Origin: Mitsuokella multacida DSM 20544
Lineage (GTDB): Bacteria > Bacillota > Negativicutes > Selenomonadales > Selenomonadaceae
Length of the DNA: 64,000 nt
Reading direction: 5' to 3'
NCBI RefSeq assembly: GCF_000155955.1
Contig: NZ_GG697141.2
Location: forward strand, 1,264,588-1,328,587
Within the stretch, counting starts at the first letter, position 1. Each line of letters starts with the position of its first letter. The position numbers were made by a program, and so were the translations under genes. The notes beneath the pieces are model-generated. The model saw only the letters and a program-made list of their open reading frames with translations, was not told the DNA's origin and did not search any database. Positions 1 to 64,000 of the stretch are shown here, in pieces.

Positions 1-2
1 AG

Positions 3-365
3 GGCGCGAAGGATGCTGGCGCCACGGTGGAGGTATTTGAAGTCGAGTCGTTCGGCGGCGTCGACCGGTTCAAGGAGTACGACGGCCTGATGTTCGGCTG
101 TCCGGCCATGGGCGACGAGGTGCTCGAGGAAGGCGCCTTTGAGCCGTTCTTCGCTGAGGCCGAGAGCCATCTGCAGGGCGTGCCCGTCGCGCTCTTCGGC
201 TCCTACGGCTGGGGCGGCGGCGCCTGGATGGAGTCTTGGGCCGAGCGCACGCGTACAGCAGGGGCCAAGCTCTTCGGTGACGGCCTCGCCATCGAGAACG
301 CCCCCGATGACGAGGGCACAGCCGCATGCGAGGCGCTCGGCAAGGAATTCGCCGCATCTCTTTGA
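3..365 (+). CDS. Flavodoxin, 5' end outside the window
   Basis: This is the C-terminal part of a short-chain flavodoxin, a cytoplasmic FMN-binding electron carrier. The frame is open to the window edge, so the N-terminus with the phosphate-binding loop is missing; about 120 residues remain of a family length near 140. Visible family features are the segment YDGLMFGCPAMGDEVLE, matching the flavodoxin 50s loop and following strand, and VALFGSYGWGGGAWM, matching the 90s FMN loop. A GTG at 27 could be mistaken for a start, but the upstream codons also encode flavodoxin-like sequence (DAGATVEVFEV). A strong terminator follows at once, so the gene is monocistronic or last in its operon. Confidence 0.9.
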   Translation, partial: GAKDAGATVEVFEVESFGGVDRFKEYDGLMFGCPAMGDEVLEEGAFEPFFAEAESHLQGVPVALFGSYGWGGGAWMESWAERTRTAGAKLFGDGLAIENAPDDEGTAACEALGKEFAASL

Positions 366-381
366 TTTTCGGCATAAAAAT

Positions 382-419
382 AAAGCCGGCAACATGACAA
401 AGTCATGTTGCCGGCTTTT
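382..419 (+). terminator. Intrinsic terminator after the flavodoxin gene
   Basis: A perfect 14-bp stem (385-398 with 402-415), AAA loop and a T run. It is A/T-flanked on both sides, so it could also work leftward. Confidence 0.9.
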
Positions 420-421
420 CT

Positions 422-461
422 CATGTACGATATGTACATGAGGTCCGCTTCGTGATACAAT
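422..461 (+). promoter_or_regulatory. Putative promoter of the small toxin mRNA with an overlapping palindrome
   Basis: A -10-like TACAAT (456-461) lies 17 bp after a weak -35, TGTACA (433-438). A perfect 7-bp inverted repeat, CATGTAC/GTACATG with 5-nt spacer (422-440), covers the -35 and could be an operator. The promoter call is moderate because the -35 is poor. Confidence 0.45.
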
Positions 462-537
462 AACAGGAGCCACCCAAACGGTAGGCGGTTCATTTCCTCG
501 CAGAAAGGTCGAAATACCTCGAAAGCGAGTGATGCTG

Positions 538-600
538 ATGGATCACGAGACGATTCAGCTTCTGCTGATTCTGCTGATCTTGATAGAAATCAAGAAATAA
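538..600 (+). CDS. Small hydrophobic peptide, Fst/TxpA-like type I toxin candidate
   Basis: A 20-codon frame starts at ATG 538 (in-frame GTG 529 and ATG 532 are alternatives). It encodes a single hydrophobic helix, LLLILLILI, with an acidic start (MDHETIQ) and a basic end (KK), the architecture of Fst/TxpA-type membrane toxins. A purine-rich SD-like AGAAAGG (502-508) and the start region can fold into small stems (AGGT/ACCT and CTCG/CGAG), as expected for translation-restrained toxin mRNAs. Downstream are 9-bp direct repeats, a terminator, and a consensus promoter pointing back toward the gene, reproducing the arrangement of the Fst-family loci known from plasmid pAD1 and Gram-positive chromosomes. 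Toxicity is inferred from architecture only. Confidence 0.7.
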   Translation: MDHETIQLLLILLILIEIKK

Positions 601-648
601 CCGCCGGAGCGACCAACTCAACGGTTATATCCTTTTGACGAAATAACC
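594..648 (+). repeat. Direct repeats at the 3' end of the toxin mRNA (DRa/DRb-like)
   Basis: GAAATAACC occurs at 594-602 and 640-648. The first copy overlaps the toxin stop codon. In Fst systems such repeats are where the antisense RNA contacts the toxin mRNA. A 7-bp stem, ATAACCG/CGGTTAT (597-603 with 622-628), lies between them and may be part of the antisense RNA's own terminator. Confidence 0.65.
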
Positions 649-687
649 AACGAGCGAGGCGTGAGCCGTCTATCGGTGGCTTTTCTT
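597..687 (-). ncRNA. Putative antisense antitoxin RNA
   Basis: Transcription leftward from the promoter at 694-722 should start near 687. It would cross the shared terminator and both direct repeats and could end at the stem 597-628, followed on the minus strand by a T-rich stretch. The RNA would be complementary to the 3' part of the toxin mRNA. Ends are estimates. Confidence 0.55.
664..686 (+). terminator. Terminator of the toxin mRNA
   Basis: Stem AGCCGTC/GGTGGCT (664-670 with 675-681, two G-U pairs), loop TATC, then TTTTCTTGTC. A pyrimidine-started U-turn-like loop in the terminator hairpin is typical of Fst-family RNAs and is often the first contact point with the antisense RNA. Confidence 0.65.
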
Positions 688-693
688 GTCTCT

Positions 694-722
694 ATTATAA
701 GCGAATTTTTCTTGGACGTCAA
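694..722 (-). promoter_or_regulatory. Consensus promoter for the antisense RNA
   Basis: On the minus strand TTGACG and TATAAT are separated by exactly 17 bp (-35 at 717-722, -10 at 694-699 in plus coordinates). It fires back into the toxin gene, and no protein gene lies downstream on that strand for the length of the module. Confidence 0.8.
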
Positions 723-778
723 TCTGGGGTGGGGTGTACAATAGGAATAGAGCATCAATTCTATCAGGAGGGCATGTC

Positions 779-1243
779 ATGTTTTTTTCTTCCATCTATG
801 CAAAGCAGCAGAGCGTCGCGCTGCCGGCGGCCATTGAGAAAGTGCTGGACTATCTGAAGGCGCATGACTTCACGAAGATGGAGCCGGGACGCTATGAGAT
901 CCAGGGCGATGATATCTTTGCGCAGGTCTTTGATGCAGCGACGAAGCCGGCTGAGGAGCAGCGCCCCGAAGCTCACGAGAAGTATGCGGACGTCCAGTTC
1001 CTCGCCTCGGGCAGGGAGCGCCTCGGCTTCACGCCGGACACGGGCAGCTATGAGGTCGATGAGCGCTTCGATGACCGCGACCTGATCTTCTACAAGAAGG
1101 TGGAGAACGAGTGCTTCATCGAAGCGCGTCCGGGCTGCTACAGCGTCTTCTTTCCCGAAGACATCCACCGTCCGGCCTGCGCATCGGGTCAGCCCATGAC
1201 CGTGCGCAAGGTCGTCGTCAAGATTAGCGTGAAGCTGCTCTGA
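779..1243 (+). CDS. YhcH/YjgK/YiaL (TabA/NanQ-like) family protein
   Basis: A 154-residue cytosolic protein of the DUF386 beta-sandwich family, whose characterised members include NanQ (sialic acid anomerase) and TabA. Family hallmarks are the segment EKYADVQFLASGRERLGF and the C-terminal cupin-like motif FFPEDIHRP, which carries metal-ligand candidates Glu and His. The start is ATG 779, with AGGAGGG six bases upstream; earlier in-frame starts lack a Shine-Dalgarno. It is a single-gene unit ending in a strong hairpin. No sialic-acid genes are nearby, so the substrate is unknown. Confidence 0.85.
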   Translation: MFFSSIYAKQQSVALPAAIEKVLDYLKAHDFTKMEPGRYEIQGDDIFAQVFDAATKPAEEQRPEAHEKYADVQFLASGRERLGFTPDTGSYEVDERFDDRDLIFYKKVENECFIEARPGCYSVFFPEDIHRPACASGQPMTVRKVVVKISVKLL

Positions 1244-1264
1244 GACACGGAAAGACGATGCATG

Positions 1265-1300
1265 AAAAAAGGTGATTGACCGTCGGTCAATCACCTTTTT
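1265..1300. terminator. Bidirectional terminator
   Basis: GGTGATTGACC pairs with GGTCAATCACC (1271-1281 and 1285-1295), with A and T runs on either side. It separates the YhcH-type gene from the convergent MFS gene. Confidence 0.9.
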
Positions 1301-1329
1301 GATTTTGAAGTTATTGATGCTATTGAAGT

Positions 1330-2679
1330 TTACGCCTCGACTTCTTCGACTTTGACATCAGCTGCGTGGTCGGCGGCGAAGACGTCTTTGCGCTGGCCGT
1401 TGAGCTTGTACTGGATGGTCAGGACGAGCAGGCCGGAGACGAGCATGGCAGCGCCCATGATGTAGTAGCCGGCGGCGAAGGAGCCCGTGTTGACTTTGAC
1501 CCAGGCCATCATGTTCGGGCCAACCCAGCCGCCGAGGTTGCCGCAGGAGTTGATCAGGGCAACGGAACCAGCTGCTGCAGGACCCGTGAGGAAAGTTGTC
1601 GGGATCGTCCACCAGACGCCCATAGCGGCATGGATGCCGATAGCGGAGAGGCAGACGAGTGCGAGGGCGACGGGCAGGCTCTGTGCGAACGGGGAGAGGC
1701 CGAGGCCGATGGCGCCGACGAAGAGCGTGCAGGCGACGTGCCAGACTTTATCACCGGTCTTCGTGGCCGTCTTGCTGATGACGAGCTGGACGAGCAGTGC
1801 GGCCGTCATCGGGATGGCGATAGCGCCGCCGAGCAGCGAGGTCGAGAGGCCGGAGAGTTCTTTGAGCACGGTCGGCATCCAGAAGTAGAAGCCCCAGAAA
1901 CCGACGACCCAGAGGAAGTAGATGAGGCAGAGCTTGAGGACTTTCGGATCATGGAAGGCCTGGAGAACCGTGTATTTCTTGCGGGACTGCATGGCAGCCT
2001 GCTCTTTGTTGAAGTTGTCCGTCAGGTACGCTTTCTCGGCATCCGTAAGCCAGCCAACCTGGTCCGGGCGATCCTTGACGCAGAAGAAGAAGAAAACGGC
2101 GAAGGCGAGAGCCGGGATAGCTTCGAGGATGAAGAGTTCCTGCCAGCCGTGCATGCCGAAGAAGGAACTCTCGAGCAGCACGCCGGCAAGCGGTGCGCCG
2201 ATGATGTTCGAGAGCAGCAGCGACGTCAGCATGAGGCTCGTGGCACGGGCGCGCTCACCAGCCGTGAACCAGCGCGGGAAGAGCACGGAGTAGATGACCG
2301 GATAGAGGCTGGCTTCCGAAGCACCCAGCAGGAAGCGGCAGAGGAAGAACTGGAACTCGGTCGTGACGAACGCCATGAAGATGCAGACGAGGCCCCAGGT
2401 GAACATGATGCGCGCGATCCACTTCGTCGCGGAGAAATGCGAGGCGACGAGCGAGCCCGGAATCTCGAAAATCAAGTAGCCGACGAAGAAGATGCCGGCG
2501 CCCATGCCGAAGACCTCCGGCGTGATCCACGGCAGATCGGCCGTCATCGTGAGCTTGGCATAGGCGAGGTTGACGCGGTCGATGCAGGCGATGATCGAGA
2601 CGAGGAAGACCGGCAGGACGATGCGCCAGTCGCATACTCGTTTGAGACGGGCAAGATCGACGTTTGCTACTTGTTCCAT
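1330..2679 (-). CDS. MFS carrier, anion:cation symporter (ACS) family
   Basis: A 449-residue inner-membrane protein with 12 predicted helices. The ACS signature RFLLGASEASLYPVIYS follows helix 4, and the first loop contains IDRVNLAYA, as in hexuronate, galactonate, tartrate and phthalate carriers. The start is ATG 2679 with CTGGAGGT upstream. The gene is monocistronic and sits about 60 bp behind a T-box terminator, so expression should respond to uncharged tRNA. That is unusual for an ACS carrier, whose known substrates are organic acids, and suggests an amino acid or a 2-keto/hydroxy-acid relative. The substrate cannot be read from sequence. Confidence 0.85.
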   Translation of the reverse strand: MEQVANVDLARLKRVCDWRIVLPVFLVSIIACIDRVNLAYAKLTMTADLPWITPEVFGMGAGIFFVGYLIFEIPGSLVASHFSATKWIARIMFTWGLVCIFMAFVTTEFQFFLCRFLLGASEASLYPVIYSVLFPRWFTAGERARATSLMLTSLLLSNIIGAPLAGVLLESSFFGMHGWQELFILEAIPALAFAVFFFFCVKDRPDQVGWLTDAEKAYLTDNFNKEQAAMQSRKKYTVLQAFHDPKVLKLCLIYFLWVVGFWGFYFWMPTVLKELSGLSTSLLGGAIAIPMTAALLVQLVISKTATKTGDKVWHVACTLFVGAIGLGLSPFAQSLPVALALVCLSAIGIHAAMGVWWTIPTTFLTGPAAAGSVALINSCGNLGGWVGPNMMAWVKVNTGSFAAGYYIMGAAMLVSGLLVLTIQYKLNGQRKDVFAADHAADVKVEEVEA

Positions 2680-2739
2680 AATGATACCTCCAGGATGTAA
2701 TGAGATGAATGAAAGCAGTCACAGGGTTGATTTATTGAA

Positions 2740-3051
2740 AATAAAAAATCCGTCCCTCTGAAAGGGACGGATTGGATTTCCGCGTTACCACCCAAGTTCC
2801 GTGCAAAAGCACGACGCTCTGACGTACTCAGGCATCCGTAAGGTTCACGACGTACCATCATACGCGGCTCCTGTAACGGGGAGCATCCGTGGCCGCTTAC
2901 TTTGGGTTCAGCGCCATGCCTCGAGGATGATTTTCGACTTCCTGCTCATCACCGGCTTTCACCATACCCGGCTCGCTATGCATCAGCGACGGAAGTGTAC
3001 TCTTTCCTGTCTTCGGCTGTGTTCGTTATGTGAACTGTTGTTTTGTTTACG
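2740..3051 (-). promoter_or_regulatory. T-box riboswitch controlling the MFS carrier
   Basis: Read on the minus strand, the leader has a Stem I region (GACAGGAAAGAGTA, then AGCGAGCCGGGTATGG), a specifier-loop candidate (GAAAATCATCCTCGAG), the T-box core TGGGTGGTAACGCGG (about 2780-2795) and a terminator (stem 2747-2757 with 2763-2773, followed by TTTTTTA). The specifier reads most naturally as AUC, Ile. The antiterminator bulge UGGU would pair with discriminator base A, which fits tRNA-Ile. The specifier register is my inference; the T-box itself is clear. Confidence 0.88.
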
Positions 3052-3057
3052 GGTATT

Positions 3058-3086
3058 ATCATAGCGCTCGTGTGTAATGTTGTCAA
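3058..3086 (-). promoter_or_regulatory. Promoter of the T-box/MFS unit
   Basis: TTGACA (3081-3086), 17-bp spacer, TATGAT (3058-3063) on the minus strand. Predicted start is near 3051, immediately before the T-box leader. Confidence 0.85.
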
Positions 3087-3239
3087 TAGCTTTCTCGAAA
3101 AAAGTTGCGGATTTTTTTGCGGTCGTTGACGGATTTTGGCGCAGAGTGAAATTATTTGCCTGAAAAGTTCGGTTTTTACGCGATGGGAGAGGATTTTGAG
3201 CCACTTTTATAGTATAATAATAGCAAGCAGAAAGGAACG

Positions 3240-4922
<1,683 letters not shown>

Positions 4923-4923
4923 T

Positions 4924-4981
4924 TTACCAACGATTGGTAATAATTACCAACGAAAAACGCGATTTTGGTAAAATTTACCAA
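4924..4981 (+). promoter_or_regulatory. Cluster of five TTACCAA/TTGGTAA half-sites (candidate enhancer)
   Basis: Half-sites lie at 4924-4930, 4934-4940 (inverted, 3-bp gap), 4944-4950, 4965-4971 and 4975-4981 (inverted, 3-bp gap). They begin right after the stop codon of the sigma-54 activator and sit about 130-185 bp upstream of the sigma-54 promoter, the usual range for an upstream activating sequence acting by looping. Confidence 0.8.
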
Positions 4982-5106
4982 CACTGGCGACGGATAAAGC
5001 CAGATGACGGCGGAACAATCCAAAAACAAATGAGTGCATGATCTCGGAGGCCTTGTATACAGGGCTTCCGGGTCAAAATAAAAAAATCCTGTACGATGGA
5101 GGAAAG

Positions 5107-5123
5107 TTGGCACGCATCTTGCA
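5107..5123 (+). promoter_or_regulatory. Sigma-54 (-24/-12) promoter of ptsH-ptsI
   Basis: TTGGCACGCATCTTGCA has the -24 GG at 5109-5110 and the -12 GC at 5121-5122 with the required 10-bp interval, a near-perfect match to the RpoN consensus. Transcription should start near 5134, leaving a leader of about 65 nt before ptsH. Confidence 0.92.
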
Positions 5124-5200
5124 TTACTAATAAGTGCTGATTATGTTCCTGTAACGACAGGGAAAGTAAGATTAATGGTTTTTAGATTGGAGAGGTTCAA

Positions 5201-5467
5201 ATGACTCAGGAAACGATTACGATTGAAAACAAGACTGGTATCCACGCTCGCCCGGCTTCCATCTTCGTTCAGACGGCTACGAAGTTCAAGTCCAAGATCC
5301 AGCTGCAGGCTAAGGGCAAGACGATCGATGCTAAGAGCATCCTCATGATCATGAGCATGGGCCTCGTCAAGGGCACGGAAGTCACGATCATCGCTGATGG
5401 CCCGGATGAAGCAGAGGCAGTCAAGGCTCTGAAGGATCTCATCGAGTCCAAGTTCGGCGAGGAATAA
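5201..5467 (+). CDS. ptsH: Phosphocarrier protein HPr
   Basis: An 88-residue soluble PTS phosphocarrier that takes phosphate from enzyme I and passes it to sugar-specific IIA domains. The active-site motif GIHARPAS gives His15, and KSILMIMSMG gives Ser46, the site used by HPr kinase in Gram-positive bacteria. The start follows GGAGAGG at proper spacing. It heads the ptsH-ptsI operon under a sigma-54 promoter, which is uncommon for general PTS genes and implies control by the HPr-like activator just upstream. Confidence 0.97.
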   Translation: MTQETITIENKTGIHARPASIFVQTATKFKSKIQLQAKGKTIDAKSILMIMSMGLVKGTEVTIIADGPDEAEAVKALKDLIESKFGEE

Positions 5468-5504
5468 TCGCAGCGCTCCATCGAGCACGAGAACAGAAAA
5501 GATG

Positions 5505-5545
5505 AATGACCTTCCTCCGGCTTCGGCGGGAGGAAGGTCATTTTC
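5505..5545 (+). terminator. UUCG-loop hairpin between ptsH and ptsI
   Basis: A 14-bp stem (5505-5518 with 5529-5542), topped by a C(UUCG)G tetraloop and followed by only four T's. It probably acts as a partial terminator or as a 3'-end stabiliser that makes more HPr than enzyme I, since ptsI has no clear promoter of its own. Confidence 0.7.
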
Positions 5546-5599
5546 ATCCGTGCAGGGAAATGCACGCGAATGCAGGGAATTTTTCAGGGGGAAAGCAAA

Positions 5600-7315
5600 A
5601 TGGCAGAAATCATTCGTGGTAAAGGCGTCATCTCCGGTATCGCCATGGGCAAGATCATGCTCGCGGGCCAGAATCTCGATGGCTACCTCGTCAACTACGA
5701 GCCGGAAGACAAAGAGACGGAGAAGAAGAAGGCACAGGATGCGCTGACGGCCGTCGCCGAGATCCTGCGCGAGAGCATCGAGAAGCTCAAGAGCAAGGAC
5801 ATGAAGGAGCAGGCCGCCATCATGGAAGCACATCGCATGATGGTACAGGACCCGATGATGGCCGACAACATCATGGCCAAGATCGAGGAGCTCGGCAATG
5901 CGCCGAAGGCTGTCCTCAAGGCTGCTGAAGAGCAGGCTGTCATGTTCGAGCAGATGGAAGACGAGTACTTCGCTGCCCGCGCCGTCGACCTCCGCGATGT
6001 CGGCAAGCGCGTTGCCAAGTACATCCTCGGCGTCAAGGAGCCGGAAATCGGCGACGAGAAGGTCATCCTCTGCGGCCGCGAGATCGAGCCGTCGGTCATC
6101 GCTGGCATGGAGACGGAGAAGATCGCAGGTGTCCTGCTCGGCTCGGGCAGCACGACGGCCCATGCTGTCATCATCGCGAAGGCACGCGCTATCCCGACGA
6201 TCGTCGGCCTCAACAAGGAAGACCGCATCGACCGCATCGCAGATGGCGACCATGTCATCATGGATGGCGAGCGCGGCGAGATCGTCGTCAACCCGGCACC
6301 GGAGGACATCGCGAGCTACGACGAGAAGATCAAGAAGCAGAAGGAACTCGCTGCTCACTACGCAGCACTCAAGGACCTGCCGGCCGTCACGACGGATGGC
6401 GTCAAGGTCGACCTCATGGCCAACATCGGCACGCACATGGACGTCGACAACGCGCTGAACTACGGTGCTGAGGGCGTCGGCCTGTTCCGCTCCGAGTTCG
6501 TCTTCATGGGCCGTCAGGACATCCCGACGGAGGAAGATCAGTTCAAGGCCTACAAAGAGGCCATCGAGAAGTGCAAGGGCAAGCTCTGCGTCATCCGCAC
6601 GATGGACATCGGCGGCGACAAGCCGCTGCCGTACCTCAACATCCCGGAGGAGGAGAACCCGTTCCTCGGTTACCGCGCCGTCCGCATCAGCCTGCAGCGC
6701 CGCGACCTCTTCCTGCCGCAGCTCAAGGCCATCCTGCGCGCTGGCGTCTACGGCAAGGCAGCCATCATGATCCCGATGATCATCAACGTGGCCGAGTTCA
6801 AGAAGGTCAAGGAGTTCATCGAGGAAGCGAAACTCGAGCTCGCGCATGAGGGCAAGGCATACTCCGATGATGTCCAGGTCGGCATCATGGTCGAGACGCC
6901 GGCAGCTGCCATCATGACGCCGGTACTCGCCAAGTACGTCGACTTCTTCTCCATCGGCACGAACGACCTCGTTCAGTACACGCTGGCAGTCGACCGCGGC
7001 AACGCGAACATCTCCTATCTCTACAACCACTTCAACCCGGCTGTGCTGCGCCTCGTCCAGCGCACAATCTCGAGCGCTCGTGAGAACGGCATCTGGGCCG
7101 GCATGTGCGGCGAGATGGCCTCGGATCCGAACGCCGCTGTCCTGCTCATGGCCATGGGCATCAGCGAGCTCTCGATGAGCGCACCGTCGATCCCGCGCGT
7201 CAAAGAGAAGATCCGCTCCATCAGCTCCGTCAAGGCCAAGGAAATCCTGGCTGACGTCATGGCGATGGAAGACGGCGACGACATCCGCAACTATCTCCAG
7301 AAAATCCTCGGCTGA
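5600..7315 (+). CDS. ptsI: PTS enzyme I (phosphoenolpyruvate-protein phosphotransferase)
   Basis: A 571-residue cytoplasmic enzyme that autophosphorylates from PEP and transfers phosphate to HPr. The phospho-His domain contains GSGSTTAHAVIIAKARAIP, with the active His in STTAHA, and the C-terminal PEP-binding barrel has FRSEFVFM, MIPMI and the catalytic-Cys segment WAGMCGEMASDP. The start is ATG 5600 behind CAGGGGGAAAG; an in-frame upstream start at 5570 has no ribosome site. It is second in the operon, 132 bp after ptsH, and is followed by a terminator. Confidence 0.97.
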   Translation: MAEIIRGKGVISGIAMGKIMLAGQNLDGYLVNYEPEDKETEKKKAQDALTAVAEILRESIEKLKSKDMKEQAAIMEAHRMMVQDPMMADNIMAKIEELGNAPKAVLKAAEEQAVMFEQMEDEYFAARAVDLRDVGKRVAKYILGVKEPEIGDEKVILCGREIEPSVIAGMETEKIAGVLLGSGSTTAHAVIIAKARAIPTIVGLNKEDRIDRIADGDHVIMDGERGEIVVNPAPEDIASYDEKIKKQKELAAHYAALKDLPAVTTDGVKVDLMANIGTHMDVDNALNYGAEGVGLFRSEFVFMGRQDIPTEEDQFKAYKEAIEKCKGKLCVIRTMDIGGDKPLPYLNIPEEENPFLGYRAVRISLQRRDLFLPQLKAILRAGVYGKAAIMIPMIINVAEFKKVKEFIEEAKLELAHEGKAYSDDVQVGIMVETPAAAIMTPVLAKYVDFFSIGTNDLVQYTLAVDRGNANISYLYNHFNPAVLRLVQRTISSARENGIWAGMCGEMASDPNAAVLLMAMGISELSMSAPSIPRVKEKIRSISSVKAKEILADVMAMEDGDDIRNYLQKILG

Positions 7316-7342
7316 TCCACTTGAAGCAGCCGTCGAGCAAGG

Positions 7343-7372
7343 CAAGGGCCTCCCAAGCGGGAGGCCCTTGTG
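7343..7372 (+). terminator. Hairpin terminator after ptsI
   Basis: CAAGGGCCTCCC pairs with GGGAGGCCCTTG (7343-7354 with 7359-7370). The T tract is imperfect (TGTTGTCT). Confidence 0.75.
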
Positions 7373-7495
7373 TTGTCTCGGTGTTGCTCGTGGCTGGACA
7401 AAAAGGATGCTGTAGAGTAAACTGGAATAGACCATCAGAAAAGAATTGTATTCCTGTAAAGGGAACCCCGTAAGGGGAAATAGGAGGGGTAATTT

Positions 7496-8869
7496 TTGGA
7501 AAAAAGAGGAAGTTTCTCGACGCGTCTGGGCTTCATCCTGGTCTCGGCGGGCTGCGCCATCGGCCTCGGCAATGTCTGGCGCTTCCCGTACATCACGGGC
7601 CAGTATGGCGGCGCATCATTCGTACTCATCTATCTCGTGTTCCTGGCCATCCTCGGCCTGCCCATCATGGTCGCGGAGTTTGCTGTCGGGCGCGCGAGTG
7701 TCCGCAGCGCGGCCATGTCGTTCGACGTGCTCGAGCCGAAGGGGACGAAGTGGCATCTCTACAAATACGGTGCCATCGCGGGCAACCTGCTGCTCATGAT
7801 GTTCTACACGACCGTCTCGGGCTGGATGTTCTACTACATCTACAAGATGGCGACGGGCGCCTTTGACGGGCTCGATGCTGAGGCGGTCGGCGGCGTCTTC
7901 AGCGGGCTGCTCGCCGACCCCGTGACGATGGCGGGCTGCATGATCCTCGTCGTCCTGCTCTGCGGCGGTGTCTGCTACCTCGGCGTCGAGGCCGGCGTCG
8001 AGCGCATCACGAAGTGGATGATGGTCGCTCTGATGCTGCTGATGATCGTGCTGGCTGTCAACTCCATCCTGCTGCCGAACAGTGAGATCGGCCTCAAGTA
8101 CTACCTCTATCCGGACTTCAGCAAGGTCACGGAGTACGGCGTGCAAGAAGTTGTCTTCGCCGCGATGGGCCAGGCGTTCTTCACATTGAGCCTCGGCATC
8201 GGCGCGCTCGCCATCTTCGGCAGCTACATCGGCAAGTCGAAGCGCCTGACGGGCGAGGCCATCTGGGTCATCGTGCTCGACACGTTCGTCGCCATCATGG
8301 CAGGTCTCATTATCTTCCCGGCCTGCTTCAGCTATGGCGTCAACCCGGGCAGCGGCCCGAACCTGCTGTTCGTCACCCTGCCGAACGTCTTCAACCACAT
8401 GCCGCTCGGCCACTTCTGGGGCGCGATGTTCTTCCTGTTCATGGCGTTCGCCTCGATGTCGACGGTCATCGCCGTGTTCGAGAACCTCATCTGCTGCTTC
8501 CTCGAGCTCCTGCGCAAGGACCGCAAGGTCATCATCCGTTGGGGCATGCTCGTCATCATCCTGCTCTCGATGCCCTGCGTCCTGGGCTTCAACGTCTGGA
8601 GCGGCTTCACGCCGTTCGGCCCGGGCTCGAATGTCCTGAGCCTCGAGGATTTCATCGTCAGCAACAACCTGCTGCCGCTCGGCAGCCTCGTCTACCTGGC
8701 CTTCTGCACGAGTCGCTACGGCTGGGGCTGGAACAACTTCATCAAGGAGGCTGACACCGGCAAGGGTACGGCCTTCCCGAAGTGGATCCGCTTCTACGCG
8801 ACCTGGATTCTGCCGCTGATCGTTCTCTACATCTTCGCAGCGGGCTACTACGCGATGTTCTTCAAGTAA
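7496..8869 (+). CDS. Sodium-dependent transporter, NSS (SNF) family
   Basis: A 457-residue inner-membrane secondary carrier with the LeuT fold, moving amino acids or related compounds with sodium. The family hallmark GNVWRFPYI is at residues about 23-31 in the unwound part of helix 1, after AGCAIGLG. About 11-12 helices can be counted. The start is TTG 7496, supported by TAGGAGGGG six bases upstream; no ATG or GTG in this frame fits better. It is monocistronic. The substrate is not deducible; many bacterial NSS proteins use hydrophobic amino acids. Confidence 0.9.
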   Translation: MEKRGSFSTRLGFILVSAGCAIGLGNVWRFPYITGQYGGASFVLIYLVFLAILGLPIMVAEFAVGRASVRSAAMSFDVLEPKGTKWHLYKYGAIAGNLLLMMFYTTVSGWMFYYIYKMATGAFDGLDAEAVGGVFSGLLADPVTMAGCMILVVLLCGGVCYLGVEAGVERITKWMMVALMLLMIVLAVNSILLPNSEIGLKYYLYPDFSKVTEYGVQEVVFAAMGQAFFTLSLGIGALAIFGSYIGKSKRLTGEAIWVIVLDTFVAIMAGLIIFPACFSYGVNPGSGPNLLFVTLPNVFNHMPLGHFWGAMFFLFMAFASMSTVIAVFENLICCFLELLRKDRKVIIRWGMLVIILLSMPCVLGFNVWSGFTPFGPGSNVLSLEDFIVSNNLLPLGSLVYLAFCTSRYGWGWNNFIKEADTGKGTAFPKWIRFYATWILPLIVLYIFAAGYYAMFFK

Positions 8870-8881
8870 TCTAGATATGAG

Positions 8882-8930
8882 AAAGTCCCTGTCATCCACC
8901 GCGAACCGAGTGGAGGGCAGGGACTTTTTC
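8882..8930 (+). terminator. Terminator after the NSS gene
   Basis: AAAGTCCCTG (8882-8891) pairs with CAGGGACTTT (8918-8927), with a long inner arm and T5. Confidence 0.75.
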
Positions 8931-8943
8931 TGTGAAAAAATGC

Positions 8944-8974
8944 AAAAAAAGTTCCCGGACAGGAACCGTCCGGG
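8944..8974 (-). terminator. Terminator of the SLH-porin gene
   Basis: CCCGGAC/GTCCGGG (8954-8960 with 8968-8974), followed on the minus strand by T7. It lies about 110 bp after the porin stop codon. Confidence 0.8.
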
Positions 8975-9086
8975 ATAATAGCAAGTTTATAGGGATCAAA
9001 AGAAACATAAGAGAGAAGTGGGGGACTGCCGGCAACCGGAAGGATGAGACTGCTGCAGTCCGGCTTCTTGTCAGAGGATAGCTAAA

Positions 9087-10412
9087 TCAGAAGAAGAACT
9101 GGATACGACCCCAGAGCGTGTCAACGTCGCGGTCGGAATCGATGCCCTTGCCGTTGAAGTACTTAGCCGTAGCGAGTACGTTGTGGAACGGCGTGTAGTT
9201 TGCACCGATTTCCCAGCCCTTTGCACCGACGACCTGAGCATCTTCCGTGCCGAAAATCGACGTGTAGGTGCCGAGGTAACGGTAAGCGGCATAAGCGCCC
9301 CAAGTGTTCTTGTTCTCCGGCTGAGCACCCTTGTAGCTGTAGATAGCCTGCCACGATTTGTCGAGGTTATCGGCGCTCGTGTTGTTGGCATAAGCCGCGA
9401 ACAGACGGCTTGTATTGTCGAAGTTATAGCCGACATTTGCAGACCAGATGTTGGCGTTATCTTCGTCGTTCTTGCCGTTCGTGTAGCCTTCTCCATTGTT
9501 GAGGCCATCCGTCAGACCGATGAAGTCGTTCGTGTTGAGGTGATAATAAGCGGCACCGCCCGACCACTTGCTGGCCGGCGTTGCGTACTGGAGCGTGATG
9601 CCCTGCATGTTAGCAGTATCATCGAAGTCACGATTACTGAGGTGATAACCCTTTTCCTGATCGGAGACATCGATGCGGCCTGCATAGATCGTCGCCTTGA
9701 GCGCGTTGCCGAACGTCACATTGGCACCGGACATCGAGTTATCAGAATCGAAGACGAGGCCCTGCTCCGGCGTGTAGAGACCAAATTTACCGAGCTGCGT
9801 CTGGAAGTTCTTGTAGTTGCCCTGTGCATAGACACGCTTGAGTGTGATTTTATCTTCGTCATGGTTGTCGCCGTCACCTTTATCGTCGGACATCTCCGTC
9901 GTAGCATCAAGGCGGGCATTGACATGCCAGTGATCGTTGACTTCAGCGCTCGGCTCGAGACGTAAGAGCAGCTTATCGGAGTTGTCGCGATCTTTGCTGC
10001 CATTCTCCTGCTCCGTGCGGAGGCTGCGATACGTGTAACGTGCCTGGCCGTTCCACTTGACCATGTCGGCATTGCGCTCGAGGTTGCTGACGCGGACGCC
10101 GAGGTTGTTGAGCTCATCGGAGAACTCAGCAGCGAGCTTGTCGATCAGGGCCTTATCGGCAGCGGAGACATCCGTCTTTGCCATGGCCTTTGCGACCATC
10201 TGCGCCATTTCATAACGCGTGATGCTCTGGTTGCCGCGGAATGTCGTGTCGCCATAGCCTTCGATGACGCCATCAGCAGCGAGCTGAGCTACTGCGTCAT
10301 AGGCCCAATGGTCAGCCGGTACGTCCGAGAACGGATTAGCGGCAGCGAACGTGGTGCTTGCAGCGCCGACGACGAGAGCCGTCGTCAGTGCAGATACGAG
10401 AGTCTTTTTCAT
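9087..10412 (-). CDS. SLH-domain outer-membrane porin (OmpM/Mep45-like)
   Basis: A 441-residue exported protein. Residues 1-24 are a Sec signal peptide (cleavage near TTFAAA). An S-layer-homology domain follows (about 27-78: FSDVPADHWAYDAV, GVIEGYGDTTFRG, ITRYEMAQMVA), then a short coiled coil (about 85-115), then a beta-barrel of alternating strands ending in the aromatic terminus GRIQFFF. In Negativicutes this architecture is the major porin: the SLH domain binds modified peptidoglycan and tethers the outer membrane in place of Braun's lipoprotein. It is monocistronic, with its own consensus promoter and a leader of about 110 nt. Confidence 0.93.
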   Translation of the reverse strand: MKKTLVSALTTALVVGAASTTFAAANPFSDVPADHWAYDAVAQLAADGVIEGYGDTTFRGNQSITRYEMAQMVAKAMAKTDVSAADKALIDKLAAEFSDELNNLGVRVSNLERNADMVKWNGQARYTYRSLRTEQENGSKDRDNSDKLLLRLEPSAEVNDHWHVNARLDATTEMSDDKGDGDNHDEDKITLKRVYAQGNYKNFQTQLGKFGLYTPEQGLVFDSDNSMSGANVTFGNALKATIYAGRIDVSDQEKGYHLSNRDFDDTANMQGITLQYATPASKWSGGAAYYHLNTNDFIGLTDGLNNGEGYTNGKNDEDNANIWSANVGYNFDNTSRLFAAYANNTSADNLDKSWQAIYSYKGAQPENKNTWGAYAAYRYLGTYTSIFGTEDAQVVGAKGWEIGANYTPFHNVLATAKYFNGKGIDSDRDVDTLWGRIQFFF

Positions 10413-10527
10413 AAGAATCTCCTCCTCTATGAAATTGAATCAAAGAACCTTTCGGCAGGAGATCCAGACTCTTTGGTAAGTATCCATGTTCCCTTTCCAG
10501 TTCCTCTGAACCGTCCTGTCAATTAGT

Positions 10528-10570
10528 ATTGTAGCCTATAATTTGCATGTTGTCAATTAATAATTTGCAT
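10528..10570 (-). promoter_or_regulatory. Porin promoter with two 22-bp-phased direct repeats
   Basis: On the minus strand TTGACA (10551-10556) and TACAAT (10528-10533) are 17 bp apart. ATAATTTGCAT occurs at 10538-10548, inside the spacer, and again at 10560-10570, just upstream of the -35, exactly two helical turns apart. This looks like a binding site for a regulator of the porin. Confidence 0.7.
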
Positions 10571-10599
10571 TGTGTGGATTAAATGGCGGATGGAAGTGT

Positions 10600-10653
10600 G
10601 TTCAAGATATGTATCGCCTTAATCTTGAACGCTATTTTCATCTATACTATAAT
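10600..10653 (+). promoter_or_regulatory. TetR-gene promoter and probable operator
   Basis: TTGAAC (10625-10630), 17 bp, TATAAT (10648-10653). A perfect 9-bp inverted repeat, GTTCAAGAT/ATCTTGAAC (10600-10608 and 10622-10630), covers the -35 and would suit autorepression by the TetR protein encoded downstream. Confidence 0.75.
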
Positions 10654-10721
10654 GAGTAGAACAGAGTCGAAGGAATGTTGTATCAAAACGGATAGACGAG
10701 TACAGGAAGGGAAGTCATAGC

Positions 10722-11393
10722 ATGGGATTTCAGCGTGCGCGCAAGGAGGAGCAGCGAGAGAGGCGTCGCCAGGAGATCCTCGATGCGGCCTGGGAGCTGT
10801 TTGAGGAAGGCGGCCTCGAGATGGTGACGTTCTCGACCATCGGCGCGAAGGTCTCCTTCACACGCCAGACCATCTACACCTACTACCGGTCGCGCGATGA
10901 AGTGCTGCTCGACCTCTTGAGCCGCAGGATGGAGGATTTCTATCAGGACATCCGCGCGATGTTCCCAATCGGCAAGCCCGTTACGCAGCGAGAGTTCTGC
11001 GAGAGGCTCGTGGACCATTTGCTGTTCCACAAGAAGATGCTCGCGCTGTTCTCCTTGCACATCACGCTCGAGAATAAGGCGCGCTACGAGAACATCCTCT
11101 CCTTCAAGCGCACGATGTACGAGGCGTTCCCGGTCTTCTGCACGATCCTGCGCGACCAGTGCTCCGGGGCGTCGGAGGACGCGTTCTGCTACTTCTGCCT
11201 GACCATCATGGTCTACATCAGCAGCATCCACCCAATGATCGATCAGACGCCACTGCAGAAGAAGGCCCTGCAGGAGGCATCTGGCGGCATGGCCATCCCG
11301 ACAGACCGGGAGCTGATCCTCTCATCGCTGATGCTCATGACAGGCTCATTCCACTTTCGCGGCGATGGGGATGAAGAAACGTCCAATCCGTGA
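10722..11393 (+). CDS. TetR-family transcriptional regulator
   Basis: A 223-residue DNA-binding protein. The N-terminal HTH is typical (RRQEILDAAWELFEEGGLEMVTFSTIGAKV...TRQTIYTYYRSRDEVLLDLL, residues about 14-65); the rest is a helical ligand-binding domain of unknown specificity. The start ATG 10722 follows GGAAGGGAAG. It lies between the divergent porin gene and a co-directional NagZ-like gene 55 bp downstream, so either could be a target. A 9-bp inverted repeat over its own -35 suggests autoregulation. Confidence 0.88.
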   Translation: MGFQRARKEEQRERRRQEILDAAWELFEEGGLEMVTFSTIGAKVSFTRQTIYTYYRSRDEVLLDLLSRRMEDFYQDIRAMFPIGKPVTQREFCERLVDHLLFHKKMLALFSLHITLENKARYENILSFKRTMYEAFPVFCTILRDQCSGASEDAFCYFCLTIMVYISSIHPMIDQTPLQKKALQEASGGMAIPTDRELILSSLMLMTGSFHFRGDGDEETSNP

Positions 11394-11447
11394 TAAGATA
11401 GAGTCATCTGAGTAAGAGTGAGAGATGAGAGAACAGAGAGGGATGAG

Positions 11448-12593
11448 ATGATGCAAAAGAATGCGGGGCGCTTTGCGCTCGTACTGCTCGCCGTGCTGGC
11501 GATGTCAGCTGCCTTTGTCGTGGCAGGCTGTGGCAAGGCGCAGAGCGATGGGACGGGCAGTCCGGCCAAGCAGCAGACGCTCGACGACAAGGTCAATGCG
11601 ATCGTCGACTCGATGACGACGACGGAGAAGGTCGGCCAGATGGTCATGATTGGCGTCCAGGGGACAGAGGTCACGGATGACAGCCTCTACATGCTGCATC
11701 AGTATCACATGGGCGGCGTCATCCTGTTCGACCGCAACATGGAGTCAGCTGACCAGACGAAGAAACTCATCGCCGACCTGCAGGAGCAGGCCGACCAGAA
11801 GGTGCCGCTGTTCATCGGTGTCGATGAGGAGGGCGGGCAGGTCGTGCGTGGCAAGTCCTTCCTGACGCCGCCGCCGTCGGAGCAGGAGATTGGCAGGAGC
11901 GGCGAGGTCACGCGCGCGGAGGAGTCGGCCCGCCAGACAGCGGAGAAGCTCAAGAAGCTCGGCTTCAACGTCAACTTCGCACCGGTCGCCGATGTCGGCG
12001 ACTATGCGCGCTCGTTTGGCCCCGACCCCGAGCAGACGGCGAAGTTCGTCGCGGCGGCCGCCCAGGGTTACGAGCAGGAGCACGTCATGTACGCGCTCAA
12101 GCACTTCCCGGGCATCGGCCGCGGCACGGTCGACTCGCATGAGGATATCTCCTCCATCACGGCCACGAAGGACGAACTCATGAAGCGCGACCTCGTGCCG
12201 TTCCGCACGGTCATCGACGAGCGCCAGCCCGAGGACTACTTCGTCCTCGTCTCGCATCTGCGCTATCCGGCGCTCGATGCGGAAAACCCCGCGAGCCTCT
12301 CGAAGGCAATCCAGACGGATTTCCTGCGCGGCGAGCTCGGCTACCGCGGCCTCATCATCACGGATGACGTGGAGATGGGCGCGCTCGCGAAGCATTACAG
12401 TTTCCGCGAGCTCGGCGTCAAGGCCGTCGAGGCGGGCAGCGACATCGTGCTCGTCTGCCACGAGTACCCGCATGAGACGGACGTCTACCTCGGGCTGCTC
12501 GACGCCGTTCAGGACGGCACGATCTCGATGGAGCGCGTCAACGAATCCGTGCGCCGCATCGTCAAGGCAAAGCTCGTGCATGCACAGTCCTGA
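11448..12593 (+). CDS. Lipoprotein beta-N-acetylhexosaminidase-like, glycoside hydrolase family 3
   Basis: About 381 residues. The N-terminus is a lipoprotein signal with lipobox VVAGC, so the enzyme is membrane-anchored outside the cytoplasm, unlike cytosolic NagZ of E. coli. The GH3 NagZ motifs are present: KHFPGIGRGTVDSHEDIS, with the catalytic-loop Asp/His, and ITDDVEMGAL, with the nucleophile Asp. It probably cleaves GlcNAc from cell-wall muropeptides or related glycans. ATG 11448 and ATG 11451 are adjacent; AGAGAGG upstream suits either. A long bidirectional terminator follows. Confidence 0.88.
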   Translation: MMQKNAGRFALVLLAVLAMSAAFVVAGCGKAQSDGTGSPAKQQTLDDKVNAIVDSMTTTEKVGQMVMIGVQGTEVTDDSLYMLHQYHMGGVILFDRNMESADQTKKLIADLQEQADQKVPLFIGVDEEGGQVVRGKSFLTPPPSEQEIGRSGEVTRAEESARQTAEKLKKLGFNVNFAPVADVGDYARSFGPDPEQTAKFVAAAAQGYEQEHVMYALKHFPGIGRGTVDSHEDISSITATKDELMKRDLVPFRTVIDERQPEDYFVLVSHLRYPALDAENPASLSKAIQTDFLRGELGYRGLIITDDVEMGALAKHYSFRELGVKAVEAGSDIVLVCHEYPHETDVYLGLLDAVQDGTISMERVNESVRRIVKAKLVHAQS

Positions 12594-12620
12594 GATACAA
12601 GATAGATGATGGCAACAAAA

Positions 12621-12657
12621 AAGACGCTCTGGCATCAAGGGTCAGAGCGTCTTTTCG
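12621..12657. terminator. Bidirectional terminator between the NagZ-like gene and mqnA
   Basis: AAGACGCTCTG (12621-12631) pairs with CAGAGCGTCTT (12643-12653), with A and T runs on each side. Confidence 0.88.
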
Positions 12658-12680
12658 TGTCTATTCGTTTGTGCTGCTGC

Positions 12681-13526
12681 TCAGCTGCGCCGCACGGCGG
12701 CAAACTCGATCTCGGGCACGTGGTCGATGAGGTTCATCTCGTGGGCGAGCTTGTAGAACGTCCGGAGCCCGTCGAGGTATTCGTCGGTGAGGTCCCAGCG
12801 AATGATAGGGCCGAGGTATTCCTCGAGCTGCTCGTAGGTGAAGGCGGGCTTCTGCGGCAGGATCTCGCGGATGGCGGCGTCCTTGTGCAGCTCTGCCGTC
12901 TTGAAGGCATGGCGGATACGGTCGTAGACGAGCTGCAGTGCCTCCGGCTGGCTCTCGGCGAAGCGGCGGCTCGCGACCCAGAGCGCGTAGACCATCTTCT
13001 TGCCCGTCATTTTCTTCCACTCGAGGCCGAGGTCGTAGTAGTAGAAGCCTTCGCGCGGATGGTGGTAGAGCCAGAGCGCATCGTCGCCTATGAGCAGGGA
13101 GGCCGTCGCGTCTTCCGGAATCGGGTCCTCCGGCGTGATGTGGCGCACGTAGTAGTTCGGGATGGCGCCGTAGGCCAGCCGCAGGATGATCTTCAAGAGG
13201 CAGTGTGACGTCGCCGACTTGGCCGTCAGGATGATCTTGTCGTCCTTCAGCGACTCGATCGGCTTGCGCGAGGCGAGCAGGATGCTCTCGACATCGCCGT
13301 CCGTTGAGACGCAGACATCCGGCAGTACGACGAGCTCTTCGCTGTGGCGGGCGTATATGATGGATGAGACATTGCTGACGTCGAGGCGGTGGTTGATGAT
13401 GTCGCTGTTGAGCTCCGCCGGGACGCCGCGCGCAATCTGGAGCCCGTCCGCTGCGCCGTGCGCATAGCTCCAGGTCAATGGCAGGACGTTCAGGAAATTG
13501 ATGTGTCCGACCTTTGGACAGGTCAT
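12681..13526 (-). CDS. mqnA: Chorismate dehydratase MqnA (futalosine menaquinone pathway)
   Basis: A 281-residue cytosolic enzyme that converts chorismate to 3-[(1-carboxyvinyl)oxy]benzoate, the first step of the futalosine route to menaquinone. Recognisable segments are VGHINFLNVLPL at the N-terminus, DVSNVSSIIYARH, and LLIGDDALWLYH in the periplasmic-binding-protein-like fold. The start ATG 13526 has AAGGGGG upstream; a longer frame to 13703 lacks a ribosome site. No other mqn genes are in the window. A palindrome overlaps the likely -35. Confidence 0.9.
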   Translation of the reverse strand: MTCPKVGHINFLNVLPLTWSYAHGAADGLQIARGVPAELNSDIINHRLDVSNVSSIIYARHSEELVVLPDVCVSTDGDVESILLASRKPIESLKDDKIILTAKSATSHCLLKIILRLAYGAIPNYYVRHITPEDPIPEDATASLLIGDDALWLYHHPREGFYYYDLGLEWKKMTGKKMVYALWVASRRFAESQPEALQLVYDRIRHAFKTAELHKDAAIREILPQKPAFTYEQLEEYLGPIIRWDLTDEYLDGLRTFYKLAHEMNLIDHVPEIEFAAVRRS

Positions 13527-13560
13527 AAAAATCCCCCTTTTTCTGTTCGTAATCTCTTTC

Positions 13561-13598
13561 ATTATACACGCTGGCATCCCGAAAATATATGATTTTCG
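13561..13598 (-). promoter_or_regulatory. mqnA promoter region with a 7-bp palindrome
   Basis: A minus-strand -10, TATAAT (13561-13566), has no good -35. At that distance lies CGAAAAT-5-ATTTTCG (13580-13598), a perfect inverted repeat, suggesting regulator-dependent transcription. Confidence 0.5.
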
Positions 13599-13647
13599 TA
13601 TGTATACGGTATTTTTACAAGAGCAGGCAGTGGGGGAAAGGCTGTTC

Positions 13648-13705
13648 TTGAACACGATGATACAATATGCTACAATTATTATAGTCATAGTTGATGAAAT
13701 CAACT
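13648..13705 (+). promoter_or_regulatory. MarR-pump operon promoter and operator
   Basis: TTGAAC (13648-13653), 17 bp, TACAAT (13671-13676). Immediately after the predicted start is AGTTGAT-3-ATCAACT (13689-13705), a perfect palindrome of the TTGATNNNATCAA type bound by MarR dimers, so the operon is probably autorepressed. Confidence 0.78.
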
Positions 13706-13765
13706 GGACAATCTGCTAGTATGTGTCTGCCCGGGGGATAGGGCAGTTTTTGGGAGGAATGACTC

Positions 13766-14266
13766 ATGGATGAGTATATCAACATAGGACGCTGGTTCTC
13801 GGTGCTGCACCGCCGCTCACAGATCTTCGTCGTCGAGGCGTGCGAGAAGCTGCATCTGACGTACTCGGAGTACGTCATGCTCTTGCGCATCTACGACCAT
13901 GAGGGCGCGCGGCAGGATGAGCTCGCGACGATGCTCTACCTCGACAAGGCCGTCGTGACGCGCACGATGACGATGCTCGAGAAGAAGGGGCTCGTCTACC
14001 GCGAGCAGGATGCGCGCGACAAGCGGGCCAAGCACGTCTACCTGACGGAATACGGCAAGGAGCAGCACGCCTACTTGCGCAATGTCATCCAGCGCTGGGT
14101 CGACTACCTCGTGGCCGACATGGCGCCCGCGGACGTCGAGACCATCGTCAAGGGCTTTGATTATCTCGTCGACAGGGCTTGCCGCGCGGACATCCGCAAA
14201 CTCGCGCGCGATATCCCGGAAGATCAGCCGCTGGGACCGGCAAAGGGGGACGACCATGCAGAATAA
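13766..14266 (+). CDS. MarR-family regulator of the RND pump operon
   Basis: A 166-residue winged-helix protein. The DNA-binding core is visible as ARQDELATMLYLDKAVVTRTMTMLEKKGLVYREQDARDKRAKHVYLTEYGK (wing DARDKRAKHV, residues about 48-100). The start ATG 13766 follows TGGGAGGAA. It overlaps the following fusion-protein gene by 11 bp, so it is cotranscribed with, and presumably represses, the pump. A MarR-type palindrome lies at its promoter. The inducer is unknown. Confidence 0.9.
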   Translation: MDEYINIGRWFSVLHRRSQIFVVEACEKLHLTYSEYVMLLRIYDHEGARQDELATMLYLDKAVVTRTMTMLEKKGLVYREQDARDKRAKHVYLTEYGKEQHAYLRNVIQRWVDYLVADMAPADVETIVKGFDYLVDRACRADIRKLARDIPEDQPLGPAKGDDHAE

Positions 14267-15338
14267 TCGCAAAGGACTGGCGCTCATCATGGCGCTCATC
14301 ATGGCGCTCGCGGCGGCTGGCTGCGGCCAGAAGGCTGCGACCGTCGAGAAGGCGCCGCTCGTCAAGACACAGCAGGCCGGCAGCGGCACGGAGGCGGATA
14401 CGGGTACGTATGCCGGCACCGTGCGCGGCCGCTATGAGACAAATCTCGCCTTTCAGGTCGGCGGCCAGATCCTCTCACGCAATGTGCAGGAGGGCAGCCG
14501 CGTGCGCGCGGGTGACACGTTGATGGTCATCAACGCGAAGGACGTCGTGCAACAGTCGAATGCCGGCGACGCGCAGGTCGCACAGGCCCGCGCTCAGCTC
14601 GACCTCGCGCAGCGCAATCTCGCGCGCTACAGCGAGCTCTACCAAGAGGATGCCGTCGCGGCCTCGGTGCTCGACCAGTACCAGGCTAACTACGATGCGG
14701 CCTTCGCGACGTACCAGCAGGCGCTCGCCACAGCAGCGCAGGGCCACAACGCCCTCGGTTACACGAATTTGACGGCTGGCGCTGACGGCGTCATCTCAGA
14801 GATCAAGGCCGAGGAAGGTCAGGTCGTCGCGGCCGGCCAGACGGTCATGACGCTCGTGCAGACGGACGAGCTCGAGGTCGAGATCGCCGTGCCGGAGAAC
14901 CGCATCGATGATGTCGCGGTCGGCACGCCGGTCAAGGTCTCGTTCTGGGCGCTCTCACAGGAGGTAAATGGCACGGTGCGCGAAGTCGCGCCGATGGCGG
15001 ACAGCACCTCGCGCACCTACAAGGTGCGCGTCTCCATACCGAATCCTCTAGAGGGCATGCAACTCGGCATGACGGCTAGCGTGGCGGTGGCGCATGAAGG
15101 CGGCAGCAGCTCGGCTGGCTCCGTACTGCCGCTCTCGGCCATCTACCAGACGGGCGACGCGCCCGAGGTCTGGGTCGTCACGGATGACGACACCGTCGCC
15201 TTGAAGAGCGTCGAAGTTGAGAATTTCGGCGACAACACGGTGCTCGTGCATGGCCTCGCGCCGACGGATGTCGTCGTGACGGCCGGCGTCCACAAGCTCC
15301 GTGAAGGTCAGGCCGTGCGGACGGAGGCGGACAAATGA
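14256..15338 (+). CDS. RND efflux periplasmic adaptor (membrane fusion lipoprotein)
   Basis: A 360-residue AcrA/HlyD-type adaptor. Lipobox LAAAGC at about residues 17-22 anchors it to the inner membrane. A biotinyl-lipoyl-like half (YETNLAFQVGGQILSRNVQEGSRVRAGDTLMVI), a coiled-coil hairpin (about 85-150, AQARAQLDLAQRNLARYSEL) and beta-barrel segments follow. ATG 14256 starts within the end of the MarR gene and the stop overlaps the RND gene start (ATGA), indicating translational coupling. It bridges the pump to an outer-membrane channel that is not encoded here. Confidence 0.92.
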   Translation: MQNNRKGLALIMALIMALAAAGCGQKAATVEKAPLVKTQQAGSGTEADTGTYAGTVRGRYETNLAFQVGGQILSRNVQEGSRVRAGDTLMVINAKDVVQQSNAGDAQVAQARAQLDLAQRNLARYSELYQEDAVAASVLDQYQANYDAAFATYQQALATAAQGHNALGYTNLTAGADGVISEIKAEEGQVVAAGQTVMTLVQTDELEVEIAVPENRIDDVAVGTPVKVSFWALSQEVNGTVREVAPMADSTSRTYKVRVSIPNPLEGMQLGMTASVAVAHEGGSSSAGSVLPLSAIYQTGDAPEVWVVTDDDTVALKSVEVENFGDNTVLVHGLAPTDVVVTAGVHKLREGQAVRTEADK

Positions 15339-18300
15339 GGAATCTGACAGAAGTCGCCCTGAAGAACAAGGTCCTCGTCTGGTACTTCATCGTCGTGACG
15401 GCCATCGGCGGCATCTTCGCCTACAACAAGCTCGGCCGCATGGAGGACCCGCAGTTCACGATCCGCCAGATGGTCGTCTCGGCCGCCTGGCCGGGCGCGA
15501 CGGCGCAGGAGATGCAGGAGCAGGTCACGGACAAGCTCGAGAAGAAGCTGCAGGACACGCGCGGCCTCGACAACATCAAGAGTGAGACGCGCGATGGCCA
15601 GACCATCATCTACGTCGAGCTCTCCGACGAGGTCGAGAAGGCGAAGGTGCGCGACACCTGGAAAGATGTGCGCAACCTCTGCGAGGACGTCAAGACGGAG
15701 CTGCCAGAGGGCGTCTACGGCCCGTACTACAACGACCGCTTTGACGACGTCTACGGCTCGCTCTACGCCGTGACGGGCGATGGTTACTCCTACGAGGAGA
15801 TGCGCCAGCAGGCCGAGAAGACGCGGCGCCTGCTGCTCAACATCCCGAGCGTCCAGAAGGTCGAGCTCATCGGCGAGCAGGAGGAGAAGGTCTACATCGA
15901 GATGGACCGCGCCAAGCTCTCCGAGCTCGGCATCAGCCCGCAGGTCATCGCCAATGCGCTCGCGCAGCAGAATAACATGACGCCGGCCGGCATGGTCGAG
16001 ACGGACTCCGACAACGTCTACGTGCGCGTGACGGGCCAGTTCGACGACGTCGAGGCCATCCGCCAGATGCCAGTGAGTGCGGGCGGCAAGGTCCTGCGGC
16101 TCGGCGACATCGCCAAGGTCGAGCGCCGCTATGAGGAGCCGGCCGCGCCGAAGATGTACTACAACGGTGAGCCGGCCATCGGCATCGCCGTCTCGATGGA
16201 AGACGGCGGCAATATCTTGAAGCTCGGCGATGACCTCAAGGGGACGATCGGCAAGATCCAGCAGGACCTGCCCCTCGGCCTTGAGATCCATCAGGTCTCC
16301 GACCAGCCGAGCGTCGTCGCGGAGTCCATCCACGATTTCGTCAAGACGCTTGTCGAGGCCATCATCATCGTGCTGGCCGTGAGCTTCCTCTCGCTCGGCT
16401 TCCGCACGGGCCTCGTCGTCGCGGGCTGTATCCCGCTCGTGCTCTGCGGCGTCTTCGTCGTCATGTACGCCGTTGGCATCGACCTGCACAAGGTCTCGCT
16501 GGGCTCGCTTATCATCGCGCTCGGCCTGCTCGTCGACGATGCGATCATTGCCGTCGAGATGATGAGCGTCAAGCTCGAGATGGGCAACAGCCGCTTCGAC
16601 GCGGCCTGCTACGCCTTCCGCGCGACGGCCAAGCCGATGCTGACGGGCACGCTCATTACCTGCTGCGGCTTCATTCCCGTCGCCTTCGCGAAGGGCATGG
16701 CCAGCGAGTTCTGCAGCGCCCTGTTCCCCGTCATCGCGACGGCCCTCCTGCTCTCGTGGATCGTCTCGGTCATGGTCGCGCCGCTCTACGGCTACTACCT
16801 GATCCGCGTCGAGGTCAAGAAGGACGCGGCGGGCAAGATCGACCCGTACCAGAGCCGCTTCTACACGTATTTCCGCAAGGTGCTCACGTTCTTCCTGACG
16901 CACCGCAAGGTCGTGCTCATCGCGACGGCCTGCGCGTTCTTCGTCTCGCTCTTCATGATGAAGTTCATCAAGCAGGAGTTCTTCCCGCCGTCGCTGCGCC
17001 CTGAGATCCTCGTGGAGCTCAAGTTGCCGGAGGGCTCGTCGATGGCGGCCTCGCAGGCCGTCTGCGACCGAATGTCGGACTTCCTGCAAGAGCGGTCGGA
17101 CAAGCTTGAGAACTACTCGTACTACGTCGGCCAGTACGCGCCGCGCTTCGTGCTGACGGTCGACCCGAAGGCGGACGCCGACAACTGCTCGCAGTTCGTC
17201 ATCGTCGCGAAGGACACGGCGGCCCGCGAGGCCCTGGCTAAGGACCTGCAGGATGCCTTTGCCGATGAATTCTCCGATGTCAGCGGCAACATCCAGTTCA
17301 TCCAGACCGGCCCGCCGGCCGACCACCCTGTCATGCTGCGCGTCTCGGGCTACACGGTCGAGCAGGCCAAGGAGACGGCGGCGCAGGTCGCCGACATCCT
17401 CGCCGAGGACCCCAATAACACGAACATCCAGATGGACTGGGGCCAGAAGAGCAAGGTCGTTCACCTCGAGCTCGACCAGGACAAGCTGCGCAGCATGGGC
17501 GTGACGACGCAGGCGGTCTCGCAGATGCTCTACACGGAGATCACGGGCGCCAAGGCGGCGGAGTTCTACACGGGTGACCGCACGATCGACATCGAGCTGC
17601 GCCTCGCCGCCGTCGACCGCGAGGACATCGCCGAGCTCAAGGACCTGCCGATTTACCTCGGCCAGGCTGGCTACGTGACGCTTGACCAGATTGCCAAAAT
17701 CTCGTACGAAGGCGAGGACGGGCTAATCAAGCGTTACGGGCTCATGCCGACCGTCACGGTCAGCGCCGACGTCAAGACGGGCACGGCCAACGACGCGACG
17801 AAGAAGGCCTATGATGCGACGAAGGAATTGCGCGCGAGCCTGCCGCTCGGCTGCTCCATCGAGGAGGCCGGCACACTCGAGAACAGCAACAAGTCGGTCG
17901 GCTTCCTCGTCAAGCCCATCCCGGTCATGGTCTTCCTGATCATGACGCTCCTGATGTTCCAGCTTCGGAGCTTCAAGGACATGCTGCTGACCATCCTGAC
18001 GGCGCCGCTCGGCATCATCGGCGTGGCCATCGGCATGCTCGTGCTCGACAAGGCCATGGGCTTTGTCGCCATCCTCGGCGTCCTGGCGCTCTCCGGCATG
18101 ATCATCCGCAACTCGGTCATCCTCATCGACCAGATCCAGAAGCATCTGGAGGCGGGCGAAACGCCGTGGGATGCCGTCGTCGACTCCGCCGTGCTGCGCT
18201 TCCGGCCCATCATGCTGACGGCTGCAGCGGCCATCCTCGGCATGCTGCCGCTGATGCCGAGCACGTTCTGGGGGCCGATGGCCGTCGCCATCGCCAGCGG

Positions 18301-18379
18301 CCTGCTCGTCGCCACCGTGCTGACGCTCTTGGTGCTGCCGACGATGTACGCAGCGATGTACAAGATCCATAAGCCATGA
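15335..18379 (+). CDS. RND multidrug efflux transporter (AcrB/HAE1-like)
   Basis: A 1014-residue proton-driven inner-membrane pump with 12 helices and two large periplasmic loops. Family signs are the N-terminal helix followed by RMEDPQFTIRQMVVSAAWPGA, and the proton-relay aspartates in helix 4 (LGLLVDDAIIAVEMMSV). The C-terminal half repeats the pattern (MGFVAILGVLALSGMIIRNSVIL). The ATG overlaps the adaptor stop. No TolC-like gene is in the operon, so the outer-membrane partner is elsewhere. Substrates are unknown; MarR control suggests a toxic aromatic or drug inducer. Confidence 0.95.
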   Translation: MRNLTEVALKNKVLVWYFIVVTAIGGIFAYNKLGRMEDPQFTIRQMVVSAAWPGATAQEMQEQVTDKLEKKLQDTRGLDNIKSETRDGQTIIYVELSDEVEKAKVRDTWKDVRNLCEDVKTELPEGVYGPYYNDRFDDVYGSLYAVTGDGYSYEEMRQQAEKTRRLLLNIPSVQKVELIGEQEEKVYIEMDRAKLSELGISPQVIANALAQQNNMTPAGMVETDSDNVYVRVTGQFDDVEAIRQMPVSAGGKVLRLGDIAKVERRYEEPAAPKMYYNGEPAIGIAVSMEDGGNILKLGDDLKGTIGKIQQDLPLGLEIHQVSDQPSVVAESIHDFVKTLVEAIIIVLAVSFLSLGFRTGLVVAGCIPLVLCGVFVVMYAVGIDLHKVSLGSLIIALGLLVDDAIIAVEMMSVKLEMGNSRFDAACYAFRATAKPMLTGTLITCCGFIPVAFAKGMASEFCSALFPVIATALLLSWIVSVMVAPLYGYYLIRVEVKKDAAGKIDPYQSRFYTYFRKVLTFFLTHRKVVLIATACAFFVSLFMMKFIKQEFFPPSLRPEILVELKLPEGSSMAASQAVCDRMSDFLQERSDKLENYSYYVGQYAPRFVLTVDPKADADNCSQFVIVAKDTAAREALAKDLQDAFADEFSDVSGNIQFIQTGPPADHPVMLRVSGYTVEQAKETAAQVADILAEDPNNTNIQMDWGQKSKVVHLELDQDKLRSMGVTTQAVSQMLYTEITGAKAAEFYTGDRTIDIELRLAAVDREDIAELKDLPIYLGQAGYVTLDQIAKISYEGEDGLIKRYGLMPTVTVSADVKTGTANDATKKAYDATKELRASLPLGCSIEEAGTLENSNKSVGFLVKPIPVMVFLIMTLLMFQLRSFKDMLLTILTAPLGIIGVAIGMLVLDKAMGFVAILGVLALSGMIIRNSVILIDQIQKHLEAGETPWDAVVDSAVLRFRPIMLTAAAAILGMLPLMPSTFWGPMAVAIASGLLVATVLTLLVLPTMYAAMYKIHKP

Positions 18380-18393
18380 TGGTATGACGCAAT

Positions 18394-18426
18394 AAAAAAG
18401 ACCGCTCGCTTGAGCGGCCTTTTTTA
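18394..18426. terminator. Bidirectional terminator after the RND operon
   Basis: CCGCTC/GAGCGG core (18402-18407 with 18412-18417) between A6 and T6 runs. Confidence 0.88.
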
Positions 18427-18431
18427 TTAGG

Positions 18432-19532
18432 TCACGGTAAATTCGGGATGTTGCGGCTGATGGCCGTGTGGCGGATGATGTCGTCGACGCGCAGGTCGAC
18501 GGCGAGCTCCTGCTTGTTGAGCGTCTCCGCGAGCGCGAGCTCATCGGGGTCATCGTTCTTGATGCCCGTGAGGAAGTGCTGCCAGGCCTCGAGCGTCAGC
18601 TCCGTGGCCCGCTGGCGCTGGTCGGCGAGGTAGCGGGCACCGGCGGGCACCTCGACGCTCGCGAGCTCCTGCTGGCGCGCCTTGAGCGTCGGGATGACCT
18701 CTTGCTCGATCAGGGCTTCAAGGCCCGCCTTCTGCTCCGCCGTGAATGTGCCGGTGCTCGTCTTGCTCAGCGCGTTGAAGCGCAGCTTGTAGGCGGCGAG
18801 CTTCTCGTTGTAGGAGGAGACGATGTTCTTCGTCGCCTCGCTGTACTTGGCGATGTCCTCGTTGTGCAGCGGCGTGACGGCGTCGAGGTAGTCGCGGTAG
18901 TTCTTGAGGTAGGTGACCTGCCAGTGGCCGTCCGTCGCCTGTTCCATCGCAGCCTCGAGCGTGAAGCTCGTGCCCGTCCAATCGTCGCGGATCTCGATCT
19001 CCGCCGTCGCCGTCGTGCCGTCCTCGGTGACCTTGCCGATGCCGACGAATGAGGTGTTGCGCAGCTGGCTGCGCGCGAGGAAGCGCTCGTAGTCGATGCC
19101 GAGCTGGCGTCCCTTGAGGATGTCCGTGCCCTCAGGCAGGCTCCACTCGCCCGAGCTCACGCGCCGCAGGATCGTGTCCTGCGTGCCGCTCGTGAGCTGC
19201 GGCTTGACCGTGATGTAGAACTTCTCGTAGGCGGCCTTGTTGACAGCCGTCAGCGTCGTGTCGTAGGAGAGCAGGTCGGCCGTCAGGTCGTCGTAGCCGC
19301 GCGAGGTCACGAGGTCGAGGTTGACGTAGTGGCGGAAGCGGTCCGCGTCCTTCTTCTGGACGGCGACCACAGCCTGCTCGAGCGCGTACTCCGGCGTGCG
19401 CTTCTGCGCGTAGAGATGCCAGCCGAAGAAGGCGCCGAGCGCGAGGATCACGAGGATCAGGACTAGCAGGGCCTGGCGGCGCCGCCGCACGCGGCGCTTG
19501 CGTATCGTTTTTTCCCAAGTATAATCATCCAT
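18432..19532 (-). CDS. Membrane-anchored extracytoplasmic protein of unknown function
   Basis: 366 residues. An Arg-rich N-terminus (RKRRVRRRRQ) precedes one membrane helix (about 21-42), giving an N-in anchor. Just after it, TPEYALEQAVVAVQKKDADRFRHYVNLD resembles the short helical module seen in DUF2939- and TcaA-type anchored proteins, where such repeats sense or bind at the cell surface. The remainder mixes beta segments and a long C-terminal helical region (about 240-366). The start ATG 19532 is preferred over an earlier frame start at 19568, which lacks an SD. It stands alone and is convergent with the RND operon. I do not assign a function. Confidence 0.7.
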   Translation of the reverse strand: MDDYTWEKTIRKRRVRRRRQALLVLILVILALGAFFGWHLYAQKRTPEYALEQAVVAVQKKDADRFRHYVNLDLVTSRGYDDLTADLLSYDTTLTAVNKAAYEKFYITVKPQLTSGTQDTILRRVSSGEWSLPEGTDILKGRQLGIDYERFLARSQLRNTSFVGIGKVTEDGTTATAEIEIRDDWTGTSFTLEAAMEQATDGHWQVTYLKNYRDYLDAVTPLHNEDIAKYSEATKNIVSSYNEKLAAYKLRFNALSKTSTGTFTAEQKAGLEALIEQEVIPTLKARQQELASVEVPAGARYLADQRQRATELTLEAWQHFLTGIKNDDPDELALAETLNKQELAVDLRVDDIIRHTAISRNIPNLP

Positions 19533-19717
19533 CTGGTGAGAGTCCTTTCCAGTCAATAGATTCAGCATATACGATTATCGTTCAGTCTGTACCGTCATCT
19601 TATAGTATACTATATGACGTGGCGCGCGTCCAAAAAAACACCAACCGTCATATGTTTTCCTGGAATTATCTGGTAGAATAGAAGGTAGAATTCTGTGCTT
19701 TGGAGGAAATGTTCTTT

Positions 19718-20179
19718 ATGAAATGGGTCAACCATCAGGTCTTGACGGGCGTCATTGTCTACGCGGCTACGGACGACATGCTGCTGACCATCTACAGCAT
19801 GGCGGGGGCAATCTTTCCCGACAAGGTCGAGGGCAGCCCGCGCGCGGGCAATTACTGGAGCTGGCGCAGCCGCCACCGCGGCTGGTCGCACTGGCCGATG
19901 CTCTACCTCGGGCTCATCTTCTTCCTGAGCAGGCTCGAGGAGGGGCAGCTCACGGCGCTGCCGACGGCCGACCTCACGACGATTGGCATCTACATCTGCA
20001 TCGGCGCTCTCTTGCACATTGCCGAGGACGCCGTCTGCGGCAAGGTGCCGCTCTTGACGCCGTACCACAAGGTCGGCATTCGGCTCTTCAAGGTCGGTTC
20101 CGTGTCGGAATACCTCTTCACGATAGCAGCCGTGCTGCTCTGCTACGGCCTGCGCACGCATTTTTCGTTCTTGAGCTGA
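19718..20179 (+). CDS. DUF457/YdjM-like membrane protein
   Basis: A 154-residue integral membrane protein of the LexA-regulated YdjM (DUF457) type, annotated elsewhere as membrane-bound metal-dependent hydrolase. The family motif RHRGWSHWP (His pair after helix 1) and a second His/Asp motif, LLHIAEDAV, could bind metal. Four membrane segments are apparent. The start ATG 19718 lies 10-11 bases after GGAGG; an ATG at 19709 is too close. The biochemical role of the family is not settled. It is followed by fbp after 51 bp. Confidence 0.75.
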   Translation: MKWVNHQVLTGVIVYAATDDMLLTIYSMAGAIFPDKVEGSPRAGNYWSWRSRHRGWSHWPMLYLGLIFFLSRLEEGQLTALPTADLTTIGIYICIGALLHIAEDAVCGKVPLLTPYHKVGIRLFKVGSVSEYLFTIAAVLLCYGLRTHFSFLS

Positions 20180-20230
20180 GGAGTTGAGAGATTAAAGATT
20201 CAGGGGATAGGTTAGGGAAGGGGAGTCAAT

Positions 20231-22150
20231 ATGACGGATTATCGCACGAACAAGAAAAAGACGAGCAAGATCCTGCGCCTCATGGCAGAGAAGTACCCGA
20301 CGAAGGAAGCCGTTTACGAGAAGCTCATCTACCTGCAGTCGTACCTCTCGCTGCCGAAAGGCATCGAGCACTTCATGAGCGACCTGCACGGCGAGTACGC
20401 CTCGTTCTTCCACATCCTCAACAACTGTTCCGGCGTCATCCGCGAGAAGGTCGACTACGTCTTCGGCGTGCGGCTGACGGAGGAAGAGAAGGCCGAGTTC
20501 TGCACGCTCATTTACTACCCGAAGGAGAAGATCGACCAGATGCGCGCGGAGCGGCGCGCGACGCCGTCGTGGTATCGCGAGAATCTCGGGCGGCTGCTCG
20601 AGCTCGCCAAGCTCATGAGCTACAAGTACCCGGCCTCGAAGGTCAGCGGTTTCATCCCCGACCGGTACGCCTCGGTCATCGTCGAGCTCATGAACACGCA
20701 CCCCGAGGCCGACCAGGCGCAGTTCATCTACCTCAAGAAGCTCCTCAATACCATCGTGCAGATCGACAGCGGCGCCGACTTCATCGAGGCGTTCACCGTG
20801 CTGATCAAGCGGCTGGCTGTCGACCGGCTTCACATCGTCGGCGACTTCTTCGACCGCGGCAACCGGCCCGACGCCATCCTCAATCTGCTCATGGAACACC
20901 CCTCTGTCGACATCCAGTGGGGCAACCACGATGTGCTCTGGATGGGCGCGGCGCTCGGCAGCGAAGTTTGCATCGCGACCGTCGTGCGCAACTCCCTGCG
21001 CTATCAGAATACCGACGTGCTCGAGCGCGGCTACGGCATCAGCCTGCGGCCACTGACGACGTTCGCCTCGCATATCTACCCCGACGAGGCCCCCTTGAAG
21101 GCCGCGGAGCGCGCCATCACCATCATGATGTTCAAGCTCGAGGGCCAGCTCATCGCGCGCAACCCCGACTTCCAGATGGAGAGCCGCCGGCTGCTCCACC
21201 AGATCGACTTCCGCTCCTCGTACGCGCGGCTCGGTGACGGCCGGCGCTACGAGCTCGAGAGCGCCTACTTCCCGACAATCGACGAGTCCTGCACGGAGGC
21301 GGACGTCTACGAGCTGACCGATAAGGAGCAGGAGATCATTGAGGACCTGCGCTCCTACTTCACGGAGAGCGCCGTCCTGCGCCGCCACGTCGACTACCTC
21401 TACCAGAAGGGCAATCTCTACACCTGTTGCAACGGCAATCTGCTGTTCCACGGCTGCGTGCCTCTGAACGAAGACGGCACGTTCCGCACGATACGCTTCG
21501 AGGGCAAGGAGTACTGCGGTCGTGGCTGGTTCGACTTCTGCGAGCAGCGCGCACGCGAGGCCTGGCTGCACGGCACGCCGCGCGCCCTCGACTTCATGTA
21601 CTTCCTCTGGTGCGGCAGGCTCTCGCCGACGTCGGGGCGCGAGTTCAAGACGTTCGAGCGCGCGCTGATCGCCGACGAGAGCACCTGGAAGGAGCCGTCC
21701 GACCCGTACTACCGCTATATCGACACGGTGGACTGCTGCGAGCGCGTCCTGCAGGAGTTCGGCCTCGACCCGAAGCGCGGCCACATCATCAACGGCCATG
21801 TGCCCGTCAAGGTCAGGAAGGGCGAGAGCCCCGTCAAGGCCGACGGCCGCGCCATCATCATCGACGGCGGCTTCTGCCGCGCCTACCACAAGAAGACGGG
21901 CATCTCCGGCTATACCCTGATCTCGAATTCGCGCGGCCTGCGCCTGCTCGAGCACCAGCGCATCGCCGACGTCCGCGAGGCGCTCCGCGCCAACCACGAC
22001 ATCGAGTCCGTCTCCGAGACGATTGAACTCCAGTCGTGCCACAACACCGTTGGCGACACCGACCAGGGCCGCGTCATCCAGGACGAGATCACAGACCTCT
22101 ACAATCTGCTGCTCGCCTACCAGAACGGCCTGTTGAAGCCACAGGCGTAA
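20231..22150 (+). CDS. fbp: Fructose-1,6-bisphosphatase, class III
   Basis: A 639-residue gluconeogenic phosphatase of the Firmicutes-type FBPase_2 family. Calcineurin-like metal motifs appear in order: SDLHGEY (about 50), GDFFDRG (about 205) and GNHD (about 235); NGHVPVKV and IIDGGFCRAY lie in the C-terminal part. Length matches B. subtilis Fbp (about 670). The start ATG 20231 follows AGGGAAGGGGAG. It is closely followed by larE (27 bp gap). Confidence 0.95.
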   Translation: MTDYRTNKKKTSKILRLMAEKYPTKEAVYEKLIYLQSYLSLPKGIEHFMSDLHGEYASFFHILNNCSGVIREKVDYVFGVRLTEEEKAEFCTLIYYPKEKIDQMRAERRATPSWYRENLGRLLELAKLMSYKYPASKVSGFIPDRYASVIVELMNTHPEADQAQFIYLKKLLNTIVQIDSGADFIEAFTVLIKRLAVDRLHIVGDFFDRGNRPDAILNLLMEHPSVDIQWGNHDVLWMGAALGSEVCIATVVRNSLRYQNTDVLERGYGISLRPLTTFASHIYPDEAPLKAAERAITIMMFKLEGQLIARNPDFQMESRRLLHQIDFRSSYARLGDGRRYELESAYFPTIDESCTEADVYELTDKEQEIIEDLRSYFTESAVLRRHVDYLYQKGNLYTCCNGNLLFHGCVPLNEDGTFRTIRFEGKEYCGRGWFDFCEQRAREAWLHGTPRALDFMYFLWCGRLSPTSGREFKTFERALIADESTWKEPSDPYYRYIDTVDCCERVLQEFGLDPKRGHIINGHVPVKVRKGESPVKADGRAIIIDGGFCRAYHKKTGISGYTLISNSRGLRLLEHQRIADVREALRANHDIESVSETIELQSCHNTVGDTDQGRVIQDEITDLYNLLLAYQNGLLKPQA

Positions 22151-22177
22151 TTGATCCCCAAAAGAAAGGTGATTCCC

Positions 22178-23035
22178 ATGACCTCTATAAATTCTTTCCC
22201 TGAGCCGCTTCGTCAGAAATACGAGAAGCTGCAATCCATCCTGCAGCAGCTCGGCAGCGTCGCCGTGGCCTTCTCGAGCGGCGTCGACTCGACGTTTCTC
22301 GTCAAAGTCGCGCACGACGTGCTCGGCGATAAAGCCGTCGCGTTCACCGCGGCTTCTGACTTTGTGCCGCAGCGCGACGTCGATGATGCCAAAGCGTTCT
22401 GCGCGAAAGAGGGCATTGAGCACCACACGGTGCCGTTCCCAATCCTCACGGTGCCGCATGTCGAGGAGAACCCCGAGGACCGCTGCTACTTCTGCAAGCA
22501 CGCGCTGTTCGCGCACATGAAGGAGCTCGCGGCGGAGCGGGGGCTCGCGGCCGTCGTCGACGGCTCAAACCTCGACGATGACGGCGACTACCGCCCGGGG
22601 CACAAGGCGCTCAAAGAGCTCGCCATCGTGAGTCCGCTGCATGAGGCAGGTATGCGCAAGGCCGATATCCGTGCGCTCTCCAAGGCGCTCGGGCTGCCGA
22701 CCTGGGACAAGCCGTCGTTTGCCTGCCTGGCCTCGCGCTTCCCGTACGGCACGGCGCTGACGCCGGAGGGGCTCGCGCGCGTCAACCGCGCCGAGGAATT
22801 CCTCATGGCGAAGGGCTTCCGCCAGCTGCGCGTGCGCGCGCATGGCGAGGTTGCGCGCATTGAGCTCGTGCCCGAGGACATCCCGCGCTTCCTCGAGAAG
22901 GGCTTGCGCGAAGAGACGGCCGCTTACTTCAAGCATATCGGCTTTGCCTACACGGCGCTCGACCTGCTCGGCTACCGCACGGGCAGCCTCAATGAGACGC
23001 TTCATGATGATGTAGAGACCGCCGAAAATCCATAA
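22178..23035 (+). CDS. larE: LarE-like ATP-dependent sulfur transferase
   Basis: A 285-residue PP-loop protein. The ATP pyrophosphatase motif FSSGVDSTF is near residue 30, the family segment PEDRCYFCKH near 100, and SFACLASRFPYG near 175 carries the cysteine that corresponds to the sulfur-donating Cys of LarE from Lactobacillus plantarum. LarE sulfurates the pincer nicotinic mononucleotide cofactor of lactate racemase. No larA, larB or larC is nearby, so the target enzyme is encoded elsewhere or differs. The start ATG 22178 follows AGAAAGGTG. Confidence 0.88.
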   Translation: MTSINSFPEPLRQKYEKLQSILQQLGSVAVAFSSGVDSTFLVKVAHDVLGDKAVAFTAASDFVPQRDVDDAKAFCAKEGIEHHTVPFPILTVPHVEENPEDRCYFCKHALFAHMKELAAERGLAAVVDGSNLDDDGDYRPGHKALKELAIVSPLHEAGMRKADIRALSKALGLPTWDKPSFACLASRFPYGTALTPEGLARVNRAEEFLMAKGFRQLRVRAHGEVARIELVPEDIPRFLEKGLREETAAYFKHIGFAYTALDLLGYRTGSLNETLHDDVETAENP

Positions 23036-23111
23036 GATTTGCGCTCATCGCGGCGATGATGTACTATAAAAGGTAGCAGTCTTTATACCTATAGAATGGA
23101 GATTTTACTGG

Positions 23112-24650
23112 ATGAAATCAGCAACGAAGATTTTATCAGGTCTGATGGTCACGGCCCTCATCCTGCCGGCAGCAGCGGGCACGGCGAGCGCCGCGACGTA
23201 TCATTCCGATTCCGATACGAGTCTGGGGCTGCTCGACTACCTCGAGAACGAGCACCGCGCCGCGCGCGCCCAGAAGCCGAACCCCGAGAAGGAGCAGCTC
23301 AAGGCCGACACCGAGGAGATGAGCAAGCACCTGCGCTACCCGATCGACCCGACGAAGGCCGCACCGGTCGCCTTCGAAGGCGATGACCTCACGTGGAACC
23401 AGGTGACGGGCGACTTCATGGCCAAGGGCAAGGTCAAGGTCACGCAGCTCGACCAGCACCGCTTCGAGGGCGAGAACGTCGACGGCAACACCATCGAGGA
23501 ACGCATCCACATCCCGGGCAAAGGTCACATGCTGCAGTTCACGCCGGGCCAGACCGAGGTCATGCTCGATGGCTTCGAGACGAACTACAACTACCGCACG
23601 CGCACGGGGACGATGGAGAGCGCCAAGGGCAAGGTCGCCGAGAACTACATGACGGGCAAGAAATTCGAGTTCTACCCCGACAAGATCGTCATCTACGATG
23701 GCACGAAGACGAAGTGCAGCGCCATCAACCCGGACTACAGCCTCTTTGCGCGCAAGATCGAGATCTACCCCGACGACAAGATGGTCATGCACAACGTCCG
23801 CTTCAAGATCAAGGGCGTGACCTTCCTGTCGAAGTCACAGTACGAAGTCAACCTCAAGAAGGACACGACCGTCTCTGACTGGTTCCCGCGCTTCGGCTAC
23901 GACAAGACGAACGGCCTCTGGGTTCGCCAGCACCTCAAGCAGCCAATCGCTAAGAAGGTTACGGCCAACGAGAACATCCGCTACACGACAAAGAAGGACT
24001 GGCGCAATGAGTTCAACATCAATTGGGAAAATGCCGGTAATTATGCGCGCGTGACGCAGGGCTACTTTGACGACAGCGACGACAACTGGATCAAGAAGCA
24101 GCCGTCGCTGCTCGTCGGCCACACGGCGCGCATCGGCAATTCGCCGTTCCACTACAGCATTAACGGCGAGTACGGCCGCTGGAAGCAGGGTGCGGTCAAG
24201 AGTAACCACAAGATGTACAACGTGGGCCTCAGCTACGACCCGATCCGCTTCGAGGGCTGGAAGCTCAACCTCAGCACGAGCTACGAAGTCACGCATGAGT
24301 CGTACAACGATGCCCATTACAGCGGCTTCAACTACGATGCGACGCTGACGAAGGATTTCGACGACCGCTGGTCGGGCTACGGCGCCTACCGTTATCAGAA
24401 GAACAACCGCGAGAACTCGCCATTCGACTTTGACAACGATGACTACTCGCGCAAGTTCGAGGCTGGCTTCAGCTACCGCATCGACGAGAACAACCGCGTG
24501 GCCTTTGGCTCGAAGTACGATGTGGACAATGCAACTTGGCGCAAGTTCGACTACTACTGGTTCCACGACATGCACTGCTCGCAGGTCATCCTGCACTACG
24601 AGGGACGCGACAAGACCTGGAAGGTCAAGTGGCGCTTCCTGCCGATTTGA
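23112..24650 (+). CDS. LptD/OstA-like outer-membrane protein
   Basis: 512 residues. After a signal peptide (1-27, ending ASAA) comes an OstA/LptA-like beta segment (about 75-230: FEGDDLTWNQVTGDFMAKGKVKV, then NTIEERIHIPG). The rest is a barrel-like series of alternating aromatic strands ending KWRFLPI. It is short beside E. coli LptD (about 780) and has only two cysteines, so the disulfide pattern of proteobacterial LptD is absent. Its place immediately before the heptose genes supports a role in LPS insertion or export. Calling it the essential LptD is not justified from sequence alone. Confidence 0.75.
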   Translation: MKSATKILSGLMVTALILPAAAGTASAATYHSDSDTSLGLLDYLENEHRAARAQKPNPEKEQLKADTEEMSKHLRYPIDPTKAAPVAFEGDDLTWNQVTGDFMAKGKVKVTQLDQHRFEGENVDGNTIEERIHIPGKGHMLQFTPGQTEVMLDGFETNYNYRTRTGTMESAKGKVAENYMTGKKFEFYPDKIVIYDGTKTKCSAINPDYSLFARKIEIYPDDKMVMHNVRFKIKGVTFLSKSQYEVNLKKDTTVSDWFPRFGYDKTNGLWVRQHLKQPIAKKVTANENIRYTTKKDWRNEFNINWENAGNYARVTQGYFDDSDDNWIKKQPSLLVGHTARIGNSPFHYSINGEYGRWKQGAVKSNHKMYNVGLSYDPIRFEGWKLNLSTSYEVTHESYNDAHYSGFNYDATLTKDFDDRWSGYGAYRYQKNNRENSPFDFDNDDYSRKFEAGFSYRIDENNRVAFGSKYDVDNATWRKFDYYWFHDMHCSQVILHYEGRDKTWKVKWRFLPI

Positions 24651-24674
24651 TGCAGGTATGTAAAAAGAGAAAGG

Positions 24675-25694
24675 ATGAAGGCATTGCAGCAGGAATACAA
24701 TAAGGCCCTGTCCGGCATGCAGGGCAGGGACATCCTCGTCATCGGCGACATGGTCGCCGACATCTACCTCGACGGCCGCATCTCGCGCATCTCGCGCGAA
24801 GCCCCTGTGCTCGTGCTCGAGCAGGCCGGAGAGAAAGTCGTCGCGGGCGGCGCGGCCAACGTCGTCAACAACATCGCGACGCTCGGCGGCAAGGTCCATG
24901 CCGTCGGACTCGTCGGCAGCGACAAGAGCGCCGACGGACTGCGCGCTATTCTCGCGAAGAACGGTGCCGACGTCCGCGGCCTTATCGCCGACGATTCGCG
25001 GCCGACCATCTCCAAGACGCGCATCATTGCGGGCGGCCGCGCGACGGTCAGCCAGCAGATTGTGCGCATCGACAGGGAGAGCAAGGCGCCGATGGCCCCG
25101 GCCGTCGAGGCGGAGCTGCGCGCCTACATCAAGTCCATCCTGCCGACGGTCGAGGGCGTCGTCATCAGCGACTACGGCTCCGGCACCGTCACCGAAGGGC
25201 TCCAGTCCTTGCTTATCGACTATTGCCAGATCAAGGGCATCCCGAGCATTGTCGACTCACGTTACGCCGTCCGCCGCTTCCACGGCATCGGTTACGTCAA
25301 GCAGAATGACGCCGAGATTGCCGCGGCCATGGGCCGCAATCTTGATACGACGGAGGACATCGTCGCGGCGGCAGAGGAGCTCCGTCAAGAGCTCGCGGCC
25401 AAGGGCGTCCTCGTGACGCGCGGCGAGCTCGGCATGGTCCTCGTCGAGCACGGCGCCGTCCACGAGATCCCCGTCTCCGACAAGAGCGAGGTCTTCGACG
25501 TCTCCGGCGCCGGTGACACCTGCGTCGCAGCCGTCATCCTCGCGCTCGCCGCAGGCGTCGCGCCGGCCACGGCCGCACGCCTCAGCAACATCGCGAGCGG
25601 CATCGCCGTGCGCAAGCTCGGCACGAGCACCGTCTCCGTGCGCGAGCTCGCCGAGGCCATCGAGAAATCAAGAGAAGAATACACGTCAAAGTGA
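24675..25694 (+). CDS. PfkB-family kinase, HldA/RfaE domain I type (first copy)
   Basis: A 339-residue carbohydrate kinase. Signature parts are DMVADIYLDGRISRISREAPV at the N-terminus, GGAANVVNNIATLGG, and the C-terminal catalytic motif DVSGAGDT with its Asp base. HldA phosphorylates D-glycero-D-manno-heptose 7-phosphate at C1. This copy sits next to hldC, as the two halves of HldE would, but its substrate loop (KTRIIAGGRATVSQQIVRID) differs from the second copy at 28439. Which one is the true heptose kinase is open. Confidence 0.82.
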   Translation: MKALQQEYNKALSGMQGRDILVIGDMVADIYLDGRISRISREAPVLVLEQAGEKVVAGGAANVVNNIATLGGKVHAVGLVGSDKSADGLRAILAKNGADVRGLIADDSRPTISKTRIIAGGRATVSQQIVRIDRESKAPMAPAVEAELRAYIKSILPTVEGVVISDYGSGTVTEGLQSLLIDYCQIKGIPSIVDSRYAVRRFHGIGYVKQNDAEIAAAMGRNLDTTEDIVAAAEELRQELAAKGVLVTRGELGMVLVEHGAVHEIPVSDKSEVFDVSGAGDTCVAAVILALAAGVAPATAARLSNIASGIAVRKLGTSTVSVRELAEAIEKSREEYTSK

Positions 25695-25703
25695 GGAAAT
25701 ATC

Positions 25704-26189
25704 ATGCTGATTGACCCCAATGATATCGAGCAACTCTGTGAAATCCTGCACCGCGCCGGGCAGAAGATCGTCTTCACGAACGGCTGCTTCGACATCCTGC
25801 ACGCCGGCCATGTGCGCTACCTCGAGAAGGCGCGCTCCTTCGGCGACTGCCTAGTGCTCGGCCTCAACACGGATGCATCTGTGCGCGGCAACAAGGGGCC
25901 CGCGCGTCCCATCAACGGCGAGCTCGACCGCGCCGAGGTCGTCGGCGCGCTCAAGGCCATCGACTACGTCGTGCTGTTCGGCGAGAAGACGGCCGAGACC
26001 ATCATTGCCAAGGTCCGCCCCGACGTCTACGTCAAGGGCGGCGACTACACGCTCGAGACACTGCCCGAGGCTAAGATTGTCCAGAGCTACGGCGGTCGCG
26101 TCGAGTTCGTCCAGATGGTCGCCGGACGCTCGACGACAAACGTCATCAAGAAGATTGAACAACTGCAGGAACAGGAAGGGGAGGTATGA
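25704..26189 (+). CDS. hldC: D-glycero-beta-D-manno-heptose 1-phosphate adenylyltransferase
   Basis: A 161-residue nucleotidyltransferase, equivalent to RfaE domain II, which makes ADP-D-glycero-D-manno-heptose. The motif TNGCFDILHAGHVRYLEKA has the HxGH catalytic signature, and GRSTTNVIKKI is the C-terminal ISSTxxR-like motif. It is separated by 9 bp from the upstream kinase and 7 bp from the downstream heptosyltransferase, so all are one operon. Confidence 0.93.
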   Translation: MLIDPNDIEQLCEILHRAGQKIVFTNGCFDILHAGHVRYLEKARSFGDCLVLGLNTDASVRGNKGPARPINGELDRAEVVGALKAIDYVVLFGEKTAETIIAKVRPDVYVKGGDYTLETLPEAKIVQSYGGRVEFVQMVAGRSTTNVIKKIEQLQEQEGEV

Positions 26190-26196
26190 GCCAGCT

Positions 26197-27243
26197 GTGA
26201 AGAATATCCTGATCGTCAAGATGAGCTCCATCGGCGACGTCATCCACGCCCTGCCCGTGAGCTACGCCATCAAGGAGACGTATCCCGACGCCCACCTGAC
26301 CTGGGTCGTCGAGCCGCCGGCCTACGACATCGTCGCGATGGCCGCCTGCGTCGACGAGATCATCGTCTTCGAGAAGAAGAAGTTCCGCAGCGTCAAGGGC
26401 TTCCTGCAGAACTTCCTGCCGCTGCGCAGGAAGATACAGGCGCGCGACTACGACGTCGTGCTCGACCTGCAGGGCCTCTTCAAGTCGGCGGCCGTCGCCG
26501 CGCTCGCCAAGGCCCCGAAGGGGCAGAAGTACGGCATGTGGAACATGCGCGAGGGCAGCCAGCTCATCTCGAAGCCCGTCATCGGCCCGCACTGCCACGA
26601 CCACGTCATCGAGCGCTACCTCGACACGGCGCGCGCCATCGGCTGCGCGGTCAAGGAAGTGCGCCTGCCCATCCGCGTGCCAGAGCGCGAGCAGCAGCTC
26701 ACGCGCCAGATCGTCGCGCAGGCCGGCGCCAATATGGCGAATCCCTACACCGTGCTCGTCGTCGGTGCCAGCTGGCCGACAAAATGCTGGCCGGACGGGC
26801 ACTTTGCCATGCTCGGCGACTGGCTCTACAACCACGGCGTCATCCCCGTGCTCGTCGGCAGCGGCCCCGTCGAGACGCAGAAGGCCGCCGAGATCGCGGC
26901 CAAGATGGACATCCCGCCCATAGACCTCGTCGGCAAGCTCAACTTCAAGCAGCTCGCCTACCTCTTCCAGCAGTCGGCGGCCGTTGTCGGCGGCGATACG
27001 GGGCCGACGCATCTCGCCGTCGGCATCGGTGCCAAGACCGTCATGCTCATGGGGCCGACATATCCGCGCCGCACGGGGCCCTACGGGCAGATGGAGAACC
27101 TGCTCGTCGTCGACCGTGACTGCCGCGAGTGCATGAAGCGCGTCTGCCCGCTCGGCCACGACTGCATGGCCGTCATCAAGCCCGAGCAGGTCGAAGCAAA
27201 GCTAAAGGCCCTCGTGCCAGCGCTCAATGCCGTCACCATCTGA
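26197..27243 (+). CDS. Heptosyltransferase, GT9 family (I)
   Basis: A 348-residue GT-B glycosyltransferase. The N-terminal ILIVKMSSIGDVIHALPV is WaaC-like, with the catalytic acidic region SSIGD; GGDTGPTHLAVGIG is the ADP-heptose-binding DTGPTH motif. The C-terminus has CRECMKRVCPLGHDC, a four-Cys motif common in this family. It probably adds the first heptose to Kdo at the cytoplasmic face of the inner membrane. The start is GTG 26197, with GGGAGG about 12 bases upstream. Confidence 0.9.
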   Translation: MKNILIVKMSSIGDVIHALPVSYAIKETYPDAHLTWVVEPPAYDIVAMAACVDEIIVFEKKKFRSVKGFLQNFLPLRRKIQARDYDVVLDLQGLFKSAAVAALAKAPKGQKYGMWNMREGSQLISKPVIGPHCHDHVIERYLDTARAIGCAVKEVRLPIRVPEREQQLTRQIVAQAGANMANPYTVLVVGASWPTKCWPDGHFAMLGDWLYNHGVIPVLVGSGPVETQKAAEIAAKMDIPPIDLVGKLNFKQLAYLFQQSAAVVGGDTGPTHLAVGIGAKTVMLMGPTYPRRTGPYGQMENLLVVDRDCRECMKRVCPLGHDCMAVIKPEQVEAKLKALVPALNAVTI

Positions 27244-27274
27244 AGCCAAGTAGTCTAGCAAGAAGGAAATTTTC

Positions 27275-28396
27275 ATGTACAAGAATATCCTCGTCATCAA
27301 CACGATGCACATCGGCGACCTCATGCTCGTGACGCCGGCCCTGCGCACGTTGCGGACGAACTATCCCGAGGCGCACATCGCGCTCTTGACGGACAAGCCG
27401 CTCGGCGACCTCGTGCGCTGTAACGAGAACCTCGACGAGTGCATCCTCATCGACAAGCACGGCAAGGACAAGGGCCTCCTCGCCCTCGTGCGCTTCATCC
27501 GGAAAATCCGCGCGCGCCACTTCGACCTCGTCATCAATTTCCACCGCAATGAACGCGCTTCGGCCATCGCCGCCTTCTCGGGCGGCAAGCGCATCGTCGG
27601 CTACTCGCAGCCCGGCTTCAAGCGCTTCTTTGACAAGGTCATGCCGAACCGCGCCATGGCCGACACGCCACCCGAACTCGTCAAGCATCAGGTGCTCTGC
27701 CACCTCGATGTGCTCAAGGAGGCCGTCGGCGTCAAGACCATCGACGACCGCGGCCTCGAGATGATGCTGCCGCCAGAGGAGGAGGCCAAGGCCGCCGCAC
27801 TCTGGCAGCAGGAATTCGCGCCCAAGGCCAAGGTCGTCGCCTTCAACATCGGCGCGAGCTGGCAGACGAAGCGCTGGCTCGACAGCTACTTTGCCGCCTG
27901 CGCCGACCGCTTCATCCGCGAGGGTTACGACGTCGCCTTCATGGGCGGCCCGACCGACGTGCCGCTCGTCGAGAAATGCCGCGCGCAGATGGAGGAGCAG
28001 GAGCATGTCCACGTCTTCACGGGCAAGGTCAGCCTGACCGTGCTCGCAGGCCTCTTGCGGCGCTGCTCGCTCTTCCTCACGACCGACTCCGGCCCGATGC
28101 ACGTCGGCGTCGCCATGAACGTGCCCATCGTCACGATGTTCGGCGCGAGTCCCGTGCCGACCTTTTACCCGTACGACGGCAAGGACGTCCTCATCAAGAC
28201 GCCCGAGCCCTGCCACCCCTGCGGCATCCACGAATGTCCGCGCAAGGGGCAGGATAACATGGCCTGCATGAAGAATATCCCTGTAGACACCGTCATGAAG
28301 TACGCGGAGGAACTCCTCGCGGCCCACGACGGCGCGCCGGCCTACGAGTGGCCGCCCCATCCGGGCGACTACAAGTGCCGCGTCATTGAACTTTGA
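27275..28396 (+). CDS. Heptosyltransferase, GT9 family (II)
   Basis: 373 residues. The N-terminal ILVINTMHIGDLMLVTPALRTLR is WaaF/WaaQ-like; TTDSGPMHVGVAM is the donor-binding motif. CHPCGIHECPRKGQDNMAC gives the family four-Cys pattern. The ATG 27275 follows AGAAGGAAA. It lies in the same GC-rich operon block as the ADP-heptose genes and most likely extends the inner core. Confidence 0.88.
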   Translation: MYKNILVINTMHIGDLMLVTPALRTLRTNYPEAHIALLTDKPLGDLVRCNENLDECILIDKHGKDKGLLALVRFIRKIRARHFDLVINFHRNERASAIAAFSGGKRIVGYSQPGFKRFFDKVMPNRAMADTPPELVKHQVLCHLDVLKEAVGVKTIDDRGLEMMLPPEEEAKAAALWQQEFAPKAKVVAFNIGASWQTKRWLDSYFAACADRFIREGYDVAFMGGPTDVPLVEKCRAQMEEQEHVHVFTGKVSLTVLAGLLRRCSLFLTTDSGPMHVGVAMNVPIVTMFGASPVPTFYPYDGKDVLIKTPEPCHPCGIHECPRKGQDNMACMKNIPVDTVMKYAEELLAAHDGAPAYEWPPHPGDYKCRVIEL

Positions 28397-28438
28397 GATT
28401 TTGAGCCTTTACGCTTGGGATGTATTGAGAGGTGTCCA

Positions 28439-29422
28439 ATGGAAAACGAACAGCTTTATGATTTTGTCGCCCAGCGCACCGCGCGCTGCAAGATCCTCGT
28501 CGTCGGCGATGTCATGCTCGACAAGTATTACTATGGCGAGGTCACGCGCATCTCGCCCGAGGCGCCTGTGCCAATCACGCACGTGCTCGAGACGAAGGAG
28601 ACCCTGGGCGGCGCGGCCAACGTCGCCCACAACCTCGCCCTGCTCGGCTGTGAGACGAGCATCGCGGGCTTCGTCGGCGAGGATTACCACTGCCAGAGCC
28701 TGCTCGATAAATTCACGGCCCGCGGCATCGATTACCACGGCCTCATCACGACTGACCGCCCGACGACGACGAAACTCCGCGTCATCGGCGGCCATCAGCA
28801 GATGATGCGCCTCGACTTCGAGGAGTCCGCACCAATCACCGGTCCCTATGCCGACCGCTTCCTCCACTACATCAACCAGAAGCTCAACGAGAGCCTCGAT
28901 TGCGTGATCATCTCCGACTACGGCAAGGGCTCCTGCTCCGAGCAGAACTGCCAGAAGATCATCCAGGCCTGCCACGCCCACGGCGTGCCCGTCGTCGTCG
29001 ACCCGAAGGGCACGAACTGGGCCAAGTATGCGCACGCCGACTACATCACGCCGAACCTCAAGGAAATCAATTCGGTGCTCCTCGAGCCCATCCGCAATGA
29101 GGACAAGGCCGTCGAGAAGGCCGCGCACTACGTTATGCGCAAGTTCAAGCTGCGCAACGTCATCGTCACGCGCTCCGAAGAAGGCCTCTCGCTCGTGCGC
29201 GAGGAAGAAGTCGTCCACATCCCGACGAAGGCACAGGAGGTCTTCGACGTTTCCGGTGCCGGCGACACCGTCATCGCCGTCTTCGCCATGGCCTTAGCCG
29301 GCGGCCTCGCGCCGCGCGACGGCGCCTACATGGCCAACCTTGCCGCCAGCGTCGTCGTCGCCAAGCTCGGCACCTACGCCGTCAGCCGCGACGAGCTTAT
29401 GGCCGTGCTTCGGGGTGAATGA
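28439..29422 (+). CDS. hldA: D-glycero-beta-D-manno-heptose 7-phosphate kinase, HldA type (second copy)
   Basis: A 327-residue PfkB-family kinase. GDVMLDKYYYGEVTRISPEAPVP and TKLRVIGGHQQMMRLDFEE are very close to the N-terminal domain of HldE, and FDVSGAGDTVIAVFAMALA holds the catalytic Asp. It is therefore the stronger candidate for the real heptose 7-phosphate kinase. The start ATG 28439 follows GAGAGG. It precedes hldD by 45 bp. Confidence 0.88.
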   Translation: MENEQLYDFVAQRTARCKILVVGDVMLDKYYYGEVTRISPEAPVPITHVLETKETLGGAANVAHNLALLGCETSIAGFVGEDYHCQSLLDKFTARGIDYHGLITTDRPTTTKLRVIGGHQQMMRLDFEESAPITGPYADRFLHYINQKLNESLDCVIISDYGKGSCSEQNCQKIIQACHAHGVPVVVDPKGTNWAKYAHADYITPNLKEINSVLLEPIRNEDKAVEKAAHYVMRKFKLRNVIVTRSEEGLSLVREEEVVHIPTKAQEVFDVSGAGDTVIAVFAMALAGGLAPRDGAYMANLAASVVVAKLGTYAVSRDELMAVLRGE

Positions 29423-29467
29423 TACAGTAAACAGTCACTTTGTGATAGGATACAGGAGGAATTCCAC

Positions 29468-30454
29468 ATGATTATCGTAACAGGTGGTGCCGGTTTCATC
29501 GGCAGCAATATCGTCAAAGAACTCAACCGCCGCGGTCGCACGGACATCCTGATCGTCGACGACCTCAAGGATGGGCAGAACTACAAGAACCTCCGCGGCC
29601 TGCAGTTCATCGACTACCAGTACAAGGACGACTTCCTTCAGAGCATCGAGGATGACGACTTCGACGGCACGGACATTGACGCCGTCTTCCACGAGGGCGC
29701 CTGCTCCGACACGATGGAGTATGACGTCAACTTCATGATGCGCACGAACTACGAGTACTCCAAGTCCCTGCTGCACTTCTGCCTGCAGCACCGCATCCCG
29801 TTCATGTACGCCTCGTCCGCTTCGACGTACGGCGGCGGCAAGAACGGTTTCCGCGAGGGCGACGAGTGCGAGGACGCCCTGAATCCGTACGCCTTCTCGA
29901 AGCTCGCCTTCGACCGCTACGTGCGCCAGGTCATGCCTGAAGCCCACAGCCAGATCGTCGGCCTCAAGTACTTCAACGTCTACGGCCCGCAGGAGCACCA
30001 CAAGGGCAAGATGGCCTCCATCTTCTACCAGCTCTACAACCAGATCAACGAGACGGGCAAGGCGCGCCTGTTCCGCGGCTGGGGCGAGATCGCCGGCAAG
30101 CCCGTCGAGGACGGCGAGCAGCGCCGCGACTTCGTCTACGTCAAGGACGTCGTGCGCGTCAACCTCTGGTTCTGGGAGAACCACGGCCCGTCCGGCATCT
30201 ACAACTGCGGCACCGGCCACGCCCACAGCTACAACGAAGTAGCCAAGGCCGTCATCAAGGCCATGGGCAAGGGCGAGATTGCCTACCGCGACTTCCCCGA
30301 GGTCCTCAAGGGCAAGTACCAGAACTTCACCGAGTCCGACCCGACACACCTGCTCGCCGCCGGCTACGACCAGGGCTTCACCGACATGGACGAAGCCGTC
30401 AAAGAGTACGTGACCTTCCTCGACAACGGCGGTTACTATGAGTATGGAAAATAA
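29468..30454 (+). CDS. hldD: ADP-L-glycero-D-manno-heptose 6-epimerase
   Basis: A 328-residue extended SDR that inverts C6 of ADP-D-glycero-D-manno-heptose. The NADP-binding motif TGGAGFIGSN is at residues 6-15, and the active site shows YASSASTYGGG and YAFSK (YxxxK). KYFNVYGPQEHHKGKMAS is characteristic of HldD. A clear AGGAGG precedes the ATG. The 3' end overlaps gmhB by 17 bp. Confidence 0.96.
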   Translation: MIIVTGGAGFIGSNIVKELNRRGRTDILIVDDLKDGQNYKNLRGLQFIDYQYKDDFLQSIEDDDFDGTDIDAVFHEGACSDTMEYDVNFMMRTNYEYSKSLLHFCLQHRIPFMYASSASTYGGGKNGFREGDECEDALNPYAFSKLAFDRYVRQVMPEAHSQIVGLKYFNVYGPQEHHKGKMASIFYQLYNQINETGKARLFRGWGEIAGKPVEDGEQRRDFVYVKDVVRVNLWFWENHGPSGIYNCGTGHAHSYNEVAKAVIKAMGKGEIAYRDFPEVLKGKYQNFTESDPTHLLAAGYDQGFTDMDEAVKEYVTFLDNGGYYEYGK

Positions 30455-30938
30455 AGCCGTCTTCTTTGACCGCGACGGCACCCTCAACGTCGACATCCAC
30501 TACCTTCACCGTCCCGAAGACTTCATCTGGATTCCCGGCGCCAAAGAGGCCATCCGTCACGTCAACGACCGCGGCTACCTCGCCATCCTCGTGACGAACC
30601 AGTCCGGCGTCGCCCGCGGCTACTACCCCGAGAGCGACGTCCAGCACGTCTACGACTGGATGAACAGCGAGCTCCAGAAAGTCGGCGCCCACCTAGACGC
30701 CCTCTACTACTGCCCGCACCACCCCGAGGGCACAGTGCCCGCCTACACCAAGGCCTGCAGCTGCCGCAAGCCTGCCACCGGCCTCATCGACGCCGCCTGC
30801 GCCCGCTTCCACATCGACCGCGCGAAGTCCTACTTCGTCGGCGACAGCGACGGCGACATGCTCTGCGCCAAGAACGCCGGCCTCAAAGGCCTGCGCTACG
30901 AGGGCGGGAGCCTGCTGGACCTCGTTCAAAAAATATAG
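30438..30938 (+). CDS. gmhB: D-glycero-D-manno-heptose 1,7-bisphosphate phosphatase
   Basis: A 166-residue HAD-family phosphatase that removes the C7 phosphate in ADP-heptose synthesis. FFDRDGTLN is the DxD nucleophile motif, VTNQSGVARG motif II, CSCRKPATG the zinc-ligand and lysine segment, and VGDSDGDM motif IV. ATG 30438 or ATG 30444 may start the protein; both overlap hldD. With hldA, hldC and hldD this supplies the pathway except GmhA, which is not in the window. Confidence 0.93.
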   Translation: MSMENKAVFFDRDGTLNVDIHYLHRPEDFIWIPGAKEAIRHVNDRGYLAILVTNQSGVARGYYPESDVQHVYDWMNSELQKVGAHLDALYYCPHHPEGTVPAYTKACSCRKPATGLIDAACARFHIDRAKSYFVGDSDGDMLCAKNAGLKGLRYEGGSLLDLVQKI

Positions 30939-30954
30939 GCGAATAGGAAGTTTT

Positions 30955-30984
30955 AAAGCTCTGTCGAAAGACAGGGCTTTTTAT
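30955..30984 (+). terminator. Terminator after gmhB
   Basis: AGCTCTGTC-GAAA-GACAGGGCT followed by T5: a GNRA-type loop on a 9-bp stem with one G-U pair. It ends the heptose operon. Confidence 0.85.
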
Positions 30985-31069
30985 TTGCACAATGGACTTG
31001 TTTAGAGTAAACTTATGATGAGAAGGATGACGAGGTCATCTTGTAGAATACATATAAGGAATGGAATGT

Positions 31070-31969
31070 ATGCTGGACTATATAAGCTTAGGAAAGAAAA
31101 TCTACAATACAGAAAATCCGCGCGAAGCTAGGCGTATGGTGGTCTTTGTCGGCCGCTGCCTGTTGAACATGGGGCGCATGAAGCGCCTGTATCAATTCTT
31201 CACGGGCAATGCGCTTCTCAATCAAGTGGCAGAAGAGTATCCTTTTGTCTATGAGCAGCCGACGCGTGCTTTTTTCTACAACAAATCGACGTTCGCAGAG
31301 CGTGCTAAGATTGTCGAGCAGCACATGGAATATTTGTTGAAGTATCTCAAGGAAGATGTGTTCCTAGGCCTTTATGGAGATAAGAATTATGTTCTTTGGG
31401 AAAGCCATGATGAGATTGGTCGTTTGCGCTTTGAACTCTCAAATGAACCGGGACAGCGTAAAGAAGGGCTCTTGTCCGTTGTCCTGCGCCTCGACGAAGC
31501 AGACCTCTACCAGATGATGTTCTGGATCGCGCCGAACAAGGCCGGTGAGTGGGCACTCTGGATCGGTGCGATGCAAGGCCCGAATATGGAGAACGCCAAG
31601 GATATCATCAAGAAGGTCACGAAGCGCTGCCATGCCTATCGCACGAAGAACTTCATCCTGCACGCGACGCAGGAGACGGCCAAGGCCCTCGGCCTCAAAC
31701 ACATCTATGCTGTCACGAACTACGGCTACTATGCGAACAACCACATCCGCCGCGATCGCAAGCTCAAGACGAGCTTCAGCGACTTCTGGAAAGAGTCAGG
31801 CGGCCGCCCCTGTGCGGACCAGCGCTTCTACGAGCTGCCGATGACGGAATACCGCAAGACCATGGAAGAGGTCCCGACGCGTAAGCGTGCCAACTATCGG
31901 AAGCGCTATGCCCTGCTCGATGAAGTTGACGCTGCGATTGAGAACAAGATAAAATCCCTGTTGAGGTGA
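31070..31969 (+). CDS. VirK/YbjX family protein (DUF535)
   Basis: A 299-residue soluble protein. Motifs of the DUF535 family are visible: a central LRFELSNEPGQRKEGLLSVVLRLD, then GAMQGPNMENAKDIIKKVTKRCHAYRTKNF and YAVTNYGYYANNHIRRDRKLKTSFSDFWKESGG. VirK/YbjX proteins are linked to envelope stress, peptide resistance and virulence in enterobacteria, but the reaction is unknown. The start ATG 31070 is preferred over 31061, which abuts the SD. It is six bases upstream of the ATPase gene. Confidence 0.85.
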   Translation: MLDYISLGKKIYNTENPREARRMVVFVGRCLLNMGRMKRLYQFFTGNALLNQVAEEYPFVYEQPTRAFFYNKSTFAERAKIVEQHMEYLLKYLKEDVFLGLYGDKNYVLWESHDEIGRLRFELSNEPGQRKEGLLSVVLRLDEADLYQMMFWIAPNKAGEWALWIGAMQGPNMENAKDIIKKVTKRCHAYRTKNFILHATQETAKALGLKHIYAVTNYGYYANNHIRRDRKLKTSFSDFWKESGGRPCADQRFYELPMTEYRKTMEEVPTRKRANYRKRYALLDEVDAAIENKIKSLLR

Positions 31970-31975
31970 GATCGT

Positions 31976-32998
31976 ATGTACATCAAGCATCTGGAATTGG
32001 AAAATTTTACTGTTCTGCACGAACTTAATATGGACTTTTCGCGAGGAATCAATGTATTCATTGGTGAAAATGGCATGGGCAAGACGCATATCATGAAAGC
32101 CTTGTATAGTGCGTGCCAGGCCGTCAAGCCGGATATTTCCTTTTCGCAGAAGCTGGTACGAGTCTTTCGCCCCGATGGATTTGGCATTCATCGCTTGCTC
32201 AGCCGTTCGAATCGTGGTGGGCGTGCACGTGTCAAGGTCGTTTCGGATGGTGCATCTGTTGAGATGACGTTCACCAATCGTACCGCGAAGTATGGTGCAA
32301 CGGTCATAGGCGAGGAAAAATGGGAGAGTCAGAAGGGAAATGTTGAAAGTACATTCATTCCCGCCAAAGAGATTCTGTCAAATTCCCGAAATCTTCCTGA
32401 AGCCGTTATGAAGGGCAACGTTGAGTTTGATGATACATATATCGACATCATCGCTGCAGCGCGCGTCGACCTCTCCCATGGCCCTGATACAGCAGAGCGT
32501 AAGCGCTATTTAAAGATCTTGCATCAGATTACGCAGGGACGTGTAACAGTAGCCGATGAACGCTTTTACCTTAAGCCGGGCAATCAGGCCAGGATTGAGT
32601 TTAACTTAGTGGCAGAGGGCATTCGCAAGATTGCACTGCTTTGGCAACTGATCAAGAATGGTACACTCGAAAAGGGGGCAATGTTGTTCTGGGATGAGCC
32701 CGAGGCAAATATCAACCCCAAGTACATCCCTATTCTGGCAGATATGTTGTTGGAACTTCAGCGTAATGAAGTCCAGATTTTCATTTCGACGCATGACTAT
32801 GTCTTGGCAAAATACTTGGAAATCAAACAGAAAAAAGATGACAAGTTGCAATACCATTCGTTTTATGTCGAGGGGCAAGATATTCGCTTTGAGACAGGTA
32901 CATTTTCGGAGCTTAAACACAATTCGATTATGGATGCATTCTCGCGACTGATGGATGATGTCTACAGCATCACGACTGGAGTCAATGCGCATGGGTGA
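31976..32998 (+). CDS. AAA/SMC-like ATPase of a putative ATPase-nuclease pair
   Basis: A 340-residue ABC/RecF-like ATPase of the AAA_15/AAA_21 (OLD-like) kind. Walker A GENGMGKT is at residues 30-37, a signature-like LVAEGIRKIALLWQ near 215, Walker B AMLFWDEPEANINP near 236-248, and the H-loop STHDYVLAKYLE near 272. No coiled coil and no TOPRIM domain is present. The stop overlaps the next gene by 8 bp, indicating coupled expression. Its codon use is more AT-rich than the heptose genes. Similar ATPase plus small nuclease pairs form several anti-phage systems (for example Septu); membership here is inference. Confidence 0.8.
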   Translation: MYIKHLELENFTVLHELNMDFSRGINVFIGENGMGKTHIMKALYSACQAVKPDISFSQKLVRVFRPDGFGIHRLLSRSNRGGRARVKVVSDGASVEMTFTNRTAKYGATVIGEEKWESQKGNVESTFIPAKEILSNSRNLPEAVMKGNVEFDDTYIDIIAAARVDLSHGPDTAERKRYLKILHQITQGRVTVADERFYLKPGNQARIEFNLVAEGIRKIALLWQLIKNGTLEKGAMLFWDEPEANINPKYIPILADMLLELQRNEVQIFISTHDYVLAKYLEIKQKKDDKLQYHSFYVEGQDIRFETGTFSELKHNSIMDAFSRLMDDVYSITTGVNAHG

Positions 32999-33512
32999 AA
33001 TATATTGGGAAGAAAATCGTTATTATCAAATTGATTTGCGTAATGCAAAATGGTCACTAGAACTTCAGCCGCTCTATCGGGAGTATGATCTTTTTCTGGC
33101 AGATGTTGACTGGATTTGCGAGTTCAATGGTGAAATCTTGTTGATCGAGTACAAGAACGCAAAACTTCCCTTTGAGAAAGGATACCGAGCTGCTGAAAAC
33201 TTCAATCCATCCAGTGATGAGAGCGTCGCGAAGATTGTAAGGAAATTTTTCGATAGCTTCTTTTATATAACGTCATATCAAAGAAAAAGGCCTGTCAAGT
33301 ACATCTATATCTTGGAATGGCCGAAAGGCGATATTGTTTCACGCAAGATGCTGCAAGATAAGATTGCAAAATTTTTGCCGTTTCGTTTCCAGCAGCAAGA
33401 GAAATTAAGTCCCTTACTCATTGAAGATTTCCGGGTTGTCTCGATTGCTGAATGGAACGCTATGTATTCAGATATGCCAATATTGAGATGTGATGATGAT
33501 AAGGTGGAATGA
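32991..33512 (+). CDS. Small protein with a candidate PD-(D/E)XK nuclease core
   Basis: 173 residues of no family I recognise with confidence. Residues about 32-56 read YDLFLADVDWICEF then GEILLIEYKN: an Asp (D40) on one strand, then a hydrophobic strand ending E53-x-K55, the arrangement of PD-(D/E)XK nuclease active sites. A helix with FFDSFFYITSYQ follows. The start ATG 32991 has CTGGAG nine bases upstream and overlaps the ATPase gene. The pairing suggests an ATPase-gated nuclease effector. The nuclease call rests on motif spacing only. Confidence 0.6.
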   Translation: MGEIYWEENRYYQIDLRNAKWSLELQPLYREYDLFLADVDWICEFNGEILLIEYKNAKLPFEKGYRAAENFNPSSDESVAKIVRKFFDSFFYITSYQRKRPVKYIYILEWPKGDIVSRKMLQDKIAKFLPFRFQQQEKLSPLLIEDFRVVSIAEWNAMYSDMPILRCDDDKVE

Positions 33513-33520
33513 GGGGAAAT

Positions 33521-34276
33521 ATGAGCTCACTGGCTATTTTGATCCTGACACGTAATGAAGAAGAGAATATTGTCTCGGTAGTGGAGAATGCCAAGAGGTG
33601 CACGGACGAGGTCATCATCATCGATTCAGGTAGCACGGACCGGACTGTTGACTTGGCAAAGGAACACGGAGCAAAGGTCAGCTTCCGCGCCTGGACAGAT
33701 GACTTTTCGGCACAACGCAATTTTGCGCTCGAGCAGACGAATGCCGACTGGGTGCTCTATCTCGATGCCGACGAACGGCTCAATGATGCGCTCATCGCTG
33801 AGGTCAAGCACAGCGTCGCGTCCGGAAAGATGGATGCACAATACGCCATCACGCGAAAATCCGTCGCTTTTGGCGTGACCTTCAGCTACGGTGTGCTCTA
33901 TCCCGACCACGTCCTGCGCATGTTCCCGCGCGAGAGCGTCACTTGGGTCAACAAGGTCCACGAGCACCCCGAGTGCCAGCTGCCAGCCAAACGGCTACCG
34001 GGCTACATCGAGCATCATACCTATAAGGACTGGCATGAATGGGAAGAGAAGCTTTGCCTTTATACGACCATTTGGGCAGAAGATGCCTATAAGCGAGGCA
34101 AGCGCACATCTTTGCCCAGCATATTCATGCACGCTCTGGGCGGGTTCTTTAAGATGTTCGTAGTGCGCCGTGGCTTCTTGGATGGATGGATTGGCTCGTA
34201 TCTGTGCTGTACGCACTTTTTTTATACGATGCTCAAGTATCTGAAACTCCATGAGTTGCAGAGGAAAGGAGCCTGA
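33521..34276 (+). CDS. Glycosyltransferase family 2, WaaE/KdtX-like
   Basis: 251 residues. GT-A motifs: LAILILTRNEEENI at the N-terminus, IIDSGSTDRTVDLA, and LYLDADERL with the metal-binding DxD. EWTNKVHEH-like VNKVHEHPE and a C-terminal membrane-associating segment match LPS-core beta-1,4-glucosyltransferases (WaaE). The start ATG 33521 follows GAGGGGAAA. Its base composition is intermediate between the heptose genes and the AT-rich genes that follow. Confidence 0.87.
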   Translation: MSSLAILILTRNEEENIVSVVENAKRCTDEVIIIDSGSTDRTVDLAKEHGAKVSFRAWTDDFSAQRNFALEQTNADWVLYLDADERLNDALIAEVKHSVASGKMDAQYAITRKSVAFGVTFSYGVLYPDHVLRMFPRESVTWVNKVHEHPECQLPAKRLPGYIEHHTYKDWHEWEEKLCLYTTIWAEDAYKRGKRTSLPSIFMHALGGFFKMFVVRRGFLDGWIGSYLCCTHFFYTMLKYLKLHELQRKGA

Positions 34277-34278
34277 AT

Positions 34279-35412
34279 ATGCGTGTCGTGATTCTAGAGT
34301 CTATCGTCATGCCAGCAGGTCATGAGGTGGAGTTTGACCGTATCCTTGTTGAGGAACTCAAGAAGCAGGGTCATGAACCTGTTTTCTTTGTGCCAGAGCA
34401 CTTCCCGTTCAAGCTTGACTACCATTGTGATGTGGAATATCTTGAAGGTGGCGAAGTCGTCACGTATGCTGATGCTGGAAAAATCAAGAAAATCTTCTTG
34501 TCATTGATCAGAGAGCGCCGCCGTGTTGCATGGTTCAATTCTGCATATGACAAAGCATGTGCGCATCACTGCGATGCGATTATCATCCCAACAGGGACAT
34601 GGCGGTATATCCGTACTATTCTGCGCAGTAAGCTCAAGGATTCACCAGTCCCTGTTTATATGATCTTCCATGGTATCAATCCTCATGAGCAGCCAAAGTT
34701 CGAGCAACAAGCTCGCAAGGTGGAATCGTATCAGAATATCTATCTCAAGGTCATTACGTTGAGAGATGATTTCAAGAATAGCGGACTGCACAATGTTGAC
34801 CTGATTGCTCCACCTGTTTTCAAACCTTGGGAATTATCTGTCAATAAGGAGCTGACTTTTAAACCACCTATAAAAATAGGATTTTTCGGGCAATTCCGCA
34901 AAGAAAAAAACCTTGGCTTTTTCCTCGAAGCATTTACTAAAGCAAAATTTTCAGTTCCTGTTGAGCTGGTCGTACAGGGAGCTACCGCAAAGCCGGAAGA
35001 TGGAGAACTGTTTGAGCGGTTTGCACGAGATTATCGAAACCATAAGAATATCAAATTCTTGCACAAGAATCTCATTGGCTTGGAGTGGCAAAAAGCTCTC
35101 TTAGACGTTGATGCCATCATGATGCCCTATGCAGCTGAGCGCTATCGGTATCATTGGGGTGCGATGCTCTTTACGGCGATTGGCTTCTACAAACCAGTAT
35201 TGGCGTCTCCAGAACTCAATCCAGAAGTCTTGCAGCAGTTCAAGATTGGTCAGGCGATTGATTTGAGCTCAGTAGAAGCATTCTCTCAGCAGTTAGAAGG
35301 CTTTATTGACGATTTGGTGAGCAATACAGAAGAGTATCAACAGGGATTAAATCAGGCGAATATTGCATATGGTCAAGATAAACTGATAAAAGGTATCTTG
35401 AAATCTGTATGA
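34279..35412 (+). CDS. Glycosyltransferase, GT-B type
   Basis: 377 residues, beginning two bases after the GT2 stop. The N-terminal MRVVILESIVMPAGHEVEFDRILVEELKKQGHEPVFF suits an acceptor domain. The C-terminal half starts KIGFFGQFRKEKNLGFFLEAF, as in GT4 donor domains, and continues with DVDAIMMPYAAERYRYHWGAMLFTAIGFYKPVLAS, resembling the GT4 EX7E region loosely. It probably adds a sugar to the core or O-antigen. The sugar is unknown. Composition is AT-rich. Confidence 0.72.
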   Translation: MRVVILESIVMPAGHEVEFDRILVEELKKQGHEPVFFVPEHFPFKLDYHCDVEYLEGGEVVTYADAGKIKKIFLSLIRERRRVAWFNSAYDKACAHHCDAIIIPTGTWRYIRTILRSKLKDSPVPVYMIFHGINPHEQPKFEQQARKVESYQNIYLKVITLRDDFKNSGLHNVDLIAPPVFKPWELSVNKELTFKPPIKIGFFGQFRKEKNLGFFLEAFTKAKFSVPVELVVQGATAKPEDGELFERFARDYRNHKNIKFLHKNLIGLEWQKALLDVDAIMMPYAAERYRYHWGAMLFTAIGFYKPVLASPELNPEVLQQFKIGQAIDLSSVEAFSQQLEGFIDDLVSNTEEYQQGLNQANIAYGQDKLIKGILKSV

Positions 35413-35430
35413 ATGGAATAATGGAGATAT

Positions 35431-36510
35431 ATGATAATGGAAGAGAAGAATAAAACGTATTCCAATATCTTAGTGAATGCATTGGTTAATCTTGGTGATG
35501 TTGTTTTGACTACAAGCGCTGTTTCATTGTTGAAACAAGCATATCCAAATGCAAAAATCACTATGCTGGTAAAGCCCGTAGTTCGTCAAGCGGTAGAAAA
35601 TAATCCAGTTATTGATGAGGTCATTGTATTTGACTATAAAGCCAAGCAGAATTCTTTTTGTAAGATGATGGAAATGGTTAATTTAATCAAATCACATCAT
35701 TTTGACCTCAGTATTTCATTCGACCGGAAACTGCGCCCTGCATTACTGTGTTGGTTATCGAGAATCCCCATGCGAGTAGGACCTGACCGTGTCTTTGATG
35801 ATAAGCCAAGCCGTGTAACTTGGCTCTATACAAAGACAATACATATCTCTCATAATCTTGATAATACTTTACAAGCGGAGACATACCAGGATATTGTACG
35901 AGGCTTTACAGGACAGACGAGTCATGCTCAGCCAGTATTTGCCCGTATCATGCCAGAAAATGAAGAAAAAGCAAATGTTTTATTCGATACATTGCCTAAA
36001 CGAGAAAAATATATTGCCTTATGCGTCAAGGGAACTTTTCCTTTAAAAACATGGCCAAAAGAATATTTTGTCAAAGTCGTAGATGAACTCAATAAAAGAT
36101 ACAATGCTAGTTTCTTTATCGTTGGTGCACCTAATGATAAGTCTTATGCAGATGAAGTTATTGCAGATATGCCTGTTGAGGTGAAGAATTTTTGCGGGCA
36201 AACTAATCTAGTTGACTTGGCAGCAGTTTTGAAAAGGTCAGATTTATTTGTGACAGTGGATACTGGTGCAACACATATTGCGGCTACGACTGGTATACCT
36301 ATGGTTACGATGTATGGATGCACAAGCCCTAATCGCTGGTATCCAATCAATAAAAATGCTCGTGTTTTAACGACTAATGAGCCATGTTGCCCTTGTACAT
36401 ATAGGGCAGATGAATGTCCTACTAATCCAAAACCAAATTGTTTGTGGCATGTAACATCAGAAATGGTATTACGGCAGTGCTATACCTTGTTAGAACATAC
36501 AGGAGTATAA
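35431..36510 (+). CDS. GT9 heptosyltransferase-like (III)
   Basis: 359 residues. NILVNALVNLGDVVLTTSAVSLLKQAYP is the GT9 N-terminus; LFVTVDTGATHIAATTGIP is the donor motif; CCPCTYRADECPTNPKPNC is the four-Cys C-terminal pattern. ATG 35431 or 35437 may be the start (GGAG at 35423). It is the first of four consecutive AT-rich GT9 genes, probably outer-core heptose or related transferases obtained by horizontal transfer. Confidence 0.85.
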   Translation: MIMEEKNKTYSNILVNALVNLGDVVLTTSAVSLLKQAYPNAKITMLVKPVVRQAVENNPVIDEVIVFDYKAKQNSFCKMMEMVNLIKSHHFDLSISFDRKLRPALLCWLSRIPMRVGPDRVFDDKPSRVTWLYTKTIHISHNLDNTLQAETYQDIVRGFTGQTSHAQPVFARIMPENEEKANVLFDTLPKREKYIALCVKGTFPLKTWPKEYFVKVVDELNKRYNASFFIVGAPNDKSYADEVIADMPVEVKNFCGQTNLVDLAAVLKRSDLFVTVDTGATHIAATTGIPMVTMYGCTSPNRWYPINKNARVLTTNEPCCPCTYRADECPTNPKPNCLWHVTSEMVLRQCYTLLEHTGV

Positions 36511-36511
36511 A

Positions 36512-37513
36512 ATGAGAAAGAAAATATTTGTGACTAAGCAAGGCGGCATTGGTGATGTTATTTTAGCAACACCAATACTCTCTGAGTTAAAAAAACAATA
36601 TCCGGATAGCTATATTACACTTATGATTTTTAGCAATGCGTACGATATAGTGAAGGGCTTACCATTTATCGATGAAATATTTATCTACAATAAAAAGAAA
36701 GATGGTTTTTTAAAACTATGGAATAAGATGCGTGGATACGATATAGCAATATATTTGGATTTATCATATCGCCCTGCACTGGCAGGCGCTTTGGCACGGA
36801 TACCTATTCGTATAGGCGTTTCTCATAAAAGAGGATTTTGGTTAACGAAAGAAATTCCTTGGCAATCATATATGGATCATACCTATGAACCTTATGTCAT
36901 GGGGGATATTGTCAATGCTGGCTTGGGTTTAAATATTTCGCATGAGGCTTTAAATCGGTTATATATAGCATCTGCAACTGAATTTGATAAGAAGGACCTT
37001 GCAAAAAAATTAAATGATTCTGGCGTAAAGATGGGGGGTAGATACATAGTTTCATCACCCATCACTGCATTTTATTTAAAAAATTGGCCCTTAGATAATT
37101 GGAATGAATTATTTAAGAAAATATACCATAATTATGGATTGAAAAATGTAATTTTTGGAAAAGAAAAGTTAGATTATCAATGGGATGAAAAAGCGGTTAT
37201 AGATTTATGTGGGATGCTTAGCTTACGACAACTAGGGGAACTGGTTAGAAATGCAGACCTGTTAGTAAACTCCTGCAGCATGCCAATCCATCTATCTGCT
37301 GCTACTGGAACACCTTGTGTGGTTTTATATGGATATACTGACCCATGCCGATGGGCACCTAGAATGCATTGTAAAATTGTAAAATCCGATTTACCATGTA
37401 GTCCATGTGATGGATATCATGGGAGTAAATGCACAGATCCATTATGCATGAAAAGGTTATCAGTGGAAGAGGTTTATAAATCATGTCAGGAAATATTAAG
37501 TAACGATTTTTGA
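36512..37513 (+). CDS. GT9 heptosyltransferase-like (IV), degenerate donor motif
   Basis: 333 residues, one base after the previous stop. KIFVTKQGGIGDVILATPILSELKKQYP is a clear GT9 start. The usual DSGPxH donor motif is altered to NSCSMPIHLSAATG: the Asp and Gly are lost while the His stays. CSPCDGYHGSKCTDPLC keeps the four cysteines. The acceptor or donor may differ from heptose, or activity may be reduced. Strongly AT-rich. Confidence 0.82.
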   Translation: MRKKIFVTKQGGIGDVILATPILSELKKQYPDSYITLMIFSNAYDIVKGLPFIDEIFIYNKKKDGFLKLWNKMRGYDIAIYLDLSYRPALAGALARIPIRIGVSHKRGFWLTKEIPWQSYMDHTYEPYVMGDIVNAGLGLNISHEALNRLYIASATEFDKKDLAKKLNDSGVKMGGRYIVSSPITAFYLKNWPLDNWNELFKKIYHNYGLKNVIFGKEKLDYQWDEKAVIDLCGMLSLRQLGELVRNADLLVNSCSMPIHLSAATGTPCVVLYGYTDPCRWAPRMHCKIVKSDLPCSPCDGYHGSKCTDPLCMKRLSVEEVYKSCQEILSNDF

Positions 37514-37536
37514 TTCGGCGTAAAGGAATCGGTATT

Positions 37537-38556
37537 ATGAAAGATTTAAATAATAAAAAGATTTTTATTGAATGCAGCCCTGGCGTAGGTGATTTAGTAG
37601 TATTATCACCAATTCTCCGTGCGCTGAAGGAGAGATATCCAAGTTGCATTTTGACAATTATGTCGAAACGCAATAGTTTGCATGTTATTGAACGATTACC
37701 ATACGTTGATCATATTTGTCCTATGGATGAAGGAACAAAAGTTATATTGAAAAAAATGTGGAGGCAAGATTACGTTATTTTCATTAATTATAAGCCTTTG
37801 TTATTTGCTTTAGCAAAATTGATTGGCGTTCCTCATAGGATTGGTCCTTGTAAAGAAAAAAATAAAAAGTGGGGATTGTGCACTAAGTATTTCCAATATG
37901 ATGAGCATGTTCCTGACAATCTTCATCAATCTAAATATTTTATGTCACATATTTGTGAAGCTTTAGAGATTGATGCGCTAAAATATAGCAACCAAACAGA
38001 AATTTCTGCGCCTCAAAAGGCAGAAATAGAAACTACAAAAAAGATTTTTGAGGAAAATGGCCATACACCAGGAAAAGGCTATGTTTGTATATCGCCATTT
38101 GCTAATACAGCTTTAGATATTCCAAACTCTACAATAAATGTTATCGTTAATTATTTATTAAAGAGATATGAATATGAAATTGTCTTCTTAGGTATGCAGT
38201 CAGATCAATCTTTGAGAGATATGATAGGAAAGATAGATTCGTCTCGATTGATTGATATGACGAATAAAACAAATATGATGGACTTGATATATATTCTTAA
38301 AAATGCTAGGTTATTGTTATGTTCTGATAGTGGACCTATGCATATATCTGCAGCAGTGGGGACATTAACAGTACCCATTTTTACTACTGCAAATATCTGT
38401 CAGTGGGCACCACAAACAAATTGTTACCCAATTAGTTTAAATCTGCCTTGTTCTCCTTGTAAGGCAGGACGACATATTTGTAAGAATCAAAAATGTATAA
38501 ATGAATTATCGCCAGATATAATTATCCATAAAATCGATATGATATTACAAGGATGA
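37537..38556 (+). CDS. GT9 heptosyltransferase-like (V)
   Basis: 339 residues. KIFIECSPGVGDLVVLSPILRALKERYP and LLLCSDSGPMHISAAVGT give the GT9 N-terminal and donor motifs; CSPCKAGRHICKNQKC is the four-Cys motif. The start ATG 37537 has AAAGGA nine bases upstream; a start at 37510 overlapping the previous gene is less likely. Very AT-rich. Confidence 0.84.
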   Translation: MKDLNNKKIFIECSPGVGDLVVLSPILRALKERYPSCILTIMSKRNSLHVIERLPYVDHICPMDEGTKVILKKMWRQDYVIFINYKPLLFALAKLIGVPHRIGPCKEKNKKWGLCTKYFQYDEHVPDNLHQSKYFMSHICEALEIDALKYSNQTEISAPQKAEIETTKKIFEENGHTPGKGYVCISPFANTALDIPNSTINVIVNYLLKRYEYEIVFLGMQSDQSLRDMIGKIDSSRLIDMTNKTNMMDLIYILKNARLLLCSDSGPMHISAAVGTLTVPIFTTANICQWAPQTNCYPISLNLPCSPCKAGRHICKNQKCINELSPDIIIHKIDMILQG

Positions 38557-38599
38557 GATAAACCATGAGACTCTTTGAAGAGATTAAAGAAAAAGTCAT

Positions 38600-39652
38600 A
38601 TGATGAGACGAGCAGCCTCGCTTATAAAAAAGAGAAAAATTAATAATACACATAAACTATATTGGGCTTTTTTGCTAGATGGAAGTTTAGGGGACTATAT
38701 TGTTTTACTTAAAATAGTAGAAGTGATAAATGAAGCTTGTCCAAATAATGAAGTTGATATATTCGTTCCTAAAAACAAACTAGTTTTTGCTAAAACAGTT
38801 TTTGGGGGATATAAAGGAATACATGGGTATTACCCTAATCGATTCCATGAAAGATATGCAAAATATTATGATTTTGCTATAAAAACAACCCACTATTCTG
38901 AAGTTAAATATATTGCGCATAATAGAGTAAAAAAAATATCAAGTTTTTTATATGAAAAACTTATTTACTTGAAAAAGTCTGAGAGTTATTTTTCATGTGG
39001 CGTAGAAAAAGATTATTATAATTTTATGATGAGGTGTAAATTTTGGGGATTGACTCGATATGATGCAATAGGAAATGGAGGCGTACTTCCTACTGGCAAT
39101 TCGTTTGTTAAGATATTCTTAGATGATAAATATAAATACGATTTTTATAAATGGAATTCAGGAAAAAAATATATAACTACTAATTATGGAATAGATATGG
39201 TAAGGATAAAATTATGGCCTAAAGAATATTTAGAACAGTTACTAGCTATGATAAAGTTTCATAGACCAGATATAGAAATTGTTCAATTGGGAGGCTCAAA
39301 TGCACCTAAATTGAATAATGTTGATAAATATTTATTTGGAAAGAGTTTTGAGTTTGCTAAATACGTCTTGAAAAACTCTATGTTACACATAGATTGTGAG
39401 GGGGGACTAGTTCATTTAGCAAGTCAATTAGGTACAAAATGTGTAGTAGTAGCCGGACCGACTCCTATTTGGTATTATGGATATAAACGTAATATCAATA
39501 TTGTTGCAACAAAATGTAAAGATTGCGCTGGGGTAGTTCCATACTGGTATGAAAGATGTATGAAGGGATATGAGCATCCTATTTGTATGTATTCAATCAA
39601 GCCTCAGTATGTCTTTGATAGAATAAAAAAAGAAATCATGCAACAAGAATAA
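38600..39652 (+). CDS. GT9-like glycosyltransferase (VI), divergent
   Basis: 350 residues. LYWAFLLDGSLGDYIVLLKIVEVINEACP aligns with the GT9 N-terminus. The donor region reads MLHIDCEGGLVHLASQLGTKCVVVAGPT, with D-x-E-GG-x-x-H in place of DSGPxH. CKDCAGVVPYWYERCMKGYEHPIC is the C-terminal Cys motif. No Shine-Dalgarno precedes ATG 38600. A 12-codon frame (38565-38603) ends on the overlapping ATGATGA and could couple translation. Strongly AT-rich. Confidence 0.72.
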   Translation: MMRRAASLIKKRKINNTHKLYWAFLLDGSLGDYIVLLKIVEVINEACPNNEVDIFVPKNKLVFAKTVFGGYKGIHGYYPNRFHERYAKYYDFAIKTTHYSEVKYIAHNRVKKISSFLYEKLIYLKKSESYFSCGVEKDYYNFMMRCKFWGLTRYDAIGNGGVLPTGNSFVKIFLDDKYKYDFYKWNSGKKYITTNYGIDMVRIKLWPKEYLEQLLAMIKFHRPDIEIVQLGGSNAPKLNNVDKYLFGKSFEFAKYVLKNSMLHIDCEGGLVHLASQLGTKCVVVAGPTPIWYYGYKRNINIVATKCKDCAGVVPYWYERCMKGYEHPICMYSIKPQYVFDRIKKEIMQQE

Positions 39653-39706
39653 ATTTATGAATTCCTATATTTAATAAATGTATTTATGAGACTATGAGGA
39701 GCATAT

Positions 39707-41737
39707 ATGGATATCTTTTTTCAGGGGATACAACAAGATTTTAAATTGTTTATCTTATTCCCTATTCTAAGCGCTATTTTCCGTTTTATATTTATAAAAG
39801 TATATCAACCCTATCCATCCTTGACAGGACACAGAAAGGCATTGTGCGAATGCTTTCGCTTTGGCTTCTGGTGGGGGATGGATTTTAATGCGTATTTGTT
39901 TTTGATATCAATGGTGTTGATATCCATCCCTTCGATATTCTTTGGGTTCTTTCGAGAGTACGGCTTGGAACTGCGTATCTTCTTGGGGTGCCTGTATGGA
40001 TTGATCTTGTATACGGCATTTGCAGGCAAGATGATTTTCTATCATCACTTCCATGATACATTCAACTATCTTGTCCATATGGGGCGGAAGGCAGAGAAGC
40101 ATAATCTCGTGGATGTGTTCTTCCATCAAGACCATGGTGGTTGGATCCTTTTGGGGTATCTGCCTTACGTCCTGTTCGTTAGTGCTGCCTGCTTCTACTT
40201 CCAGCAGTTGCCGTCTATTCCGTATCCGCAGTTCTCGGAGCCGATGGTCCAGTATGCCTTCAACACGGCGGTCTTCTTGCTTTCTATCCTAGGTTTCTAC
40301 TGGGTGCGCTATGGTGGTACACTCAATCATCGCAATAAGCCGGAGTGGGATACGATACCGTCAATTGTCAAGGAAGATGCCTTCCTGGCTCGGGCGTGCG
40401 TGGATGATCTCGTGGCGCTCAAGTGGGTTCGGCGCAAGCCGCTGGCTGAAGAGATGCAGCATAGCGATGCGGAATTGGAGCAGTCAATCCAACGCATCTT
40501 GCCAGGGGGGAGCAATTGGCAGGGAGAAGGGGATCCTCTGTTGCTGTTCAAGCGTACAGCTGAGGGGCCTATCATCCAAAAGCCATCTCAGGTCTTTGTC
40601 ATTGTAGGAGAGAGTGTGCCACAATGGACACTTGACCCGCTCTATGCTGACCTGCATATTCTTGATGCGACGAAGTCTTGGATACAGGATGAGCATACAG
40701 CGTATATGAAGAATTTCCTGCCGGCAGGCAATATCTCTCGTCCGTCAATTGTCTCATTGATGAGTGGCATCTATGATGCACAGCTCGAACTCAACGAGAT
40801 GGAATCGTTTTGGCAGGGGCAGACGGTGACATCATTTGCCGGCCAGATGAAGAAGCTGGGCTACCGGACGATATACTGGTATGGCGGCAATGCGTCGAAC
40901 GGCAACTTCAATCACTTTGGCCGGGCACAGGGCTTTGATGAGGTTCGAAGTGCAACCGATTTCTGTGGAGAGGATGCTCCGAGGACTTGGGTCGGCATTT
41001 ACGACCATGTATTCCTGCGAGAAGCGGCGAAGCAAATGAAGGTAATAGAACAGCCGACCTTCCACTTTGTCTACACGACGTCGAATCACGGTCCATATAA
41101 GATACCGATGGATGTTCTGGGCGCTGATCCAGATGAAATGCTGAAGGATGTCGGCGACGACATCCGCAAGGATGACGAACGGCGCAAGGCATTTAGCACG
41201 GCACGTTATGCGGACCGCGCTGTCCAGAAGTTCATCGCGGAGATACAGGAGCGCTTCCCCGATGCTTTGATTCTCTATACAGGCGATCATTCGAATCTTT
41301 ATGGCGGCTTAAGCAATTCATCGCTTGTTCCTCGTGATTTCATGTATCGAGAGCTCTATTGTACGCCGCTGATTGTACATCATCGCGATATACAGAAGAA
41401 TCTTTTCGGGGACAATACGATTGGCACGCATCTGAATATCATGCCGACTGTCCTTGAGATGATTGCGCCGAAGGGCTTCTCGTATTATTCGCTGTATCCT
41501 TCTCTGACACAGCCTCAGCCTGATGGTCTGGTCACGCCGAAGCAGTGGATTACGCCCACAGAGCTTGGCGAAACGGCATCTGGTTTGGTGGAACCGGTCA
41601 AAGAGGCGGATCGAGAGGGAACGAAGAAGTATGAGCCAGAAGATACGCATTGGCGGCAGGCGTCGTCGGATATGACGTCGCTGACGGCTTGGATTGTCCG
41701 TCATGCAGACCAGTGCTTGAACCATTATGTAAGGTGA
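39707..41737 (+). CDS. LtaS/sulfatase-fold phosphotransferase (first copy)
   Basis: 676 residues. Four to five N-terminal membrane helices (about 12-200) precede an extracytoplasmic alkaline-phosphatase-like domain: FVIVGESVPQW (metal-binding Glu), ISRPSIVSLMSG (nucleophile region, Ser where LtaS and EptA proteins use Thr), YTTSNHGPYKIP and LILYTGDHSNLYGG (Asp-His ligands). In this family the enzymes transfer phosphoglycerol or phosphoethanolamine to surface glycans. At the end of an LPS locus in a diderm it more likely decorates LPS than makes lipoteichoic acid. Base composition returns to moderate GC within the gene. Confidence 0.82.
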   Translation: MDIFFQGIQQDFKLFILFPILSAIFRFIFIKVYQPYPSLTGHRKALCECFRFGFWWGMDFNAYLFLISMVLISIPSIFFGFFREYGLELRIFLGCLYGLILYTAFAGKMIFYHHFHDTFNYLVHMGRKAEKHNLVDVFFHQDHGGWILLGYLPYVLFVSAACFYFQQLPSIPYPQFSEPMVQYAFNTAVFLLSILGFYWVRYGGTLNHRNKPEWDTIPSIVKEDAFLARACVDDLVALKWVRRKPLAEEMQHSDAELEQSIQRILPGGSNWQGEGDPLLLFKRTAEGPIIQKPSQVFVIVGESVPQWTLDPLYADLHILDATKSWIQDEHTAYMKNFLPAGNISRPSIVSLMSGIYDAQLELNEMESFWQGQTVTSFAGQMKKLGYRTIYWYGGNASNGNFNHFGRAQGFDEVRSATDFCGEDAPRTWVGIYDHVFLREAAKQMKVIEQPTFHFVYTTSNHGPYKIPMDVLGADPDEMLKDVGDDIRKDDERRKAFSTARYADRAVQKFIAEIQERFPDALILYTGDHSNLYGGLSNSSLVPRDFMYRELYCTPLIVHHRDIQKNLFGDNTIGTHLNIMPTVLEMIAPKGFSYYSLYPSLTQPQPDGLVTPKQWITPTELGETASGLVEPVKEADREGTKKYEPEDTHWRQASSDMTSLTAWIVRHADQCLNHYVR

Positions 41738-41741
41738 TAGA

Positions 41742-43628
41742 TTGCGTTTTCTCAAATCATTGCAGCAGGATGCGAAGCTGTTCTTGTACATCTACATCCT
41801 GCTCATGGTCTTTCGCATTGCCTTCTTGCTGATCTATTCGGGTCAGCTTAGCGAAGCCCGTGCGGAAGATGTTGCAGCAGCTCTCTGGCTGGGGGCTCGT
41901 ATCAGCCTGAAGACGACGGCGTTCCTCGTGGCGTTCCCGTTTGTCTTTGGCACGATTCCCTACGCAATATGGGGCAGATGGCCGGCGGGGCGTATCCGGG
42001 CGATACTGGGCAGTGTGGCCGTGGGCCTGATGACGCTGCTCTTTGTCATCCGCATTCCCTATTATGAGATCTTCCATCAGGGATATAACATCATGCTGTT
42101 CAACGGCATGAAGGATGATAAATGGGCCATCTGGGATACGGCGGTGAAGCAGTATCAGTTCTGGCCGCGCCTCTTGGAGGCTGTCCTATTGATGGTGCTG
42201 TTCATCTGGCTGTTGCAGAAAATCCTGCGGACGCCGGTCTGGCAACCGCAGGGCCATGTCCGCATCTGGACTGGCTTGGCAATTGTCTTCGTGCCGGTGT
42301 TTGCCATCTTCTGCCGCTTTGGCGGGGCGTTCCATTCGGACAGCGGTGTGCCGTGGGAGAGTGCGGCTCGTACGAAGTATGTTGTGCTCAATGAGGCCAT
42401 CCTTGATGATGGACAGGCGCTCTACCGCGCCTATAGCACACATGAGCGAGCAACGGAGAAGGCGGTTCGCCCCATCTCGGAAGAAGAGCGGGATGCGGCA
42501 ATCGCGCGGCTTGGCGGCAACCCAGATGCGGATTCGATTGAAGAGGCATTCACGCGCCGCACGATGGCAGCACCGCTTGCGAGACGGCCTCGTCATGTCA
42601 TTGTGATTCTCGGGGAGAACTATGCGCTTTGGCCATTGCTGCCAGAGTACCGCGCGCTCGGTCTGGCCAAGACAGGCGAATGGTTGGAGGCGAACGGAGC
42701 GCATACGTATCATTTCCTGCCCAATGGCAATGGTACGATGACGTCGCTCAATGGTTTCCTGACGGGCTTGCCGGATATCGGTCTTTACGTCAATTACACG
42801 ATGGGGCTGCATGGCAGGCCGGACGGACTCGGCATTGGCACGATGATGAAGAAGATGGGCTATAAGACGGTGTTCTGGTACGGTGGCCTGCGCAGCTGGC
42901 AGGACATCGAGCATTTCACGTTGCGCGAGGGCTTTGATGAGTTCCATTGTGCGGATGAACTGCCGGAGCAGGGCAAGAGCTCGTCGTGGGGCGCGCCGGA
43001 TGGTGTCTTGTTCGATGGCATCCGCGAGCGGATGAAGTACGATGCGGAGGATACGTTCTACTTCATCCTGACGACGAGCAATCATCCGCCGTTTGCTTAT
43101 GATGTCGATGCGGAAGGCTTTCCGCGCGATGAGGTGGCTGCGAAACTGCCACCGTCTATCCCGACGGACAAGGCGACGATGGACCAGTTGGGCCATATCT
43201 GGTATGCGGACAAGGTCATGGGTGAGTTCATCCGGCAGGTGCAAAAAGATGATTCGTCGACGCTGTTTGTCGTGACGGGTGATCATGCGGAGCGGTTCAA
43301 CTTTGCGACGGATGTCTCACTCTGGGCGCTGAGTGGCATCCCTTGTTATTTCTACGGGGATGGCGTGCGGCAGGACCTTCTGGATGAGCAGATGGCGGGC
43401 AGTCACTTGCAGATTGCTCCGACGCTGGCGGAACTAATCCTGCCGACGGGGCGTCCGTACACATCACTGCTGCCGCCGCTCATGAAGTCGAACCGGGCTT
43501 TCAATCATCGCCTTTACATTGAAGATGGCGAGATTGGCGAACAGAAGAACTTGACGGATGAAGACTTCCGGGACGATATTGAGGCCGCGCGGACGATTGC
43601 TTCGTGGGTCGTCATGCATGATCAATGA
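41742..43628 (+). CDS. LtaS/sulfatase-fold phosphotransferase (second copy)
   Basis: 628 residues, a diverged neighbour of the preceding gene. Five N-terminal helices, then HVIVILGENYALWPLL, GNGTMTSLNGFLTGLP (nucleophile region, Thr present), FILTTSNHPPFAY and LFVVTGDHAERF. The start is TTG 41742 after AAGGTGA, four bases past the upstream stop, so both are cotranslated. The last three C-terminal segments differ, which suggests different acceptors. It probably modifies LPS core or O-chain with phosphoglycerol or phosphoethanolamine in the periplasm. Confidence 0.82.
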   Translation: MRFLKSLQQDAKLFLYIYILLMVFRIAFLLIYSGQLSEARAEDVAAALWLGARISLKTTAFLVAFPFVFGTIPYAIWGRWPAGRIRAILGSVAVGLMTLLFVIRIPYYEIFHQGYNIMLFNGMKDDKWAIWDTAVKQYQFWPRLLEAVLLMVLFIWLLQKILRTPVWQPQGHVRIWTGLAIVFVPVFAIFCRFGGAFHSDSGVPWESAARTKYVVLNEAILDDGQALYRAYSTHERATEKAVRPISEEERDAAIARLGGNPDADSIEEAFTRRTMAAPLARRPRHVIVILGENYALWPLLPEYRALGLAKTGEWLEANGAHTYHFLPNGNGTMTSLNGFLTGLPDIGLYVNYTMGLHGRPDGLGIGTMMKKMGYKTVFWYGGLRSWQDIEHFTLREGFDEFHCADELPEQGKSSSWGAPDGVLFDGIRERMKYDAEDTFYFILTTSNHPPFAYDVDAEGFPRDEVAAKLPPSIPTDKATMDQLGHIWYADKVMGEFIRQVQKDDSSTLFVVTGDHAERFNFATDVSLWALSGIPCYFYGDGVRQDLLDEQMAGSHLQIAPTLAELILPTGRPYTSLLPPLMKSNRAFNHRLYIEDGEIGEQKNLTDEDFRDDIEAARTIASWVVMHDQ

Positions 43629-43651
43629 TATCGAGAGGGGAGGTATGTCGG

Positions 43652-44428
43652 ATGAAATGCATCGCTGTGATCACGGGCGCGTCGAGCGGGCTTGGGCGGG
43701 AGTTTGCGCGGCTCTTGGCGCAGGAGGCGGTCGATGAGCTCTGGCTCGTAGCGCGGCGCGAGGAGCGGCTGCGGGAGCTGGCGGCGGAGGTGGCTTTGCC
43801 GTGCCGCGTCTTTGCGCTGGACTTGACGCTGGAATCGTCGCTGGAGGAGCTCTCGGCGGCGCTTTCGGCGGAGCCGGTGACGGTGCGGTGGCTCGTCAAT
43901 GCGGCTGGGTTTGGCCGCATCGGCATGGCGGTGGACATCGGGGCGGCGACGACGGGGCGCATGATCGTGCTGAACTGCCGCGCGGCGGCGGAGCTCACGG
44001 AGCGGGCGCTGCCGTACATGGAGCGCGGCAGCCGCGTGCTCGAGATTGCCTCGTGTGCGGCGTTCCAGCCCATCCCGTACCTCGCGGCGTACGCGGCGAC
44101 GAAGGCGTTCCTCCTGCGCTACAGCCGCGCGCTGGCGGCGGAGGTCGCGGAGCGCGGCATCACGGTCACGGCCATCTGCCCGTACTGGATCCGCGATACG
44201 GAGTTCATCCACGAGGCGAAGCGGACGGACAAGGCGGGCCTGTTCCGCGGCTTCCCGCTCGCGACGGACCAGAAGACCGTCGCGCGGCGCTCGCTCTGGG
44301 CCGCGGAGCACGGCTTCACCGTCTTCACGCCCGACCTCGTCTCGACCCTGCACCGCATCATCACATCCCTCCTGCCGCACCGCCTCATGATCGCCCTGAG
44401 CAATCTCTGGCGTCATCTGGCAGGCTGA
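43652..44428 (+). CDS. Short-chain dehydrogenase/reductase (DltE/YqjQ-like SDR)
   Basis: 258 residues. The NAD(P)-binding motif TGASSGLG is at about 8-15, NAAGFGRIG at about 85, and the catalytic set Ser (IASCAAFQPI) and YAATK near 150. It is a classical SDR of the SDH-like acyl/oxo-reductase group; the substrate is unknown. GAGGGGAGG lies eight bases before ATG 43652. It directly follows the phosphotransferase genes but is much more GC-rich, so cotranscription may be incidental. Confidence 0.85.
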   Translation: MKCIAVITGASSGLGREFARLLAQEAVDELWLVARREERLRELAAEVALPCRVFALDLTLESSLEELSAALSAEPVTVRWLVNAAGFGRIGMAVDIGAATTGRMIVLNCRAAAELTERALPYMERGSRVLEIASCAAFQPIPYLAAYAATKAFLLRYSRALAAEVAERGITVTAICPYWIRDTEFIHEAKRTDKAGLFRGFPLATDQKTVARRSLWAAEHGFTVFTPDLVSTLHRIITSLLPHRLMIALSNLWRHLAG

Positions 44429-44505
44429 GAAAAATGTGATTTTGGGGGCGAAAAAGCCAAGAATTCTGTGATGAAAGCCCCGAAAAAGTGCAGAATTCTG
44501 TGATG
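44428..44505 (+). repeat. Three AGAANNNTGTGAT motifs at exact 32-bp intervals
   Basis: TGTGAT begins at 44435, 44467 and 44499, each preceded by AGAA seven bases earlier. Copies 2 and 3 share AGAATTCTGTGATG, and CGAAAAAG recurs at 44449 and 44481. The 32-bp period is three helical turns, placing all copies on one face of the DNA, directly upstream of the promoter at 44518-44546. It looks like an operator array. Confidence 0.75.
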
Positions 44506-44517
44506 GCGGTGTAAGTC

Positions 44518-44546
44518 TTGATGCAGGGTGCGCTTCCTGCTATACT
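44518..44546 (+). promoter_or_regulatory. Promoter of the small membrane-peptide mRNA
   Basis: TTGATG (44518-44523), 17 bp, TATACT (44541-44546). The transcript should start near 44553 with a GGGG/CCCC hairpin (44552-44564), then a structured leader of about 180 nt before the peptide. Confidence 0.72.
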
Positions 44547-44731
44547 GTATCGGGGGATGTCCCCTAGAGCGAACGCAGCATATTGCTGTCATCTACGATG
44601 CAATTTGATGGTCATCGGTGGTCGAGCCGCAATGCTTGGCATAAATCCGAAAGAGAAAGGGTCGTGATGCCTCTGGTATCACGCGCCGAATGCCTGCTTC
44701 TGTGGAAGCCTTGTTTTCATCGGAGGTAGCT

Positions 44732-44857
44732 GTGGTCACGGCTTGCGGGTTGACTGCACTCTTTGTGCTGGTCTTCCTGAGTCTGGTCGTGCTAGCTTCC
44801 TTCGGCGTCATCGACGGTAAGTTCCTGTTGGAACTGATCCGCGCATTTCGCAAGTAA
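44732..44857 (+). CDS. 41-residue single-helix membrane peptide
   Basis: GTG 44732 lies four bases after a strong GGAGGT. The peptide starts VTACGL, has one hydrophobic helix (LTALFVLVFLSLVVLASFGVI) and a short basic amphipathic tail (FLLELIRAFRK). An in-frame ATG at 44690 would give 55 residues but has no ribosome site. The unit has its own promoter, a long structured leader, and a convergent small RNA with a consensus promoter. These features match type I toxin-antitoxin loci, though the peptide is not one I recognise. A signalling or regulatory small protein is the alternative. Confidence 0.62.
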   Translation: MVTACGLTALFVLVFLSLVVLASFGVIDGKFLLELIRAFRK

Positions 44858-44879
44858 CCCTTCGGCGTACATCACACAA

Positions 44880-45022
44880 ATGAAAAAGCCGTCTTAGCAG
44901 AGACGGCTTTCTCGGGATGTACGGTGGCCATCAGCGTTAGCAGACGCTGTTTGTATGGCTGAAAATATTTTTGCCCTATGATATGCCGAGCTGACCATCT
45001 TAGTGGTTCGCTCTTTTTATCT
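44880..45022 (-). ncRNA. Convergent small RNA with twin hairpins sharing one loop
   Basis: Driven by the promoter at 45029-45057, a leftward RNA of about 140 nt would contain two hairpins, CAGCGT/ACGCTG (44932-44949) and AAAGCCGTCT/AGACGGCTTT (44885-44910). Both carry the same hexaloop (CTGCTA on the minus strand, TAGCAG on plus). The second is followed by TTTTT on the minus strand and so is its terminator. The RNA is antisense to the 3' end of the peptide transcript if that one reads into the shared hairpins. Confidence 0.65.
44885..44949. terminator. Shared (bidirectional) terminator hairpin and second hairpin
   Basis: The stem 44885-44894 with 44901-44910 is preceded by A's and followed by TTTCTC on the plus strand, so it can end the peptide mRNA as well as the leftward RNA. 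The second hairpin, 44932-44949, has the identical TAGCAG loop. Confidence 0.7.
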
Positions 45023-45028
45023 ATGTAT

Positions 45029-45057
45029 ATTATACAGCGGTGGTGTATATGCGTCAA
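45029..45057 (-). promoter_or_regulatory. Consensus promoter of the leftward small RNA
   Basis: TTGACG (45052-45057), 17 bp, TATAAT (45029-45034) on the minus strand, the same hexamers and spacing as the antisense promoter at 694-722. No protein gene follows on that strand. Confidence 0.82.
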
Positions 45058-45076
45058 TCCTAGAGGGGGCGGGCAG

Positions 45077-45361
45077 ATGGATTTGCCGGAGAAGATACGC
45101 AAGGGCATCGTTGAGTTGGCAGAGAGGCATCGTGTTCGCAAGGTCATTCTCTTTGGCTCACGAGCACGTGGGGACAATTGGGAGCGTAGCGATGTCGATC
45201 TCGCGGCGACTGGCGGGGATGTCGTCCGCTTTGCGCTGGACGTCGACGAGGTCATCCCGACGCTCTTGATGTTCGATGTCGTGAACTTAGATGAGCCTGT
45301 GCAGCAGGAACTGCTGGATTCAATCAAGAGAGAGGGGGTCGTGCTCTATGAAAAAATATGA
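45077..45361 (+). CDS. mntA: MntA-type minimal nucleotidyltransferase antitoxin
   Basis: 94 residues. FGSRARGDNWERSDVDLA carries GSX10DXD (G27-S28, D39, D41), the motif of MNT antitoxins that inactivate their HEPN partner by polyAMPylation. The start ATG 45077 follows GAGGGGG. The gene overlaps the HEPN gene by 14 bp. The third acidic residue, in MFDVVNL, is also visible. Together they form a type VII toxin-antitoxin pair; the family knowledge comes from MntA/HepT of Shewanella. Confidence 0.9.
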   Translation: MDLPEKIRKGIVELAERHRVRKVILFGSRARGDNWERSDVDLAATGGDVVRFALDVDEVIPTLLMFDVVNLDEPVQQELLDSIKREGVVLYEKI

Positions 45362-45737
45362 TAATTTTTGCCGCGCACTCCACAACCTGAAAGAGATTGA
45401 GTCGAGGCAGCCGCCTTATGATATCATCACGCAGACCGGTATGGTGTCTTTGTTCGAGATTTGCTTTGAGCAATCCTGGAAGGCAATGAAGGAACTGCTG
45501 GAATACTCTGGATACAGTGAGCACAAGATTGGTTCCCCGCGCGCTATCATCAAGATGGCCTATCAGGCGGGCATGATCCAGGATGAGGACGTCTGGGTCG
45601 ATGCGCTCCACGACCGCAATAATGTCGCGCATTCGTACAACGAGGCAATTGCGCTGTCCATCATCCGCGCGAGCAAGGAACGCTACATTGCGATGTTCGA
45701 AGCCTTGCAGCAGGAGTTGGCACAGAACTGGCTTTGA
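45348..45737 (+). CDS. hepT: HepT-type HEPN RNase toxin (HI0074 family)
   Basis: 129 residues, all-helical. DRNNVAHSY is the catalytic RX4HXY motif (R90, H95, Y97) of HEPN RNases; the Tyr is the residue AMPylated by MntA in characterised pairs. The N-terminal half (FCRALHNLKEI...FEQSWKAMKELLEYSGY) matches the nucleotidyltransferase-substrate-binding HI0074 subfamily. ATG 45348 lies inside mntA. A long hairpin terminator follows. Confidence 0.9.
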   Translation: MKKYDNFCRALHNLKEIESRQPPYDIITQTGMVSLFEICFEQSWKAMKELLEYSGYSEHKIGSPRAIIKMAYQAGMIQDEDVWVDALHDRNNVAHSYNEAIALSIIRASKERYIAMFEALQQELAQNWL

Positions 45738-45751
45738 TTTTGCTGACAAAA

Positions 45752-45787
45752 AACGGCTGCCTGAATCTGAGATTCAGGCAGCCGTTG
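45752..45787 (+). terminator. Terminator of the MntA/HepT operon
   Basis: A perfect 16-bp stem (45752-45767 with 45771-45786) with loop TGA. The T tract is weak on the plus strand and A-rich upstream, so it may also serve the leftward tRNA. Confidence 0.8.
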
Positions 45788-45796
45788 TATTTCATA

Positions 45797-45870
45797 TGGA
45801 GCGGGCAAGCGGAATCGAACCGCCCTCTAAAGCTTGGGAAGCTTCCATTCTACCGATGAACTATGCCCGC
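45797..45870 (-). tRNA. tRNA-Gly (CCC anticodon)
   Basis: On the minus strand a full cloverleaf: acceptor GCGGGCA/TGCCCGC, D arm with ATCGGTAGA, anticodon loop TTCCCAA (CCC), T loop TTCGATT, and an encoded CCA end. Length is 74 nt including CCA. Confidence 0.96.
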
Positions 45871-45894
45871 GTCATTGCTGACTTAAATATTCTA

Positions 45895-46557
45895 TCATTT
45901 TTTGCTCATTTTGGCAAGGCTGTCTTTGAGGGCGGAGATGGTGGGCAGGATGGCGATATGGGGGTAGCGGGCGAAGGCCGCGGCGCTGGTGGTGCCGGTG
46001 GTGACGGCGAGGAAGTCGACGCCGGCGTTCTGGGCGGTCTCAGCGTCGATGTAGCTGTCGCCCGTGTAGAGGACGTCGGCTTTCGCTGCGTGGAAGTGGT
46101 CAATGGCGCGCAAGAGGCCCGTCGGCTCTGGCTTATGGCTCTTGACGTTGTCGCTGCCGATAATGAGGTCGATGAGCTCGGGCACGTGGTCGACATCGAA
46201 TTTCTCCTGGATGCGGCGGTGCGTCTTGTTGGAGATGATGCCGACTTTTGCGCCGGTGGCCTTGATGGCGCGCAGGGTTTCGACGGCGCCGGGGAAGAAG
46301 GTCGTGCCGGGCGTCATGTAGCGGTCGGCCTCGGGGCGGTAAGCGTCGACGAAGCGCTCGGCTTCGGCGTCGTCCGCGGTGCCGACGATGCGCTTGACGG
46401 CCTCGACCATGGGCAGGCCGATGGTCTTCTTGATGCGCTCGTCGGGCACATCGGGATAGCCGAGCTTCTGCAAGGTGATGTGGAAGCACTTGACGATGGC
46501 GGGCTCGGAGTTGACGAGCGTGTAGTCGAAATCGAAGAGGTAAAGACGATAATCCAA
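45895..46557 (-). CDS. HAD hydrolase, phosphoglycolate phosphatase/PpaX-like
   Basis: A 220-residue cytosolic phosphatase. LFDFDYTLVNS is the DxD nucleophile motif (a Tyr replaces the usual Gly after the second Asp), IISNKTHRR motif II, HKPEPTG the lysine motif, and YTGDSYIDAETA motif IV. The likely start is TTG 46557, eight bases after AAGGAG; a GTG at 46566 abuts the SD. It lies 24 bp downstream of tRNA-Gly on the same strand. Substrate is unknown; phosphoglycolate or pyrophosphate are typical. Confidence 0.85.
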   Translation of the reverse strand: MDYRLYLFDFDYTLVNSEPAIVKCFHITLQKLGYPDVPDERIKKTIGLPMVEAVKRIVGTADDAEAERFVDAYRPEADRYMTPGTTFFPGAVETLRAIKATGAKVGIISNKTHRRIQEKFDVDHVPELIDLIIGSDNVKSHKPEPTGLLRAIDHFHAAKADVLYTGDSYIDAETAQNAGVDFLAVTTGTTSAAAFARYPHIAILPTISALKDSLAKMSKK

Positions 46558-46700
46558 GGATAGCACTCCTTCCGCGTGGACAATCAGCGTGATTTTTTGG
46601 TACTCTGTTTATGATAGCACACATTTCAGTTGAAGAAAATGTGCAGATACCGTAGAATAGAATGGTAAGACCAGCTCCAAACGAAGGGAAGTTGAAATAG

Positions 46701-47360
46701 ATGAAACATGTCGTCGTAGACCTGGAGATGAATCCGGTCAGCCGGGAGTTCCGCGAGGTGCGCCGCAAGCTCAATGAGGAAGTCATCGAGATCGGTGCCG
46801 TGCGCCTCGACGAAAATTTCCAGCAGGAAGCGGAGTTTCAGTGTTACGTGAAGCCGGAGTACGGCCCCATCAAGAAGCACATCACGAGCCTGACGGGCAT
46901 CACGCAGGCGATGGTCGCTGACAAGAAGACGTATGCCGCGTGCTTCCAGGATTTTGTGGACTGGGTTGGCGAGGAAGAGACGAAGATTTACTCGTGGAGC
47001 ATGTCGGACATCAAGCAGCTGCGCAGCGAGTGCCGCTACAAGCTGCCGGATTTTGACATCGAATGGCTCAACGAGCGCTGGGTCGACCTGCAGCAGGAAT
47101 TCGATGATCGCCTGGGCCTGCACAACAGCCTCGCACTCAAGCATGCGCTCGGGGCGATGGACCACAAGTTCGAGGGCACGCAGCACACGGCGCTGGCGGA
47201 TGCGATCAACACGAGCGCCATCCTGACGCTCATGCAGGACGATGCGAAGTTCAAGGAGACGATGAAGCCGGTGCTCGAGATCCTGCAGCCGAAGGATGAC
47301 CTCTCGAGCTCCATCGGGGATCTCTGCCCAGAGCTCGCGAAACTCCAGAAGGACCTCTGA
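46701..47360 (+). CDS. 3'-5' exonuclease, DEDDh family
   Basis: 219 residues. VVVDLEMNP holds the first DxE, EVIEIGAVRLDE the EIG motif of exonuclease motif I, SWSMSDIKQLRSE motif II, and HTALADAINTSAIL motif III with His and Asp. It resembles the KapD/ERI1-like exonucleases of Gram-positive bacteria and could act on RNA or DNA ends. It is followed by pheA after 17 bp. Confidence 0.88.
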   Translation: MKHVVVDLEMNPVSREFREVRRKLNEEVIEIGAVRLDENFQQEAEFQCYVKPEYGPIKKHITSLTGITQAMVADKKTYAACFQDFVDWVGEEETKIYSWSMSDIKQLRSECRYKLPDFDIEWLNERWVDLQQEFDDRLGLHNSLALKHALGAMDHKFEGTQHTALADAINTSAILTLMQDDAKFKETMKPVLEILQPKDDLSSSIGDLCPELAKLQKDL

Positions 47361-47377
47361 GGGAAAGGATGTCGATC

Positions 47378-48232
47378 ATGAAGAAAATGGGCGTTCTTGG
47401 CCCCTTGGGCACACACAGCGAAGCTGCCGCACAGTATCTTTCGAGGCTCCTGCCGGAAAGGCCGGAGCTTCTTGTCTATCCGGATATCTTTGCGGTGATC
47501 CAGTCCGTGGAGGATGGCGAGGTGGACAGCTGCCTCGTGCCGGTGGAGAACTCGCTCGAGGGCGCGATCAATATCACGCTCGACACGCTCGCGCGCAGTG
47601 CGGACCTCTTCGTCGCGAGTGAGCTGATCTGGCCGGTTCATAACCAGCTCATGGCAAGGCCGGGCACGCAGAAGATCTGCCGCATCTACTCGCATCCGCA
47701 GCCGATCTCGCAGTGCCGCGGCTACCTGCAGCAACATTACCCGCAGGCGGAGCTGATCAAGGTGGCGAGCACGGCGCGGGCGGCTGAGATCGTCGCGCAG
47801 GAGCCGCGCGGCATGGGCGCGGCAGCCATCTGCACGGAGCGCGGTGGCGAGCTCAACGGCCTCGTCACGGTTGCGAAAGAGATCCAGGACAACATGGCGA
47901 ATGCGACGCGCTTCTTCGAGCTCTGCCGTGTGACGGCGGCGCCGCACAAGCCCGTCGGCCCTGCTGAGAAGATGCTCGTCATCTGCGAGATCGACGGCCA
48001 GAAGGCCGGCGCGCTCTACGATGTGCTCAAGGAGTTCGCGGACCGCGGCGTCAACATGACGCGCATCGAGTCGCGCCCCGCGCGCACGGAGCTCGGCGCT
48101 TACATTTTCTTCTTCGACCTCGAGGTCGCGGACAATGAGGCGGCCCTGCGCGAGGCGGTGGCGGCGGTCGCGAGGAAGAGCAAGTGGCTCAAGGACCTCG
48201 GCAGCTTCCCTGTCGTGCGAGCCAACCCCTGA
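47378..48232 (+). CDS. pheA: Prephenate dehydratase
   Basis: 284 residues; converts prephenate to phenylpyruvate in phenylalanine synthesis. The PDT domain (1-185) has [22 protein letters not shown] and the catalytic NATRFFEL. An ACT domain follows (about 195-275: [24 protein letters not shown]), the site of phenylalanine feedback. ATG 47378 is preferred over 47369 on SD spacing (AAAGGAT). Confidence 0.94.
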
Positions 48233-48248
48233 CAAGGTTCACAAGCAT

Positions 48249-48288
48249 GCAAAAAAGGCATCTGTCGATGACAGATGCCTTTTTTTAT
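48249..48288. terminator. Bidirectional terminator between pheA and the clpX-like gene
   Basis: GGCATCTGTC (48258-48267) pairs with GACAGATGCC (48270-48279), flanked by A6 and T7. Confidence 0.9.
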
Positions 48289-48292
48289 GGTC

Positions 48293-49594
48293 TTACTTGT
48301 CGAGTGCGATGACTTCTGGCTTCTTGCCTTCGTCGATGCAGGCCTTCGTGATGATGACCTTGCGTGGCTCGTCCGACTTCGGGATGTCGTACATGACGTC
48401 GAGCATGACGTCCTCGATGATGCCCTTGAGGGAACGGGCGCCGGTCTTGCGCTCGATGGCCTTCTTGGCGACGGCGCGCAGCGCGTCCTCAGCGAACTCG
48501 AGCTTGACGTTGTCCATGGCGAGCAGCTTCTCGTACTGCTTGACCGGGGCGTTCTTCGGCTCGGTCAGGATGCGCAGCAGGGCGTCCTCGTCGAGCGTCT
48601 CGAGCGTGCAGATGATCGGCAGACGGCCGATGATCTCGGGGATGATGCCGTACTGCATGAGGTCTTCCGGGCGGACCTGATGGATGAGCTCGTCGAAGGT
48701 CGGCTTCTCGCTCTTGCTCGTGACCTCGGCGCCGAAGCCAATCGACGAGTCGGCTTTCTGGAGGCGCTTGGCGATGACATCGTCGATGCCGACGAAGGCG
48801 CCGCCGACGATGAAGAGGATGTTCTTCGTGTCGACCTTGATGGTCGGGGCCTCCGGGTGCTTGCGCTGGCCGCGCGCCGTGAACTCGACGACGTTGCCCT
48901 CGAGCATCTTGAGGAGAGCCTGCTGGACACCCTCGTGGCCCGGGTCGGCCGTGATGGAGTTGTTGGCACCGGACTTGCGGGCGATCTTGTCGAACTCATC
49001 GAGGTAGATGATGCCGTGCTCGGCCTTCTGGATGTCCTTGTCGGCCGCGTAGTAGAGGTTGCGGACGGCGACTTCGACATCGGCGCCGACGAAGCCGGCC
49101 TCCGTGAGGCTCGAGGCATCCGTGACGGCGAATGGCACGTCGAGGAGCTTCGAGAGGTGGGAGAGCAGCGCCGTCTTGCCGCAGCCGGACGGGCCGAGCA
49201 TGATGACGTTCGACTTCTCGATCTCCGTGCCGTCGTCGTTCGTGTAGCCGTACTTCATGCGCTTGTAGTGGTTGTAGACGGCGACGGAGAGGATTTTCTT
49301 CGCGCGGTCCTGGTTGATGATGTACTCATCGAGGTACTGCTTGATGATGTGCGGCTTGTTCTTCTTGAGGATCTCGTCGAGCTGGGCAGCGAAGTCTGGC
49401 GCCTGCTGTTTAGCTGTGTCCTCTTCGTGGAGCTCGATGTAGTGCGCGAGCTCCTTGATGCAGTTCTTGCAGATGCCGAAGCCCGTGGCCGGGTCGTAGA
49501 TCGGCATGTCAAGTGAGTCGTGAATCTCGACTTCGCGCTTGCAGAAGCTGCAGCGCTGTTTCATGACGGGTTCGTCTTTTTTATCGTTTGCCAT
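48293..49594 (-). CDS. ClpX-like AAA+ unfoldase, divergent
   Basis: 433 residues. An N-terminal four-Cys zinc domain (CSFCKREV...GICKNC, residues 15-46) precedes the AAA+ module: Walker A GPSGCGKT, pore loop GFVGADVE (usually GYVGxDVE), Walker [12 protein letters not shown] (usually DEIDKI), RKH-like GQRKHP, and an IGF loop (SSIGFG) for docking to ClpP. The sensor-2 segment [16 protein letters not shown] is normal. It is not beside tig or clpP, unlike the usual clpX. It could be a second ClpX or the only one, relocated. It has its own promoter (49691-49719) and a leader of about 90 nt. Confidence 0.88.
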
Positions 49595-49690
49595 GTAGAA
49601 ACATCCTTTCTGTGTGATGTAGGTGCGGCAGATGATTCAATCTGGATTTCGTCTTGTCTTTTAGAAAGAAGTATTCCCCCTGTACACAAC

Positions 49691-49719
49691 ATTATCCTCT
49701 ATCGGGCTGTTTTTTTCAA
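49691..49719 (-). promoter_or_regulatory. Promoter of the clpX-like gene
   Basis: TTGAAA (49714-49719), 17 bp, GATAAT (49691-49696) on the minus strand; predicted leader about 90 nt. Confidence 0.7.
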
Positions 49720-49740
49720 GAGGATTTTCGCGCTGCTTCC

Positions 49741-49769
49741 TTGCAAGCGCGTGGGCTCTGTGATATAAT
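49741..49769 (+). promoter_or_regulatory. rpmE promoter
   Basis: TTGCAA (49741-49746), 17 bp, TATAAT (49764-49769); predicted start near 49776. Confidence 0.78.
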
Positions 49770-49775
49770 AGACCG

Positions 49776-49917
49776 GTAATGGACGTAGTGACGTCTGTTT
49801 CCAAGCCAAAATTGACTGGCTTTCCCCCGAAGAAGGGGAGCTAGGTCTAAACCAAGCTCGCGCATAGTGAGCTTGTATCCATTCCCAGTTCCTGGGGGGA
49901 AAGTGAGGTGTATAGAT
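49776..49917 (+). promoter_or_regulatory. Structured rpmE leader, candidate autogenous L31 control element
   Basis: About 140 nt with three local stems: GACGT/ACGTC (49782-49795), CCCC-GAAGAA-GGGG (about 49824-49838) and AAGCTC/GAGCTT (about 49854-49874). Long leaders that bind the ribosomal protein are described for rpmE in Firmicutes and other phyla. I identify this one by position and structure, not by consensus match. Confidence 0.5.
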
Positions 49918-50118
49918 ATGAAGCAGGGTATTCATCCGAAGTACTATGAAGCTACGGTAGTTTGCGGTTGCGGTAACACGTTCAAGACGGGTTCCACGAA
50001 GCCGGAGCTTCGCGTCGATGTCTGCTCCAAGTGCCATCCGTTCTTCACGGGTCGTCAGCGTGACGTACAGGCAGGCGGCCGCATCGAGAAGTTCAACAAG
50101 CGCTACGGCAAGAAATAA
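49918..50118 (+). CDS. rpmE: 50S ribosomal protein L31, zinc-binding form
   Basis: 66 residues. [22 protein letters not shown] begins the C+ type L31, and the cysteines CGC and CSKC form the zinc site, so this is the zinc-containing version, not the zinc-free YtiA type. It bridges the subunits on the 50S side. The start ATG 49918 lies seven bases after GTGAGGTG; a frame start at 49867 reads into the leader and is unlikely. Confidence 0.97.
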
Positions 50119-50138
50119 GATGCAGCATGATGAAGCAG

Positions 50139-50167
50139 AGCAGAGCAATCTCGCTCTGCTGTTTTTG
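50139..50167 (+). terminator. Terminator after rpmE
   Basis: AGCAGAGC/GCTCTGCT (50139-50146 with 50153-50160), then GTTTTTG. Confidence 0.85.
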
Positions 50168-50260
50168 TATCTGAAGGGTTCCAGACAAAATACAGCAGGC
50201 TGCCGTAGATTATACGGTAGAAGCGAATTCTTGTTTTACATAAATAGGAGGTCCCAAATT

Positions 50261-51193
50261 ATGGGCAATCATCTAATGGTAGGCGGCCAGGCGGTCATCG
50301 AGGGCGTCATGATGCGCGGGCCGAAGCTCACGGCGACGGCGGTGCGCGACCCGAACGGGAAGATCCAGGTCGAGACGAAGGACGTCCACTCCATCTCGGA
50401 CCGCTATCCCATCCTCAAGAAGCCGATGCTGCGCGGCACGGTCTCTCTCGTAGAGTCGCTCGTCATCGGCATCCGCTCGCTCTCGTATTCGGCCAAGATG
50501 GCCGGCGAGGAGGACGAGCAGCTCTCCGACAAGGAGATGGCGGGCACGATCCTCTTCGCGCTCGTGCTCGCGAGCATCCTCTTCATTGCGATCCCGACGG
50601 GCGCGGCGCGCCTCTTCCACGTCATCACGGAGGACCCGTTCTTCCTCAATCTCATGGAGGGCTTCCTGCGCCTCGCGATCTTCCTCGGCTACATCTGGGG
50701 CATCTCGCGCATGAAGGACATCCGCCGCGTCTTCCAGTACCACGGGGCGGAGCACAAGACGATCCACTGCTATGAGGCGGGGCTGCCGCTGACGGTCGAG
50801 AACGTGCAGAAGTTCTCGCGGCTCCATCCGCGCTGCGGCACGAACTTCCTGCTGATCGTCATGCTCGTCTCGATCTTCGTCTTCGCGTTCCTCGGCTGGC
50901 CGAGCCTCGCGGAGCGCATCGCCTCGCGTATCCTGCTGCTGCCGGTCGTCGCGGGCATCTCGTATGAGATCATCCGCCTCGCGGGCCGCAGTGAGAATCC
51001 CATCATCCAGACGGCCATCAAGCCGGGCCTCTGGCTGCAGTACCTGACGACGCGCCCGCCGAAGGACGACATGGTGGCCGTGGCCATCGAGTCGCTCAAG
51101 GCCGTGCTGCCAGAAGAGGAAATCATCGAGGGGACAGTCGACTACCGCCATGCAGAGGGGCCTCTGCCGAAGCCAATCGAGATGGTTCCCTGA
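50261..51193 (+). CDS. DUF1385 membrane protein, YqhQ-like
   Basis: 310 residues. VGGQAVIEGVMMRGP at the N-terminus and FQYHGAEHKTIHCYEAG in the middle are the conserved DUF1385 segments; the latter's His and Glu cluster suggests metal binding. Four to five helices follow (about 95-235). YqhQ genes typically precede prfA and prmC in Firmicutes, as here. Function is unknown. AGGAGG lies eight bases before ATG 50261. Confidence 0.9.
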   Translation: MGNHLMVGGQAVIEGVMMRGPKLTATAVRDPNGKIQVETKDVHSISDRYPILKKPMLRGTVSLVESLVIGIRSLSYSAKMAGEEDEQLSDKEMAGTILFALVLASILFIAIPTGAARLFHVITEDPFFLNLMEGFLRLAIFLGYIWGISRMKDIRRVFQYHGAEHKTIHCYEAGLPLTVENVQKFSRLHPRCGTNFLLIVMLVSIFVFAFLGWPSLAERIASRILLLPVVAGISYEIIRLAGRSENPIIQTAIKPGLWLQYLTTRPPKDDMVAVAIESLKAVLPEEEIIEGTVDYRHAEGPLPKPIEMVP

Positions 51194-51224
51194 GTCATAT
51201 GATTACAGTTGAGAGGTGAAATCT

Positions 51225-52298
51225 GTGCTGGAGAAGCTCCAAGCCGTCGAAGATAAATACCGGGAGCTCGAGTCGCTGATCAGCGACCCCGAGACCATGG
51301 CGGACATGGCGAAGTGGCAGGCGTACACAAAGGAACACGCCGCGCTGACGCCAATCATCACGAAATTCCGGCGCTATAAAGAGGTCCTCAAGGGCATCGA
51401 GGAGGCCAAGTCGATGCTCGGCGAAGCGCTCGACCACGAGATGCACGCGTTCGTCGAGTCGGAGCTCGCGGACCTCATGGAGCAGAAGGAGGCGCTCGAC
51501 AAAGAGCTGCCGATTCTGCTGCTGCCGAAGGACCCGAATGACGAGAAGAACGTCATCGTCGAAATCCGCGGCGGTGTCGGCGGCGAGGAGGCCGCGCTGT
51601 TTGCGGGCGACCTCTTCCGCATGTACTCGCGCTACGCCGAGAAGAAGGGCTGGAAGGTTGAGCTCATGGACGCGAATGCGACGGAAATCGGCGGCTTCAA
51701 GGAAGTCACCTTCATGGTCACGGGCTACGGCGCCTACTCGTACCTCAAGTACGAGAGCGGCACGCATCGCGTCCAGCGCGTGCCCGTGACGGAGTCGGGC
51801 GGTCGCATCCACACGTCGGCGGCGACGGTCGCCGTGCTGCCGGAGGCGGAGGACGTCGATGTCGCGATCAATCCGGCAGACTTGCGCATCGACACGTACT
51901 GCGCGTCGGGCGCGGGCGGCCAGTACGTCAACCGCACGGAGACGGCCATCCGCATCACGCATCTGCCGACGGGCATCGTCGTGCAGTGCCAGGATGAGAA
52001 GTCGCAGCTCAAGAACAAGGAGAAGGCCATGAAGGTCCTGCGCGCGCGCATCCTCGACAAGGCGCGCCAGGAGCAGGAGGCAGCCGTCGCGGCGGACCGC
52101 CGGAGCCAGGTCGGCTCGGGCGACCGCAGCGAGCGCATCCGCACCTACAATTTCCCGCAGGGCCGCGTGACGGACCACCGCATCGGCCTGACGCTGCACA
52201 AGATCGACGCCATCCTCGACGGCGACCTCGATGAATTGCTCGCCGCACTCATCACGGCGGATCAGGCAGAACGATTGAAGAAGGTGAACGCAGAGTGA
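51225..52298 (+). CDS. prfA: Peptide chain release factor 1
   Basis: 357 residues; terminates translation at UAG and UAA. The codon-recognition PxT motif is PVT (in [14 protein letters not shown]), and the peptidyl-tRNA hydrolysis loop is [12 protein letters not shown] is intact; the usual His after it is Tyr. The start GTG 51225 has GAGAGG eight bases upstream. The last codons overlap prmC (GTGA), whose product methylates the GGQ glutamine. Confidence 0.96.
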
Positions 52299-53170
52299 AC
52301 GACAAGATCTGGACCATCGGCCGCATCCTGAAGTGGACGGAGCAGTACTTCAAGGACAAGGGCATCGAATCGCCGCGCCTCGACGCGGAAGTGCTGCTCG
52401 CGCACGTGCTCGAGAAGCAGCGCATCTATCTCTACGTGCACTTCGACGAGCCGCTGCAGCCCGGGGAGCTCGCCGCTTACCGCGAGATGATCAAAAAGCG
52501 CGTCCTGCGCGTGCCCGTCGCGCAGATCCTCGGCGAGAAGGAGTTCATGGGGCTGACTTTCAAGGTCACTGCTGACACTCTCGTGCCGCGCCCCGACACC
52601 GAGATCCTCGTGCAGGCCGCCGTCGACCGCCTGAGGGCGATGGCGGGCGAGGAGCCGCTGCGCTTTGCTGACATCGGCACAGGCTCGGGGGCCATCTGCC
52701 TCTCGGTGCTGCACTATCTGTCAGGTACCGTGGCCGACACGGTCGACATCTCGCCGGCGGCGCGCGCCGTCGCGGAGGAGAATGCCGCAAGCCTCGGCCT
52801 CGCGGATCGCATCACGTTCCATACGGGCGACCTCCTGCAGCCGCTCAGTGGCATATCATTTGCCGCCATCCTGTCGAACCCGCCCTACATCCCCGAGGCC
52901 GACATCGCAAAGCTCGCACCGGAAGTGCGCCTCAAGGAGCCGCACACCGCGCTCTCTGGCGGCCAAGACGGCCTCGACTTCTACCGCCGCCTCGCCAACG
53001 AAGCCCCTGCCATGCTCGTGCCCGGCGGCTTCACCGCCTTCGAAGTCGGTATCCATCAGGCGGGTGATGTCGCCGATCTGCTCAAAGCCAACCCCCTGAT
53101 CGACCGCACCGAGATCCTGCCCGACTACGCCGGCATCGACCGCGTCGTCGTGGGCTGGCGGAAAAACTGA
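52295..53170 (+). CDS. prmC: Release factor glutamine methyltransferase
   Basis: 291 residues. An N-terminal helical domain ([15 protein letters not shown]) binds the release factor, the SAM site is [16 protein letters not shown], and the catalytic NPPYIPE motif holds the glutamine side chain. [10 protein letters not shown] is a family hallmark. The GTG start overlaps the prfA stop by four bases, coupling enzyme to substrate. Confidence 0.95.
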
Positions 53171-53203
53171 GCTTGAGATGTTGAGATAGAGAGGTAATGA
53201 TAC

Positions 53204-54262
53204 ATGCAGACAGAGATTATCACGATAACCGATGTGAAGGCGCAGCGGGAGGAGCTCGCGCGCGCGGGGAAGGTCTTGCGCGGCGGGGGACTCGTGGCGT
53301 TCCCGACGGAGACGGTCTATGGGCTCGGGGCGAACGGGCTCGATGCGGCGGCATGTGCGCGCATCTATGAGGCGAAAGGACGTCCGTCGGACAACCCGCT
53401 GATCCTGCATGTCTCGGATCGCGCGATGGTCGAGATGATCGCGGCAGAGGTCACGCCGATGGCGGAGAAACTGCTCGCGGCCTTTATGCCGGGGCCGATT
53501 ACGCTCATCCTGCGCCGCAAGGCCATTGTGCCGGACCGCATCACGGGCGGTCTCGACACGGTCGGCATCCGCATGCCGGAGCATCCGGTGGCCCGCGCGA
53601 TGATCCGCGCGGCCGGCGTGCCGATCGCCGCTCCCTCGGCCAACATCTCCGGCCGCCCGAGCCCGACGACGGCGGCCTCCGTGCTGCGCGACATGGACGG
53701 ACGCATCCCGCTGATCCTCGACGGCGGCCCGTGCCACTTCGGCGTTGAGTCGACGATCGTCGACTGCACGGGCCCCGTGGCCGTCATCCTGCGCCCCGGC
53801 GCCATCACGCGCGAGATGCTCACGGAGGTCCTCGGCGGCTGCAAGCTCGACCCCGCGCTCGTCGGTGCCGACACCGTGCCGCGCGCGCCGGGCATGAAGT
53901 ACAAGCACTACGCGCCGAAAGCCCCCTTGACGCTGCTCGAGGGCGACGCCGCGAAGATGGCCGCCGCCTTCCGCCGTCAGGTCCGCCGCCTGCAGGGTGA
54001 GGGCCACACGGTCGGCGTGCTCGCGAGCCATGAGGTCTGCGAATCCCTGCAAGACCTCGTGCCCGAGGAACTCCTCAAGGACTACGGCCCGCAGGGCGAC
54101 CTCTTGGCGATTGCCGCGCACATCTACGAGGAGCTCATCGCCTTCAACGACACGCAGGCCGACGTGCTGCTCGGCGAGGGTACGACGGAGAAAGGTCTCG
54201 GCCTCGCCATCATGAACCGCCTGCACAAGGCCAGCGCGTTCCACAGCCTCAAGATCTCCTGA
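53204..54262 (+). CDS. Threonylcarbamoyl-AMP synthase, Sua5 type
   Basis: 352 residues; makes L-threonylcarbamoyladenylate for t6A37 in ANN-decoding tRNAs. The YrdC-like domain (about 15-200) shows FPTETVYGLGANG, KGRPSDNPLILHV, and AAPSANISGRPSPT. A C-terminal Sua5 domain (about 220-350) follows after APGMKYKHYAPKAPL, so it is the longer two-domain form. It follows prmC by 33 bp and ends in a terminator. Confidence 0.94.
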   Translation: MQTEIITITDVKAQREELARAGKVLRGGGLVAFPTETVYGLGANGLDAAACARIYEAKGRPSDNPLILHVSDRAMVEMIAAEVTPMAEKLLAAFMPGPITLILRRKAIVPDRITGGLDTVGIRMPEHPVARAMIRAAGVPIAAPSANISGRPSPTTAASVLRDMDGRIPLILDGGPCHFGVESTIVDCTGPVAVILRPGAITREMLTEVLGGCKLDPALVGADTVPRAPGMKYKHYAPKAPLTLLEGDAAKMAAAFRRQVRRLQGEGHTVGVLASHEVCESLQDLVPEELLKDYGPQGDLLAIAAHIYEELIAFNDTQADVLLGEGTTEKGLGLAIMNRLHKASAFHSLKIS

Positions 54263-54271
54263 CAAAAGAAA

Positions 54272-54311
54272 AATCCCTGTCTGAGACAGATGTTTCAGAC
54301 AGGGATTCTTT
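54272..54311. terminator. Bidirectional terminator between sua5 and the leftward RNA
   Basis: AATCCCTGTCTGA (54272-54284) pairs with TCAGACAGGGATT (54295-54307). T's follow on both strands, strongest on the minus strand. Confidence 0.85.
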
Positions 54312-54317
54312 ATGTTG

Positions 54318-54547
54318 TATACGCGAAGAGGGACTGCAAACCTTGCGCAGCAATCCCTCTTCAAAGCAGGGGTCCAGGGTGCCGTTCGCTTTAAATGCCT
54401 AAAACCTGCGGCTAGCAGGTGGGTGCCTTAAGTCCGGTTTCTGCAGTCGCCGAGGCGGGCATCTGCCGGAATCAAATCAAGCTCCCTAGGAAAAATGTAG
54501 GTTAGACACTTCTAAAGCTCACGCACATCCCAGGCTTGTCCTTCTTT
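54318..54547 (-). ncRNA. Probable 6S RNA (SsrS)
   Basis: A stand-alone minus-strand RNA with a consensus promoter and no reading frame. The 5' segment CCTGGGATGTGC can pair with the 3' segment GCACCCTGG, closing a long rod with a central open region. An inner arm, CACCTGCTAGCCGCAGGTTTT, and ACTTAAGGCACC resemble 6S RNAs of other bacteria. The final hairpin GAAGAGGGA/TCCCTCTTC (about 54326-54364) precedes the terminator. 6S binds sigma-70 holoenzyme as a promoter mimic. Ends and identity are inferred from structure; SRP and RNase P RNAs were ruled out by missing core motifs. Confidence 0.6.
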
Positions 54548-54553
54548 ACGTGT

Positions 54554-54582
54554 ATCATAGCATAAAAAAAATAGAGGTGCAA
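54554..54582 (-). promoter_or_regulatory. Promoter of the 6S-like RNA
   Basis: TTGCAC (54577-54582), 17 bp, TATGAT (54554-54559) on the minus strand. Confidence 0.8.
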
Positions 54583-54610
54583 GTCTTGACAAATCAATAA
54601 AGAAGGCAGG

Positions 54611-54699
54611 TTGTAGAAAAGATAGAAATCCCTTATAATGAAGAAATGGGGACTCAGCGATCTCCAGCAAAAAAAGAGATAAGACCCGCATTTTGCGGG
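54611..54699 (+). promoter_or_regulatory. Promoter and leader hairpin of the 104-residue protein gene
   Basis: TTGTAG (54611-54616), 17 bp, TATAAT (54634-54639). The leader contains CCCGCA/TGCGGG (54685-54690 with 54694-54699), a tight hairpin 30 bases before the start codon. Confidence 0.68.
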
Positions 54700-54728
54700 A
54701 GAGACATCACATAAAAGGGGAAAAAAGA

Positions 54729-55043
54729 ATGGCAATTACCTACAGCGTAGCAATCAGTTACAAGAACGACCTCGGCTGGATCGATTACGACGAGACTGCT
54801 AAAAAGGCCACCGTTCATCTGGCCAACGAAGAGGGCAAGAAGAAAGTCGAAGATTACCTCGGCAAGACGCACGAGATCAACATCCCGCACGAGACGCTCA
54901 TGGACTTCACGCACGAGAAGATCGACCCGCTGGCCGACCTCAAGAGCCTGCAGACGGCCCTGACGCGCCTCTGGGGTGCCACGAACGTCAGCGTCGACTG
55001 GAGCCGTCCGGTCGACTACGTGAAACAGCATCCACATTACTGA
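54729..55043 (+). CDS. Conserved-looking hypothetical protein, 104 residues
   Basis: Not recognised. It is a small, soluble, mixed alpha/beta protein with no signal or membrane helix: a first strand pair (ITYSVAISY, ATVHLANEE), a helix (EGKKKVEDYLG), HEINIPHETLMDFTHEKIDP, then a helix with LADLKSLQTALTRLWG and a final strand. It has its own promoter and strong SD (AAGGGGA) and a hairpin terminator, so it is well expressed and monocistronic. It sits divergent from the 6S-like RNA. No function is proposed. Confidence 0.75.
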   Translation: MAITYSVAISYKNDLGWIDYDETAKKATVHLANEEGKKKVEDYLGKTHEINIPHETLMDFTHEKIDPLADLKSLQTALTRLWGATNVSVDWSRPVDYVKQHPHY

Positions 55044-55053
55044 GAAATGAACG

Positions 55054-55087
55054 AAGCCGCCAACTGGAATGAGCTGGCGGCTTTCTT
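55054..55087 (+). terminator. Terminator after the 104-residue gene
   Basis: AAGCCGCCA (55054-55062) pairs with TGGCGGCTT (55075-55083), followed by TCTTG. Confidence 0.8.
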
Positions 55088-55096
55088 GTACTGCTT

Positions 55097-55139
55097 TTTA
55101 AACGCTGTTTAACGCGTGTTTATCTAGCCTCCCTATACT
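55097..55139 (+). promoter_or_regulatory. Direct repeats and -10 upstream of the arnT-like operon
   Basis: TTTAAACGC (55097-55105), GTTTAACGC (55107-55115) and a partial GTGTTTATC (55116-55124) repeat at 10-bp steps. TATACT (55134-55139) has no good -35; the repeats occupy that place. This suits activation by an OmpR-type response regulator, such as the one encoded in this operon. Confidence 0.6.
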
Positions 55140-55216
55140 CGAAGACAAAGATTTGTTCTGCATGAAATCATGAGAGTCTGAAGTCATACGAGACGTACGA
55201 GTTAGGGAGGAATACG

Positions 55217-56767
55217 ATGGAACGCAAGGACCTGCTGTATCTGGGCGCGTTTGCTCTATTGCTGTTCTTGTTCGGCAGCTGGCTGATGCCGGTGACAGAC
55301 CCGGTGGAGTCGAATTATGTGGAGACGGCCAAGGAGATGATCGCGGCGGGGGATTACCTGTCGCCGCGCATCTTCGGGAATTACTGGTACGATAAGCCCA
55401 TCCTGTTTTACTGGGAGCTCATCGCGGCGTTCCAGCTCTTCGGCATGTCGGACTTCGCCGCGCGCTTTTTCCCGGCACTGTTCGCGGTGGCGGGCGTACT
55501 CATGACGTACGGCTTCGGCACGAAGCTCTACGGCCGCCGCGCGGGCATCTTCTCGGCGGTGATCCTCGCGCTCTCCGTCGAGTACTGGTACCTCGCGCAT
55601 GCGATCATCACGGACATGACGCTCTGGGTGACGGTCAGCCTGACGCTCATGAGCTTCTATCAGGGCTATGAGACGGGCAAGGGCCGCTACTACTACCTGG
55701 CCTTTGCGGCGGCTGCCGTCGCTGTGCTGACGAAGGGCCCGATTGGCCTTGCGCTGCCGGGCCTCGTCATCCTCGTCTTCCTCGCCTGGCAGCACTGCCT
55801 CGGCATGCTGCTGAGCCGCCATATGGCCGGCGGCCTCATCTTATTCCTCATCATCACGGGAATCTGGTATCTGCCGATGTACCTGTTGCACGGCGGCGAC
55901 TTCATCGACACGTTCCTCGGCGTGCACAACGCCCTGCGCGCGACGGTGGCGGAGCATCCGCGCAACAGCGTCTGGTACTACTACCTGCTCGTCTTCCTCG
56001 CGGGCTTCTTCCCATGGTCGCTTGTCGCGGTGCCGGCCTTCTGCAAGCGCCTCGTGCGCCGCGAACTCTGCTGGCCGGTCGAGGAGAAGGAGCGCTTCCT
56101 CATTGTCTGGGCCCTCGCGGTATTCGTCGCGTTTGAGTGCATGGCATCGAAGTACATGACCTACACGTTCCCGTACATGATGCCGCTGGCCGTCCTGATG
56201 GGCCGGTACTTTGCGGAGCACGCAAAACTCTTCGCGCGCATGGCCGCGGGCATGGCGCTCGTCTACTTTGCGCTGCTTGTGGCGATCCTTCCCGTCGTCA
56301 TGCCGATGGATTCCGGCAGGGATACGGCAGCTGCTCTGAAGCGGATGGCGACGCCGCAGACGGAGGTGCTGACATACGGCGTGCGCTATCCCGTGTCAAT
56401 CGCCTATTACAGCGGCCTTGTGCCGAAGCGCCTTGTCCCGACGGAAGAGGATATCGAGAAAGCGAGACCGCAGAAGATGAGCTGGACGGCAACGAATATC
56501 ATGCCGTTCGCCTCAATCGAGAAGCTGGACCTCAGCCGTGCGACGATCATCCTCACGGACTTCGACAACCGCGATAAACTTGGCAAGGATGTGCCGGGCT
56601 TCTGGCAGGAGGTCGCCGAGACGGATGCCTACTGCATCTATCAGCTCATGCCGGGCCGCGAGGACGGCCGCGAGGACATGGTGACGGGCCGCACGGGTGC
56701 GAAGTCGGACGTCCTCAGGGACTGGCCCAAAGTGCTCTTAGAGCGCTGGTCGGGCGCACGGGAATAA
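55217..56767 (+). CDS. ArnT-like membrane glycosyltransferase (GT39/GT83, PMT fold)
   Basis: 516 residues, about 11-12 helices in the first 370. The first periplasmic loop has VTDPVESNYVETAKEMIAAGDYLSPRIFGNYWYDKPILFYW, whose acidic pair corresponds to the catalytic DE(x)(R/A)Y region of PMT/ArnT proteins, and the second loop AHAIITDMTLW resembles the ArnT pattern. These enzymes move a sugar from an undecaprenyl carrier to lipid A or other acceptors. Linkage with a two-component system supports a role in surface-charge or antimicrobial-peptide response. The sugar donor is unknown. Confidence 0.83.
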   Translation: MERKDLLYLGAFALLLFLFGSWLMPVTDPVESNYVETAKEMIAAGDYLSPRIFGNYWYDKPILFYWELIAAFQLFGMSDFAARFFPALFAVAGVLMTYGFGTKLYGRRAGIFSAVILALSVEYWYLAHAIITDMTLWVTVSLTLMSFYQGYETGKGRYYYLAFAAAAVAVLTKGPIGLALPGLVILVFLAWQHCLGMLLSRHMAGGLILFLIITGIWYLPMYLLHGGDFIDTFLGVHNALRATVAEHPRNSVWYYYLLVFLAGFFPWSLVAVPAFCKRLVRRELCWPVEEKERFLIVWALAVFVAFECMASKYMTYTFPYMMPLAVLMGRYFAEHAKLFARMAAGMALVYFALLVAILPVVMPMDSGRDTAAALKRMATPQTEVLTYGVRYPVSIAYYSGLVPKRLVPTEEDIEKARPQKMSWTATNIMPFASIEKLDLSRATIILTDFDNRDKLGKDVPGFWQEVAETDAYCIYQLMPGREDGREDMVTGRTGAKSDVLRDWPKVLLERWSGARE

Positions 56768-56818
56768 GTGGCGAACGCAGTTGAGCAGCGCCGGACGGGT
56801 GAGAAAGGAGAATGCGAT

Positions 56819-58333
56819 ATGAAAATCCAGGATCTGTCGGTCCGCCATCGCCTAATCCTCAACAACATCATCATGGTGTTTGTGCCGGTGCTGCTGCTCA
56901 TCATCATCGGCAGTACGGTCTTTTACGGCCTGCGCGCGACGGGCAACTTCCGCGAGCGCGAGATTGAACTGCTCTGGCCGGAAGCGGGGAACAGTGCGCC
57001 AATCCTCATGGGGCTCAGCCACATCTTCACGAATGTCGATGGCGGCGAGCGCGAGAGCCTTGGGCGCCACGTCGAGTCGATGGAGGCCGCAGGCATCGAG
57101 GTGGCTGTCGTCCGCGACGGCGTGGTCGTCTACGAGACGGTGCCCGGACAGGCGCGAGAGCTCATCGACACGTCGTACGAGCTGGCCTCGGGTGAGGGCA
57201 ATGTCCTGCGCTGGGATGATGCGGGCCTCGTCTACCGTTACGTCTCCAAGGACAAGAAGTCCATCGGCGTCGCGATCGGGACAGTGCCGTTCTTGATTGG
57301 CCGGGGCTTCTTCCCGCCACACATGGGGCTCGTCTGGAGCCTCATCGCCATCGGCGTCTTCCTGCTCGCGGCGGCCGTCATCGTCTTCATTGGCCTCCTG
57401 CTCGTGCGCCGCATGACACGCGACATCGTGGCACCGCTCGAGGACCTGCAGCACGCCTCGCGCCGCATCGCGAGTGGCGACTACGATACGCCTGTCGCCA
57501 GCTGCAGCACGGATGAGCTCGGCGAGACGGCGGCTGTCTTCGAGGAGATGCGCCGCCAGCTGCAGGCGGGCAGGAAGATGCGCGATGCGTACGAGAAGAA
57601 CCGGCAGGAGCTCTTCGCGGGCATCGCGCACGACCTCGCGACGCCCTTGACGAAGATCCAGGGCTACACGGGCGGCATCCTCGATGGCATTGCTGCGACG
57701 CCGGAGAAGCAGAAGAAATACCTCGAGCTCGTCTATCACACGAGCCAGAGCATGGAACAGATGGTGCACGAGCTCTTCCTGCTGTCGAAGCTCGACCTCG
57801 GCAAGGTCGACTTCCAGTGGGAGAACGCCTCACTCGCTCCCCTGCTGCAGCAGTACGTGGATCTGCAGAAGGAGGCTTTGGCGTCACAGGGCTTTTCCTT
57901 GCGTTTCGATGACCAGCTGCAGTCAGGCGAGTCATCTGCTGTCGTGCTGGACCGCATCCAGTTCCAGCGGGTACTCGACAACGTCCTTAGCAATGCGTTA
58001 AAATATAGGGACAGTGACAATGGCAGCCTGACCGTGCGCCTCGCCGCGAAGGACGGCGGCTACCTCATCGAGTGTGAGGACCGCGGGCGCGGTGTGGCGC
58101 AGGAGGACCTCGGCCGCATCTTTGAGTCGTTTTACCGCACGGACAAGGCGCGCGCGGACGTGGCGAAGGGCAGCGGCCTCGGCCTCGCGGTGACGGCGCG
58201 AATCATCGAGGCCATGAAGGGCCGCATCTGGGCCCGACCGGCCGTCCCGAAGGGGCTCTGCATCTGCATCTGGCTGCCGACGAAGCAATCGTTTGATGAA
58301 AGCATGAAGACGGGAAAGGTGGAGTCCGTATGA
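56819..58333 (+). CDS. Sensor histidine kinase
   Basis: 504 residues. Two membrane helices (about 18-40 and 178-205) flank an extracytoplasmic sensor domain of about 135 residues. A HAMP domain (about 205-257), phosphoacceptor FAGIAHDLATPLTKIQGY and an ATPase domain with N box LSNALKY, G boxes DRGRGVAQEDLGRIFESFYR and GSGLGLAV follow. The start ATG 56819 has AAGGAG eight bases upstream. The stop overlaps the response regulator (ATGA). Coexpression with the ArnT-like gene suggests it senses envelope damage or cationic peptides. Confidence 0.93.
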   Translation: MKIQDLSVRHRLILNNIIMVFVPVLLLIIIGSTVFYGLRATGNFREREIELLWPEAGNSAPILMGLSHIFTNVDGGERESLGRHVESMEAAGIEVAVVRDGVVVYETVPGQARELIDTSYELASGEGNVLRWDDAGLVYRYVSKDKKSIGVAIGTVPFLIGRGFFPPHMGLVWSLIAIGVFLLAAAVIVFIGLLLVRRMTRDIVAPLEDLQHASRRIASGDYDTPVASCSTDELGETAAVFEEMRRQLQAGRKMRDAYEKNRQELFAGIAHDLATPLTKIQGYTGGILDGIAATPEKQKKYLELVYHTSQSMEQMVHELFLLSKLDLGKVDFQWENASLAPLLQQYVDLQKEALASQGFSLRFDDQLQSGESSAVVLDRIQFQRVLDNVLSNALKYRDSDNGSLTVRLAAKDGGYLIECEDRGRGVAQEDLGRIFESFYRTDKARADVAKGSGLGLAVTARIIEAMKGRIWARPAVPKGLCICIWLPTKQSFDESMKTGKVESV

Positions 58334-59022
58334 AGAAGATACTGATTGTCGAGGATGATCGCGAGATCGCGGAGCTCGAGCGCGATTATCTCGAGGCATC
58401 GGACTTCGAGGTCGCCATAGAGGGCGACGGCCGCAAGGGCGTCGAGGCTGCCCTAGCGGGAGGCTTTGACCTCGTCATCCTCGACCTCATGCTGCCCGGC
58501 ATCGACGGCTTCAACGTCTGCCGCCGCCTGCGCGAGGAGCTCGACATCCCCGTCATCATCGTCTCGGCCCGCCAGACGGACATCGACAAGATACGCGGCT
58601 TCGGGCTCGGCGCGGACGACTACATGACGAAGCCGTTCAGCCCGAGCGAGCTCGTGGCCCGCGTCAAGGCGCACATCGCGCGCTACGAGCAGCTGACCAG
58701 GAAGGAGCAGCAGTGCGTCGCGCGGCTCTCGTGCGGCAAGCTGGCGCTCGAGGCCAAGTCACACCGCGTCTTCAAGGACGGCGAGGAGATCCACCTGACG
58801 AACCGCGAGTTCGAGCTCCTGCGCTTCCTCATGGAGAACCGCGGGCTCGTCTTCAGCCGCGAGACGCTGTTCGAGCGCATCTGGGGGCTCGATGCGATGG
58901 GCGACAACGCGACGGTCGCGGTGCACATCAACCGCATCCGCGAGAAGATCGAGACAGACCCCGCACATCCCGCCTACATCGAGACGGTGCGCGGCGCTGG
59001 CTACCGCTTCCACCGCGATTGA
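58330..59022 (+). CDS. OmpR/PhoB-type response regulator
   Basis: 230 residues. The receiver domain has EDDREIAELE, phospho-Asp in DLVILDLMLPGIDG and the Lys in MTKPFSPSEL. The winged-helix effector (about 135-228) has LTNREFELLRFLMENRGLVFSRE and VHINRIREKIE...IETVRGAGYRF. ATG overlaps the kinase stop. The phased repeats upstream of the operon are a likely target, implying positive feedback. Confidence 0.94.
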   Translation: MKKILIVEDDREIAELERDYLEASDFEVAIEGDGRKGVEAALAGGFDLVILDLMLPGIDGFNVCRRLREELDIPVIIVSARQTDIDKIRGFGLGADDYMTKPFSPSELVARVKAHIARYEQLTRKEQQCVARLSCGKLALEAKSHRVFKDGEEIHLTNREFELLRFLMENRGLVFSRETLFERIWGLDAMGDNATVAVHINRIREKIETDPAHPAYIETVRGAGYRFHRD

Positions 59023-59070
59023 CCCAACAAATAGAAGTACAGAATATCATATGGAAAGAGGACGTTTGCA

Positions 59071-60012
59071 TTGAATATCTTAGTGACGGGTGGCGCCGGC
59101 TTCATCGGCTCCCATCTTGTGAGAAAACTGCTGGCCGAGGGCGAGCAGGTGACGGTGCTCGACAATTTCAGTACGGGGTCGCGTGACAATCTGCCGCAGG
59201 GCGTCAAGTGCATCGAGATGGATGTCAACGATGCGGCACTCGCCGCTGTCTTTGATGAGGGGCATTTTGATGCGGTCGTGCATCTCGCGGGACAGACGAC
59301 GGTGCACATCTCGATGGAGTCGCCGGCACTCGACGGCGAGGAGAATGTCATCGGCTCCATCCACGTGCTCGAGCAGGCGCGCCGCACGAAGGTACAGCGC
59401 GTCATCTTCGCTTCGACGGCGGCGAGCTACGGCGACGTCGCGGAGGAGAGCCTGCCGATCGTCGAGTCAGAGCCCTTGCACCCGATGTCGTTCTACGGGC
59501 TCTCAAAGGTCACGGTCGAGCATTACCTGCGGCTCTACCAGAAGTCGTTTGGCCTCGACTTCGTCATCCTGCGCTTCGCCAATGTCTACGGCGAGCGCCA
59601 GGGCAATGGTGGCGAGGGCGGCGTCATCAGCATCTTCGCCGAGCGCCTCGCCGAGGGCAAAGCGCTCGCGATCTATGGCGACGGCGAGCAGACGCGCGAC
59701 TTCATCTACGCCGGCGACATCGCTGCGGGCATCTACGCGGCGCTTTGCACCGAGCACGTCAACCACGCCTACAACCTCTCGACGCAGACGGAGACGAGCC
59801 TCAAGGAGCTCGTCGCCATCCTCGCCGATGTTTCCGGCAAGGCAATCGAGCCGCGCTATTTTGAGGCGCGTTCTGGCGACATCTACAAGTCCATGCTCGC
59901 CAATGGCCGCGCGCGCCGCGCACTCGGCTGGGCTCCGGCCGTCTCGCTGCACGAGGGCCTCAGGCGCACTTATGATTATTTCAGAATGCGGGCCGTGCAG
60001 GCAAAAGAATGA
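59071..60012 (+). CDS. NAD-dependent nucleotide-sugar epimerase (GalE-like extended SDR)
   Basis: 313 residues. Rossmann motif TGGAGFIGSHLV (6-17), catalytic FASTAASYGD with SYGLSK-like FYGLSK (YxxxK), and RFANVYGERQGNGGEGGVISIFAERL. Best fit is UDP-glucose/UDP-GlcNAc 4-epimerase or a related sugar epimerase-dehydratase. The start is TTG 59071 following GGAAAGAGG. It sits 48 bp after the response regulator and ends in a terminator, so it may be part of the ArnT-like operon and supply the sugar donor. Confidence 0.85.
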   Translation: MNILVTGGAGFIGSHLVRKLLAEGEQVTVLDNFSTGSRDNLPQGVKCIEMDVNDAALAAVFDEGHFDAVVHLAGQTTVHISMESPALDGEENVIGSIHVLEQARRTKVQRVIFASTAASYGDVAEESLPIVESEPLHPMSFYGLSKVTVEHYLRLYQKSFGLDFVILRFANVYGERQGNGGEGGVISIFAERLAEGKALAIYGDGEQTRDFIYAGDIAAGIYAALCTEHVNHAYNLSTQTETSLKELVAILADVSGKAIEPRYFEARSGDIYKSMLANGRARRALGWAPAVSLHEGLRRTYDYFRMRAVQAKE

Positions 60013-60021
60013 TGAGACACT

Positions 60022-60052
60022 AAAAGCCCCGGCAGATGCCGGGGCTTTCTTG
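60022..60052 (+). terminator. Terminator after the epimerase gene
   Basis: AAAGCCCCGGC (60023-60033) pairs with GCCGGGGCTTT (60038-60048), loop AGAT. Confidence 0.9.
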
Positions 60053-60102
60053 ATGCCATTGATTCTTGGTATGATTCGGTTGAGCGATTGCTGGATGAAT
60101 GA

Positions 60103-60348
60103 TTAGTGCAATTTGTGACTCGGATGCAATGAGAAGGCAACCTCTTTGACATGCGTGACATGCTGCTCACCGAGCGGCGTGTCGATGATCTCGACCTGGT
60201 CCAGCATGTTGCGTACCTGTTCGCGGATGCCAGCGAGATACTGTTCGCGGAGGTTCTGCTGCTCAATGCGCTCATCCTCGCTGAGACCGCTGCTGCGTTT
60301 CTTGCGGGAAAGTTCGTTGATGCGTGCAATGAGTTCTTTCGTGATCAT
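60103..60348 (-). CDS. DUF896 family protein (YnzC-like)
   Basis: An 81-residue, highly charged, helical cytosolic protein of the UPF0291 family. ITKELIARINELSRKKRSSGLSEDERIEQQNLREQYL is diagnostic. The B. subtilis members YnzC and YneB are small helical-hairpin proteins; YneA-YneB-YnzC belongs to the SOS regulon. No LexA box is obvious here. The start ATG 60348 follows AAGGA. Confidence 0.92.
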   Translation of the reverse strand: MITKELIARINELSRKKRSSGLSEDERIEQQNLREQYLAGIREQVRNMLDQVEIIDTPLGEQHVTHVKEVAFSLHPSHKLH

Positions 60349-60456
60349 ATCTTGCTATCCTTCCTTTGCTTCATATGAATCCCTTATCTTCATTATAATG
60401 AAAACTAATGGAAATGCAAGCTTTTTTGAACGAGGTGTTGAACAGCCGGCGGTTCA

Positions 60457-60552
60457 TTGACAGCCCTTCTCCCGATTTGCTATACTGGTGCAGTAATCAA
60501 TATGTAGTGGTTGTAGAGAATTTCTTTTGAAATCATCTACCGTATCTAGTGT
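60457..60552 (+). promoter_or_regulatory. nrdAB promoter with two NrdR-like boxes
   Basis: TTGACA (60457-60462), 18 bp, TATACT (60481-60486). NrdR-box-like sequences, AATCAATATGTAGTGG (60495-60510) and CTACCGTATCTAGTGT (60537-60552), lie downstream of the -10. Their centres are 42 bp apart, four helical turns, as a cooperatively bound NrdR oligomer would need. The second overlaps the gene's ribosome site region. Confidence 0.72.
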
Positions 60553-60566
60553 TTAGGAGCAAGAGA

Positions 60567-62834
60567 ATGGATTGTACTGTCAAATCGCCGGCCCTGCAGC
60601 AGCTGCTGCAGGCATGTCCGGTGCCGGGGCTCGCCGCCTGCCTGTCCAGCGTGGAACGCGACTTCGGTGAGCACGCGGGGGACTTTTCGGCACTCGTGGA
60701 GAAATATGAGGTGTTCGTCAAGCCGTCCCTGCAGGCGGCGGAGAAGCTGCAGGCGCTCGTGCGCGCGGCGGTGGAGCTCGCCTCGGCCGAGGCGCCGCAC
60801 TGGGACAAGATCGCGGCGCGGCTGCGCTATCTCGTTTTTGCGCGCCAGCTGTCAGAGGATGAAGCGAGGCGCGGCATCACGAACTTCGTGGCCAAACTGC
60901 GCTATCTGACGGCCAAGGGGCTCTACGGCAGCTACATCCTCGAACACTACACGGAGCGGGAGCTTTCGGCCGCTGCCCGCTTCATGGCAGAGGAGCGCAA
61001 TCACCTCTACACGTACGCAGGCCTCGACCTCCTGCTCTCGCGCTACGTCATCCACACGCATCACGGCGTGGCGCTCGAGTCGCCGCAGGAGATGTACCTC
61101 GGCATCGCCCTGCACCTCGCGATGCTCGAGTTGCCTGCTGTGCGCATGGACTGGGTCCGCCGCTTCTACGACATGCTGAGCCTGCAGCAGGTCACGATGG
61201 CGACGCCGACGCTCGCCAATGCCAGGAAGCCCTACCACCAGCTCTCGAGCTGCTTCATCGACACGGTGCCGGACTCGCTCGAGGGCATCTACCGCAGCCT
61301 CGACTCGTTTGCCAAGGTCAGCAAGTGGGGCGGCGGCATGGGGCTCTACTTCGGGAAGGTCCGCGCGACGGGCGCGGCCATCCGCGGCTTTGAGGGCGCG
61401 GCGGGCGGTGTCATCCGCTGGATCCGCCTCGTCAACGACACGGCCGTGGCCGTCGACCAGCTCGGCGTGCGCCAGGGGGCCTGCGCCGTCTACCTCGACG
61501 CTTGGCACAAGGACCTGCCGGAGTTCCTGCAGCTGCGCACGAACAACGGCGATGATCGCATGAAGGCGCACGACATCTTCCCGGCCGTCTGCTATCCGGA
61601 CCTCTTCTGGAAGCTCGCGAAGGAGGACCTAGACGCGCCGTGGTTCCTCATGGACCCGCACGAGATTGAGATGGTCATGGGCTATGCGCTCGAGGACTTC
61701 TGGGGCGAGGAGTGGGAGAAGCGCTACCGCGCCTGCGTCGCGGAGCCGCGCATCGACAAGCGCGTGATCTCCGTCAAGGAAATCGTGCGGCTCATCCTCA
61801 AGTCGGTCGTCGAGACGGGCACGCCGTTCGCCTTCTACCGCGACACGGTCAACCGGCTCAACCCGAATCCGCAGGCCGGCATGATCTACTGCTCGAACCT
61901 CTGCACGGAGATCGCGCAGAACATGTCGCCCGTCGAGGCGGTCTCTACGGAGATTCGGACGAAGGACGGCGACACGGTCGTGCAGGTCACGACGCGCCCG
62001 GGCGACTTCGTCGTCTGCAACCTCGCGAGCCTCAACCTCGGCCGCATTGACGTCACGTCGCATGAGGAGCTGCGCACCGTCGTGCGCACGGCGGTGCGCG
62101 CGCTCGACAACGTCATCGACCTCAATGAGGCGCCGCTCGCCTATGCGAAATTGACGAATGCGAAGTACCGCAGCATCGGCCTCGGCGTCTCGGGCTACCA
62201 CCACATGCTCGCGAAGAACGCCATCCGCTGGGAGAGCGAGGAGCACCTCGCATTCGTCGATGATGTCTTTGCGCGCATCAACTACGCGGCCATCGAGGCG
62301 AGCAGCGACCTTGCGGCGGAGAAAGGGACGTACGGCTGCTTTGCGGGCAGCGACTGGCAGACGGGGGCGTACTTCAAGAAGCGCGGCTACATGTCGGAAG
62401 CATGGCAAAAGCTCGCGGCAAAGGTCCGTGCGCAGGGCATGCGCAACGCCTACCTGCTCGCCGTAGCGCCGACGAGCTCGACGTCCATCCTCGTCGGCAC
62501 GACGGCCGGCGTCGACCCCATCATGAAGCGCTTCTTCCTCGAGGAGAAGAAGGGTGCCATCCTGCCGCGCATCGCGCCGGACCTCAGCATGAAGACGTAC
62601 TGGTACTACAAGAGCGCACACACGGTCGACCAAAACTGGTCGGTGCGCGCGGCCGGCGTGCGCCAGCGCCACATCGACCAGGCGCAGAGCGTCAACCTCT
62701 ACATCACGAACGACTTCACCTTCCGTCAGGTGCTCGCGCTCTACATCCGGGCCTACGAGGAGGGCGTCAAGACCATCTACTACGTGCGCAGCAAGTCGCT
62801 CGAAGTGGAGGAGTGCGAGAGCTGCTCTTCGTGA
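60567..62834 (+). CDS. nrdA: Class I ribonucleotide reductase, large subunit
   Basis: 755 residues; reduces ribonucleoside diphosphates. The active-site motifs are intact: QLSSCFI (first redox Cys), SNLCTEI (thiyl-radical Cys with Asn and Glu), VVCNLASLNL (second redox Cys), TIYYVRSKS (radical-transfer tyrosines) and a C-terminal CESC pair. The first 90 residues do not show the KRDG-type start of an ATP-cone, so allosteric activity control may be missing or degenerate. The start ATG 60567 follows TAGGAGC. Two NrdR-like boxes precede it. Confidence 0.95.
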   Translation: MDCTVKSPALQQLLQACPVPGLAACLSSVERDFGEHAGDFSALVEKYEVFVKPSLQAAEKLQALVRAAVELASAEAPHWDKIAARLRYLVFARQLSEDEARRGITNFVAKLRYLTAKGLYGSYILEHYTERELSAAARFMAEERNHLYTYAGLDLLLSRYVIHTHHGVALESPQEMYLGIALHLAMLELPAVRMDWVRRFYDMLSLQQVTMATPTLANARKPYHQLSSCFIDTVPDSLEGIYRSLDSFAKVSKWGGGMGLYFGKVRATGAAIRGFEGAAGGVIRWIRLVNDTAVAVDQLGVRQGACAVYLDAWHKDLPEFLQLRTNNGDDRMKAHDIFPAVCYPDLFWKLAKEDLDAPWFLMDPHEIEMVMGYALEDFWGEEWEKRYRACVAEPRIDKRVISVKEIVRLILKSVVETGTPFAFYRDTVNRLNPNPQAGMIYCSNLCTEIAQNMSPVEAVSTEIRTKDGDTVVQVTTRPGDFVVCNLASLNLGRIDVTSHEELRTVVRTAVRALDNVIDLNEAPLAYAKLTNAKYRSIGLGVSGYHHMLAKNAIRWESEEHLAFVDDVFARINYAAIEASSDLAAEKGTYGCFAGSDWQTGAYFKKRGYMSEAWQKLAAKVRAQGMRNAYLLAVAPTSSTSILVGTTAGVDPIMKRFFLEEKKGAILPRIAPDLSMKTYWYYKSAHTVDQNWSVRAAGVRQRHIDQAQSVNLYITNDFTFRQVLALYIRAYEEGVKTIYYVRSKSLEVEECESCSS

Positions 62835-62887
62835 GCATCTGGCATCCAATCACAGCAAGCAGATAGGCAAACAGAAAGGAAAGGCAA

Positions 62888-63931
62888 ATGGCATCACTCA
62901 AGAAGCGCCCGCTCTTCAATCCCGAGGGCGATATCGACGTCACGCAGCGCCGCCTGATTGGCGGCAACACGACGAACATGAACGACTTCAACAACCTCAA
63001 GTACACGTGGACCGCGGACTGGTACCGCCAGGCGATGAACAATTTCTGGATACCGGAGGAGATCAACCTCGGGCAGGACGTCAAGGACTACCGGCAGCTG
63101 CCAGCGGCAGAGCGCCGTGCCTACGACAAGATCCTCTCGTTCCTCGTCTTCCTCGACTCGGTGCAGAGCGCGAACCTGCCGAACGTCTCGGCCTACATCA
63201 CAGCCAACGAGGTCGACCTCTGCCTGACGATCCAGTCGTTCCAGGAATGCGTGCACTCGCAGAGCTACAGCTACATGCTCGACACGATCGCAAGCCCCGA
63301 CGAGCGCCAGGAGATCATCTTCCAGTGGAAGGATGATGAGCACCTGCTCGCGCGCAACACCTTCATCGGCGACCTCTACAACGAGTTCCAGCAGGAGCAG
63401 TCGCGCGAGAACTTCCTGCGCGTGCTCATCGCCAACTACATCCTCGAGGGCATCTACTTCTACTCGGGATTCATGTTCTTCTACAACCTCGGCCGCATCG
63501 GCCGCATGCCGGGCTCGGTGCAGGAGATCCGCTACATCAACCGCGACGAGAACACGCACCTCTGGCTGTTCCGCAACATCCTGCGCGACCTGCGCGCGGA
63601 GGAGCCCGACCTCTTCACGCCGGAGCGCGAGGAGATGATGCGCGAGATGATCCGCGAGGGCGTGCGCCAGGAGATCGCCTGGGGCAAGTACGCAATCGGC
63701 AACGAGGTCGAGGGCCTCAACGAGAAGATGATCGAGGACTACGTGCACTACCTCGGCAATGCGCGCGCCGAGAGCATCGGCCTCGGCACGCTCTACGAGG
63801 GATTTGAGGAAGAGCCGTCCTCGATGCGCTGGGTCAGCCAGTACGCCAATCCGAACTTCATCAAGACGGACTTCATCGAGGGCCGCAGCACGGCCTATGC
63901 CAAGAGCACGGCGCTTGTCGATGATCTCTGA
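62888..63931 (+). CDS. nrdB: Class I ribonucleotide reductase, small (radical) subunit
   Basis: 347 residues. Metal ligands lie in FLDSVQSANLP (Asp), FQECVHSQSYSYM (Glu, His and the radical Tyr), NYILEGIYFYSGF (Glu) and EIRYINRDENTHLW (Glu, His), so it is a tyrosyl-radical R2 and not a Phe-type class Ic. No ATP-cone is fused. The start ATG 62888 follows AAGGAAAGG, 53 bp after nrdA. The last 69 bases of the window hold no clear feature. Confidence 0.96.
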   Translation: MASLKKRPLFNPEGDIDVTQRRLIGGNTTNMNDFNNLKYTWTADWYRQAMNNFWIPEEINLGQDVKDYRQLPAAERRAYDKILSFLVFLDSVQSANLPNVSAYITANEVDLCLTIQSFQECVHSQSYSYMLDTIASPDERQEIIFQWKDDEHLLARNTFIGDLYNEFQQEQSRENFLRVLIANYILEGIYFYSGFMFFYNLGRIGRMPGSVQEIRYINRDENTHLWLFRNILRDLRAEEPDLFTPEREEMMREMIREGVRQEIAWGKYAIGNEVEGLNEKMIEDYVHYLGNARAESIGLGTLYEGFEEEPSSMRWVSQYANPNFIKTDFIEGRSTAYAKSTALVDDL

Positions 63932-64000
63932 GCGGATAGCAGATGCAGGTAATAAGTGTGATATTTGCACTTGATGTGTGATATTTATCATAACTTATCT

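Follow-up and report, generated by a model that had tools for sequence, protein, structure and literature searches.

A T-box leader of the isoleucine type precedes a single gene for an SLC17/ACS-type carrier in the gut bacterium Mitsuokella multacida, and the same pairing recurs in Clostridium and in a third lineage. Computation established the leader together with its specificity and conservation and its repeated pairing with this group of carriers, and the sequence evidence indicates that the carrier probably imports raw material for isoleucine synthesis. The explanation as a whole, which includes both control by tRNA-Ile and a 2-oxo acid as substrate, is one that we regard as evenly balanced between right and wrong. 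The features are collected in Table 1, with positions counted in the window, which is the whole stretch of 64,000 nucleotides that was analysed.

Table 1. Features of the leader and carrier unit of M. multacida
Feature	Position	Strand	Basis
Sigma-70 promoter, TTGACA-17-TATGAT	3086-3058	-	11/12 consensus matches
T-box leader, class I, isoleucine type	3022-2760	-	Infernal, RF00230
Specifier codon AUC	2931-2929	-	Rfam alignment, internal controls, invariance in orthologues
Antiterminator with UGGU bulge, core GGGTGGTAACGCGG	2792-2760	-	Rfam alignment; discriminator A of tRNA-Ile
Intrinsic terminator, overlapping the antiterminator	2773-2747	-	stem of 12 pairs before a T run
Carrier gene, 449-aa SLC17/ACS-type MFS protein	2679-1330	-	
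Inverted repeat flanked on either side by T runs	~1269-1300		read from the sequence

The preliminary description had placed a T-box core, a terminator and a promoter within positions 1330-3086, and each of these elements was recovered. The leader matches RF00230 over its full length (1-219) with 109.2 bits and an E value of 3.3e-23, which is above the gathering score of 93 bits, and in the control for the promoter scan shuffled sequences average 0.6 sites. Antiterminator and terminator have the segment CCGUCCC in common when read from the sequence. Since the sequence that forms the left arm of the terminator also forms the right arm in the antiterminator, the two folds are mutually exclusive. 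By its RF00230 score, the match of AUC to the tRNA, the match of UGGU to ACCA and the competing terminator, the leader has the sequence features of a T-box and is an ordinary member of that family. The carrier had been described as the only gene downstream, and its ORF is indeed the sole gene of the transcription unit. A convergent gene (782-1243, plus strand) lies beyond the 3' end of this unit, and the inverted repeat listed in Table 1 is likely a terminator that both share. Among other features of the window are a 6S RNA (54367-54539, minus strand, 55.5 bits) and an ORF at 3240-4922 (plus strand) whose 560-aa product combines an HPr-like domain (PF00381) at the N-terminus with PAS, sigma-54 AAA and HTH domains. 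The latter ORF is just upstream of an HPr-like ORF (5201-5467) that is followed by a PTS enzyme I-like ORF (5570-7315), and we read its product as an HPr-fused sigma-54 activator beside ptsHI-like genes.

In the Rfam alignment the specifier of the carrier leader is AUC in the context GAA-A-AUC-AUCC, and the leader of the genome's ileS gene has the matching local context GAA-A-AUC-A. The genome contains a tRNA-Ile(GAU) with discriminator A that fits this specifier and whose A-CCA end is complementary to the UGGU of the bulge. The rule used to locate the specifier was checked on the 12 other T-boxes that Infernal found in the same genome, the genes behind which we named from their sequences, and in all 12 it returned the codon expected from the downstream gene. 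These codons were AUC for ileS, CUC for leuS and leuA, GUC for valS, UGC for cysE-cysS, ACC for thrS, UGG for the trp operon and trpS, UCC for serA, UUC for pheS, GGC for glyQ and UAC for aroF. The alternative specifier frames AAU and UCA are ruled out by the same rule. Thus the earlier assignment to isoleucine, made from a candidate AUC and from a bulge base U opposite discriminator A, has stood up to testing on both counts, and from these sequence features it is nearly certain that the T-box is isoleucine-responsive. Only ileS and the carrier have isoleucine T-boxes among the 13 T-boxes found in this genome. At 55 bits the ileS T-box (locus L013, 1501-1718) scores below the other 12, and its antiterminator core, GGUGGUUAUCC, is unusual.

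The carrier is present at 70% identity or more in over 30 of 150 related genomes. When 30 orthologue loci from Selenomonadaceae and Megasphaera were scanned with Infernal, all 30 had a T-box leader upstream of the carrier, and AUC was invariant in every one while the remaining leader sequence drifts. Retention of the leader in 30 orthologues is far beyond chance, and this comparison of T-box/carrier pairs across Negativicutes, which the preliminary description had proposed, strengthens the link to isoleucine. Additionally, at least one compensatory change is found in 29 of the 49 consensus pairs among 16 leaders, and a terminator follows the leader in all 46 related leaders tested, those of Clostridium included. 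Named genomes of Mitsuokella, Selenomonas, Pectinatus, Megamonas and Megasphaera have a T-box motif with AUC at 41 of 42 loci, the sole exception being Selenomonas artemidis, where neither such a motif nor an Infernal match was found. The nearest named genome is that of Mitsuokella jalaludinii, with a carrier that is 95% identical. In a further genome (G329, locus L208, 2960-3904) only a T-box remnant without Stem I is present upstream of the carrier, and an intact AUC T-box (130 bits) in the opposite direction precedes a flavodoxin-like ORF.

Homologues with 48-50% identity in five Clostridium species each lie behind an AUC T-box of 105-123 bits, two further genomes of the Clostridium order also have a T-box before the homologue, and so does, again with AUC, a homologue in another Negativicutes family. 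Many relatives that fall between these clades, among them Veillonella, Spirochaetota and Verrucomicrobiota, have no T-box. On a maximum-likelihood protein tree, well-supported branches force the T-box label to change at least three times, and each change could be a gain or a loss as far as the tree alone can tell. The carrier T-box of C. ljungdahlii shares 87% identity over 270 nt with the T-box of ilvA in the same genome, which also reads AUC, while the next best of the 30 T-boxes compared reaches 73% and the Negativicutes carrier T-boxes reach at most 73%. The gene ilvA encodes threonine dehydratase, which catalyses the first step from threonine to isoleucine. This 87% likeness is evidence, at the level of sequence, for a local origin of the Clostridium carrier T-box. 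A joint T-box tree of two genomes has mostly weak branches, and the only firm one groups the Clostridium carrier and ilvA leaders. In Clostridium sp. cel8 the gene order is T-box, carrier, ilvA, with the ilvA start 4 nt inside the carrier gene and its product scoring 490.7 bits against TIGR01127 (cut-off 378.75); among the genomes examined, this adjacency was found in Clostridium sp. cel8 only. Taken as sequence evidence, these observations argue strongly for a link of the carrier with isoleucine.

The family scan of the carrier gave a match to MFS_1, and the best family match was the ACS-type model TIGR00893 with 239.1 bits, below its curated cut-off of 395; the HpaX model scored 188 bits, below a cut-off of 615. 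The predicted structure (pLDDT 85.5) has sialin, DgoT and VGLUT2 as its top Foldseek matches. A second aligner scored SLC37A4 and other MFS chains equally high, so that the fold alone is no proof of the SLC17 family. The residues involved in proton coupling, carboxylate binding and sugar contacts have been described for DgoT (PMC6532931, PMC10149257), and with the published numbering, which is the database numbering plus 15, the proton-coupling and carboxylate residues of DgoT are kept in the carrier, throughout the T-box clades and in their relatives (D46 as D34, R47 as R35, Y79 as Y68, R126 as R115, E133 as E122 and N393 as N377). Of these, D34, R35, Y68, R115 and E122 are invariant across the aligned relatives. 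The contacts of DgoT to sugar hydroxyls are lost (Q164 to L154, Q264 to Y254, S370 to G354), and its carboxylate contact Y44 is replaced by C. This pattern would suit proton-coupled transport of a carboxylate that is small and less polar, although the pocket changes are common to T-box-free relatives and are therefore not specific to an isoleucine precursor. A sugar-acid carrier was rejected on the loss of Q164, Q264 and S370 and on the TIGR00893 score. The ACS-family assignment of the preliminary description thus survives testing, on residues and fold, with family models that remain below their curated cut-offs.

We propose that when isoleucine is short, the anticodon of uncharged tRNA-Ile(GAU) would pair with the AUC specifier and the 3' ACCA end of the tRNA would pair with the UGGU bulge, thereby stabilising the antiterminator. 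The overlapping terminator would then be kept from forming and RNA polymerase would read into the carrier gene. This antitermination by tRNA is taken over from the known T-box mechanism. The carrier, as an SLC17-type and presumably proton-coupled protein, would take up a small monocarboxylate that feeds isoleucine synthesis, and the likeliest substrate may be a 2-oxo acid such as 2-oxobutyrate or 3-methyl-2-oxopentanoate. It is residues and gene context that suggest the direction of uptake, the proton coupling and the substrate class. A more far-reaching version, namely that the carrier serves specifically to import a 2-oxo acid precursor of isoleucine and that tRNA-Ile leaders were placed before it independently in three lineages, is possible, and we advance it only tentatively.

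The metabolic setting bears on these proposals. The genome encodes ilvA, ilvC and two BrnQ-type carriers, and since both ilvA and ilvC are present, isoleucine is expected to be made from threonine. Judged by its genes, the organism is probably no isoleucine auxotroph; an auxotroph that scavenges isoleucine would run counter to the presence of ilvA and ilvC. The same presence means that the gain from importing a precursor is not obvious. BrnQ was found in 16 of 19 genomes with the carrier versus 19 of 37 without it, in a hand count over the 56 same-genus and same-family genomes common to both listings, and these numbers do not support the idea that the carrier stands in for BrnQ. It looks like a supplement that is turned on at isoleucine shortage and is not the only source. 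Its neighbour genes in Selenomonadaceae are variable and give no hint of a substrate. T-box-free relatives from Megasphaera, Colibacter and others are located in operons with genes for E1, E2 and E3 of the pyruvate- or acetoin-dehydrogenase type, an arrangement that fits short 2-oxo acids without proving them and could instead serve pyruvate or acetoin. T-box-free homologues lie in or beside E1, E2, E3 operons at four loci (L109, L116, L117, L122) and in or beside an operon with lipA- and lplA-like genes at another (L210).

The preliminary description had suggested a transporter for a branched-chain amino acid or keto-acid. The keto-acid half of this suggestion is favoured by the sequence evidence, and the amino acid appears the weaker choice because the carboxylate and proton residues of SLC17 are kept, two BrnQ carriers exist and, in one Clostridium, the carrier gene is coupled to ilvA. 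Uptake of an amino acid under the same isoleucine T-box, either isoleucine or the ilvA substrate threonine, is nevertheless the next reading in rank, and we judge it unlikely. T-box-controlled transporters usually carry the amino acid that is sensed (PMC2494555), the VGLUTs show, by carrying glutamate, that the SLC17 fold is compatible with amino acids, and in the one genome with adjacent genes it is threonine that ilvA consumes. Weighing against these points, the conserved Arg/Tyr carboxylate site and the acidic proton-coupling residues match carriers of organic anions, the two BrnQ-type carriers are already available, and a threonine carrier would be expected to show control by threonine and not by isoleucine.

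Third in rank is uptake of 2-methylbutyrate or a related branched fatty acid, from which anaerobes would make isoleucine by reductive carboxylation, a conversion that requires a 2-oxoacid:ferredoxin oxidoreductase. Some rumen anaerobes use 2-methylbutyrate as a carbon source specifically for isoleucine, and a single carboxylate on an aliphatic body would suit the pocket changes. We consider this improbable, as undissociated short fatty acids pass membranes without a carrier and the link seen in Clostridium is to ilvA, which belongs to another route. It is slightly less probable still that the carrier exports, or that it carries something unconnected with isoleucine and acquired the T-box by chance. 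Direction cannot be read from sequence and there are exporters among MFS carriers, but three separated clades have the AUC T-box, which in Clostridium shares an origin or an operon with ilvA, and induction by shortage favours uptake over export. Finally, some bacteria make isoleucine by way of citramalate and Veillonella relatives lie near citrate-lyase-like genes, but uptake of citramalate or another dicarboxylate of that route is very improbable, given that the ilvA route is present and the Veillonella homologues have no T-box. No citramalate synthase (TIGR00977) was found in this genome or in any genome listed from the same family, and a citramalate route to isoleucine was rejected on the absence of cimA. 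The Veillonella homologues (L101-L108; ~58% identity) also lie near genes for a cupin and a LysR-type regulator, all named from their sequences.

Through its regulation in three separate clades, a carrier family that is usually filed under sugar acids becomes tied to the supply of isoleucine. Dozens of genes that family searches place no closer than a generic MFS or galactonate-transporter model gain from this a single substrate class that can be tested. They come from bacteria of the rumen and gut as well as from acetogens, Clostridium ljungdahlii among them. Should a 2-oxo acid be the substrate, this would uncover a scavenging of amino-acid precursors that tRNA charging controls directly. 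In the portion of the open-access literature that was covered, we came across no description of an isoleucine T-box that controls a carrier of the ACS/SLC17 type; the available texts on T-boxes in Negativicutes, Selenomonas and C. ljungdahlii, and those on MFS carriers with isoleucine and threonine dehydratase, likewise contained no report of the pairing. It may be that T-box databases, for example TBDB (PMC7778990), contain these leaders as uncommented entries. Isoleucine-precursor 2-oxo acids are possibly a new substrate class, as we did not find them described for bacterial SLC17/ACS carriers.

The leader shares its specifier, bulge, switch architecture and matching tRNA with known class I isoleucine T-boxes (RF00230), such as those before ileS, and differs from them in that it controls an ACS/SLC17-type carrier. 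Seven families of T-box-controlled transporters have been described, with the MFS entry assigned to lysine and an ABC transporter as the one for isoleucine (PMC2494555). BrnQ (LIVCS) carriers under T-box control follow the same logic of expression when branched-chain aminoacyl-tRNA is uncharged, but belong to another protein family, and the two BrnQ-type genes of this genome are not directly behind any of its 13 T-boxes. With the D-galactonate:H+ symporter DgoT of E. coli the carrier shares its fold (VIA Z 42.4 over 390 residues) and the six conserved residues given above, while it differs in overall sequence (~20% identity) and at the positions of Q164, Q264, S370 and Y44.
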